39,733 nt of DNA, taken from positions 1-39,733 of the forward strand of contig NZ_VOIR01000014.1 in NCBI RefSeq assembly GCF_007923295.1, given 5' to 3'. Below the pieces are notes generated by a model that saw only the letters and a list, made by a program, of their open reading frames with translations, was not told where the DNA came from and ran no database searches. The position numbers and the translations under genes are program-made. Shown here in pieces: positions 1 through 39,733 of the stretch. Positions within the stretch are counted from its first letter, which is position 1, and each line of letters begins with the position of its first letter. Origin of the DNA: Agrococcus sediminis. GTDB lineage: Bacteria > Actinomycetota > Actinomycetes > Actinomycetales > Microbacteriaceae.

Positions 1-2
1 CG

Positions 3-536
3 GGCACCGTCACGGTGATCGAGATGGGGGCCAGGTTGTACGTGCCGGCGTTGGGCCGGTTCCTGCAGGTCGACCCGGTCGAGGGCGGCGTCGACAACGA
101 CTACGTCTGGCCCACCGACCCCATCGGTCGAAGCGATACCAACGGGACAGCTCAGTATTGCTACAGTAACCCGAACTGTGGCGTGTATACCTTTCGATCT
201 TCGCGCGGCGGGCTGACGTACGTCGGAATGAGCAGCAACATCGCGGCGCGGCTGCGAGCGCATCAACGCAGCGGCCTGCTGCCGAGAAGCAATCTATCGA
301 CTGTGCGAACTATTCCGGTGAATGGCGGCGCATTGCAAAGGAGAATCCGCGAACAGTACGAGATCCAGTCGCGCGGTGGGGTCAGAAACCTGGCGAATCG
401 CATAAATTCGATTGCGCCAAGGCTCTGGCACAGGTATCCTTCTCTCCAGCGCTGGGCGATAGGTGGCGGATCCGTCAGGCTTGGCCGAGGAGGGGCGCGC
501 ATCAGTCTCGGGCGAGGAAGTGCAGTCTTCCGGTGA
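3..536 (+). CDS. Rhs-family polymorphic toxin, C-terminal part with GIY-YIG nuclease-like tip (5' end outside window)
   Basis: The frame is open at the left edge, so only the last 177 residues are seen. The first part (ARLYVPALGRFLQVDPVEGG, then DPIGRSDTNG) is the conserved end of an Rhs/YD-repeat core. After this junction the protein becomes a GIY-YIG-like nuclease domain: GVY, then TYVG, an R within AARLRAH, a glutamate in REQYEIQ and an asparagine in LANRIN. These match the order of GIY-YIG catalytic residues. In Rhs toxins the variable tip is delivered to competing cells and kills them; here it would cut DNA. Base use changes at about position 128: the core is GC-rich, while the tip uses many A/T-ending codons, as expected for an exchanged toxin cassette. 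A probable immunity gene follows directly. The Rhs identity is strong; the nuclease assignment rests on motif spacing alone. Confidence 0.8.
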   Translation, partial: GTVTVIEMGARLYVPALGRFLQVDPVEGGVDNDYVWPTDPIGRSDTNGTAQYCYSNPNCGVYTFRSSRGGLTYVGMSSNIAARLRAHQRSGLLPRSNLSTVRTIPVNGGALQRRIREQYEIQSRGGVRNLANRINSIAPRLWHRYPSLQRWAIGGGSVRLGRGGARISLGRGSAVFR

Positions 537-561
537 TCAAGCCGGAGAATCGGGTGTAAGA

Positions 562-1323
562 GTGCAAGACCCATTAATTGATGGCATCGCGATTGACCTC
601 ACGCAAGGACGTGCGGCAATTCGTTCTGACGATTTCGAATCGCCCGGGGAGGTCGAGGCGCTGACGTTGTTCGTTAACCGGCGAAGTGATCTCAGTGGGT
701 TGCCGAATCTCCCTCGCCTTCGATCGCTCGAAATATCTGGTACGCCACGTAGGTTGCCAGAAATGAGTTACGCTGCTCTCGAGTATTACGACGGCCCGAT
801 ATTCGGCGGTGCACTGGCTTCGAGAGCGCTGCGCTACTACTACTGTCTCGAGGGGCGCACCGCTCTCAGTTCAGCGCACGTTTTTGCCGGGCCTGTTGAG
901 GTTATCAGGGTTAACGGTAACGGGGGGGAGGCTTCGATGCCCCAGTTGAGCCAGCCCAGCACTTTCCGCTCACTCGATGTGAGCCGTTTCTCCTCATTTG
1001 ATCTCCAGGGCATTTCGAAGGCTGTGCACCTCGAGAGGGTGCATCTCGGCCTGATCGATACCGTGCGGTCTGCTGAGGAACTTGGTGCGCTTCGGGAACT
1101 CGAATCGATTTCGCTTGAACGCGTGACCGTCATCGAGCCTATTGATTCGGTTCATGGATGGAATGCTGAGTCGGCGATTTCGGTGATTGACAGGCATCCG
1201 TTCCCCCCGGATCTACGTCATCAGCTGTCAGCAGGCAACGCGCCTTGGGCATTCCCACCCGCGCCTTCCCTGTTTGTCGAGCCGCCGGTGGTGCCGTCGA
1301 CCGTGAACCGGTCACTGGCTTAG
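562..1323 (+). CDS. Probable immunity protein, leucine-rich-repeat-like, for the Rhs GIY-YIG toxin
   Basis: The frame codes for about 253 residues with repeated leucine-rich segments (for example SGLPNLPRLRSLEISG, then FRSLDVS, LERVHLG, LRELESISLERV). These resemble irregular leucine-rich repeats. No signal peptide or membrane segment is visible, so the product should be cytosolic. It lies directly after the toxin tip and shares its lower GC and mixed codon use, which is the usual setting of an immunity gene. The start is uncertain: GTG at 562 is the first in-frame start after the toxin stop at 536. GTG codons at 520 and 463 would extend it into the toxin frame, and none has a clean ribosome binding site. 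I do not recognise a named immunity family. The last 30 residues are proline-rich and may be a fused or rearranged tail. Confidence 0.6.
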   Translation: MQDPLIDGIAIDLTQGRAAIRSDDFESPGEVEALTLFVNRRSDLSGLPNLPRLRSLEISGTPRRLPEMSYAALEYYDGPIFGGALASRALRYYYCLEGRTALSSAHVFAGPVEVIRVNGNGGEASMPQLSQPSTFRSLDVSRFSSFDLQGISKAVHLERVHLGLIDTVRSAEELGALRELESISLERVTVIEPIDSVHGWNAESAISVIDRHPFPPDLRHQLSAGNAPWAFPPAPSLFVEPPVVPSTVNRSLA

Positions 1324-1467
1324 CCGCTGCGGTCTGGTCCAAGAGGTAGCCGACCCGACGGGCGAGACTGATCGCTCTCGGCGTCGGGGCTGATTCTGAT
1401 CGCGTCTCTGTGTGGCGGTCGGGTCGGGCAATAACGGGCGCCTTCAGAATGCGTTCGTCGGCTGTCC
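1324..1467. other. Intergenic stretch with no gene seen
   Basis: Together with the transposase relic and ilvD promoter this fills the 380 bases between the immunity-like gene and ilvD. I see no convincing coding frame, RNA or strong hairpin here. Open frames on the opposite strand have unnatural composition and run through real genes. Confidence 0.5.
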
Positions 1468-1657
1468 GTGCGGATGGTGAAGACTGCTTCCGACGACGGC
1501 GGTGCAGTTCGCCCGCCAGCGACGTGGCGTGCGCACGCTCGTCGAGCACCTCGGGTCCATGCACGATGCGCAGGCGGCGGCGCTGGTGGCGGCGGCGCGC
1601 GCTCGACGTTCCAGAGCAGTGGGAGTCGTGGTGGTGAAGAGGCTGCCGGTGCCGTGA
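1468..1657 (+). pseudogene. Frameshifted N-terminal remnant of an IS1634/IS1380-type transposase
   Basis: Two forward frames together give a recognisable transposase N-terminus. From 1468 the first frame reads VRMVKTASDDGGAV. The reading then moves by +1 near 1500 into a frame giving AVQFARQRRGVRTLVEHLG and SMHDAQAAALVAAARARR, ending at the stop at 1655-1657. Transposases of the IS1634-like group begin with a VRxVKTASG...AVQ segment followed by an IEHIGSAHDEAEL-like segment, so the order and spacing fit. The catalytic DDE domain and terminal inverted repeats are absent. It is a dead fragment beside a polymorphic toxin locus. The call is from memory of the family, without a database search. 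Confidence 0.5.
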
Positions 1658-1691
1658 AGGACGACCGCCGATCAGACATGCGTCCGCGGCG

Positions 1692-1703
1692 TAGGATCGC
1701 CCC
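1692..1703 (+). promoter_or_regulatory. ilvD promoter -10 box (TAGGAT) with leaderless start
   Basis: TAGGAT at 1692-1697 lies six bases before the ilvD ATG, so transcription should begin at or next to the start codon. There is no room for a leader peptide attenuator or T-box. Confidence 0.55.
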
Positions 1704-3401
1704 ATGCCTGAGATCGACATCAAGCCGCGCTCGCGCGCCGTCACCGACGGCGTCGAGGCCACCACGAGCCGAGGGATGCTGCGGGCCGTCGGCATGGGCG
1801 ACGGCGACTGGGAGAAGCCCCAGATCGGCATCGCGAGCTCGTGGAACGAGATCACCCCCTGCAACCTCTCGCTCGACCGCCTCGCGCGCTCGTCGAAGGA
1901 GGGCGTGCACGCCGGCGGCGGCTACCCGCTGCAGTTCGGGACCGTCTCGGTCTCCGACGGCATCTCGATGGGCCACGAGGGCATGCACTTCTCGCTCGTC
2001 TCGCGCGAGGTGATCGCCGACTCCGTCGAGGTGGTCGTCAACGCCGAGCGGCTCGACGGCACCGTGCTGCTGGCCGGCTGCGACAAGTCGCTGCCCGGCA
2101 TGCTCATGGCCGCCGCGCGCCTCGACCTCGCGAGCGTGTTCGTCTACGCCGGCTCGATCGCGCCCGGCTTCGCCAAGCTCACCGACGGCACGATCCCCAA
2201 GTCGATGACGATCATCGACTCCTTCGAGGCCGTCGGCGCCTTCAAGGCGGGCAAGATCTCCGCCGAGGACCTGCACCGCATCGAGTGCGGCTTCGCGCCC
2301 GGCGAGGGCGCGTGCGGCGGCATGTACACCGCCAACACGATGGCGTGCATCGCCGAGGCGCTCGGCATGAGCCTGCCCGGCTCGTCGACGCCGCTGTCGG
2401 CCGACCGCCGCCGCGACTACTACGCGCGGAAGTCGGGCGAGGCCGTCGTCGAGCTGCTGCGGCAGGGCATCACCGCCCGCGACATCCTCACCAAGGAGGC
2501 GTTCGAGAACGCCATCACCGTCGCGATGGTGCTCGGCGGCTCCACGAACGCGGTGCTCCACCTGCTCGCGATCGCGCACGAGGCCGAGGTCGAGCTGACC
2601 CTCGAGGACTTCCGCCGCATCGGCGCCCGCTCGCCGCACCTGGCCGACGTCAAGCCGTTCGGCGCCTACGTCGCCCAGGACTTCGACCGCGTCGGCGGCA
2701 TGCCGGTCGTCATGCAGGCGCTGCTCGACGCGGGCCTCCTGCACGGCGGTGCGCTCACCGTCACCGGCCGCACGCTCGCCGAGAACCTCGCCGAGCTCGA
2801 CCCGGCCCCGATCGACGGCACCGTCGTGCGCTCGCTCGAGGACCCCATCCACGCCACCGGCGGCCTCACCATCCTCGACGGCACCCTCGCGCCCGAGGGC
2901 GCGGTCGTGAAGACGGCCGGCTTCGACGCCGAGGTCTTCGAGGGCCCGGCGCGCGTCTTCGACCGCGAGCGGGCCGCGATGGACGCCCTCACGGCCGGCG
3001 AGATCCAGGCCGGCGACGTGGTCGTCATCCGCTACGAGGGCCCCAAGGGCGGCCCCGGCATGCGCGAGATGCTCGCCATCACCGCCGCCATCAAGGGAGC
3101 GGGCCTCGGCAAGGATGTACTCTTGCTGACAGACGGCAGATTCTCAGGCGGCACAACCGGCCTGTGCATCGGCCACATCGCCCCTGAGGCGGTCGACTCC
3201 GGTCCGATCGCCTTCGTGCGCGACGGAGACCGCATCAAGGTCGACATCGCCGCTCGCTCGCTTGACCTGATCGTCGACGAGGCAGAGCTCGCCTCCCGGC
3301 GTGAGGGCTGGGAGCCGCTGCCACCGCGCTACACGCGCGGAGTCCTCGCCAAGTACGCCCGTCTCGTGCGCTCCGCCGCCACCGGCGCAGTCACGGGCTG
3401 A
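1704..3401 (+). CDS. ilvD: Dihydroxy-acid dehydratase
   Basis: IlvD removes water from 2,3-dihydroxy-isovalerate and 2,3-dihydroxy-3-methylvalerate to give the 2-keto acids of valine and isoleucine synthesis. It is a cytosolic Fe-S and Mg enzyme. The product is 565 residues, the normal length. The three cluster cysteines are visible at C53 (TPCNLS), C126 (AGCDKSLPG) and C204 ([11 protein letters not shown]), with the carbamylated lysine candidate K127. The C-terminal [19 protein letters not shown] motif is intact. It is the first gene of ilvD-ilvB-ilvN-ilvC, with 29 bases to ilvB. Oddity: from about 3110 to the end, codon choice becomes less strict (TTG, ACA, AGA, TCA appear together), unlike the rest of the gene. 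Confidence 0.97.
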
Positions 3402-3430
3402 CGCACGTCCAGCGTGAAGCCAGGAGAGCC

Positions 3431-5218
3431 ATGTCCATGACACCCAGGCCTGCCGCCCCGCGCAGCGCCGAACCGCCGATCCTCACCGGGTCCGGCGCCG
3501 TCCTCCGATCCCTCGAGCTGCTCGGGGTCGAGGACGTCTTCGGCATCCCGGGCGGCGCCATCATCCCGTTCTACGACGAGCTCATGCAGCAGTCGGCGAT
3601 CCGCCACATCCTCGTGCGCCACGAGCAGGGCGGCGGCCACGCCGCCGAGGGCTACGCGGCCGCCACCGGCCGGGTCGGCGTCTGCCTCGCGACCTCCGGC
3701 CCCGGCGCCACCAACCTGGTGACGGCCATCGCGGATGCGTACATGGACTCGGTGCCGATGGTCGCGATCACCGGCCAGGTCTTCAGCCACCTGATCGGCA
3801 CGGATGCGTTCCAGGAGGCCGACATCACCGGCATCACGATGCCGATCACGAAGCACAGCTTCCAGGTGTCGCACCCCGAGGACGTGCCGGGCGTCATGCG
3901 CGCGGCCTTCCACATCGCATCCACCGGCCGACCCGGTCCCGTGCTCGTCGACATCACGAAGGACGCGCAGCAGAACTCGGCGCCCTTCATCTGGCCCGAG
4001 AAGCTCGACCTGCCCGGCTACCGGCCCGTCTCGAAGGCGCACGGCAAGCAGATCACCGCCGCGGCGCAGCTGCTCGCCGAGTCGCAGCGGCCGCTGCTCT
4101 ACGTGGGCGGCGGCGTGATCCGCGCGAAGGCGTCGGAGGAGCTGCGCGAGTTCGCCGAGGCGACCGGCGCACCCGTCGTCACGACGCTCATGGCGCGCGG
4201 CGCGTTCCCCGACTCGCACCCCCAGCACCTCGGCATGCCCGGCATGCACGGCGCGGTGCCGGCGGTGCTCGCCTTCCAGGAGTGCGACCTCATCATCGCC
4301 CTGGGCGCGCGCTTCGACGACCGCGTCACCGGCAAGGTGAACGAGTTCGCGCCGGGCGCGAAGGTCATCCACGTCGACGTCGACCCGGCCGAGATCTCGA
4401 AGATCCGGCCCGCCGACGTGCCGATCGTGGGCGACGTGCGCGAGGTGCTCGCCGACCTGTCGATCGCCTTCCAGGACCTCGCCGCCACCGCGCGCCCCGA
4501 CCTCACCGACTGGTGGGAGCGGCTGCAGGGCCTGCAGGAGCGCTTCCCGCTCGGCTTCGCCGAGCCGACCGACGGCAAGCTCTCGCCGCAGCACGTCATC
4601 CAGCGCATCGGCGAGATCACCGGCCCCGAGGCCGTCTACGCCGCGGGCGTCGGCCAGCACCAGATGTGGGCCGCGCAGTTCATCAAGTACGAGCGCCCCA
4701 ACGCCTGGCTCAACTCCGGCGGCGCCGGCACGATGGGCTACGCGGTGCCCGCCGCGATGGGCGCGAAGGTCGCCGAGCCCGAGCGCGTCGTCTGGGCGAT
4801 CGACGGCGACGGCTGCTTCCAGATGACCAACCAGGAGCTCGCCACCTGCACGCTCAACGACATCCCCATCAAGGTGGCGGTGATCAACAACTCGTCGCTC
4901 GGCATGGTGCGGCAGTGGCAGAGCCTGTTCTACGAGGGCAGGCACTCGTTCACCGACCTCGAGACCGGTGACGACGCGCGCATGATCCCCGACTTCGTGA
5001 AGCTCGGCGAGGCGTACGGCTGCCTCTCGATCCGCGTCACGAAGCCCGAGGAGGTCGACCCGGCCATCAAGCTGGCGCTCGAGACCAACGACCGCCCCGT
5101 CGTGATCGACTTCATCGTGTCGAAGGACGCCATGGTGTGGCCGATGGTGCCGCAGGGCGTCTCCAACTCCTTCGTGCAGTACGCCAAGGAGCACAGCCCG
5201 GTATGGGAGGAGGAGTGA
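3431..5218 (+). CDS. ilvB: Acetolactate synthase, large (catalytic) subunit
   Basis: This is the ThDP-dependent first common enzyme of branched-chain amino acid synthesis; it condenses pyruvate with pyruvate or 2-oxobutyrate. The 595 residues have the normal three-domain layout: N-terminal ThDP PYR domain with the catalytic glutamate E65 ([14 protein letters not shown]), a central FAD-type domain, and the C-terminal ThDP PP domain with [11 protein letters not shown] and the later INNSSLGMV. An AGGAG ribosome binding site at 3422-3426 precedes the ATG at 3431; a second ATG two codons later is also possible. The stop overlaps the ilvN start by one base (TGATG), so the two subunits are probably translationally coupled. 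Confidence 0.97.
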
Positions 5219-5733
5219 TGAGCACGCACGTCCTGTCGCTCCTGGTCGAGGACAAGCCCGGCCTGCTGACCCGCGTGGCGGGCCTGTTCGCCCGACGCAG
5301 CTTCAACATCGAGTCGCTCGCGGTCGGCAAGACCGAGGTGCCCGGCCTCTCGCGCATCACGGTCGTCGTCGACGTCGAGGACCTGCCGCTCGAGCAGGTG
5401 ACGAAGCAGCTGAACAAGCTCATCAACGTCGTGAAGATCGTCGAGCTCGAGCCCGGCCAGTCGGTGCAGCGCGAGCACATGCTGATCAAGGTGAAGGTCG
5501 ACAACTCGACCCGCTCGCAGATCCTCGAGGCCGCGACGCTCTTCCGCGCCAACGTCGTCGACGTGAACGCCGACGCGCTCGTGATCGAGGTCACCGGCGA
5601 CTCCCCGAAGTGCCAGGCGCTGCTGCGGCTCCTCGAGCCCTACGGCGTGAAGGAGATCGCCCAGTCGGGCCTCCTCGCCATCGGCCGCGGCGGCAAGTCC
5701 ATCAGCGAGCGCGTGCTCAAGGCCGACCGCTGA
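5218..5733 (+). CDS. ilvN: Acetolactate synthase, small (regulatory) subunit
   Basis: The 171-residue protein starts with an ACT domain (THVLSLLVEDKPGLLTRVAG, FNIESLAVG) followed by the conserved C-terminal domain of IlvN/IlvH (SQILEAATLFRANVVDV, ALLRLLEPYG). It binds valine and the other end products, activates the large subunit and gives feedback inhibition. ATG at 5218 overlaps the ilvB stop and has a GGGAGGAGG ribosome binding site inside the ilvB end, which fixes the start. An in-frame upstream start at 5137 lies inside ilvB and would break the ACT domain start. ilvC follows after 36 bases. Confidence 0.96.
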   Translation: MSTHVLSLLVEDKPGLLTRVAGLFARRSFNIESLAVGKTEVPGLSRITVVVDVEDLPLEQVTKQLNKLINVVKIVELEPGQSVQREHMLIKVKVDNSTRSQILEAATLFRANVVDVNADALVIEVTGDSPKCQALLRLLEPYGVKEIAQSGLLAIGRGGKSISERVLKADR

Positions 5734-6795
<1,062 letters not shown>

Positions 6796-6797
6796 CC

Positions 6798-6952
6798 ACC
6801 ACCGCTGGTCGAGTAGCCGCCGCAGGCGGCGACCACCACCGCTGGTCGAGCAGCCGCCGCAGGCGGCGGCCACCACCGCTGGTCGAGTAGCCGCCGCAGG
6901 CGGCGGCCACCACCGCTGGTCGAGTAGCCGCCGCAGGCGGCGTATCGAGACC
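6798..6952 (+). repeat. Tandem REP-like palindromic array, four 37-bp units
   Basis: Four units begin at 6798, 6835, 6872 and 6909, exactly 37 bases apart. Each has GGTCGAGTAG (GAGCAG in the second copy) followed by the hairpin GCCGCC-GCA-GGCGGC. The last copy is complete (6918-6952), ending in CGTATCGAGACC, so that the outer GGTC pairs with GACC. A GTAG tetranucleotide directly 5' of a short hairpin is the hallmark of REP elements mobilised by RAYT transposases. A second cluster with the same architecture and compensatory base changes lies at 28303-28400. Confidence 0.8.
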
Positions 6953-6954
6953 AC

Positions 6955-6990
6955 AAGGGGCGGGGATCCATATCTGGATCCCCGCCCCTT
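6955..6990. terminator. Strong bidirectional hairpin after ilvC
   Basis: AAGGGGCGGGGATCC (6955-6969) and its exact reverse complement (6976-6990) form a perfect 15-bp stem around the 6-base loop ATATCT. No U-tract follows, which is common for actinobacterial terminators. It separates the ilv operon from the oxidoreductase gene. Confidence 0.8.
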
Positions 6991-7024
6991 GCGCACATCC
7001 TGCGCCCGGCGTTGAGTGGGGGAC

Positions 7025-8500
7025 GTGACCTCCCTCTGGCGGGCGATCGGACCGACCGTCGCCCTCGACGAGCCCGGCTCGCGGCGCACGGGCGTCGTCG
7101 TCGTCGGCGCCGGCATCACCGGGCTCATGACCGCCGCCCTGCTCACCCGCCGCGGCGCGAGCGTCGTCGTGCTCGAGGCGCGCGAGCCGGGCGCCGCCGC
7201 GACCGGCGGCTCGACCGCCAAGCTGAGCCTCCTCCAGGGCGACCGCATGCACCGGATCCTCGGCCTCGCGCGCCGCGGGGCGGTCGAGGCCTTCGTGGCC
7301 GGCTCGCTCGCCGGCCAGCGCCGGCTGCTCGAGCTGCTCGCCGAGCAGGGCGAGCACCCCGAGCGGCGGCCCGCCGTCTCCTACGCCTCCACCGCCGACG
7401 GCGCCGACGCGCTCGCGCACGAGCTCGAGGCGATGCGCTCGCTCGGCCTGCCGGCGGAGGAGGGCGGCGCCGAGGCGCTGCCGTTCCCGACGGCCGGGGC
7501 GATCCGGCTCGCCGACCAGGCGCAGCTGCAGCCCATGGCGGTGCTCGCCGCCCTCGCGGCCGAGCTGCAGGACCGCGGCGGCCGCATCGTGCGCGCCCGG
7601 GTGCGGCGCGTCCGCGCGAGCGGCCGCGGCGTGGTCGTCGAGACCGACGCGGGGGAGTGGCGCGCCGGGCAGGCGGTGCTCGCCACCGGGGCCCCCGTGC
7701 CCGCGCGCGGCACCGCGGCGCTCCTCGAGGCGCACCGCTCCTACGCCGCGTCGTACCGCACGGGGGCGCCGCTGCCCGAGGTGATGGCGCTCAGCGTCGA
7801 CTCACCGAGCCGCTCGCTGCGCACCGCGCACGACGAGGCCGGCGAGCTGCTCGTCGCGGGCGGCCCCGGCCACCTCGTGGGCCGCGAGCACGACCCGCGC
7901 CGCCTGCTCGCCGAGCTCGACCGGTGGGTGCTCGCGCACTGGCCCGACGCGCGGCGCACGCACGCGTGGGGCGCGCAGGACTACCGCACGCCCGACCGGC
8001 TCCCGTGGATCGGCGAGCGCCTCGGCTCCCGGGGCCGGGTGCTGCTCGCGACCGGCTTCGACAAGTGGGGGATGACCGGGGGCGCGATGAGCGCGGTCGC
8101 GATCGCCGGCCGCATCGTCGGGCACGAGCCCGACTGGGCGCGCACGCTGCGGCGGCGCGGCACGACCCCGGCGGCGGCGGGCCGCCTGGTGGGCACGCTC
8201 ACCGCCACCGCGGGCGCGGAGGCGGGTGCGCTGCGCGACGCGCTCGCGCCGGCGACGGTGCCGCTCGAGGGCGAGGGCGCGCTCGGCCGCGACGGCCTGC
8301 GGCTCGTCGGCACCTCCACGGTCGACGGCGCCACGCGCCAGGTCTCCGCGTTCTGCCCGCACGTGGGCGCCCTCGTGCGCTGGAACCCCGAGGAGCGCAG
8401 CTGGGACTGCACCGCGCACGGCTCGCGCTTCGCACCCGACGGCGCGCGGCTCGAGGGCCCCGCCGCCTGCGGCCTGCGCCGCCTGCGCGGCGCCGGCTGA
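7025..8500 (+). CDS. FAD-dependent oxidoreductase of the DAO family with C-terminal Rieske [2Fe-2S] domain
   Basis: The 491-residue protein opens with a DAO-type FAD fold (VVVVGAGITGLMTA, then VVVLEAREPGAAATGGSTAKLS) and has a second FAD motif near GRVLLATGFDKWGMTGGAMSA. The last 60 residues form a Rieske domain with ligands C444 and H446 (CPHVG) and C462 and H465 (CTAHGSRF). This matches the group of FAD/Rieske oxidoreductases whose substrate is mostly unknown; electrons would pass between flavin and the iron-sulfur cluster. GTG at 7025 is preferred because GGGGGA precedes it at good distance; GTG at 7016 would add three residues. No signal peptide is visible, so it should be cytosolic. There are no clear pathway partners nearby. 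Confidence 0.82.
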   Translation: MTSLWRAIGPTVALDEPGSRRTGVVVVGAGITGLMTAALLTRRGASVVVLEAREPGAAATGGSTAKLSLLQGDRMHRILGLARRGAVEAFVAGSLAGQRRLLELLAEQGEHPERRPAVSYASTADGADALAHELEAMRSLGLPAEEGGAEALPFPTAGAIRLADQAQLQPMAVLAALAAELQDRGGRIVRARVRRVRASGRGVVVETDAGEWRAGQAVLATGAPVPARGTAALLEAHRSYAASYRTGAPLPEVMALSVDSPSRSLRTAHDEAGELLVAGGPGHLVGREHDPRRLLAELDRWVLAHWPDARRTHAWGAQDYRTPDRLPWIGERLGSRGRVLLATGFDKWGMTGGAMSAVAIAGRIVGHEPDWARTLRRRGTTPAAAGRLVGTLTATAGAEAGALRDALAPATVPLEGEGALGRDGLRLVGTSTVDGATRQVSAFCPHVGALVRWNPEERSWDCTAHGSRFAPDGARLEGPAACGLRRLRGAG

Positions 8501-8569
8501 CGCCCGCCCGCGGCGGTGGAGCGCTCGGCGCACACGCTCGGCGCACACGGGCGGCCGCGCCCGGCATGG

Positions 8570-8581
8570 CAGGGTGGATGC
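8570..8581 (+). promoter_or_regulatory. -10-like box (CAGGGT) for a leaderless GTG start
   Basis: CAGGGT lies six bases before the GTG at 8582. The spacing equals that of other leaderless starts in this window, although the first base departs from TAnnnT. Confidence 0.35.
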
Positions 8582-9571
8582 GTGCAGGACGTGACCGAGG
8601 ACCAGTCCGTCGCGCGCTCCTACCTGCGGTGGGCCGCGGTCGAGGCCGACGAGCGCTCGCCGCGCTACGCCGAGTGGGCGCGCGGCGTGGCCGCCGACCC
8701 CGCGCTCTGCGCGGCGATCGCCGAGCTCGAGCCCGTGAAGCGGCAGCCCAACCTGCTCTTCGCCGCCGCCCGCTTCGAGGGCGTGCCGCTGCAGCCGTGG
8801 GCCGACGTGCGCGACATGGTCGCGGGCGCCTGGGACCGCATCCGCTCGACCATGCTCGCGCGCATGACGCAGACCAACGAGGCCCGCCGCATGGCCACGC
8901 TGCTGCCCGCCATCGCGCACCTGACGGGGCCGATCGCGCTCGTCGAGGTGGGCGCGGCGGCGGGCCTGTGCCTCTACCCCGACCGCTGGCGCTACCGCTT
9001 CGGGCCCGGTAGGTACGTGGGCGACGCGAGCCTGCCGCTGCTCGAGACCGAGGCCTCGCCGTCGACGCCCCTGCCCGCCCAGCCGCCGCTGGTCGCCTGG
9101 CGCGGCGGCCTCGACCTGCAGCCGCTCGACCCCGCCGACCCCGACACGCGCGCGTGGCTCGAGGCGCTCGTGTGGCCGGATGCGACGGGCGGCGTCGACG
9201 GGGCACGCGTCGACCGGCTGCGCACCGGCATCGCGATCGCTCGGCGCGAGGGCGCCGAGCTGCGCCGCGGCGACCTCACCGCCGACACCCGCGCGCTCGT
9301 CGAGGAGGCCGCGAGGCACGCGCCGACGGTCGTCGTCTGGCACTCGGCCGTGCTCGCCTACGTCTCGGCCTACGAGCGCGCAGCCTTCGCCGACCTGATG
9401 GGCGAGCTGCCGGTCACGTGGGTCGCGAACGAGGGCGCGTCGCTCGAGATCGGCCCGCCCGCGCCGTGGGCGTCGCCCGGCGACTTCGTGCTGCGGCGCG
9501 ACGCCGAGCCGATCGCGATCACCGACCCGCACGGCGCGGCGATCACCTGGCTCGACGACATCGCCCGCTAG
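8582..9571 (+). CDS. DUF2332 family protein
   Basis: The 329-residue product shows the features of the DUF2332 family: KRQPNLLFAAARFEG, then TQTNEARRMATLLP, then IALVEVGAAAGLCLYPDRW, which looks like an SAM-binding-type glycine loop, and a late TVVVWHSAVLAYV strand. The function is unknown; the fold resembles a class I methyltransferase, but this is inference. GTG at 8582 is chosen because of the -10-like box just upstream and because homology-like sequence begins shortly after it; GTG at 8591 is an alternative. The gene is convergent with the iron transporter ATPase gene, 20 bases away. Confidence 0.78.
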   Translation: MQDVTEDQSVARSYLRWAAVEADERSPRYAEWARGVAADPALCAAIAELEPVKRQPNLLFAAARFEGVPLQPWADVRDMVAGAWDRIRSTMLARMTQTNEARRMATLLPAIAHLTGPIALVEVGAAAGLCLYPDRWRYRFGPGRYVGDASLPLLETEASPSTPLPAQPPLVAWRGGLDLQPLDPADPDTRAWLEALVWPDATGGVDGARVDRLRTGIAIARREGAELRRGDLTADTRALVEEAARHAPTVVVWHSAVLAYVSAYERAAFADLMGELPVTWVANEGASLEIGPPAPWASPGDFVLRRDAEPIAITDPHGAAITWLDDIAR

Positions 9572-9591
9572 CCCGCCCGCCCGTTCCGCAG

Positions 9592-10632
9592 CTACGCGCC
9601 GGCGAGCGGCACCGCGTGCGGCGTGCCGTGGATGCGCACCGGCATGCGGGTGCCGAGCTCGATGCCGATCGCCGACGGCATCCGCATGAGCACCGTGCCG
9701 GGCACGCCCTCCGCCTCGGCGAGCAGCAGCCGGTCGTGGCCCGAGTACTCGACGTCGCGCACGGTGATCGGCACGCCGGCGGCGAAGGGCTTCAGCTGCT
9801 CGGGCCGCACCACGAGCATCGCCTCGGCGTCGTCGATCGCGCCGGCCGCGACCGGCACGGGGCCGAGCGGCGTGCGCCAGGCGTCGCCGTCGCGCGTCGC
9901 GGGCACGAGCGTCGACTCGCCGAGGAAGGTCGCGAGCCACGCCGAGCGCGGCCGGGCGAAGAGCTCCTCGGCGGTGCCGTGCTGTTCGACCCGGCCGCTG
10001 CGCAGCACCGAGACCCGGTCGGCGAGCGCGAACGCCTCCTCCTGGTCGTGGGTGACGAGCAGCGCGGTCGCGCCCGCATCGCGCAGGATGCGGCCGATCT
10101 CGCGCCGCAGGCCCACTCGCAGCGTCGCGTCGAGCGCCGAGAAGGGCTCGTCGAGCAGCACGATCGACGGCGCAGGTGCGAGGGCGCGCGCGAGCGCGAC
10201 GCGCTGCGCCTGGCCGCCCGAGAGGTCGGCCGGCGCGCGGTCGCCGAAGCCGCCGAGCTCGACGAGCTCGAGCATGGCCCGCACGCGCTCGCCGCGGGGG
10301 TCGCGCTCGCCGCGCGGCAGCCCGAAGGCGATGTTCTGCGCGACGGTCAGGTGGGGGAAGAGGGATGCGTCCTGCGGCACCCAGCCGACGCCGCGCCGCT
10401 CGGGCGGCACCGTGCGGCGCGCCGTCGACAGCACACGGTCGCCGACGGCGATCTCGCCGGCCCGCAGCGGCAGGAGGCCCGCGATCGCGAGCAGCAGCGT
10501 CGACTTGCCGGAGCCGGAGGCGCCGAGCACGGCGTCGACGCCGCCGGAGGGCACGTGCAGGTCGAGCTCGTGCACCACGTCGCCGCCGCCGGGGTGGCCG
10601 ACGGTGGCGGCGGTGATCCGCAGCTCGCTCAT
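9592..10632 (-). CDS. fbpC: Iron(III) ABC transporter ATP-binding protein (FbpC-like)
   Basis: The 346-residue ATPase energises import across the membrane. It has Walker A GASGSGKST, Q-loop region VGWVPQDASLFPHLTV, signature LSGGQAQRVALARAL, Walker B IVLLDEPFSALD and switch histidine VTHDQEEA. The last 110 residues form a TOBE-like C-terminal domain, as in FbpC and PotA-type subunits. It is the last gene of a leftward operon after the binding protein and the permease. ATG at 10632 is the only in-frame start near the domain. Its ATGA overlaps the end of an eight-codon minicistron, which itself overlaps the permease stop. The substrate is inferred from the operon's DtxR-like box and the binding protein type. 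Confidence 0.88.
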   Translation of the reverse strand: MSELRITAATVGHPGGGDVVHELDLHVPSGGVDAVLGASGSGKSTLLLAIAGLLPLRAGEIAVGDRVLSTARRTVPPERRGVGWVPQDASLFPHLTVAQNIAFGLPRGERDPRGERVRAMLELVELGGFGDRAPADLSGGQAQRVALARALAPAPSIVLLDEPFSALDATLRVGLRREIGRILRDAGATALLVTHDQEEAFALADRVSVLRSGRVEQHGTAEELFARPRSAWLATFLGESTLVPATRDGDAWRTPLGPVPVAAGAIDDAEAMLVVRPEQLKPFAAGVPITVRDVEYSGHDRLLLAEAEGVPGTVLMRMPSAIGIELGTRMPVRIHGTPHAVPLAGA

Positions 10633-10655
10633 GCGGTGCTCCGCTCGGGGGTCAT
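10629..10655 (-). CDS. Eight-codon minicistron (MTPERSTA) linking permease and ATPase genes
   Basis: Reading leftwards, an ATG at 10655 overlaps the permease stop as ATGA, codes for eight residues, and ends with a TGA that overlaps the ATPase ATG, again as ATGA. Two four-base overlaps in a row could let ribosomes reinitiate and pass from the permease to the ATPase. The peptide itself probably has no function. This could be chance. Confidence 0.3.
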   Translation of the reverse strand: MTPERSTA

Positions 10656-12232
10656 GGCGCGCTCCGCTCGGTGATCTCGGCGGCGTGCGCCGGGTCGCGC
10701 TCGCCGGTCGCGGCGAGCACCAGCATGGCAGGCACCGCGGCGCACGCGACGAGCGCGAGGGCGTAGGGGGCGGCGGCGGCGTACTCGGAGATGTCGGTGC
10801 GGGCCCACAGCGCCGTCGCGAGGGTGTCGACGCCGGTCGGGCGCAGCAGCAGCGTCGCGGGGAGCTCCTTGAGCGCGGCGACGGCGGCGAGCAGCGCCGC
10901 CACGGCGATGCCGGGCGCGGCGAGCGGTGCCGTGGTGGCGGCGAGGGCCCGCAGCCGCGGCCGCCCGAGCGCGCGGGCGAGCAGCTCGTAGCGCGCCGGC
11001 ACCCGCTCGAGCGCCGCCCGCACGCCGCCGACCGCGCGCGGCGTGGCGAGCAGGGCGTAGGCGGCGATGAGCACGCCCACGCTCTGGTACGCCCACGGCA
11101 CGAGCGAGAGCGAGAGGAACACGAGCGACAGGCCCACGACGATGCCGGGCAGCGAGTGCGCGATCGTGGCGGCGCCCTCGAGGGCGCGGCTGAGGGGCGA
11201 CGGATGGCGGGCGGCGAGCAGCGCGACGGGCGCGGCGAGCGCGATCGCGAGCAGACCCGCGGCGCTCGCGAGCGCGACCGAGGTGCCCGCGGCGCCGAGC
11301 AGCTCGGGCCAGTCGAGCGCCGCGACCGCATCGGCCGAGGCGGCGCGCGCCAGCAGCACCCCCACCGGCACGCCGATCGCGAGCACCGGCGTGACGACCA
11401 CCGCGGCCATCGCGAGCGGCGCCCATCCGCCCGCCTCCAGCCGCAGCGGCGCTGCCGATCGCAGGCGCGCGGGCACGGCGGCCCGCCGCACGCGCTGCTC
11501 GAGCAGCACGAGCGCGACGGCCGCCACCACCAGCACGAGGCCGAGCAGCGCCGCGTAGGACCGGTCGAAGCCCGCGCCCATCGCCCGCGCGATGCCGGTG
11601 GAGAGGGTCTCGACGCGCATGAGCGAGACGACGCCGAAGTCGGCGAGGGCGTACAGGCCCGCGAGCAGCGCGCCGGCGGTCGCCGCCGGGCGCACGATCG
11701 GCCACGTCACCTGCAGCATCGCCGACAGCTGCGTGCGGCCGAGGGAGCGCGCGGCGATCTCGAGCCCGGCGGGCGTCGAGCGCAGCGCCGCGTAGACGGG
11801 GAGCGTCACGTACGGGGTCGAGACGATGGTGAGCTGCAGCCACGCGCCCCAGAAGCCCTGCATCGACGGCACGATCCCGAGCCAGCCGAAGGCGGCGACG
11901 TACGACGGCATCGCGAGCGGCAGCGCGGCGAGCGTCAGCAGCGTGCGGGCGCCCGGCAGCCGCAGCCGCGCGAGCAGCGCGGCCTGGAGCGTGCCGAGCG
12001 CGCCGACGGCGAGCGCGACGGCGAGCGCGAGGGCGAGGCTCGTGACGAGCAGCTCGCCCGTGCGCGGCCGCAGCACGAGCGGGAGCGCGGCGGCCGGATC
12101 GGCGCCGACGGCGCGCACGACGAGGTAGACGACGGGTCCGGCGAGCAGCGCCACCGACACGGCGCCCGCGAGCGCGAGCGCGCGTGCGCCGCCCCGCTCG
12201 GGACGGCGCACGCGCGGCGGCGCTGCCAGCAC
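10652..12232 (-). CDS. fbpB: Iron(III) ABC transporter permease, fused two-domain type (FbpB-like)
   Basis: The 526-residue membrane protein has about twelve hydrophobic segments and two copies of the binding-protein-dependent permease domain. EAA-type loops that meet the ATPase are seen at EIAARSLGRTQLSAMLQVTWPIVRPA in the first half and ELLARALGRPRLRALAATTAPLAAPG in the second. This duplicated layout is typical of the FbpB/FutB iron family, where one polypeptide forms the whole channel. The start is GTG at 12232, directly after the stop of the binding-protein gene (TAG-GTG with no gap), so translation is probably coupled. Its own stop overlaps a minicistron leading to the ATPase. Confidence 0.88.
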   Translation of the reverse strand: MLAAPPRVRRPERGGARALALAGAVSVALLAGPVVYLVVRAVGADPAAALPLVLRPRTGELLVTSLALALAVALAVGALGTLQAALLARLRLPGARTLLTLAALPLAMPSYVAAFGWLGIVPSMQGFWGAWLQLTIVSTPYVTLPVYAALRSTPAGLEIAARSLGRTQLSAMLQVTWPIVRPAATAGALLAGLYALADFGVVSLMRVETLSTGIARAMGAGFDRSYAALLGLVLVVAAVALVLLEQRVRRAAVPARLRSAAPLRLEAGGWAPLAMAAVVVTPVLAIGVPVGVLLARAASADAVAALDWPELLGAAGTSVALASAAGLLAIALAAPVALLAARHPSPLSRALEGAATIAHSLPGIVVGLSLVFLSLSLVPWAYQSVGVLIAAYALLATPRAVGGVRAALERVPARYELLARALGRPRLRALAATTAPLAAPGIAVAALLAAVAALKELPATLLLRPTGVDTLATALWARTDISEYAAAAPYALALVACAAVPAMLVLAATGERDPAHAAEITERSAP

Positions 12233-13294
12233 CTACAGCAGGCCGTGCTCGGCGAGCAGCGCCTGGGTGTCGGCGAGCGACGCGAGGTCGGCCAGGTCGA
12301 GGCCCTCGACCGCGAGCGACTCGATCGCCGGCAGCTCGGGGGCCGGCTCGACGCCGTCGACGAGCGGGTACTCGAAGGTCTCGGTGACGAAGTACTCCTG
12401 CGCCTCGGCCGAGACGAGGTGCTCGATGAAGGCGAGCGCGTCGGGGTCGCCCTCGGCACTCGCGAGCAGGCCAGCGCCCGTCACGTTCACGATGCCGCCG
12501 GGGTCGCCCGGCAGGAACGCGAGCTGGGCGCGCATCTGGTCGGCGCCGAGCTCGTTGGCGTCCTCGAACCAGTAGTAGTGGTTGATGAGCCCGAAGTCGG
12601 CCTCGCCCGACTGCACGAGGTCGAGCGTCTGGCCGTTCGACTCGGTGAGGATCGGCTCGTTCGCGGCGATCGCCTCGACCCACGCGGCGGCCGCCTCCTC
12701 GCCCTCGAGCACGCGCATCGCGGTGACGAACGACTGGAACGAGGCGTTGCCGGGCGCGAACGCCACGCGGCCGCGGTACTCCTCCCCGGTGAGGTCGGCG
12801 ATCGCGGTGGGCACCTCGGCCTCGGCGACGTCCTCGCTGTCGTAGGCGATGACGCGCGCGCGGCCCGTGACGCCCACCCAGCTGCCGTCGGTCGAGGTGA
12901 ACTCGGCCGGCACGGCGCCGGTGATCTCCTCGGGCAGCGTCGCGAGCATGCCCGCCTCGGCGACGGCGCCGAGCGAGCCGGCGTCCTGCGACCAGAAGAC
13001 ATCGGCGGGGGAGCGGTCGCCCTCCTCGAGCAGGAGCGCCTCGAGCTCGGTCGACGAGGCGTAGCGCACGTCGACGTCGATGCCGCTCGACTCCTCGAAC
13101 TGCTCGATGAGCGGGTCGACGAGGTCCTCGCTGCGGCCGGCGTAGAGCGTGAAGGCGCCGTCGGCCTCGGCGGCGGCGCCGGTCGAGCCGGTGCTCGCCG
13201 AGGGCGCGGGGTCGGATGCGGTGCAGCCGGCGAGCACGAGGGCTGCGGCGGCGAGGGCGGCGGGCGCGATGGCGCGCAGGGCGGAACGCTGCAA
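12233..13294 (-). CDS. fbpA: Iron(III) ABC transporter substrate-binding lipoprotein (FbpA-like)
   Basis: The 353-residue protein has a lipoprotein signal with lipobox LVLAGC (C24), so it is anchored outside the membrane. A Ser/Gly/Ala-rich linker precedes the periplasmic-binding fold starting near FTLYAGRSEDLV. The pair Y240-Y241 in INHYYWFED sits where FbpA-type proteins bind ferric iron through tyrosines. The start is TTG at 13294, with AGGAG six bases upstream; no ATG or GTG is better placed. A DtxR/IdeR-like palindrome lies at 13348-13365, so expression should rise when iron is scarce. It is first in the operon with the permease and ATPase genes. The metal specificity is inference from these features. 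Confidence 0.88.
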   Translation of the reverse strand: MQRSALRAIAPAALAAAALVLAGCTASDPAPSASTGSTGAAAEADGAFTLYAGRSEDLVDPLIEQFEESSGIDVDVRYASSTELEALLLEEGDRSPADVFWSQDAGSLGAVAEAGMLATLPEEITGAVPAEFTSTDGSWVGVTGRARVIAYDSEDVAEAEVPTAIADLTGEEYRGRVAFAPGNASFQSFVTAMRVLEGEEAAAAWVEAIAANEPILTESNGQTLDLVQSGEADFGLINHYYWFEDANELGADQMRAQLAFLPGDPGGIVNVTGAGLLASAEGDPDALAFIEHLVSAEAQEYFVTETFEYPLVDGVEPAPELPAIESLAVEGLDLADLASLADTQALLAEHGLL

Positions 13295-13347
13295 GGAGGA
13301 CTCCTGGAGAGGTGGTGGGCCGGCGGCATCCGGCGCCGCGGCGATGA

Positions 13348-13365
13348 AGTAAGGCTAGCCTAACT
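13348..13365. promoter_or_regulatory. DtxR/IdeR-type iron box
   Basis: AGTAAGGCTAGCCTAACT is an 18-base dyad with one mismatched pair and matches the core of the DtxR/IdeR consensus (TTAGGTTAGCCTAACC) closely. It lies 54 bases upstream of the binding-protein TTG start and 42 bases upstream of the divergent ATG at 13407, so a bound repressor could affect both. Confidence 0.85.
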
Positions 13366-13393
13366 CGCTCCGGGTGCCGACGTCAGCCGCCGG

Positions 13394-13406
13394 TAGGCTG
13401 GTGCGG
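13394..13406 (+). promoter_or_regulatory. -10 box (TAGGCT), leaderless start
   Basis: TAGGCT at 13394-13399 lies seven bases before the ATG at 13407. The spacing predicts a leaderless transcript. Confidence 0.5.
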
Positions 13407-13811
13407 ATGAGCCGCGACGAGGATGCCCTCCGCTGGGAGGGCGACGACGAGCTCGATCGCGCGACCGCCGACGACGCCGACGCGGGCTCCGCGCCCGGGC
13501 CCGACGGCGCATCCGCCCCCGATGCCGCCCGCGAGGCGCGTCGCCGCGGCCCGCTCGGCTGGCTCATGCTCGCGCTCGCCGCGGCCTCGACCGTCGGCTG
13601 GATCGCGATCATGGTGCTCAACCCCGTGCAGCAGCCGAGCCTGCTCGGGCTCGCGATGTACCAGCTGGGCGAGCTGCTCGCGGTGATCGCGCCGCTGCTG
13701 TGGTGGTTCTGCGTCGGCCGCCTCGCGCCCGTCGGCCGCCGCGCGCCGTGGTGGCTCGCTGGCCTCGTCGTCACCGCGCCGTGGCCGCTCGCGGTCGGAG
13801 TGCTCGCATGA
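13407..13811 (+). CDS. Small membrane protein of unknown function
   Basis: The 134-residue product has an acidic, Asp/Ala-rich cytoplasmic-type N-terminus of about 45 residues, then two to three hydrophobic segments (LGWLMLALAAASTVGWIAI, LLAVIAPLLWWFCV, WWLAGLVVTAPWPLAVGVL). I do not recognise a family. ATG at 13407 is chosen because a TAGGCT box sits seven bases upstream; a frame start at 13374 would overlap that promoter. The stop overlaps the next gene's start as ATGA, so the two form an operon. It is divergent from the iron importer across the iron box. Confidence 0.75.
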   Translation: MSRDEDALRWEGDDELDRATADDADAGSAPGPDGASAPDAAREARRRGPLGWLMLALAAASTVGWIAIMVLNPVQQPSLLGLAMYQLGELLAVIAPLLWWFCVGRLAPVGRRAPWWLAGLVVTAPWPLAVGVLA

Positions 13812-14155
13812 GCGCCCGCGAGCCGCGCGAGGAGCGCCCGAGCGACAGCTGGATCGTCGCGCTGCTGTTCGCGCTCGCGTTCGGCTACGACACCGTCGAG
13901 GCGATCGCCAACGCCGAGCAGCTGCCGCTGCTCTACGTCGGCGCGGGCATCGAGGGCGCCATCCCGTGGTGGCTGCTCGTGGCGCAGGTGGCGCTGCCGG
14001 GCATTTTCTTCGTCGTGGCGCTCTTCGTCGGGCGGCGGATGCGCCTGGTCGGCAAGGCGGGCATCCTGCTGGTCGCGCTCGGCGTGAGCGCGCAGCTGAG
14101 CCTGCTCGCCGAGCAGCTGGCCCGGCAGATCGCGATCACCGCGCTCGGCGCGTAG
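13808..14155 (+). CDS. Small membrane protein of unknown function, partner of the preceding gene
   Basis: The 115-residue product has three predicted membrane segments (SWIVALLFALAFGYDTVEAI, WWLLVAQVALPGIFFVVALFVG, AGILLVALGVSAQLSLLAEQL). The positive residues in GRRMRLVGK would lie on the cytoplasmic side. No family is recognised. ATG at 13808 overlaps the previous stop by four bases, pointing to co-translation and perhaps a membrane complex of the two proteins. It ends convergent to the DoxX gene, with only 17 bases between them that hold a GCCCGCG/CGCGGGC palindrome at 14156-14169. Confidence 0.72.
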   Translation: MSAREPREERPSDSWIVALLFALAFGYDTVEAIANAEQLPLLYVGAGIEGAIPWWLLVAQVALPGIFFVVALFVGRRMRLVGKAGILLVALGVSAQLSLLAEQLARQIAITALGA

Positions 14156-14172
14156 CCCGCGCGCGGGCCTCG

Positions 14173-14568
14173 TCAGATCACGCTGACGAGGATCAGCAGC
14201 CCGAGCACGAGCTGCCCGATCGCGCGCGGCACGAGCGGCACCGCGACAGCGCCGAAGCGCTCCGGCTCCTTCGCCGCCTGCGCGTTCGCGGGGAACACGA
14301 GGATCAGCAGCGCGATGAGCGCGAGCCCCGCCGCGAACCGCACGCCCCACCACGGCGCGAGCAGGCCGAGGCCGCCGAGGATCTCGGCGACGCCGGAGAC
14401 GGTCACGAGCGTCGGCGCCCAGCGCCGGTCGGGGCCGGCGAGCCCCGCGGGGATCATCGCCCCCATCGTGCGGCGCACGCGCGGCACGAAGTGGGCGGCG
14501 CCCATGCCGATGAAGACCACGGCGAGCAGGATCCGCAGCACGAGCTGCGCGAGAGCGAAGGCGTCCAT
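14173..14568 (-). CDS. DoxX family membrane protein
   Basis: The 131-residue protein has four hydrophobic segments and the DoxX-like pattern: an N-terminal LVLRILLAVVFIGMGAAHF, then a loop, then VSGVAEILGGLGLLAPWW and a final IGQLVLGLLILVSVI. DoxX proteins are small inner-membrane proteins linked to quinone or thiol redox systems, but the exact role here is unknown. ATG at 14568 is chosen because GGGAGG lies nine bases upstream; the ATG at 14577 would sit right against that site. It is divergent from serA, with two hairpins in the space between them. Confidence 0.75.
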   Translation of the reverse strand: MDAFALAQLVLRILLAVVFIGMGAAHFVPRVRRTMGAMIPAGLAGPDRRWAPTLVTVSGVAEILGGLGLLAPWWGVRFAAGLALIALLILVFPANAQAAKEPERFGAVAVPLVPRAIGQLVLGLLILVSVI

Positions 14569-14616
14569 CGCCCCCATCCTCCCGCACTCCGGTCGCGCCG
14601 CGCGCTGGAGCTGGAA

Positions 14617-14640
14617 GCGGAGGCCCTTTCGGGCCTCCGC
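14617..14640. terminator. Perfect 10-bp hairpin in the divergent DoxX/serA region
   Basis: GCGGAGGCCC, loop TTTC, then GGGCCTCCGC. It lies upstream of both genes, so it does not end either of them. It may insulate the two promoters or mark a small unseen transcript. Confidence 0.5.
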
Positions 14641-14654
14641 CGCGACGCCAGCGC

Positions 14655-14675
14655 CGATGCCCGTCCCGGGCATCG
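14655..14675. other. Second 9-bp hairpin upstream of serA
   Basis: CGATGCCCG, loop TCC, CGGGCATCG. It starts 15 bases after the first hairpin and ends nine bases before a TACGCT -10-like box at 14685-14690, so it would overlap the -35 region of the serA promoter and could be a protein site. Confidence 0.4.
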
Positions 14676-14764
14676 GGCCGACGCTACGCTGGAGCAGGCA
14701 CGACGACGTGCTGCGCCCGGGCCGCGCACCCCACGCGCGGTCATCACCGTCAAGGGAGTCCCGC

Positions 14765-16357
14765 ATGTCCAAGCCCGTCGTCCTGATCGCCGAGGAGCTC
14801 TCGGCCGCGACCGTCGATGCCCTCGGCCCCGACTTCGAGATCCGCTCGGTCGACGGCACCGACCGCGAGGCGCTCTTCGCGGCGCTCGCCGACGCATCCG
14901 CCGTGCTCGTCCGCAGCGCCACCCGCATCGACGCCGAGGCGCTCGCGCACGCGCCGCAGCTCAAGGTGATCGCGCGCGCCGGCGTCGGCCTCGACAACGT
15001 CGAGATCCCCGCCGCGACCGCCGCGGGCGTCATGGTCGTCAACGCGCCCACCTCCAACATCGTCTCGGCCGCCGAGCTCGCGATCGCGCACATCCTGGGC
15101 CTCGCCCGCCACATCCCCGCCGCCGACGCGTCGCTCAAGCGCGGCGAGTGGAAGCGCTCCGCCTACACCGGCGTCGAGCTGTACGAGAAGACCGTCGGCA
15201 TCGTCGGCCTCGGCCGCATCGGCGTGCTCGTCGCCGAGCGGCTCGCCGCCTTCGGCACGAAGCTCGTCGCCTACGACCCGTTCGTCAGCCCCGCCCGCGC
15301 CGCCCAGCTCGGCGTCGAGCTGCGCAGCCTCGACGAGCTGATGGCCGAGAGCGACTTCATCACCATCCACATCCCCCGCACGCCCGAGACCGTCGGCCTC
15401 ATCGGCGAGGCGCAGTTCGCGCTCGCGAAGCCGACGCTGCGCATCGTCAACGCCTCGCGCGGCGGCATCATCGACGAGGCCGCGCTCGCCGAGGCGCTGC
15501 GCTCCGGCCGCATCGCCGGCGCCGGCATCGACGTGTTCGTCTCCGAGCCGCCGAAGGACGACGCGCTCACCTCGGCCCCGAACATCCAGGTCACGCCGCA
15601 CCTCGGCGCGTCGACCGACGAGGCGCAGGAGAAGGCCGGCATCGCCGTGGCCCGCTCGGTGCGGCTCGCGCTCTCGGGCGACCTCGTGCCGGATGCCGTG
15701 AACGTCGCGGGCGGCGTCATCGACGAGTACGTGCGCCCCGGGATCCCGCTCGCCGAGCGGCTCGGCCAGTTCGCGGCGGGCCTCGCGGCCGGCCCGGTGG
15801 AGGCGGTGGATGTCGCGGTGCACGGCGAGCTCGCCGGCTACGACGTGAAGGTGCTGCGCCTGGCGGCGCTCAAGGGCTTCTTCTCGTCGATCGTGAGCGA
15901 GCAGGTGACCTTCGTCAACGCACCGGTGATCGCCGAGTCGCGCGGCGTCACGAGCGACCTGTCGGCCGACGAGCGCAGCGACGAGTACCGCAACGTGGTC
16001 GAGGTCGTCGTCGCGTGCAGCGACGGCCGCCGGGTGAGCGTCGAGGGCACGCTGACGGGCCCGAAGCAGGTCGAGAAGATCGTCGGCGTGAACGGCCAGT
16101 CGGTCGAGGTGCCGATGGCCGAGCACTTCGTCGTGATGGAGTACGTCGACCGCCCGGGCATCGTGGCCGCCTACGGCGCGGCGTTCGGTGAGGCGTCGAT
16201 CAACATCGCCGGCATGCAGATCGCGCGCACGGAGGCGGGCGGCGACGCCCTGTCGATCATCACGATCGACCAGGCGGCGCCCGACGCGCTCGTCCAGCAG
16301 CTCGGCGCGGCGATCGAGGCGACGACGATCCGGCAGATCGAGATCCGCCCGCTCTGA
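14765..16357 (+). CDS. serA: D-3-phosphoglycerate dehydrogenase, long form with ASB and ACT domains
   Basis: SerA oxidises 3-phosphoglycerate to phosphohydroxypyruvate, the first step of serine synthesis. The 530-residue length fits the actinobacterial long form. The substrate domain includes LKVIARAGVGLDNV; the Rossmann motif is VGIVGLGRIGVLVAERL; the catalytic Arg and Glu lie in NASRGGIIDEAAL and the later region, and the His in VTPHLGAST. A substrate-binding ASB domain follows, then a C-terminal ACT domain from about residue 455 (FVVMEYVDRPGIVAAYG, INIAGMQIAR) that binds serine for feedback control. ATG at 14765 has AAGGGAG upstream. A TACGCT box about 75 bases upstream could be its promoter. 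Confidence 0.95.
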   Translation: MSKPVVLIAEELSAATVDALGPDFEIRSVDGTDREALFAALADASAVLVRSATRIDAEALAHAPQLKVIARAGVGLDNVEIPAATAAGVMVVNAPTSNIVSAAELAIAHILGLARHIPAADASLKRGEWKRSAYTGVELYEKTVGIVGLGRIGVLVAERLAAFGTKLVAYDPFVSPARAAQLGVELRSLDELMAESDFITIHIPRTPETVGLIGEAQFALAKPTLRIVNASRGGIIDEAALAEALRSGRIAGAGIDVFVSEPPKDDALTSAPNIQVTPHLGASTDEAQEKAGIAVARSVRLALSGDLVPDAVNVAGGVIDEYVRPGIPLAERLGQFAAGLAAGPVEAVDVAVHGELAGYDVKVLRLAALKGFFSSIVSEQVTFVNAPVIAESRGVTSDLSADERSDEYRNVVEVVVACSDGRRVSVEGTLTGPKQVEKIVGVNGQSVEVPMAEHFVVMEYVDRPGIVAAYGAAFGEASINIAGMQIARTEAGGDALSIITIDQAAPDALVQQLGAAIEATTIRQIEIRPL

Positions 16358-16395
16358 GTCGCGTCGCGACCCTGGCCCGTGTCGGTGCCCGGCGG

Positions 16396-16408
16396 TAGCG
16401 TCGCGCGC
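16396..16408 (+). promoter_or_regulatory. -10 box (TAGCGT), leaderless start
   Basis: TAGCGT at 16396-16401 lies seven bases before the ATG at 16409, which selects that ATG over the GTG at 16379. Confidence 0.5.
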
Positions 16409-17125
16409 ATGGACACCACCGCATCCGCCCGCATCGTGCTCGTGCCCGGCTTCTGGCTGGGCGCCTGGGCGTGGGACGACGTCGCCCGGCTGCTGCGCGA
16501 GCAGGGCCACGACGTCGTCGCGCTCACCCTGCCCGGCCTCGAGCCCGACCACCCGGCGCGCGGCGAGGTGACGCTCGACGAGCAGGCCGACGCGATCGTC
16601 GCGGCGCTCGGCGACGGGCCGGCGGTGCTCGTCGCGCACTCGGGCGGCGCGCTGCCGGCGACGCTCGCGCTCGACCGCGCCCTCGACCGGGTGGCGCGCA
16701 CCGTGTGGGTCGACACGGCGCCCGTCGTCGACGGGGCGGCGATGGATGCGTCGTCCACGGCCGACGTGCTCACGCTCGACGAGCGGTGGGACGACGAGCT
16801 CGCCGACGGCTCGATGCGCGACCTGACCGACGCGCAGCTCGCCGAGTTCCGCGAGCGGGCCGTGCCCCAGCCGGGCCGCACCGTGCGCGACGCGGTGCGC
16901 CTCGCCGACGAGCGGCGGCTCGACGTGCCGGCGACGGTGGTGTGCACCGCGTTCTCGGCGGCCGACTACCGCTCGTACGCCGAGCAGGGCGTGCCGTTCC
17001 TCGCCGGGCTCCTCGAGCACCGGGCGATGACGCTCGTCGACCTGCCCACCGGCCACTGGCCGATGTGGTCGAGGCCGGTCGAGCTCGCGCAGGTGATCGG
17101 CGAGGCCGCTCGCCTCCCCGCCTGA
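16409..17125 (+). CDS. Alpha/beta hydrolase
   Basis: The 238-residue protein has the alpha/beta hydrolase layout: oxyanion-hole region VLVPGFWLGAWAWDDVA, nucleophile elbow VAHSGGA with S78, and the late histidine in DLPTGHWPMW. The elbow reads AHSGG instead of the classic GxSxG, as in part of the EstC/AB-hydrolase group. The substrate is unknown. No signal peptide is seen, so it is cytosolic. The start is set by the TAGCGT box seven bases upstream. It is convergent with the histidine kinase gene, only one base between the stops. Confidence 0.85.
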   Translation: MDTTASARIVLVPGFWLGAWAWDDVARLLREQGHDVVALTLPGLEPDHPARGEVTLDEQADAIVAALGDGPAVLVAHSGGALPATLALDRALDRVARTVWVDTAPVVDGAAMDASSTADVLTLDERWDDELADGSMRDLTDAQLAEFRERAVPQPGRTVRDAVRLADERRLDVPATVVCTAFSAADYRSYAEQGVPFLAGLLEHRAMTLVDLPTGHWPMWSRPVELAQVIGEAARLPA

Positions 17126-17126
17126 G

Positions 17127-18290
17127 TCAGGCTGACGCGGGCAGCACGACCCACACGCTCGCGCCGCCCGAGGGGGCGTCGTCGATCCCGATCCGGCCCC
17201 CGTGCGCGCGGACGATGCGCCGGCACGTCGACAGGCCGAGGCCGAGGCCGTCGGCATGCCCCGCGTCGCCGCGCTCCATCGCGTCGAACACCCGCTCGCG
17301 GTCGTGCTCCGGCACACCCGGCCCGTCGTCGTCGACGGTGATGCGCCAGCCGGAGGTCAGCGCGTGGGCGCCGACCTCGACGCGCGCGCCGCGCCCCGCC
17401 GCTCCGCCGTGCTGCAGGGCGTTCGACAGGAGGTTCTGGAGCAGGAGCCGCAGCAGCACGGGGTCGCCGGTGACGACGGGCAGCGGCCCGGCGTCGACCC
17501 GGGCTCCCGTTGCCACGATCAGCGCGTCGAGGTCGTCGAGCGTGTCTGCGAGGATCCGGTCGAGGTGCACGTCCTCGCGGCGCGCGGCGCCGCCGGCCCG
17601 CGAATGGTCGAGCAGGCCGTCGACCATGGCGCCCATCCGCGCGGCGGCGCCCTCGGCGCGCGCGATCGCGGCCGCGGCAGAACCGATGTCCTCGCTCGAC
17701 GAGGCGAGCTCGAGGAAGCCGACCAGCGCCGACAGCGGGTTGCGGAGGTCGTGGCTGACCTGTGCCGCGAAGTGCGTGAGCTGCTCGTTCGACCGGTCCA
17801 GCTCGCGCGTGAGCCGCCGCAGCTCGAGCACCTCGACGACCTGGTGGGAGAGCAGCTCGAGCGCTCGTCGCTCTCTCGCTCCCAGCTCGCCCGGCGCCTC
17901 GTCGAAGATGCACAGCGTGCCGATCGCGACGCCGTCCGGGGTGCGCAGCGGGCTCGACGCGTAGAAGCGCACGCTCGCGATGTCTCCGGTGACGAACGGG
18001 CTCTCGCGGAACCGCGCATCCTCGCGGGCGTCGCGCACGACGACGGGCTCCGGGTGCTCGAGGACGGCGTTGCACATCGAGTCCTCGCGCGCGCACACCC
18101 CCGGCTCGAAGCCGATCGAGGCGACCTGGTGCTGGTGCTCCTCGTCGATGATGTTGATCACCGCGGTCGGCACGCCGCAGATCGTCGCGGCGAGCTCGAC
18201 GAGGGCTTCGAGGTCGCTGCCCGCGGGCGTGCTGAGCACCCGGTACTCGTGGATGGCATCGCGCCGAGCGATGTCCTGGGTCGTGCTCAT
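17127..18290 (-). CDS. GAF-domain sensor histidine kinase (orphan)
   Basis: The 387-residue protein has a GAF domain at about residues 25-155 (VELAATICGVPTAVINIID, then FYASSPLRTPDGVAIGTLCIFD), a short linker, HisKA with the phosphorylated H180 in VSHDLRNPL, and an HATPase domain with LLQNLLSNALQHG (N box), DDDGPGVPE and GLGLGLSTCRRIV. There is no membrane segment, so it senses a cytoplasmic signal. The GAF type with a DEEHQH motif often precedes redox- or light-linked kinases, but no ligand can be named. No response regulator lies next to it. ATG at 18290 has GGAGGG upstream, and a TAGAGT box lies about 45 bases further (18336-18341, minus strand). Confidence 0.88.
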   Translation of the reverse strand: MSTTQDIARRDAIHEYRVLSTPAGSDLEALVELAATICGVPTAVINIIDEEHQHQVASIGFEPGVCAREDSMCNAVLEHPEPVVVRDAREDARFRESPFVTGDIASVRFYASSPLRTPDGVAIGTLCIFDEAPGELGARERRALELLSHQVVEVLELRRLTRELDRSNEQLTHFAAQVSHDLRNPLSALVGFLELASSSEDIGSAAAAIARAEGAAARMGAMVDGLLDHSRAGGAARREDVHLDRILADTLDDLDALIVATGARVDAGPLPVVTGDPVLLRLLLQNLLSNALQHGGAAGRGARVEVGAHALTSGWRITVDDDGPGVPEHDRERVFDAMERGDAGHADGLGLGLSTCRRIVRAHGGRIGIDDAPSGGASVWVVLPASA

Positions 18291-18381
18291 CGCGCCCTCC
18301 GCGCTCCGTCGTGCTCCGATCCTCCGGCGCGACACACTCTAGGGCTGGCGCTGGCGCCCGGCGGCCACGGCGCGCTCCGGC

Positions 18382-18915
18382 TCAGGCGCCCAGACGGCGG
18401 GCGACGGCGATGAGCCGCTCGATCTCGACCTCGGCGCGGCCGGGCTCGAGCGCGCCGAGCGCCGAGCGCAGGTAGACGCCGTCGGACATCAGCACGATCG
18501 CGAGCGCGAGCTCCTCGTCGCCGAGCCGCGCCGCGAGGGCCGCGACGTACTCGTCGTCGAGCCGCTGCAGCGCCGCGCGCGCACCGGCGCCGGCGGGGGA
18601 CTGCGCGAGGCGCACGAGGGCGACCGTCGCGCGGTCGAGGTCGCTGCCCTCGGCGACCGAGGTGCGCAGGAACCGGCCCACGAGGTCGTCGGCGGCGCGG
18701 AGCGACTCGAGGTCCTCGGCCCCGAGCAGCTCGAAGCGCTCGATGAGCCCGGCCTCGAGCGCGGCCTTCGAGCCGAAGTGGTAGAGCAGCCCGCCCTTCG
18801 ACACGCCCGCGCGCTCGGCGACCGCCTGCACGGTCGCGGCGCGCTCGCCGCCCTCGATGAGCAGCGTGATGTACGCGTCGAGCAGCTGCGCTCTGGCGGG
18901 GGAGTCACGGGGCAC
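18382..18915 (-). CDS. TetR family transcriptional repressor
   Basis: The 177-residue protein has an N-terminal helix-turn-helix (ATVQAVAERAGVSKGGLLYHFGS) and a variable ligand-binding C-terminus. It starts at GTG 18915, six bases after a TATGCT box on the minus strand, so it is probably leaderless; no ATG is in frame. It is divergent from the MFS exporter gene, and a 14-base palindrome between them overlaps the exporter promoter. This is the classic layout of a drug-responsive repressor that controls itself and an efflux pump. The ligand is unknown. Confidence 0.88.
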   Translation of the reverse strand: MPRDSPARAQLLDAYITLLIEGGERAATVQAVAERAGVSKGGLLYHFGSKAALEAGLIERFELLGAEDLESLRAADDLVGRFLRTSVAEGSDLDRATVALVRLAQSPAGAGARAALQRLDDEYVAALAARLGDEELALAIVLMSDGVYLRSALGALEPGRAEVEIERLIAVARRLGA

Positions 18916-18930
18916 GGCATGAGCATAGCG

Positions 18931-18959
18931 TTGCCAGCCAACCGTCCAGACGGTACAGT
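18931..18959 (+). promoter_or_regulatory. MFS exporter promoter with TetR operator palindrome
   Basis: TTGCCA at 18931-18936 and TACAGT at 18954-18959 are -35 and -10 boxes with an ideal 17-base spacer. The spacer and first -10 base hold ACCGTC-CA-GACGGT (18941-18954), a dyad with 6-base arms. A repressor bound there would block the exporter promoter and the -35 region of the opposite tetR promoter. Confidence 0.72.
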
Positions 18960-19011
18960 AACGGGGTCGCGCGCCGCCCGCGCCGGCCGCCACCCGACCA
19001 GGAGCCCGACC

Positions 19012-20541
19012 ATGGACATCCGCCAGCAGACCCTCGCCATCGACGAGGCGACCGCGCCGCGCGCCGGCGCGCGCGAGTGGGTCGCGCTCGCGGTGCTCAT
19101 GCTCCCGGTGCTGCTCGTCTCGATCGACAACACGGTGCTGGCGTTCGCGCTGCCGCAGATCTCGCTCGCGCTCGAGCCCGACGCCGCGCAGCAGCTGTGG
19201 ATGGTGGATGCCTACGCGCTCGTGCTCGCCGGCCTCCTCGTGGCGATGGGGAGCCTCGGCGACCGGTTCGGCCGCCGGCGCATGCTGCTCATCGGCGCCA
19301 CCGGCTTCGCCGTGGTCTCGGTGCTCGCCGCCTTCGCGCCCACCGCATCCGCCCTCATCGCCGCGCGCGCGGCGCTCGGCCTCTTCGGCGCGATGCTCAT
19401 GCCGTCGACCCTCTCGCTGCTGCGCTCGACCTTCCCGCACCGCGATCAGCGCCGCCTCGCGATCGCCGTCTGGGCGACGGCGTTCTCGGTCGGCTCGGCG
19501 CTCGGCCCGACGGTGGGCGGGCTGCTGCTCGAGCACTTCGCGTGGGGCTCCGTCTTCCTCATGGCGGTGCCCGTGCTGCTGCCGCTGCTCGTGCTCGCGC
19601 CGCTGCTCGTGCGCGAGAGCCGCGACCCCGCGCCCGGCCCCATCGACCCGCTCGGCATCGCGCTCTCGATCGCCGCGCTCGGCGCGCTCGCCGCGACGAT
19701 CAAGCACGTCGCGGTGGAGGGCCCCGACCTCCTCGCCGTCGCGCTGCTCGCGGTCGCGATCGTCGCGGGCCTCGGCTTCGCGCGCCGCATGCGCTCGGTC
19801 GACGAGCCCATGCTCGACCTCGACCTGCTGCGCGTGCCCGCCTTCTCGGGGGCGATCGCGATCAACCTGCTGAGCGTCGTCGCGCTCGTCGGCGCGCTGT
19901 TCTTCCTCACCCAGCACCTGCAGCTCGTCGAGGGGCTCTCGACGCTCGACGCGGCGCTGCTGCTCGTGCCCGGCACGATCGCGATGGTGCTGGCGGGCCT
20001 GGGCGTCGTGCGCATCGTGCGGCACGTGCCCGCGCACCGGGTGGTGGCGGTGGGCCTCGCGAGCTCGATGGCCGGCTACCTGCTCGTCGCGCTCGCGGGC
20101 GACGCGCTCTCGCCGCTGCACGTCGCGATCGCCTACGTGCTGCTCGGTGCGGGCGTCGGCGCCGCCGAGACGCTCTCGAACGAGATCGTCGTCTCGACCG
20201 CGCCGCCCGCCAAGGCGGGCGCGGCGAGCGCCGTCTCCGAGACCGCGTACGAGCTCGGCGCCGTGCTCGGCACCGCGGTGCTCGGCGGCATCGTGAGCGC
20301 CGTCTACCGCGCGTCGATCGCGCTGCCCGACGGCGTCGCATCCGCCGACGCCGACGCCGCGCGCGAGACGCTCGCCGGCGCGCTCGACGTGGCCGAGCGC
20401 GTGCAGGGCGAGCTCGGCGCCGGCATCGCCGAGGCCGCGCGCGCGGCCTTCGACCAGGGGGCGCTGTGGACCGCGCTCACCGGGGCGGCGCTCATGGCGG
20501 CGGCCATCGTCGTCGCGCTGCGAGCACTGCGTCGCGCGTAG
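19012..20541 (+). CDS. MFS drug exporter of the 14-TMS DHA2 family
   Basis: The 509-residue protein has about fourteen membrane segments. Conserved MFS parts include the D in SIDNTVLAFALPQI in TM1, motif A GSLGDRFGRRRML between TM2 and TM3, and a motif C-like AVWATAFSVGSALGPTVGGLL in TM5, which marks proton-driven antiporters. It probably exports amphiphilic drugs or dyes; the substrate is not predictable. ATG at 19012 has AGGAG seven bases upstream. The divergent tetR gene and the shared palindrome suggest substrate-induced control. A hairpin at 20558-20589 follows the stop. Confidence 0.9.
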   Translation: MDIRQQTLAIDEATAPRAGAREWVALAVLMLPVLLVSIDNTVLAFALPQISLALEPDAAQQLWMVDAYALVLAGLLVAMGSLGDRFGRRRMLLIGATGFAVVSVLAAFAPTASALIAARAALGLFGAMLMPSTLSLLRSTFPHRDQRRLAIAVWATAFSVGSALGPTVGGLLLEHFAWGSVFLMAVPVLLPLLVLAPLLVRESRDPAPGPIDPLGIALSIAALGALAATIKHVAVEGPDLLAVALLAVAIVAGLGFARRMRSVDEPMLDLDLLRVPAFSGAIAINLLSVVALVGALFFLTQHLQLVEGLSTLDAALLLVPGTIAMVLAGLGVVRIVRHVPAHRVVAVGLASSMAGYLLVALAGDALSPLHVAIAYVLLGAGVGAAETLSNEIVVSTAPPAKAGAASAVSETAYELGAVLGTAVLGGIVSAVYRASIALPDGVASADADAARETLAGALDVAERVQGELGAGIAEAARAAFDQGALWTALTGAALMAAAIVVALRALRRA

Positions 20542-20557
20542 GCCGCCGGGACGACGA

Positions 20558-20589
20558 AGCGGCGCCGCCCCGGGAGGGACGGCGCCGCT
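20558..20589. terminator. Bidirectional terminator hairpin between convergent genes
   Basis: AGCGGCGCCG at 20558-20567 pairs with CGGCGCCGCT at 20580-20589 around a 12-base loop. It separates the rightward MFS gene from the leftward DUF6458 gene. Confidence 0.65.
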
Positions 20590-20604
20590 GCGGTGCGGGG
20601 ATGC

Positions 20605-20862
20605 TCAGATCAGGTCGTCGCGGCGCTCGGTGCGCTCGACGCGCGTGCCGGTCTCCGGGTCGACCGCCGTGCGCGACACCTGGCTGGTGCGGCCGGAGCG
20701 CGCGGCCATGACGATGCCGATCAGCGTGACGAGAGCACCGGCGCCGAGGAGGATGTAGCCGATGAGGGTCCAGTTGGCGCCGTCGACCTGCCACAGGGCG
20801 GGGACCGCCCAGGCGACGATCGCGCCGACTGCCATGAGGAAGATGCCGAAGCCGATGCTCAA
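20605..20862 (-). CDS. DUF6458 family small membrane protein
   Basis: The 85-residue protein has two membrane segments (GFGIFLMAVGAIVAWAV and LIGYILLGAGALVTLIGIVM) followed by a charged tail (RTSQVSRTAVDPETG, then RVERTERRDDLI). The SIGFGIFL start and this layout match the DUF6458 proteins that are common in actinobacteria; their function is unknown. TTG at 20862 is chosen because GGAG lies at the right distance upstream and the family begins M-S-I-G there. The frame is open further upstream, but that part is not family-like. Confidence 0.78.
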   Translation of the reverse strand: MSIGFGIFLMAVGAIVAWAVPALWQVDGANWTLIGYILLGAGALVTLIGIVMAARSGRTSQVSRTAVDPETGTRVERTERRDDLI

Positions 20863-20956
20863 GGTGCACTCCGTTCGTTGGTGCAGCCCGGGACCAGGCC
20901 GCTTGCAGGGAATGTACCCGCCGCTCCCTGGCACCCGGGTGAACGCGCCCGCCGAC

Positions 20957-20962
20957 TAGGCT
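20957..20962 (+). promoter_or_regulatory. -10 box (TAGGCT) for leuB-ilvE
   Basis: TAGGCT lies 70 bases before the leuB GTG. Unlike many genes here, leuB would have a leader of about 60 bases; I see no leader peptide rich in leucine in it. Confidence 0.45.
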
Positions 20963-21032
20963 GGGAATCGCCGTCCGCACGGCTGCGGAGGCGGTTCGAC
21001 GACGCGCACACGGGTGCGCCAGGGGAGGAAGC

Positions 21033-22097
21033 GTGGAGCAGCTGCGCCTCGCGGTCATCGCAGGAGACGGCATCGGGCAGGAGGTCACGCTCGAGGCGAG
21101 GAAGGCCATGCGCGCCGCGCTCGCCGACGTCGAGCTCGTCGAGACCGAGTACGCGCTGGGTGCCGCCCACTACCTCGAGACCGGCGAGGTGCTCGACGAC
21201 GCCACGCTCGCGAGCCTCGCCGAGCACGACGCGATCCTGCTGGGCGCCGTCGGCGGCGACCCCGCCGACCCGCGCCTCGCCGGCGGCATCATCGAGCGCG
21301 GGCTGCTGCTGCGCCTGCGCTTCGCCTTCGACCACCACGTGAACCTGCGCCCGACCGTGCTCCACCCGAGGATCGGCAGCCCCCTGCGCGACCCGGGCGA
21401 GATCGACTTCGTCGTCGTGCGCGAGGGCACGGAGGGGCCGTACGTCGGCAACGGCGGCGCGCTCCGCCAGGGCACGCCCCACGAGATCGCGAACGAGACG
21501 AGCGTCAACACCGCCTTCGGCGTCGAGCGGGTCGTGCGCTTCGCCTTCGAGCTCGCCGAGCAGCGCCGTCGCCGGCTCACGCTCGTGCACAAGAAGAACG
21601 TCCTCGTCCACGCCGGCGCGCTCTGGCAGCGCATCGTCGACGAGGTGGCGGTCGACCACCCCGAGGTCGAGGTCGACTACCTCCACGTCGACGCCGCCAC
21701 GATCTTCCTCGTCGACCGGCCCAGCCGCTTCGACGTGATCGTCACCGACAACCTGTTCGGCGACATCCTCACCGACCTCGCGGGCGCCGTCGGCGGCGGG
21801 ATCGGCCTCGCGGCCTCCGGCAACCTCAACCCCTCGGGCGCCTTCCCGAGCATGTTCGAGCCCGTGCACGGCTCGGCCCCCGACATCGCGGGGAAGGGCA
21901 TCGCCGACCCGACGGCGGCGATCCTCTCGGCCGCACTCCTGCTCGAGCACTCGGGCCACCCCGACGCCGGCCGGCGCATCCGCGACGCCGTCGACGCCGA
22001 CATCGACGGGCGCGACGGCACCGCACGCAGCACCAGCGAGGTCGGCGACGCGATCGCCGGCCGCATCAGCGCATCCACCCGCAAGGAGCAGGCATGA
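21033..22097 (+). CDS. leuB: 3-isopropylmalate dehydrogenase
   Basis: LeuB oxidises and decarboxylates 3-isopropylmalate to 2-oxoisocaproate with NAD in leucine synthesis. The 354-residue protein has the beta-decarboxylating dehydrogenase pattern: GDGIGQEV at the N-terminus, [29 protein letters not shown], and the metal and NAD region [15 protein letters not shown], then [25 protein letters not shown] at 21033 has GGGGAGGA just upstream. Its stop overlaps the ilvE start as ATGA, so the two are co-translated. Tartrate dehydrogenase is a related alternative, but the residues and the ilvE neighbour favour LeuB. Confidence 0.93.
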
Positions 22098-23179
22098 CCG
22101 ACTTCGCGATCACCCGCAACGAGCGGCCCGCCGCGGACAGCGTCCGCGAGGGCGTGCTCGCCGAGCCCGGCTTCGGCAAGCACTTCACCGACCACATGGT
22201 CTCGATCGACTGGACGGTCGACGAGGGCTGGCACGGCCACCGCGTCGAGCCGTACGGCCCGCTGCAGATGGACCCGGCCTCCGCCGTGCTCCACTACGGC
22301 CAGGAGATCTTCGAGGGCATGAAGGCCTACCGCCGCGCCGACGGCTCGGTCTGGACCTTCCGGCCCGAGGAGAACGCCAAGCGCATGCAGCGCTCGGCGG
22401 CGCGGCTGGCGCTGCCCGAGCTGTCGGTCGACGACTTCGTCGAGTCGGTGCGGCAGCTCGTGCGGATCGACGAGGCGTGGGTGCCGGCCGGTGGCGAGAA
22501 CTCGCTCTACCTGCGGCCCTTCATGATCGCCAACGAGGTGTTCCTCGGGGTGCGCGCGGCGCAGACCGTGCGGTTCATGGTCATCGCGAGCCCCGCCGGG
22601 CCCTACTTCGCGGGCGGCGTGAAGCCGGTCTCGATCTGGCTCTCGCGCGAGTACAACCGCGCCGGCAAGGGCGGCACCGGCGCCGCCAAGTGCGGCGGCA
22701 ACTACGCCGCGAGCCTCCTGCCCACGCAGCAGGCGGCCGCGAACGGCTGCGCGCAGGTGCTCTTCCTCAACGAGGCGGGCACCGAGCTCGAGGAGCTCGG
22801 CGGCATGAACGTCGTGCTCGTCCGGGCCGACGGCACCCTCATCACCCCCGACTCCGACTCCATCCTCGACGGCATCACGCGCAACTCGCTGCTCGAGCTC
22901 GCGGCGGATGCGGGCCACCGGGTCGAGCGGCGGCCGGTGACGCTCGCGGAGTGGCGCGACGGCATCGCCGACGGCTCGATCACCGAGGTCTTCGCGTGCG
23001 GCACCGCCGCCGTGCTGACGCCCATCGCGGCGCTCAAGAGCCCCGACGAGACGATCGGCGACCCGGGCGCGCCCGCCGGCCCGGTCGCGATGGCGCTCCG
23101 CCAGCGGCTCACCGACATCCAGTACGGCCGCGCGGAGGACCCGCACGGCTGGATGGTGCAGCTGACGGAGGCCCGCTGA
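22094..23179 (+). CDS. ilvE: Branched-chain amino acid aminotransferase
   Basis: IlvE transfers the amino group from glutamate to the 2-keto acids of valine, leucine and isoleucine using PLP. The 361 residues fit the longer class IV BCAT2-like form. The PLP lysine is K199 in [13 protein letters not shown], with [11 protein letters not shown] and the C-terminal [14 protein letters not shown] phosphate-binding loop also present. It overlaps leuB by four bases and the downstream FAH gene by one base, making a tight operon. It completes the pathway begun by ilvDBNC about 15 kb away. Confidence 0.95.
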
Positions 23180-23955
23180 TGCGCGTCGCGCGGTTCGCGC
23201 ACGGCGAGCGCATCGGCTACGGCGTCGTCGACGGGGATGCGCTGGTCGAGCTGGTCGGCGACCCGATCGTCGCCGGCTTCGACACGACCGGCACCCGCAT
23301 CCCGATCGCCGAGGCGCGCCTGCTCGCGCCCGTCATCCCGCGCTCGAAGGTCGTGGCGGTCGGCCGCAACTACGCGAAGCACGCGGCCGAGCTCGGCAAC
23401 GAGGTGCCCACCGAGCCGCTGGTCTTCCTGAAGCCCAACACATCGGTGATCGGCCCCGGCGACGCGATCGTGCTGCCGCCGGAGTCGCAGGACGTGCACT
23501 TCGAGGGCGAGATCGCCCTCGTGATCGGCACGGTCGCGCGGCGCCTCACGCGGGCGAACGCGCTGCACGCCGTCTTCGGCGTCACGGTCGCCAACGACGT
23601 GACCGCGCGCGACCTGCAGCACCGCGAGAAGCAGTGGGCGCGCGCGAAGGGCTTCGACACGTTCTGCCCGCTCGGGCCCGCGATCGAGACCGAGCCCGAC
23701 TACGACGCGCTGCAGGTCATCACGCGCGTCGACGGCGAGGTGCGGCAGGACGGCGTCTCGAGCGACTGGATCTTCGACGCGCCCACCGTGCTCGAGTGGA
23801 TCACCGCATCCATGACCCTGCTGCCCGGCGACGTCGTGCTGATGGGCACCCCGGAGGGCGTGGGCCCGCTGCGCGCGGGCCAGACGGTCGAGGTGGAGGT
23901 GCCGGGCGTCGGCACGCTGCGCAACCCGGTCGTCGCGCAGGCCACCGCGGGCTGA
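23179..23955 (+). CDS. Fumarylacetoacetate hydrolase (FAH) family protein
   Basis: The 258-residue protein has a short N-terminal domain and the FAH catalytic fold: VVAVGRNYAKHAAELG, metal ligands in VHFEGEIALVIG (E-x-E) and VANDVTARDLQ (D), then KGFDTFCPLGP and GDVVLMGTPEGVGPL. Members cleave or decarboxylate 2-oxo acids, such as fumarylpyruvate or oxaloacetate; an oxaloacetate decarboxylase or acylpyruvase role is possible. It starts at ATG 23179, overlapping the ilvE stop by one base. In many actinobacteria such a gene sits between BCAA genes and gltX, so the link looks conserved, but the substrate is unknown. Confidence 0.88.
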   Translation: MRVARFAHGERIGYGVVDGDALVELVGDPIVAGFDTTGTRIPIAEARLLAPVIPRSKVVAVGRNYAKHAAELGNEVPTEPLVFLKPNTSVIGPGDAIVLPPESQDVHFEGEIALVIGTVARRLTRANALHAVFGVTVANDVTARDLQHREKQWARAKGFDTFCPLGPAIETEPDYDALQVITRVDGEVRQDGVSSDWIFDAPTVLEWITASMTLLPGDVVLMGTPEGVGPLRAGQTVEVEVPGVGTLRNPVVAQATAG

Positions 23956-23986
23956 TCCCTCCCGGCTCATACTCGGCCGGGTCGCC

Positions 23987-23992
23987 TAGCAT
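23987..23992 (+). promoter_or_regulatory. -10 box (TAGCAT) for the DUF937 gene
   Basis: TAGCAT lies 46 bases upstream of the ATG at 24039. A GAGGAGGAG ribosome binding site follows, so this gene has a normal leader. Confidence 0.4.
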
Positions 23993-24038
23993 CAGCCGCA
24001 CCGGCGGTGCGAGCCGCCGATCGACTCGAGGAGGAGCC

Positions 24039-24734
24039 ATGTCGGAGATCCAGCAGCTGCTCGGCCAGATGCCGATCCAGCAGATCGCGCAGCGCGCGGG
24101 CGTCAGCGAGGCCGAGGCGAGGCAGGCGGTCGAGGCCATCGTGCCGACCCTGGTCGGCGGGATGCAGGCGAACGCGCACGACCCGGCGGGCGCCCAGTCG
24201 CTCGCGGGCGCGCTCGGCGCGCACGCCGGCCACCTCGACGAGCGCCTCGCGGGCGACATCGACACCGCCGACGGCGAGAAGATCGTGCACAACGTGTTCG
24301 GCGACAACACCGACCAGATCGCGCGGGCGGCCGGCGGCGGCGGTGCGCTCGGCGGCATCATCCAGAAGATCCTGCCGATCGTCGCGCCGATCGTGCTCGC
24401 GTGGATCGCGAACCGCTTCCTCGGGCAGCGGGGCGGGGCGGCGCCGCAGGCGCCCGAGCGCGCCGAGGCGCCGGGCGGCGGCTTCGACTCGCCCTTCGAC
24501 CGCGGCTCGGCGGGCGCCGAGCAGAAGGTGCAGGTGCCGCAGACGCAGACCCCGGCGCCCGCGCCCGGCCAGCAGCCGGGCCAGCCGGGCCAGGGCGGCG
24601 GCCTCGGCCTCGACGACCTGCTCGGCGGCATCCTGGGCGGCGGCTCCAGCCGGGAGGGCGGCTCGAGCGGCGGCCCGCTCGGCCCGCTCGGCGACATCCT
24701 CGGCGGCCTGCTCGGCGGCGGTCGCCGCGGCTGA
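24039..24734 (+). CDS. DUF937 domain protein with Gly/Pro/Gln-rich tail
   Basis: The 231-residue protein has an N-terminal DUF937/YidB-like helical domain (about residues 1-105: IQQIAQRAGVSEAEARQAVE, VPTLVGGMQANA, GEKIVHNVFGDN), a short hydrophobic stretch (IIQKILPIVAPIVLAWIANRFL) and a low-complexity tail with PAPAPGQQPGQPGQ and repeated LLGGILGGG/LGGLLGGG units. The role is unknown. The glycine-rich repeats recall self-associating peptides. ATG at 24039 has a strong GAGGAGGAG site. Confidence 0.8.
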   Translation: MSEIQQLLGQMPIQQIAQRAGVSEAEARQAVEAIVPTLVGGMQANAHDPAGAQSLAGALGAHAGHLDERLAGDIDTADGEKIVHNVFGDNTDQIARAAGGGGALGGIIQKILPIVAPIVLAWIANRFLGQRGGAAPQAPERAEAPGGGFDSPFDRGSAGAEQKVQVPQTQTPAPAPGQQPGQPGQGGGLGLDDLLGGILGGGSSREGGSSGGPLGPLGDILGGLLGGGRRG

Positions 24735-24756
24735 CCCTGCCCGCGCGAGGCCGGCT

Positions 24757-24821
24757 CCGTCGAGCTTCCCCGAACCCCGGTTCCTCCGCGGCGAGACCCG
24801 CGCTCGAGGGAAGCTCGACGG
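24757..24821. terminator. 14-bp inverted repeat with 37-base loop
   Basis: CCGTCGAGCTTCCC (24757-24770) and GGGAAGCTCGACGG (24808-24821) are exact reverse complements. The loop is GC-rich and can fold further. It lies between the DUF937 stop and the padR operator and may end the DUF937 transcript or be a protein-binding or mobile-element remnant. Confidence 0.5.
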
Positions 24822-24830
24822 GGTGCAGGC

Positions 24831-24863
24831 TGTCTGCATATGCAGGCAGGCAACGGCTAGACT
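24831..24863 (+). promoter_or_regulatory. padR promoter with palindromic operator
   Basis: TGTCTGCATATGCAGGCA at 24831-24848 is an 18-base dyad with one mismatch and a perfect 12-base core (CTGCATATGCAG). It covers the -35 position. TAGACT at 24858-24863 is the -10 box, six bases before the ATG at 24870, so the transcript is leaderless. A PadR dimer bound here would repress its own gene. Confidence 0.62.
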
Positions 24864-24869
24864 GCACGC

Positions 24870-25196
24870 ATGGCTTCCCCTGACGCGCTCCGCGGCCACG
24901 TCGACGCGATGCTGCTGTCGGTGCTCGCCGACGGACCGGTGCACGGCTACGGCGCGATCGAGCGCATCCGCGACCGCTCCGGCGGCGCGCTCGACTTCCC
25001 GAGCGGCACCGTCTACCCGGCGCTGAAGCGGCTGGAGCGCCGCGGCCTCATCGAGGGGGAGTGGGAGTCGAGCGGGCGCTCGAAGCGGGTCTACCGGCTG
25101 ACGCCTGCGGGCACGAGCGAGCTCGAGGCGCAGCGCACCGAGTGGACCGCGACGGCCTCGATCATCACGAGCGTGCTCGGCGCGGCGCGAGCCTGA
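24870..25196 (+). CDS. PadR family transcriptional regulator
   Basis: The 108-residue protein is a short PadR repressor with the winged helix (MLLSVLADGPVHGYGAIERI, then SGTVYPALKRLERRGLIEGEW, then KRVYRLTPAGTSEL). It has only one C-terminal helix for dimerisation, typical of subfamily 2. It probably binds the palindrome in its own promoter. The gene overlaps the end of the opposite-strand HAAS-like gene by 32 bases. PadR regulators are usually encoded in the same direction as their HAAS-domain partners, so this tail-to-tail layout is odd. Confidence 0.9.
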   Translation: MASPDALRGHVDAMLLSVLADGPVHGYGAIERIRDRSGGALDFPSGTVYPALKRLERRGLIEGEWESSGRSKRVYRLTPAGTSELEAQRTEWTATASIITSVLGAARA

Positions 25197-25845
25197 CGGC
25201 GCCCCAGCGCACGAGCAGCGCGGCCGCGGCGACCGCGAGCGCCGAGCCGAGCACGAGCGTCGTGACCAGCAGGGCCGCGAGGATGCCGGCACCGGCGGCC
25301 GGCACGGCGATCGTCGCCGCCATCGCGACCGCGCCCGCGACGAGCGCGACGGCGAACGCGAGCTGCAGGCCGGCCACGGCCACGAGCGCGGTGAGCGAGC
25401 CCGAGCGCCGGATCGCGAGCCAGCCGGCGGCGGCGGCTGCCGCCACGATCGGTCCCGCAGCGTCGAGCGCCCGCGAGACCTGGAGCATCCAGCCGTCCTC
25501 GACCGGCACCCGGAACCCGGGCACCGCCGCGAGGGCGGTCATGCCGACGAACCACACCACGAGCAGCGTCGCGGCGGCGAGCGCGGCGCGCGGGGCGAAG
25601 CGGCGGCCGCGGTCGGCGAGCAGCTCGGTCGAGAGCTCGGCGGCGATCGCGCGCGGGTCGCCGAACTCGGCGACCACGGCGGTTGCGGCGAGCGGCTCGG
25701 GCGCTCCCGCGTCGACGCGCGCGGCGACGGCCTCCCGCAGGTCGCCCTCGATCTCGCGCGCGAGCTCGCGGCGCCGCCTGCCGGACGCGACCACGGCGCG
25801 CTCGAGGCGGCCGACGAGGTCGGCGACGGGGTCGGGGCTGGGCAT
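25165..25845 (-). CDS. HAAS-like N-terminal domain membrane protein, PadR partner
   Basis: The 226-residue protein begins with about 80 charged residues (RLERAVVASGRRRRELAREI, DPRAIAAELSTELL) that resemble the helical HAAS/permease-prefix domain often encoded with PadR regulators, followed by four membrane segments (ALAAATLLVVWFVGMTALA; ALDAAGPIVAAAAAAGWLA; LTALVAVAGLQLAFAVALVA; GILAALLVTTLVLGSALAV). ATG at 25845 has GGAGGG upstream. Its last 32 bases overlap padR in antisense. It may sense membrane state and modulate PadR, but this is inference from known pairs. Confidence 0.72.
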   Translation of the reverse strand: MPSPDPVADLVGRLERAVVASGRRRRELAREIEGDLREAVAARVDAGAPEPLAATAVVAEFGDPRAIAAELSTELLADRGRRFAPRAALAAATLLVVWFVGMTALAAVPGFRVPVEDGWMLQVSRALDAAGPIVAAAAAAGWLAIRRSGSLTALVAVAGLQLAFAVALVAGAVAMAATIAVPAAGAGILAALLVTTLVLGSALAVAAAALLVRWGAVRLAPRRARS

Positions 25846-25866
25846 CGCCCTCCAGTCTCCCACGCC

Positions 25867-25881
25867 TAGGATGGAGCCATC
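25867..25881 (+). promoter_or_regulatory. gltX -10 box (TAGGAT), near-leaderless
   Basis: TAGGAT at 25867-25872 lies nine bases before the gltX ATG. The leader would be only a few bases long. Confidence 0.5.
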
Positions 25882-27372
25882 ATGAGCGTCCCCTTCTCGA
25901 CGGCGACGGGCGGCGATGTCGTCGTCCGCTTCTGCCCCTCGCCCACCGGCACCCCGCACGTCGGCCTCATCCGCACCGCGCTGTTCAACTGGGCGTACGC
26001 GCGCCACCACGGCGGGAAGATGGTGTTCCGCATCGAGGACACCGACGCGGCGCGCGACAGCCAGGAGTCGTACGAGCAGCTGCTCGAGGCGATGCGCTGG
26101 CTCGGCATCGACTGGGACGAGGGCGTCGAGACCGGCGGCCCGAACGCCCCCTACCGGCAGTCGCAGCGCGGCGAGATCTACGCCGAGCTCATCGAGCGGC
26201 TCAAGGAGTCGGGGCACCTCTACGAGTCGTTCGCGACCGCCGAGGAGATCGAGGCCCGCAACATCGACCTGGGCCGCGACCCGCGCCAGGGCTACGACAA
26301 CTTCGAGCGCGACCTGACGAGCGAGGAGCGCCAGGCGCACCGCGACGCCGGCCGCCAGCCGAGCCTGCGCCTGCGCGTGCCGGACGAGGACCTCTCGTTC
26401 GACGACCTCGTGCGCGGCGAGATCACGTTCCCCGCCGGCTCCTTCTCCGACTTCGTCGTGGTGCGCCCGAACGGCGCGCCGCTCTACACCTTCGTCAACC
26501 CCGTCGACGACGCGCTCATGGGCGTCACGCACGTGCTGCGCGGCGAGGACCTGCTCTCGTCGACGCCGCGGCAGATCGCGCTGTACCGCGCCCTCGCCGA
26601 GATCGGCGTCGCATCCGCCATCCCGCGCTTCGGCCACCTGCCGTACGTCATGGGGGAGGGCAGCAAGAAGCTCTCGAAGCGCGATCCGCAGTCCAACCTC
26701 TTCCTGCTACGCGAGGCCGGCTTCATCCCCGAGGGCCTGCTCAACTACCTCGCGCTGCTCGGCTGGTCGATCGCGCCCGACCGCGACGTCTTCACGCGCG
26801 ACGAGCTGATCGCCGCGTTCGACGTCGAGGACGTCAACCCCAACCCGTCGCGCTTCGACCCGAAGAAGGCCGAGTCGATCAACGGCGACCACGTGCGCAT
26901 GCTCGCCGCCGACGACTTCGCGGCGCGCCTCGAGCCCTACCTCGGCCGCATCTTCGACGGCCCGCCGAGCGACGAGCAGCGCGCGGTGCTCGCGCAGGCG
27001 GCGCCGCTCGTGCAGGAGCGCATGCAGCTCATCGGCCAGGCCGAGGACATGCTGGGCTTCCTGTTCCTCGACACCGAGGACATCCACCACGACTCCGACG
27101 CGGTCGCGAGCCTCGGCGACGACGCGCACGCCGTGCTCGAGGCCTCGCGCCGCGCGCTCGAGGAGCTCGAGTCGTTCGACGCCGCGAGCATCGAGCAGGT
27201 GCTGCGCGAGGTGCTCGTCGAGGGCCTCGGCATCAAGCCGCGCTTCGCCTTCACGCCGCTGCGCGTCGCCGTCACCGGCCGCCGCATCTCGCCGCCGCTG
27301 TTCGAGTCCCTCGAGCTGCTCGGCCGCGAGGCGTCGCTCGCCCGCATCGAGCGGCTGGCCGCGAGGGTCTGA
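25882..27372 (+). CDS. gltX: Glutamyl-tRNA synthetase
   Basis: GltX charges tRNA-Glu, and in bacteria lacking GlnRS also tRNA-Gln, which is then amidated. The 496-residue class I enzyme shows the HIGH-type motif in [19 protein letters not shown] (HVGL), [26 protein letters not shown] and the KLSKR motif in the second signature, followed by the anticodon-binding helical domain. ATG at 25882 follows a -10 box closely. The stop overlaps the next gene's ATG by one base, so the flavoprotein gene is probably coexpressed. A tRNA-Gln gene lies 2 kb downstream. Confidence 0.96.
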
Positions 27373-28283
27373 TGGACGTCGACGTCGTCGTCATCGGCGC
27401 CGGCCCCGCGGGGCTCGCGGCGGCGCTCAACCTGGCGCGCCAGCAGCGCTCGGTGGCGCTGCTCGACTCCAACCGGCCCCGGCACGCGGCGACGCTGCAG
27501 TCGCACGGCTTCGTCACCCGCGACGGCGTCTCGCCGCTCGAGCTGCGCACGCTCGGCCGCGACGAGGTGCTGCGCTACCCGACGGTCGCCTACGAGCGCA
27601 CGCTCGTGCGGCAGGTGGTCGCGGTCGACGACGGATTCGCGGTGCAGGCGGAGCAGGCAGGCTCGCGGGCCGAGAGCGAGACCCGGGCCGCCGCGGTCCT
27701 CATCGCGACGGGCCTGAGCGAGACGCTGCCCGCCTCGCACCACGTGCGCCCCTGGTACGGCACGAGCCTCCACTCGTGCATGGACTGCGACGGCTACGAC
27801 AAGCGCGGGCAGGCGCTCGCCCTCATCGGCGAGACCGACGACCTCGTCGACCGCGCCATGGTCATCCGCCGCCACACCGACGACCTCGCCGTCTTCACGA
27901 ACGGGTCGGATGCGGTCGACGCGGCGGGCGAGGAGCGCCTGGCCGCGCACGGGGTCGCCCTCGTGCGCACGCCGATCGCCGCGATCGAGGGCGACCGCGA
28001 CGGGATGCGCGCGATCGTGCTCGAGGACGGCGCGCGGAGCGAGCGCACGGGCGGCTTCGTGCGCCCGTGGTGGCACCCGCAGCTCGAGTTCGCCGAGCCG
28101 CTCGGCCTCGAGACCGACGAGGACGGGCTCGTGCTCGTCGACCGCGCGCAGCGCGCCTCGGTCGAGGGCGTCTACGCGGCGGGCGACATCACGCCCGGCT
28201 TCCGGCAGCTGGCGGTCGCGGCCGGTGCCGGCACCATCGCGGCCTCGGTCATCAACCGCGACCTCATCGCGCGCGACCGCTGA
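27372..28283 (+). CDS. NAD(P)/FAD-dependent oxidoreductase, thioredoxin-reductase-like
   Basis: The 303-residue flavoprotein has the FAD motif VVIGAGPAGLAAALNLAR at the start, the redox pair in HSCMDCDGYD, and the C-terminal GVYAAGDITPGFRQLAVAAG that closes on FAD. Length and order fit the thioredoxin reductase class, but the second nucleotide motif is not the usual GxGxxG (it reads LIGETDDLVDRAM), so NADPH use may differ. It belongs to the TrxB-like proteins whose partner is often unknown. It starts at ATG 27372, overlapping the gltX stop by one base. A REP-like cluster follows. Confidence 0.85.
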   Translation: MDVDVVVIGAGPAGLAAALNLARQQRSVALLDSNRPRHAATLQSHGFVTRDGVSPLELRTLGRDEVLRYPTVAYERTLVRQVVAVDDGFAVQAEQAGSRAESETRAAAVLIATGLSETLPASHHVRPWYGTSLHSCMDCDGYDKRGQALALIGETDDLVDRAMVIRRHTDDLAVFTNGSDAVDAAGEERLAAHGVALVRTPIAAIEGDRDGMRAIVLEDGARSERTGGFVRPWWHPQLEFAEPLGLETDEDGLVLVDRAQRASVEGVYAAGDITPGFRQLAVAAGAGTIAASVINRDLIARDR

Positions 28284-28302
28284 CCCCTCCCGCCCCCACT
28301 CC

Positions 28303-28400
28303 CGCTCATCGAGTAGGCCCCCTCCCCGCTCATCGAGTAGGCCCGAAGGGCCGACCCCTCCCCGCTCATCGAGTAGGCCCGAAGGGCCGTATCGAGATGT
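28303..28400 (+). repeat. Second REP-like palindromic cluster (three partial or full units)
   Basis: Three units start with GCTCATCGAGTAG at 28305, 28329 and 28365. The first is cut before the hairpin, the second has the hairpin GGCCC-GAA-GGGCC, and the third is complete (28368-28400), ending in GTATCGAGATG so that CATC pairs with GATG. The plan GTAG foot, hairpin and outer pairing is the same as at 6798-6952, with different bases in the stems. Confidence 0.78.
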
Positions 28401-28414
28401 CAGCCCCCCGCTGT

Positions 28415-28420
28415 AGCCTG
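28415..28420 (+). promoter_or_regulatory. -10 box (TAGCCT)
   Basis: TAGCCT lies 38 bases before the ATG at 28459, with GGAGGAGG as ribosome binding site in between. Confidence 0.4.
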
Positions 28421-28458
28421 GTCTGCGCACGCGGTCACCCCGCGGAGGAGGCACAGCC

Positions 28459-29199
28459 ATGACGCTCATCGACGACCGGCCGAAGACGCAGCGCACGCTC
28501 TCGGCGCCCGAGCGCAAGGCGCGCCGCAAGCGCGTGCTCACCTGGCTGCTGCCGATCGTCGGCGTGCTGCTCATCGGCGGGCTCTTCTGGTTCACCCAAC
28601 AGCTGCTCGCGGGCGGCCTCGGGGAGCCCCGCGAGGCCACCGCCGAGGAGGTCTCGGCCAACAACACGACCCAGTTCGGCGAGGCCGGCACGTCGTACGC
28701 AGTGCAGTACCAGGTCGTCACGCTCAACCTCGCGAGCCTGCCGATCGCGGCCGAGGAGCTCTCGATGGGGCCCGACGCGCAAGCGGTCATCGCCCCCGGG
28801 TACGGCTTCCTCGACACCACCTTCTACCGCGGCCAGGGCGGCGGCATCGAGGGGCAGGGCTACTTCACCGAGATGATGTCGTCGGTGACGGCCACCACGT
28901 CCGGCGGCGAGGTCGTGCGCTTCGACATGGCCCGCTCGCCGGTCGGGTGGGCCGAGTTCCCGTCGGCGATGCGCGCGGTCGAGTCGGGCGCGGCAGCCTT
29001 CGGCTGGCCGGTCGACGACGCCGAGATCACCGCCTTCACCGAGGAGGTCGCCGACGCCGTGCGCACCGGGCAGGCCACCGAGTGGGCGATCCCCGCGGGC
29101 GACGCGATGGGCATGCCGGTGAGCGGCCTGGTGTCCTGCTCGGGCGACGGGATGTGCGTGCTCAGCTACGCGATCGACGTCTCCCGCACCGCCGACTGA
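28459..29199 (+). CDS. Membrane-anchored extracytoplasmic protein of unknown function
   Basis: The 246-residue protein has a basic N-terminus (APERKARRKRVL) and one membrane segment (WLLPIVGVLLIGGLFWF) at about residues 29-47, then a soluble domain of about 195 residues that should lie outside the cell. Only two cysteines occur, close together in LVSCSGDGMCVLS near the C-terminus, and probably form a disulfide. I recognise no family. ATG at 28459 has GGAGGAGG upstream. It lies between the REP-like cluster and a tRNA gene and has no operon partner. Confidence 0.75.
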   Translation: MTLIDDRPKTQRTLSAPERKARRKRVLTWLLPIVGVLLIGGLFWFTQQLLAGGLGEPREATAEEVSANNTTQFGEAGTSYAVQYQVVTLNLASLPIAAEELSMGPDAQAVIAPGYGFLDTTFYRGQGGGIEGQGYFTEMMSSVTATTSGGEVVRFDMARSPVGWAEFPSAMRAVESGAAAFGWPVDDAEITAFTEEVADAVRTGQATEWAIPAGDAMGMPVSGLVSCSGDGMCVLSYAIDVSRTAD

Positions 29200-29244
29200 G
29201 GCGGCCGGCGCGCGCCACGATTCGCGCGGAGGGCGCCGAGTTGC

Positions 29245-29250
29245 TATGCT
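29245..29250 (+). promoter_or_regulatory. -10 box (TATGCT) for tRNA-Gln
   Basis: TATGCT lies 35 bases before the tRNA gene on the same strand. The -35 region is weak. Confidence 0.4.
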
Positions 29251-29285
29251 CGTCTCTTGGCTCGCCCGCCTCGGCATGCGGCCAT

Positions 29286-29357
29286 TGGGGTATGGTGTAA
29301 TTGGCAACACGGAGGTTTCTGGTACCTTTGTTCTTGGTTCGAGTCCAGGTACCCCAG
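29286..29357 (+). tRNA. tRNA-Gln (anticodon CTG)
   Basis: The acceptor stem TGGGGTA pairs fully with TACCCCA. The D arm is GTGT/ACAC; the anticodon stem GAGGT/ACCTT holds the loop TTCTGGT with anticodon CTG, reading CAG; the T arm is CTTGG-TTCGAGT-CCAGG, and the discriminator base is G. CCA is not encoded. A terminator follows six bases later. No integrase or att duplication is seen beside it. Confidence 0.95.
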
Positions 29358-29363
29358 CACTTC

Positions 29364-29388
29364 GAAGCCCCCGCGACGCGGGGGCTTC
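29364..29388 (+). terminator. tRNA-Gln terminator
   Basis: GAAGCCCCCGC, loop GAC, GCGGGGGCTTC: a perfect 11-bp stem just after the tRNA, followed by TCGCTTGTCC. Confidence 0.85.
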
Positions 29389-29447
29389 TCGCTTGTCCGG
29401 GCGCATTCCGGGCCCGTCGCGCTCGGCCCGCGAGCGGCTCCCGCGCC

Positions 29448-29460
29448 TAGACTGCGGCCC
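29448..29460 (+). promoter_or_regulatory. -10 box (TAGACT), leaderless start
   Basis: TAGACT at 29448-29453 lies seven bases before the ATG at 29461, and fixes that start over in-frame upstream starts that overlap the tRNA. Confidence 0.5.
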
Positions 29461-29862
29461 ATGGACCTCGCCGTCATCGCCTGCATCGCCGCCGCATTGG
29501 CGGCCGCCGTGCACGGCTACATCTTCGTGCTCGAGACGCTGCGCTGGGAGGAGCCGGGCACGCGGCGGGTGTTCGGCACGAGCCCCGAGCAGGCGGCGGC
29601 CACGAGGCAGCTCGCCGCCAACCAGGGCGTCTACAACCTGCTGCTCGGCATCGCCGCGCTCGCGGGCATCATCACGCTCGTGGCCGGCGCCCGAGGCGCG
29701 GGGCTCGCGGTGCTGCTGGCGTCGACGGGCATCATGCTCGCCGCCGCCCTCTACCTCGTGATCTCCGACCGCACGAAGGGCCGAGCGGCGGTCGTGCAGG
29801 GCTTCTTCCCGGCCATCGCGGTCGTGACCGGCCTCATCGCGCTCGGACAGGTGGCGTCGTGA
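29461..29862 (+). CDS. DUF1304 family membrane protein
   Basis: The 133-residue protein has four membrane segments and the family's conserved charged parts: IFVLETLRWEEPGTRRVFG after the first segment, then LAANQGVYNLLLGIAAL. DUF1304 proteins are small integral membrane proteins of unknown role. The start is set by the leaderless -10 box. Its stop overlaps the next gene's GTG by four bases (GTGA), so the two are co-translated. Confidence 0.88.
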   Translation: MDLAVIACIAAALAAAVHGYIFVLETLRWEEPGTRRVFGTSPEQAAATRQLAANQGVYNLLLGIAALAGIITLVAGARGAGLAVLLASTGIMLAAALYLVISDRTKGRAAVVQGFFPAIAVVTGLIALGQVAS

Positions 29863-30260
29863 GCGCCGTCCGCGCCGCGGCCCGCGTCGCCCTCGGCGGC
29901 GCGCTCATCCTCGCCGGCGTCAGCCACCTGACCTTCGCGCGCCGCGACTTCCGCGCGCAGGTGCCAGACACGGTCGTCGACCTGTCGCCGCTCGATGAGG
30001 ACGGCGTCGTGCTCGCATCCGGCGTCGTCGAGGTCGCGCTCGGCAGCGCCATCGCCTTCGCGCCCGAGCGGCACCGGCCGCTCGTCGGCCGCGTGGCCGC
30101 CGCGTTCTTCACGGCCATCTTCCCGGGCAACCTCTCGCAGTGGATCCACCGCCGCGACGCCTTCGGGCTCGACACCGACGAGCGCCGCTTCGGCCGCCTC
30201 TTCCTCCAGCCGGTGCTCATCGCCTGGGCGCTCTGGGCGACGCGCGCGCCGCGCCGCTGA
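29859..30260 (+). CDS. DoxX-like small membrane protein
   Basis: The 133-residue protein has an N-terminal membrane segment ARVALGGALILAGVSHL, a loop with FRAQVPDTVVDL, a second segment VVEVALGSAIAF and a third near AAAFFTAIFPGNLSQWIHRRDAFGLDTD, then FLQPVLIAWALWA. The AGVSHLTF and FPGNLSQWIHR parts fit DoxX-like/YphA-type proteins. GTG at 29859 overlaps the DUF1304 stop as GTGA. The gene is convergent with the BrkB-like gene, nine bases apart. Confidence 0.75.
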   Translation: MSAVRAAARVALGGALILAGVSHLTFARRDFRAQVPDTVVDLSPLDEDGVVLASGVVEVALGSAIAFAPERHRPLVGRVAAAFFTAIFPGNLSQWIHRRDAFGLDTDERRFGRLFLQPVLIAWALWATRAPRR

Positions 30261-30269
30261 CGGCCGCCG

Positions 30270-31586
30270 TCAGCGGCTGCCGCGGCTGCCGCGACGGCGA
30301 CCGAGGGCGCGTCGCAGCCGCCGCACGATGCCGCTGCCGCGCCGGCGGCCGCGCTCGCTGCGCGCGTCGGCCGGGCGCTCCGCGGCGCTCGCCCCCACGT
30401 GCTCGCCCGAGGCGTCCTGGCCCGACCCACGCGACGCATCCGTCGCCTCGTGCCGGTCGGCCGCGGTTCCCGCGCCGTCGTGCTCCACGTCCGCGTCGCG
30501 GTGCTGCTCGCGCAGCTCGCGGCCCTCGGCCTCGAGCCGGTCGCGCGCCTCGGCCTTCTTCTCGACCTTCTTCACGCCGCGCGGCGGCAGCTGGATGGCC
30601 GACTCCGCCTCGATGCCCGCCTGCAGCTGGCGGGCGCGCTCGACTTCGGCGTCGACCTCGGCGCCGAGCAGCAGCACGATGTTGAAGACCCAGAGGGCGA
30701 ACAGCAGCGCCATGACGGTGCCGATCGCGCCGTAGGAGCTGTAGCCCGAGGCGGACGTGAAGTAGAGCCCGAGCGCCACGGAGGCGAGCGCGATGCCGAT
30801 GATCGCGACGACCGAGCCGATGCTGACCCACGTGAACTTCGGCTGCTGCAGGTTGGGGGCCAGGTAGTAGAGCAGGGCGATCATCGCGATCACGAGCGCG
30901 AGGATCACGGGCCACTTCACCCACGCCCAGATCGGCAGGAAGGTCTGCGTCATGAACGCGAGGAAGCCGCCGAGCCCGAGCGGCTCGGCGATGGGGCCGA
31001 GCACGCCCGTCACCAGCGCGTCGTTGACGGCGAGCGACACGAGGATGACCACCACGCCCACGAGCAGCGCGACGGTGATCAGCAGCATCGTCGCCGTCTG
31101 CTTGATGAAGCCGCGGCCCTCCTCGATGCCGTAGACGATGTTCATGCAGCGCGAGAACGCCTTGACGTACGCGGATGCCGACCACACGGCCGTCGCGATA
31201 CCGATGATGAGCGCGATCACGCCCCCGGCCGCCGAGTCCGTCATCGTCTCGACGAGGTTGACGACGAGATCCCGGTAGTCCTCGGGCACCTGCCGCACGG
31301 CGTCGTCGACGATGCCCGTGACGGTCGACGCGTTGTTGGCGAGCACGAGCGAGATGATCGAGAAGACGGCGAGGAGGCCCGGCGCGAGCGACAGCACCAT
31401 GTAGTACGTCAGCATCGCGGCGAGGTCGGTGCCGCCGTCGCTGCCGAACTCCTTGAGGGCGCGCTTCAGCGCGTACTTCCAGCTCGCGCCCTCGAGCTTC
31501 GGCGGCGCGTCGGGCTTCTCGTCGTGGTCTGGGGCCGGTGCGTCCGCTGCGTCGAGCGTGGCGTCGATGGGGTCTCTGCTGGACAC
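30270..31586 (-). CDS. YihY/BrkB family membrane protein with long charged tail
   Basis: The 438-residue protein has a cytoplasmic N-terminus of about 40 residues, then the YihY domain with six membrane segments (LTYYMVLSLAPGLLAVFSII; GGVIALIIGIATAVWSASAYV; MLLITVALLVGVVVILVSLA; VILALVIAMIALLYYL; VSIGSVVAIIGIALASVALG; IGTVMALLFALWVFNIVLLL), ending in GAEVDAEVERARQ as in the family. The last 115 residues are hydrophilic, rich in Glu, Asp and Arg, and end in a strongly basic RRLRRALGRRRGSRGSR. The role is unknown; older names such as ribonuclease BN are wrong. GTG at 31586 has GAGAGGA upstream. Confidence 0.88.
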   Translation of the reverse strand: MSSRDPIDATLDAADAPAPDHDEKPDAPPKLEGASWKYALKRALKEFGSDGGTDLAAMLTYYMVLSLAPGLLAVFSIISLVLANNASTVTGIVDDAVRQVPEDYRDLVVNLVETMTDSAAGGVIALIIGIATAVWSASAYVKAFSRCMNIVYGIEEGRGFIKQTATMLLITVALLVGVVVILVSLAVNDALVTGVLGPIAEPLGLGGFLAFMTQTFLPIWAWVKWPVILALVIAMIALLYYLAPNLQQPKFTWVSIGSVVAIIGIALASVALGLYFTSASGYSSYGAIGTVMALLFALWVFNIVLLLGAEVDAEVERARQLQAGIEAESAIQLPPRGVKKVEKKAEARDRLEAEGRELREQHRDADVEHDGAGTAADRHEATDASRGSGQDASGEHVGASAAERPADARSERGRRRGSGIVRRLRRALGRRRGSRGSR

Positions 31587-31822
31587 GGGGCGTCCTCTCG
31601 CTGCTGTGCTGATGCCGCAGAACTGTACCCCAAACGGCTGGATGCGCGACCAGCTGCGGCGGCCGCGACCGCGCTCGATCGTGACCGAGCGGCCGATCGC
31701 CCCGTCAGTCTCCCGCGGCCTCGGGTCTGGTCCGCGACGACCCCTCAGGATGCGGTCAGCGTCCGCGCCTACCCTCGCACCGGAATGCGGCCGCCCGGGT
31801 CGACAAGCGGAAGGAGGATGGA
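31587..31822. other. Intergenic region at the left border of the complex-I-like module
   Basis: It holds the BrkB-like promoter (a TACAGT-type box on the minus strand near 31624) and, at the right, AAGGAGG at 31811-31817 for the DUF305 gene. No gene, integrase, direct repeat or RNA is seen. Codon and base use become looser to the right of here. Confidence 0.45.
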
Positions 31823-32101
31823 ATGGCTGACGCAATGGACGACATGATGAAGCACATGGACGAGATGGCCGACTCCACGCTGGACGAACTGTCGTCCGCG
31901 TCCGGGGACGAGTTCGACCGGAAGTTCCTGGAGATGATGATCAAGCACCACGCGCAGGCGATCGCGACGTCCGAACTCGCTTCGAGCAAGGCCGTGCACG
32001 CAGAGCTGAGAGAGCTGGCTGCGAAGATGCACTCGGATCAGATCGAGGAGAGCGAGCAGCTGCGCAGTTGGCACCAGCAGTGGGGACACGCGCAGGACTG
32101 A
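31823..32101 (+). CDS. Small DUF305 domain protein, without signal peptide
   Basis: The 92-residue protein starts with a Met-rich segment (MADAMDDMMKHMDEM) and holds the DUF305 core: FLEMMIKHHAQAIATSELA, then LRELAAKMHSDQIEESEQLRSWHQQW. DUF305 proteins usually are exported and often lie beside copper or other metal resistance genes; the HH pair and Met residues are candidate ligands. This copy has no signal peptide or membrane anchor, so it would be cytosolic. ATG at 31823 follows AAGGAGG at ideal spacing. It faces the end of the complex-I-like operon. Function in metal binding is inference. Confidence 0.82.
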   Translation: MADAMDDMMKHMDEMADSTLDELSSASGDEFDRKFLEMMIKHHAQAIATSELASSKAVHAELRELAAKMHSDQIEESEQLRSWHQQWGHAQD

Positions 32102-32110
32102 CGCTGCGAG

Positions 32111-32129
32111 GCCGCGGTGGGTCCGCGGC
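32111..32129. terminator. Hairpin between DUF305 and nuoN-like genes
   Basis: GCCGCGG, loop TGGGT, CCGCGGC, ten bases after the DUF305 stop. No T-tract follows. The remaining bases up to 32230 show no gene. Confidence 0.45.
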
Positions 32130-32230
32130 ATCGGGGCGTGCACCCGCCCGTCACGCCCTCATCGAGATCCGGGCCCACCGCGACCGCGTCGGCGCCCAGC
32201 TGCGATGTCGCAGGCACGGCCTCGTCCGGC

Positions 32231-33637
32231 TCAGAGCACCGAGAACACGACTCCGGCGGCGACCCCGAGCAGCACGCTGAGGACCGCGCCCGCCATCGCG
32301 GTGCGTGCCGCCCCGACCCTGAGCGGTGCAGTGGGCTGCGCTGGCACCGCATCGGCGGGGCGGTACAGGGGGATGATCCAGCGCAGGTAGTAGTAGAGGC
32401 TGACGACGCTGTTGGCCATCACGGCCACTGCCAACCAGGCCGCGCCGCCCTGCCACGCCGCGGCCGCGACGGTCAGCTTGCCGACGAAGATCGCGGTCGG
32501 CGGCGTGCCGACGAGTCCGAGGAGCGCGACGACCAGGGCCGCAGCGAGCGCCGGGTGTCGCCGCGCGAGTCCGCGGTAGTCTGCCAGGCTGCGGAAGCCG
32601 GGAAGCGCCAGGGTCACAGAGAACGCCGCCGCGTTGGTGACCGCGTATGCCAGCACGTAGAACAGCAGCGCCGGCAGCGCCAGCGCGCTCGTGGGCGCCA
32701 CCGCCACCGGCACCAGCAGGAACCCCGCCTGCCCGACGGTCGACCAGCCCAGCAGCCGGCGAGGGTCGTCCTGGGTGTATGCCGCGAGGTTGCCGAGCGT
32801 CATCGTGACGAGGGCGAGGACGCCGACGAAGGCGGCGGCCGGCGCCGGGTCCGGCAGAGCCGCCACGACCCGGAACGCGGCGAGGAACGCGCCGAGCTTC
32901 GGTACGGTCGTCAGGAACGTCGCGACCAGCCCGTTCGCCCCCTGCGCCGAGTCGGGCACCCAGAAGTGGCCGGGCACCGCGCCCGCCTTGAACATGAGGC
33001 CCGAGAGTACCGCGGCTGCCCCCACCGTCACCGCGCCGGCCGGTGATTCGGCGAGCGCGGCAGGCAGCTCGCCGTACACGCTCGTCCCGGACAGTCCGGT
33101 GAGGAGGGTGACGCCGACCAGCAGCAGGATGCCGAACAGCGCACCGAGCAGGTAGGTCTTGAGCGATGCCTCCGCAGCGCGCGCCGTGCCGGCGAGGCCG
33201 ATCAGGCCATAGAGCGGGATGCTCGCGAGCAGGAAGCCCACGGCGAGCACGAGGAGGTCCCCGGCGCCCGCGATGACCAGCGTCCCCGCGGCACCGAGCA
33301 GGGCGAGCGCGGCGGTCTCGCTCTCCCTGGGGGAGCCGGCGATGCTGCGGCGGCCCGCGAGGAGCACGAGCGCGGTGGCGCCGGAGACCGCGATGCGCGC
33401 CACCTGCGTCGTCGTGTCGACGAGGAAGGTGCCGGCGAACACGGCCTCCGGAGCGGCGGCGAACGTCACGGGCACGACCGTGGCGCTCAGCAGCGCCGTG
33501 GCTGTCGCGATGCCGTACGCCACGCCCTGCCTGGAGCGGGGCAGGTACGAGCCCGTGAGCAGCACGACGAGCGCGCCCGCGATCAGCACGATCTCGGGCA
33601 GCATCGCCAGGACGTCCAAGCCCGCGTCAGACTCCAC
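32231..33637 (-). CDS. NuoN-like proton-conducting membrane subunit of a complex-I-like pump
   Basis: The 468-residue protein has about fourteen membrane segments and the antiporter-like fold of complex I subunit N. The TM7 lysine is kept in MFKAGAVPGHFWVPD, TM8 lysine in TTVPKLGAFL, and the TM12 lysine in GTPPTAIFVGKL. The TM5 glutamate, normally in a GLELLSxPLY motif, is replaced: the sequence reads GFLLASIPLY with L136 at that place. It is the last gene of the H-J-K-L-M-N operon and begins with GTG at 33637, three bases after the nuoM-like stop. The family call is strong; the effect of the lost glutamate is inference. Confidence 0.85.
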   Translation of the reverse strand: MESDAGLDVLAMLPEIVLIAGALVVLLTGSYLPRSRQGVAYGIATATALLSATVVPVTFAAAPEAVFAGTFLVDTTTQVARIAVSGATALVLLAGRRSIAGSPRESETAALALLGAAGTLVIAGAGDLLVLAVGFLLASIPLYGLIGLAGTARAAEASLKTYLLGALFGILLLVGVTLLTGLSGTSVYGELPAALAESPAGAVTVGAAAVLSGLMFKAGAVPGHFWVPDSAQGANGLVATFLTTVPKLGAFLAAFRVVAALPDPAPAAAFVGVLALVTMTLGNLAAYTQDDPRRLLGWSTVGQAGFLLVPVAVAPTSALALPALLFYVLAYAVTNAAAFSVTLALPGFRSLADYRGLARRHPALAAALVVALLGLVGTPPTAIFVGKLTVAAAAWQGGAAWLAVAVMANSVVSLYYYLRWIIPLYRPADAVPAQPTAPLRVGAARTAMAGAVLSVLLGVAAGVVFSVL

Positions 33638-33640
33638 CGG

Positions 33641-35131
33641 TCACCTGCCCACGAGCTCGGCGAGTGTCGCAGCGGCCGGTTCGATCACGTCGAGGATGAC
33701 CCTCGGGAGCACGCCGATGAGGAGCGAGAGCGCCAGCAGGGACCCCGCCGACCACAGCTCGTGCGCCGACAGGTCGCGGAAGCCGATCGAACCACCGCGC
33801 GTCTTCCCGGCGAAGATGCGCTGCAGGGCCAGCAGGAACATCGCGGCGGTGAGCAGGATGCCGAGCAGCGCGACGGCCGTGACGGGGGCGGTGCCGATGG
33901 CGCCCGCGAAGATCTGGAACTCGGCGATGAAGCCCGAGAAGGCCGGGAGGCCCAGTGACGCGAACGCGCCGATCGCGAACAGGGTCGTGAGCCTCGGCGC
34001 GGGAGCCGCGAGTCCTCCGTAGCCCGAGAGGTCGTAGCTGCCCGCGCGATCGCGCAGCACGCCGACGAGCAGGAAGAGCGCCGCGGTGATCAACCCGTGG
34101 CTCACCATCTGCGTCTCCGCTCCGACGATCGCCAACCGCCGGGCATCCTCCGTGCCGCTGTTCACGAGGCCCGCCACGCCGACCGCGAGCACGACGTAGC
34201 CCATGTGGTTGACGGATGTGTAGGCGACCATGCGCTTGAGGTTCTGCTGGGCGAGTGCGACGAGAGCGCCGTACAGCACCGAGATCACGCCGACGATGAT
34301 GATGGGCCACGCCCACGCTCGCCACGCTTCGGGGAGCATCGGCATCGCGATCCGGACGAAGCCGTAGGTGCCCATCTTCAGCAGCACCCCGGCGAGCACC
34401 GCGGACCCGATGGCGGGCGCGTCGGTGTGGGCCGGCGGGAGCCAGGTGTGGAAGGGAACAGTGGGGGTCTTGACGGCCAGCCCGATCAGGATGGCGGCGA
34501 GCACTGCGCCGCCAGCCACCGGCTCGCCCTGCAGCGGCAGCATCTCGGCGAGCTCGACCATGTCGAACGTCGGCGTGTCGGCGGAGACGTACAGCCCGAT
34601 GAAGCCGAGCAGCAGTGCGAGCGACCCGAGGAAGGTGTAGAGGAAGAACTTCAGCGCGGAGCGTCCGGCAGTGGCTCCGTGACCCCAACCGGCGATGACG
34701 AAGTACATGCCGACGATCGACAGGTCGAAGAAGACGAAGAAGAGGATCAGGTCCGCGGCGACGAACACGCCGAGGCTCACGCTCTGCAGGAAGAGGAACA
34801 GTGCCGCCTGGATGCGGGGGCGGTCCTCGTCCCGCAGCGCATAGATGGCGCACGCGAGGAAGACGATCGTCGTCATCGCGACGAGCGGCAGGGACAGGCC
34901 GTCCACCCCGATGTGGTAGCTGGCTCCGACGCCCGGGATCCACTCCAGGCGCTCCTCGAAGGCGAGCCGACCCTCCGGCGGTTCCTCGAAGTTCGCCCAG
35001 ACCACGGCTACCAGCCCGAGATCCGCTGCCGCGACCGCCACCCACGCCCAGCGCGCCACCCGGTCCGAGACGGCCGGCACGGTGAGCAGCAGCGCGGCGG
35101 CGAGCGGCAAGAAGACGATGGCACTCAGCAT
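33641..35131 (-). CDS. NuoM-like proton-conducting membrane subunit of a complex-I-like pump
   Basis: The 496-residue protein has about fourteen membrane segments and clear NuoM motifs: GVDGLSLPLV, then the TM7 lysine in GLAVKTPTVPFHTWLPPAHTD, then LKRMVAYTSVNHMGYV, and the TM12 glutamate in FSGFIAEFQIF. The TM5 glutamate that pairs with the TM7 lysine in typical NuoM is replaced by aspartate, D136 in FFVFFDLSIVGMYFV. ATG at 35131 lies three bases after the stop of the nuoL-like gene, so the genes are translated in series. It would carry one proton path of the membrane arm. Confidence 0.9.
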   Translation of the reverse strand: MLSAIVFLPLAAALLLTVPAVSDRVARWAWVAVAAADLGLVAVVWANFEEPPEGRLAFEERLEWIPGVGASYHIGVDGLSLPLVAMTTIVFLACAIYALRDEDRPRIQAALFLFLQSVSLGVFVAADLILFFVFFDLSIVGMYFVIAGWGHGATAGRSALKFFLYTFLGSLALLLGFIGLYVSADTPTFDMVELAEMLPLQGEPVAGGAVLAAILIGLAVKTPTVPFHTWLPPAHTDAPAIGSAVLAGVLLKMGTYGFVRIAMPMLPEAWRAWAWPIIIVGVISVLYGALVALAQQNLKRMVAYTSVNHMGYVVLAVGVAGLVNSGTEDARRLAIVGAETQMVSHGLITAALFLLVGVLRDRAGSYDLSGYGGLAAPAPRLTTLFAIGAFASLGLPAFSGFIAEFQIFAGAIGTAPVTAVALLGILLTAAMFLLALQRIFAGKTRGGSIGFRDLSAHELWSAGSLLALSLLIGVLPRVILDVIEPAAATLAELVGR

Positions 35132-35134
35132 GGG

Positions 35135-37057
35135 TTACCTTCCGATCACGAGGAGTAGCACGACCACGGCGCCGAGCAGGCCCACAGCCTGCGCGTAGTA
35201 GTGGTGCAGCTGACCGTTCTGCGCGCGCGCGCTGTCGCGACCTGCACGCCAGACCCGTCGGGCGAACCCGTCGACCGACCGATCGACCCCCCGATCGTCG
35301 AGGGAGGCCGCTGCGCGCGCAGTCGTCATCGCCGCCGCCGCCGCGCCATCCGCCGCCGCATCGATCCCGCTGTCGTCGAGGGAAGCCGCCCCCCGCGCGA
35401 TCGCCGCCGCACCCTCCGCCGCCCTTTCCGCCGCCGCGTCGATCCCGGCGTCGTCGAAACGTGCGAGGCGGGCAGCGAGTCGCATGGTGGGCCGCACCAG
35501 GAGCCGATCCCCGGCCAGCTCGAGTCCCAGCCAGCCGGCCGCCCAGCGCGGCTCCGGAAGCCGCCACCGCGTCGAGGCGAGCACCAGCACCAGCGCGATC
35601 GTTCCGGAGGCGATCAGTTCCCAGACGCCCGGCTGGGCAGGCTCCTGACCGAGCGCCCGCGCGACCGCGCCGCTGAGCGGTGGCAGGGCGAGCATCCCGA
35701 GCACCGCGGCGCCGACGGCCAGCGCGGCGACGGGAACCGAATCGAGCGCCCCGGCATGGCGGGTGCCCTGCTCGTGCTCGTCGTAGTGCGTCGCGGTGTG
35801 CGCATCCGCTCTCCGCCAGATCGCGAAGATCAGCTTGGCGGCGTAGACGGCCGACAGCGCGGAGGCAGCGAGACCGACGATGTAGAGCCAGAGCGACTCT
35901 TCGAGCGCAGCGGTGAGCACGGCGTCCTTCGTCGCCCAGAGCGACAGGGGCGGGATGCCCGCGAGCGCGAGCGCAGCGAGGCTTGCCGACAACCCGAGCA
36001 GGCGCCAGCGCCGCGCGGCACCGGCCAGGCCGGAGAGGCGTCGGGTGCCGAGCGCGGTCAGCCAGGCGCCGGCTGCGATGAACAACGCGGCCTTGGTCGA
36101 GGCGTGCGCCACCAGGTGCGCGACACCGCCGCTCTGCGCGCCGAGCCCCGCGGCGAGCACGACGAATCCGAGCTGTGCTGCCGTGGAGGCGGCCAGCAGC
36201 TGCTTCACATCCCGCTGTGCCACAGCGACCGCGCCCAGCAGGAGGGCGGTCACGGCACCGATCCACGCCGCGGCCGTGTCGGCCCATCCGGTCGATTCAA
36301 GCAGCGGCGCGACCCGCAGCAGGAGATAGCCGCCCATCGCGACCATGGCCGCGGAGTGCAGCAGCGCGCTGACCGGGCTCGGACCGTCCATGGCTCGGGA
36401 GAGCCAGAACGAGAAGGGCAGCTGCGCGGCCTTGCCGAGCGCCGCGACCAGCAGACCGGCGGCCGCGGCGTCGCGCCATCCTGCCGTCGCGTCCGTGAGC
36501 TCGGCGAGTCCGAGGCCCGCGCCCCCGCCAAGCGCAGCCCCCGCCGCCGCGTAGAGCCCGAGGTCCCCGGCACGGGTGGTGATGAACGCCGTGGTGCCGC
36601 TCGCCACCCGGTGCTCGTCCCGCCACCAGAATCCGATCAGCGCGAAGGAGGTGGCGCCCATGACCTCCCAGGCGAACAGCAGCGTCACGAGGTTCCCGGC
36701 GACCGCCGTGAGCAGTGCGGCGGCCGCGAAGATCAGCATCAGGCCGTGGAACCGAGCGCGCCCCTCCCGGATGTCGCCGGCCGCGAAGATCAGCACCAAG
36801 AGCGTCACCGCGGCGACCGTCGGCAGCATGATGGCGGAGAGCCCGTCGACGCGCAGGTCGAACCCGGCTCCGGCGAGGAACGGCACGGCGGCCGCGGGCT
36901 GGGCTGTCGCGACCACGACCGCGAGCGCGAGGCCGGCCGTGGCGACTCCGATCGCGACGACTCCTGCCACGCGCTCGACCCGAGGCAGGAGGCACAGCAG
37001 CGCGCCAGTCGTCGCGGGCAGGAGCACCAGGAGCCAGAGCGCGATGGTCGCGCTCAT
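35135..37057 (-). CDS. NuoL-like proton-conducting membrane subunit with triple C-terminal repeat
   Basis: The 640-residue protein has the NuoL antiporter fold: TM5 glutamate E131 in LLFAWEVMGATSF, TM7 lysine K209 in LGKAAQLPFSFW, AMDGPSPVSALLHSAAMVA, the TM11 region HLVAHASTKAALF, and GIPPLSLWATKDAVL. The loop near GKAAQ reads FSFWLSRAMDG rather than the usual LHVWLPDAMEG. The C-terminal part holds three 26-residue repeats (about 534-611) that start F/L-D-D-x-G-I/V-D, before a last membrane helix. This lies where normal NuoL carries the long lateral helix and the final transmembrane helix. ATG at 37057; 19 bases separate it from the nuoK-like gene. Confidence 0.88.
   Translation of the reverse strand: MSATIALWLLVLLPATTGALLCLLPRVERVAGVVAIGVATAGLALAVVVATAQPAAAVPFLAGAGFDLRVDGLSAIMLPTVAAVTLLVLIFAAGDIREGRARFHGLMLIFAAAALLTAVAGNLVTLLFAWEVMGATSFALIGFWWRDEHRVASGTTAFITTRAGDLGLYAAAGAALGGGAGLGLAELTDATAGWRDAAAAGLLVAALGKAAQLPFSFWLSRAMDGPSPVSALLHSAAMVAMGGYLLLRVAPLLESTGWADTAAAWIGAVTALLLGAVAVAQRDVKQLLAASTAAQLGFVVLAAGLGAQSGGVAHLVAHASTKAALFIAAGAWLTALGTRRLSGLAGAARRWRLLGLSASLAALALAGIPPLSLWATKDAVLTAALEESLWLYIVGLAASALSAVYAAKLIFAIWRRADAHTATHYDEHEQGTRHAGALDSVPVAALAVGAAVLGMLALPPLSGAVARALGQEPAQPGVWELIASGTIALVLVLASTRWRLPEPRWAAGWLGLELAGDRLLVRPTMRLAARLARFDDAGIDAAAERAAEGAAAIARGAASLDDSGIDAAADGAAAAAMTTARAAASLDDRGVDRSVDGFARRVWRAGRDSARAQNGQLHHYYAQAVGLLGAVVVLLLVIGR
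35225..35458 (-). repeat. Threefold 78-bp (26-residue) repeat inside the nuoL-like gene
   Basis: Three consecutive 26-residue units start FDDAGIDAAA, LDDSGIDAAA and LDDRGVDRSV. The first two end in AAS. The motif D-x-G-I/V-D-x-x-x-D/E-G/R resembles the single C-terminal motif found near the end of many NuoL proteins. Confidence 0.8.
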
Positions 37058-37076
37058 CGCTCGACCCCGGGACCGG

Positions 37077-37379
37077 TCATCGCTTGAGCTCCGACGCGGA
37101 ATCGGTCATGTCGCTGCCACGCGCACGATGCACGAGCGTCGCGACTGCGAACCCCATGGCCATCTCGACCGTCATCGCGGCGATCACGACGAGCAGCAGC
37201 ACCTGCCCGGTCGGCTCCGGCGAGAGGAACCACCAGAACGCGCCCGCGGCGAGGATGACACCGTTCAGCATCAGCTCGAGGCCCATCATCACCATCACCA
37301 CGACCTGCTGCGAGATCGCCCCGTACAGGCCCACGCTGAACAGCGCAGCCGCGATCAGCAGCACCGCTTCGAGGGTCAT
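37077..37379 (-). CDS. NuoK-like membrane subunit of a complex-I-like pump
   Basis: The 100-residue protein has three membrane segments and keeps both glutamates of NuoK: E35 in MMGLELMLNG and E72 in AMTVEMAMGF, at the same places as E36 and E72 of the E. coli protein. These form part of the proton path through the membrane arm. ATG at 37379 overlaps the nuoJ-like stop as ATGA, and a short hydrophilic tail (RARGSDMTDSASELKR) ends the protein. Confidence 0.88.
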   Translation of the reverse strand: MTLEAVLLIAAALFSVGLYGAISQQVVVMVMMGLELMLNGVILAAGAFWWFLSPEPTGQVLLLVVIAAMTVEMAMGFAVATLVHRARGSDMTDSASELKR

Positions 37380-37945
37380 CGGCCCACACCCCCCGGCTGC
37401 GGATCGTCGGCTGCGGCACGCTCGAGGTCGTCGCCGTAGCGGTCGTACCGGCCGCGGTGCAGGCTGAGGCTGACGCCCGCGACGATGGTCGCCACCATCA
37501 CCGGGCTCAGCACGATCATCGCGAGCATCTTCGGCTCCATGAGTGCCATGCCGAGCGCCACGGTGACGTCCTCTGTCGGGGCAGGACGGCCGGAGGGCCA
37601 CGGGGTCAGCAGGATGCCGGCCGCGAGCAGCGCGAAGGTGACGAGCGCGGTGACGAGTGACAGCCGCTTGTCGTGCACCATGCTCATCGGCATCAGCGCC
37701 GGGTTCATCCCCATGAACATGATCATGTAGACGGCCATGACCGCCATCTCCATCACCATCATCAGGATGGTGATGACGCCGAGGTACGCCTGGTCGAGCA
37801 GCAGCAGCTGCAGGCCGACCGCCACGAACGAAATGGCCAGCGCGTAGGTCGCGCGCGCCATCGAGTTCACCCAGAACACCGCGGCCCCGGAGAGCACGGC
37901 TGTCGCGCCGAGCACCCAGAAGAAGACTTCGCCGATCAGAGTCAT
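37376..37945 (-). CDS. NuoJ-like membrane subunit, methionine-rich
   Basis: The 189-residue protein has five membrane segments in the NuoJ pattern, with LDQAYLGVITILMMVMEMAV at the third segment where NuoJ has its pi-bulge helix. An unusual stretch around residues 62-89 holds twelve methionines in 28 residues (MMVMEMAVM, YMIMFMGM, LMPMSM). The usual glycine/tyrosine VGAIAVLF-type core is changed, so this is a divergent NuoJ. Methionine clusters can bind Cu(I), which would fit the metal-binding proteins at both ends of the module, but this is inference. ATG at 37945 overlaps the nuoH-like stop by four bases. Confidence 0.78.
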   Translation of the reverse strand: MTLIGEVFFWVLGATAVLSGAAVFWVNSMARATYALAISFVAVGLQLLLLDQAYLGVITILMMVMEMAVMAVYMIMFMGMNPALMPMSMVHDKRLSLVTALVTFALLAAGILLTPWPSGRPAPTEDVTVALGMALMEPKMLAMIVLSPVMVATIVAGVSLSLHRGRYDRYGDDLERAAADDPQPGGVGR

Positions 37946-38877
37946 CGGTTCACCATCACCAGTGCGATCAGCAGATCCTGCAGCATGCCGGCGGGGATCA
38001 GCAGCATCCAGCCGACCTCCATGAACTTCTCGGGCCGTATGAGCGGCACCTTGCGGCGGACCCAGACGAACGCGGCGAGCACGACCACGGTCTTCAGCAG
38101 GGACCAGGCCCATGCCGGCAGCACCGCGCCGGACCCTCCGCCCAGGAACAGCGGCACCGCGAACGCCGCACCGGCGACGAGCACTCCATACCGGCCGGCG
38201 AAGAAGACCAGCCGGTCGACGCCCGACAGCTCCGCGGCGACACCGCCGGCGATGTCGGCTCCGAGCGATGAGCCGAACGGGCCCCACACGGAGAACGCGA
38301 CCACTCCGATCGAGTAGATCAGGAACGCCACCGGCATCCACACGATGAACCAGAGCTCCGACTGCGCCGCCACGATGTCGCCCACATTCAGGCTCTCGGA
38401 GGCGATCGCCGTGGCGATGAGGGCGAACATCAGCGGCAGCTCGTACGCGACCGCCAGCGCGAGGAAGCGGTATCCGCCGACCAGCGCGTGCACGGAGTTG
38501 CCACCCCAGCCGACGAGCCAGACCAGCGCCCAGACGAGCGCATCCATCGCGTTGAACCAGACCAGACCCGCCTCGAAGTCGAACAGCGTCCATTCGCCGA
38601 ACGGGACGACGGTGATCTTCAGCAGTGCGGCGACGAGCATCCCGGCACCGCCGATGCGCCACAGCAGCGAGTCGGCTGCCACGGTCGACCGTCGGCGCTG
38701 TCGGAGCAGGCGTGCCGTCTCAGCGGCAGGCCAGCGCAGCGATGCGGCGGCAGATCCGCCCTGCGCCCGTGCAGCCAGCATCCCGTCGAGAGCCACCGCG
38801 ATCATGACCAGCACGGCGAGCAGCAGGGCACCCACGATCGCCCAGGAGGGGTCCACCTCGACCACGGGGTCACTCAT
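37942..38877 (-). CDS. NuoH-like membrane subunit, divergent
   Basis: The 311-residue protein has about eight membrane segments. NuoH features are GGYRFLALAVAYELPLMFALI with E146 and a later P-F-x...ELSG region. The long acidic quinone-side loop of typical NuoH (PFDLPEAE-E-L-x-G-Y-x-x-EYSG) is reduced to PFGSSLGAD and following residues, with only the last glutamate kept (E216, ELSG), and the GEY motif reads GRY. The N-terminal Q-x-R-x-GP motif is also missing (LDGMLAARAQGG). ATG at 38877 overlaps the upstream gene's stop by eight bases. NuoH normally joins the quinone site to the membrane arm, so these losses are notable. Confidence 0.82.
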   Translation of the reverse strand: MSDPVVEVDPSWAIVGALLLAVLVMIAVALDGMLAARAQGGSAAASLRWPAAETARLLRQRRRSTVAADSLLWRIGGAGMLVAALLKITVVPFGEWTLFDFEAGLVWFNAMDALVWALVWLVGWGGNSVHALVGGYRFLALAVAYELPLMFALIATAIASESLNVGDIVAAQSELWFIVWMPVAFLIYSIGVVAFSVWGPFGSSLGADIAGGVAAELSGVDRLVFFAGRYGVLVAGAAFAVPLFLGGGSGAVLPAWAWSLLKTVVVLAAFVWVRRKVPLIRPEKFMEVGWMLLIPAGMLQDLLIALVMVNR

Positions 38878-39733
38878 GATGGCCCCCCCGCTCTGCGGCG
38901 AGGGACGACAGACCGAGACTGGCGACGACGAGCCGTGCGGCAGCGAGGTCAAGGCCGGTGACGAGCTGCGGCAGATCAGCGATGAGGCGACTCGCATCCC
39001 GTCGTTCCCCGGACGATCCGTCGTTCGCGTCGCGCGCCGCGCCCAGCATGGCGAGCAGCCGATCGAAGACGCTGCCCGCTTGCGCCGCAACGAGGTGCTG
39101 GGCGAGCGCGGGGTCCTCCACGACGCCCAAGCGCCCCAAAGACCAGCGGAGCAGGGAGCGGCGGACGCGACGCTCGAGTCGGTCCAGGCCGTGCTGTGCC
39201 GCCGCGGTGTCGCCGCGCAGCAGCGCGCCGCGGAGCCGGCGCGCGTCGGCAGCGAGGCCCGACGCCCCCGCGAGCGCGAGCAGCGCGGCCGCGTCGTCGC
39301 ATCGTCGAGCGGCGGCTTCCCGTCCGCCCGGCTCGACAAATCCATGCCACGCATCGTCGAGCCCCCGGGCCCGCGCACGCGTGATGACGTCGCCGTTCAG
39401 CGCGCAGTGCAGCACGAGGCCCGGCGGCCAGTAGGGCAGCACCGGACCCAGTTGCACGGCCAGCGTGTCCATCTCCAGTCCATCGCGGTCCGCAGCCCCG
39501 CCCGCCAGCGGGATGCCCGCTGGCGCCATGTCCATGCCGGAGTGGTCCATGCCGGAGTGGTCCGTGCCGGAGTGGTCCGTGCCGGTGTGGTCCATCTGGC
39601 TGTGGTCCGTGCCGGTGTGGTCCATCTGGCTGTGGTCCGTGCCGGTGTGGTCCATCTGGCTGTGGTCCGTGCCGGTGTGGTCCATCTGGCTGTGGTCCGT
39701 GCCGGTGTGGTCCATCTGGCTGTGGTCCGTGCC
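38870..39733 (-). CDS. NuoD-like-start protein with MDHTGTDHSQ repeats (5' end outside window)
   Basis: The frame is still open at the right edge. It begins in the window with GTDHSQ, followed by four exact MDHTGTDHSQ decapeptides and shorter DHS-GM units, then about 215 residues. The segment DTLAVQLGPVLPYWPPG, followed by LVLHCALNGDVITRARA, parallels the start of NuoD (N-M-G-P-Q-H-P-S-T-H-G-V-L-R-L, then LDGE), but GPQHPSTHG reads GPVLPYWPPG, so the quinone-site His is lost. The rest is helical with many Ala, Arg and Leu and no Fe-S or Ni-Fe motif. It overlaps the nuoH-like gene by eight bases. His/Asp/Met repeats of this type bind copper in other proteins. The NuoD link is by eye only. Confidence 0.6.
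   Translation of the reverse strand, partial: GTDHSQMDHTGTDHSQMDHTGTDHSQMDHTGTDHSQMDHTGTDHSQMDHTGTDHSGTDHSGMDHSGMDMAPAGIPLAGGAADRDGLEMDTLAVQLGPVLPYWPPGLVLHCALNGDVITRARARGLDDAWHGFVEPGGREAAARRCDDAAALLALAGASGLAADARRLRGALLRGDTAAAQHGLDRLERRVRRSLLRWSLGRLGVVEDPALAQHLVAAQAGSVFDRLLAMLGAARDANDGSSGERRDASRLIADLPQLVTGLDLAAARLVVASLGLSSLAAERGGHHE
39521..39733 (-). repeat. 30-bp tandem repeat array coding for MDHTGTDHSQ
   Basis: Exact 30-base units start at 39591, 39621, 39651, 39681 and 39711 (cut by the window edge). Before them (39521-39590) are degenerate 15-base half units. All copies keep the reading frame, so length changes by slippage would add or remove ten residues each time. Confidence 0.9.

Follow-up and report, generated by a model that had tools for sequence, protein, structure and literature searches.

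In respiratory complex I, the way in which electron transfer is coupled to pumping is still debated. The DabAB bicarbonate pumps re-use a NuoL-type subunit with a non-redox partner, and heavy-metal-binding domains (HMBD, PF19335) occur in copper transporters such as CusB and the P1B ATPases. The closest described gene cluster is the 'partial NDH-1 operon' of Salinispora, Streptomyces and Kocuria (Penn and Jensen 2012, PMC3314556; Ian 2014, PMC4018334; Sun 2018, PMC6002675; PMC6676996). In the relevant sections of these papers it is printed in the order nuoA, hypothetical protein, nuoH, J, K, L, M, N; it is interpreted there as a proton or sodium pump of marine or osmotic adaptation, and the hypothetical protein is given no explanation. 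One of them (PMC6676996) reports the operon in a strain whose source was mine fluid rich in copper, and the word 'copper' is absent from the main text, as consulted, of the 2012 paper (PMC3314556). The open-access literature searched yielded no copper reading of the operon, which leaves the absence of such a reading in print unproven.

Here we describe an operon of this kind from Agrococcus sediminis, at the end of a 39,733-nucleotide stretch of DNA (the window), and suggest from its sequence that this gene cluster may be an unrecognised copper pump and not a respiratory enzyme.

Results

Operon layout

The initial annotation described six membrane subunits in tight order; all six were found on the minus strand with the spacing claimed, namely overlaps of 8 (first gene and nuoH), 4 and 4 bases and gaps of 19, 3 and 3 bases. 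The NuoH-like subunit (37942..38877; profile NADHdh, 7e-42) has reduced quinone-loop acids, and the NuoJ-like subunit (37376..37945; Oxidored_q3, 1.3e-9) is Met-rich in TM3 (positions 62-89). The NuoK-like subunit (37077..37379), matched by NCBIfam (8e-17) and by no Pfam model, retains equivalents of E36 and E72, with additional Met nearby. Three antiporter subunits match Proton_antipo_M (1.2e-47 to 1e-62): NuoL-like (35135..37057), with equivalents of E144, K229, K342 and K399 retained; NuoM-like (33641..35131), with K234, K265 and E407 retained and E144 changed to Asp; and NuoN-like (32231..33637), with K217, K247 and K395 retained and E133 changed to Leu. The key charges of NuoK and NuoL are thus kept, as had been stated. 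A small DUF305/CopM-like protein adjoins the operon on the plus strand (31823..32101); this proposed DUF305 neighbour is real, but amounts to half a domain (profile 70-150).

The first gene in the window (38870..39733, minus strand) is the C-terminal part of a fused subunit, running from a His/Asp/Met linker into a NuoD-like domain, as judged from relatives, homology searches and a structure model. The linker, of metal-binding type, is a repeat of M/TDHSG- and TDHSQMDHTG-type units (39530..39733, minus strand), and its previously noticed period of 15 bases is genuine. Including DNA beyond the window, the full operon reads NuoA–[NuoB-like · His/Asp/Met linker · NuoD-like fusion]–H–J–K–L–M–N; the NuoB-like N-terminal domain of the fusion and NuoA lie at about C14:39825-40822, behind a 91-base N gap, and the fused state was read from relatives that do not have this gap. 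The reported absence of NuoB holds within the window, but a NuoB-like domain starts the same gene past the gap, with NuoA before it. Similarly, the first gene does lack the quinone histidines, but it is a single fused subunit rather than a NuoD accompanied by a distinct metal partner.

The NuoB-like/NuoD-like fusion

The Pfam NuoB and NuoD models matched 0/14 fusions from the A. sediminis side of the tree, after which a PDB profile search, a structure model and Foldseek were applied. NuoB chains were the top matches of the PDB profile search (5e-5), and hhalign also returned NuoB homology (prob 96, 3e-9, 46 columns). For NuoD, the Pfam 49 kDa model scored above cut-off in six of eight scanned fusions (best 7e-16); hhalign gave prob 98.7 (3e-16) when limited to the five rows of the HMBD clade and prob 5.5 for the NuoD-like part of the whole set. 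The model (mean pLDDT 71, pTM 0.51) found NuoB and NuoD chains as its best PDB matches in Foldseek, the best E being 2e-3, with no match at E <=1e-3. The putative NuoD homology in the A. sediminis clade, not significant alone, leans on the HMBD clade and on the fold match.

HMBD (PF19335) was found in 5/8 scanned fusions, all of one clade other than that of A. sediminis; the fusions of Rubrobacter and Sulfitobacter carry between one and five Pfam heavy-metal-binding domains in their linker and are clearly homologous to NuoD. Linker length differs among relatives. His/Met stretches and HMBD are able to bind several metals. By analogy with NuoB and NuoD, the linker is predicted to sit on the cytosolic side.

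Loss of redox and quinone features

No N2-cluster motif (CC pair, SCAN- or PGCPP-type) was present in 41 fusions (42 pieces), whose usual lone Cys (VVCG) is at a non-ligand position; the visible parts of the A. sediminis fusion, which has the gap, agree with this. The second His of GPxHPxxHG, which we take to be the quinone His of NuoD, is absent from 41/41 NuoD-like domains, and the first His persists only in L090. CxxC occurs in none of these 41 domains, and CPxC is confined to the HMBD linkers. In the A. sediminis genome PF01512 (NuoF) and PF00346 (NuoD) had no match, the same profiles being positive in 9/14 and 11/14 control genomes respectively. E. coli CD, E, F, G and I queries matched nothing in 13 loci of the system (about 5-20 kb each), and a normal NuoB-G/I set directly upstream was looked for and not found. 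The initial annotation had proposed a changed or absent quinone input; the loss of redox features is fuller than that, with no NuoD or NuoF genome-wide, no N2 cysteines and no quinone His. An ordinary complex I is rejected on these grounds, and the conclusion that the system is redox-free is well supported.

Conserved residues of the membrane arm

The NuoH acids at E. coli E216 and E218 are lost in 19/19 loci, E220 is Asp in all 19 and E228 is still Glu in 17. The acidic quinone loop had been called absent, which is right for E216 and E218, but with E228 mostly kept the loop is weakened and not wholly gone. NuoH E157 is retained in 35/48 sequences. Proton-path residues of K, L, M and N are retained in 45-47 of 46-47 sequences, the exceptions being NuoN E133 (Glu in 0/46, Asp in one), NuoN K217 (retained in 39/46, Glu in 7) and NuoM E144 (Asp in 41/46).

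NuoJ, as first noted, is Met-rich (19/189 residues). Eleven of its columns are Met in 47/47 system sequences vs 0/7 canonical ones, Y59 is Met in all 47, and invariant Met also occur in membrane helices of NuoK and NuoA. The Met face of NuoJ TM3 is weakly non-random (p 0.045, examined post hoc). Mis-extracted sequences (K of L045, J of L029, M of L089, L098, L122) are left out of the residue counts and are included in the Met averages; for L029 J and L045 K, the properly extracted sequences entered a separate comparison (G075, MycVan), and L111 is outside both counts and averages.

Distribution

A search of other genomes for the same gene order found it in two phyla: it occurs in further Actinomycetota, as well as on plasmids from Actinomycetota and from Alpha- and Gammaproteobacteria. 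It is present in 11/12 named loci from genome contigs, the twelfth (L040) ending at a contig end, and in 13 of the 14 additional phylum loci that were opened, of which L089 and L090 are cut; the phylum counts leave out G553, G586, G453 and G517 (169-188 bits). For plasmids, 12 of 17 records with NuoJ matches were opened, and 18 of 178 with NuoH matches, comprising 17 with the system and a canonical control (L122). L098 (G247) resembled a relative by NuoH score, yet is not the system. Presence is patchy in the family (10/199 genomes, A. sediminis included); this and the plasmid copies fit the acquired block that had been suggested. The NuoH tree separated system from canonical sequences at 100/100; the NuoM tree, in which two of the 8 canonical rows proved not to be true NuoM, was uninformative. 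Seven near-copy or badly extracted rows (L029, L038, L039, L042, L043, L102, L109) were removed from both trees. Isolates carrying the system also come from soil, sputum and sediment.

Copper neighbourhood

A tie to copper, raised as a possibility in the initial annotation, gained support: copper markers lie within 15 kb (<=15 kb) of the system in 17/24 genomes vs 1.39 expected. The other seven genomes have none within that distance; among them are G202 and G203, where the contig is unplaced and flanks of about 8 kb hold no marker. Canonical nuo operons in five of the same genomes have no copper marker within 15 kb. Plasmid neighbours, for which there is no background control, include CueR, a heavy-metal P-type ATPase, multicopper oxidase and CopB or CusA/CzcA; 3/17 plasmid loci have no copper marker. 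That the system is copper-linked is well supported.

Discussion

On balance we favour a redox-free branch of the complex I superfamily in which the proton gradient would move a Cu(I)-like metal out of the cell; its substrate, direction and mechanism are inferred. The complex would consist of A, H, J, K, L, M and N with one cytosolic fusion subunit, docking on H/A/J in the manner of NuoB/NuoD. The fusion would gather cytosolic Cu(I), Ag(I) or another soft metal of this kind, which could then travel through the Met-lined J/K/A region, the proton 'E-channel' of complex I, while proton entry via L, M and N would power its export. Such an exporter might act alongside P-type ATPases and multicopper oxidases. 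More tentatively, but as a serious candidate, we propose a multi-subunit Cu(I)/Ag(I) pump driven by proton motive force, in which a methionine path replaces the E-channel and a metal-collecting subunit replaces the NuoB/NuoD module. Plasmids would have spread this pump through two or more phyla, and it would long have been mistaken for an incomplete respiratory operon.

Alternatively, the fusion might sense Cu and gate H+/Na+ through the arm, giving control of pH or potential under metal stress with no metal moved. The mostly retained pump residues, the metal-binding sequence where complex I has its redox module and the copper neighbours are all consistent with such a gated channel or antiporter; nevertheless it does not explain why Met is invariant through the J, K and A membrane helices, and we think it unlikely.

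Several loci have multicopper oxidases, cupredoxins and cytochrome-assembly genes close by, and for these nearby-encoded cuproenzymes proton motive force could instead bring Cu(I) in. However, many neighbours are of detoxification type (metal-sensitive regulators or CueR, heavy-metal P-type ATPases, CopB, CusA/CzcA) and the linker is predicted to face the cytosol, which makes import improbable. The published proton or sodium pump of marine or osmotic adaptation seems just as improbable: it has comparative genomics behind it, in the sections cited above, and the membrane subunits are retained, but there is no visible energy input for pumping, it does not account for the metal-binding domains and copper neighbours, and the habitats of the isolates, including the mine-fluid strain (PMC6676996, as consulted), are not only marine.

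A spare membrane arm that remains redox-active by attaching to a resident complex I, or to other Fe-S proteins, is very improbable: canonical NuoD is encoded elsewhere in 5/16 genomes tested, but NuoD has only a distant match in 2/16 and none in 9/16, and the operon supplies its own B/D-type subunit lacking the ligands. That the cluster is a complex I operon in decay can be set aside almost entirely, as order, intact frames and invariant residues are conserved in most loci and in two phyla, despite the reduction of G097 to the fusion and a NuoH-like gene, behind CopA, and the disrupted or fragmentarily annotated state of some plasmid copies (L107, L111).

Returning to the metal exporter that we favour, if metal is indeed moved this would be a new class of copper transporter, plasmid-borne and masked by 'NADH-quinone oxidoreductase' annotations; several papers would then have to revisit their interpretation as 'marine adaptation'. 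A natural membrane arm that is complete, with its coupling subunits A, J, K and H, but without quinone or Fe-S chemistry would reveal the arm's own abilities and what drives it.

Among known systems, the published partial NDH-1 operon shares the A-hyp-H-J-K-L-M-N order, the likeness being one of gene order as printed. The Mrp cation/proton antiporters are alike in being non-redox with antiporter-type subunits; unlike them, the system has NuoH, NuoJ, NuoA and the B/D fusion, its best profiles are Nuo and its NuoK scores far above the MrpC-type model, so that Mrp is rejected. The system is also unlike the membrane-bound [NiFe] hydrogenase group, whose large subunit has NiFe CxxC pairs that the NuoD-like domains lack. 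From DabAB the system differs in having seven membrane subunits and an unrelated partner. HMBD-bearing copper transporters resemble it in the HMBD of one clade and in His/Met-rich linkers, but here there is no RND or ATPase part and HMBD lies inside a complex I-type subunit. With complex I the system shares homologous A, H, J, K, L, M and N and a fusion derived from NuoB and NuoD; in contrast to complex I, it is without N2 cysteine motifs, quinone His or NuoD/NuoF in the genome, has a reduced NuoH loop, NuoN E133 lost and NuoJ Y59 changed to Met, and carries Met-rich J, K and A subunits and a metal-binding-type linker.

Results

The minus strand of the window carries nuoH, J, K, L, M and N, where neighbouring genes overlap by 8, 4 and 4 bases or lie 19, 3 and 3 bases apart, and profile searches back the subunit assignments of the initial annotation. 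The window edge is a 91-base N run (L009, the locus opened past the edge, 2735-2825) that falls inside the first gene, in its His/Asp/Met repeat. Past the N run the repeat resumes, and the frame can be followed as far as a GTG overlapping the 3′ end of a nuoA gene. This first gene, initially likened to NuoD at its first strand only, has an N-terminal part beyond the window that resembles NuoB, and we refer to the whole as the fusion. NuoF and NuoD were looked for in the A. sediminis genome (2.74 Mb, 99.97% complete) and both were absent.

Some further features were noted nearby. A tRNA-Gln (CTG) lies at window 29286-29358, about 2.9 kb off the operon end, and both Agrococcus genomes have, upstream of nuoA, a cluster (L009 4055-13700; L036 1-7920) that we read from its translations (dioxygenase, semialdehyde dehydrogenase, aldolase) as of aromatic-catabolism type. 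Two more Proton_antipo_M proteins, perhaps of an Mrp-type antiporter, are encoded at 115047-119214 of the same contig.

A profile of 14 fusions found NuoB chains as its top PDB matches (5e-5) over the SPRQAD..MIVAG..QMPEPR region, and hhalign of 40 NuoB-like parts against canonical NuoB gave a probability of 96 (3e-9, 46 columns). Neither the CC pair nor the SCAN- and PGCPP-type motifs were found in 41 fusions, where the single Cys usual in the NuoB-like parts sits at a non-ligand position. The NuoD-like part exceeded the Pfam NuoD cut-off (24 bits) in six of eight fusions scanned, at 30 to 58 bits, these being the Rubrobacter/Sulfitobacter/L099 clade and Halomonas; that clade aligned with canonical NuoD over 301 columns (hhalign probability 98.7, 3e-16). 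Within GPxHPxxHG the second His is gone in 41/41 and the first in 40/41. The PDB entries that best matched a model of a Mycolicibacterium fusion (mean pLDDT 71) were NuoB and NuoD chains (E 2e-3). The two halves are joined by the linker. In the window clade it has repeats of MDH, MDM or GHEG type, present in all of the 14 rows of alignment A2 but one, the L034 fusion being scored without; the L087 fusion has a GGHGGH stretch in their place. The linker is of GMMGG...GRPMAM type in a second clade and carries one to five HMBD (heavy-metal-binding) domains in a third.

Scored against E. coli positions, most key residues of the membrane arm are retained: NuoA E81, NuoK E36 and NuoL E144, K229, K342 and K399 in 47/47 each; NuoK E72 in 46/47 (the remaining one Asp); NuoM K234 and K265 in 46/46 and E407 in 45/46; and NuoN K247 in 46/46 and K395 in 45/46. 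Less constant are NuoN K217 (39/46) and NuoH E157 (35/48). NuoM E144 is Asp in 41/46, NuoN E133 is changed in all 46 (once to Asp), NuoJ Y59 is Met in 47/47, and in NuoH E216 is changed in 48/48 (13 Asp) and E218 is lost.

Methionine gain is almost confined to NuoJ, NuoK and NuoA, which in complex I link the quinone side to the pumps. Mean content, in averages that include a few mis-extracted rows, is 9.4% against 2.9% in canonical NuoJ, 9.0 against 4.9 in NuoK and 4.6 against 3.7 in NuoA, with NuoH, L, M and N under canonical values. Eleven NuoJ columns are Met in 47/47 system sequences and 0/7 canonical ones, three NuoA columns in 47/47 (canonical 0, 0 and 1 of 5), four NuoK columns in 43-47 of 47 (canonical 0/7), and one NuoM column in 46/47 (canonical 1/8). 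Five TM3 methionines share one 80-degree arc; clustering over all seven tested is weak (p 0.045). His-rich C-terminal NuoJ tails were seen in Roseivivax, Acuticoccus, Halomonas, Arthrobacter and Pseudarthrobacter (L103, L110, L112, L101, L107).

A NuoH query matched 10 of the 199 family genomes, our own counted; nine hold the operon, and G097 (locus L034) only the fusion and a NuoH-like gene. In the same-genus genome of Agrococcus sp. KRD186, NuoH is 90% identical. The search of genome contigs gave 12 named loci (Agrococcus, Cryobacterium, Mycolicibacterium, an actinomycete MAG, and Nocardioides, the last including two MAGs and one uncultured); L040 ends at a contig edge, and the other 11 have the order A, fusion, H, J, K, L, M, N. 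Of 21 loci, 20 have a start codon 46 residues upstream of a PADAD-type motif; in L033 the distance is 44, and L026 and L036 in this count are one and the same locus. Across the phylum (396 genomes) NuoH exceeded 300 bits in four, our own counted, and of 14 other loci opened (157-481 bits) 13 had this operon again, with C, E, F, G and I missing, including L089 and L090, which are cut by contig ends. L098 (G247:C26), with a NuoH score in this range, lacks the operon; its NuoA, H, J, K, L and N-type genes are divergent from NuoB, CD and I, an unusual complex I layout.

Plasmid searches returned 17 records with a NuoJ match and a raw count of 178 with a NuoH match, many at low identity. Hosts of the 17 plasmid loci opened that hold the system include Alphaproteobacteria (Roseivivax, Acuticoccus, Sulfitobacter) and the gammaproteobacterium Halomonas. 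On the L111 plasmid annotation shows A and M only, with the NuoH and NuoJ matches each split in two, and on that of L107 an insertion sequence interrupts the fusion. In a NuoH tree built from 41 system and 8 canonical rows, the two groups separated with support of 100/100, and the system fell into three subclades.

Copper markers (DUF305/CopM, multicopper oxidase PF07732, and Cu P-type ATPase, TIGR01511 above cut-off) were mapped in 24 genomes with the operon or its relic, expected counts being derived from marker coverage. At least one lay within 15 kb in 17/24 genomes against 1.39 expected, and within 5 kb in 14/24 against 0.72; the statistics assume independent genomes, which these 24 are not. 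Taken singly within 15 kb, DUF305 was found in 13/24 (0.55 expected), multicopper oxidase in 8/24 (0.48) and Cu ATPase in 5/24 (0.64). Seven genomes had no marker within 15 kb (G139, G201, G202, G203, G561, G375, G490), G202 and G203 being scored as misses because their operon contigs were unmatched. By our reading of the same marker lists, five of the 24 genomes had no such marker within 15 kb of their canonical nuo operons. For the window's own DUF305 protein (31823-32101) the Pfam match covers the second half of the domain only; the genome has four other matches, two full length.

In plasmid flanks of 9 to 14 kb, shorter at record ends and read without a background control, a metal gene or DUF305 was annotated at 14 of 17 loci (none at L100, L107 and L109), and a copper-named gene, multicopper oxidase, CueR or CusA/CzcA at 11. 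In G097 (contig C1; L034 4007-8462) a CopA-type ATPase (TIGR01511 500 bits, cut-off 397) directly precedes the fusion and NuoH-like gene, and upstream of it are genes that we read as CopZ- and CsoR-like. This fusion is without a metal linker and J-N are absent, an arrangement that is either a relic or a minimal form.

Discussion

The NuoB/NuoD module of complex I drives NuoH, A, J and K, and these in turn trigger the proton paths of NuoN, M and L. In this system the arm has lost the drive from quinone reduction. It keeps most of its acid and lysine residues, has a Met-lined region in J, K and A, and is accompanied by a metal-ligand-rich subunit on the predicted cytosolic side. We rejected a spare membrane arm for a canonical complex, as only five of 16 genomes (Nocardioides, Mycolicibacterium) have canonical NuoD elsewhere, two have a distant match and nine have none. 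The simplest account would be exchange, in which protons could enter via L/M/N and a Cu(I)-like metal leave via J/K/A. Beyond the parts, losses, gains and neighbourhood demonstrated here, we infer docking, substrate, and the path and direction of transport.

The gene order is not new, since earlier papers print the operon as a ‘partial NDH-1 operon’ and take it as marine or osmotic adaptation (PMC3314556, PMC4018334, PMC6002675, PMC6676996). The word copper is absent from the main text of PMC3314556; in PMC6676996 a strain from copper-rich mine fluid carries the operon, yet the osmotic reading is kept, and in PMC6002675 copD is counted among other genes acquired along with it. A copper reading of the operon, sought in the open-access literature, was not found. 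As far as we have seen, four things are new: the fused B-metal-D subunit, the pattern of methionines, the association with copper and the reading of the operon as redox-free. Should the metal pump be demonstrated, the system would form a kind of its own; because its function is what we infer, we keep it as a variant inside the complex I superfamily.
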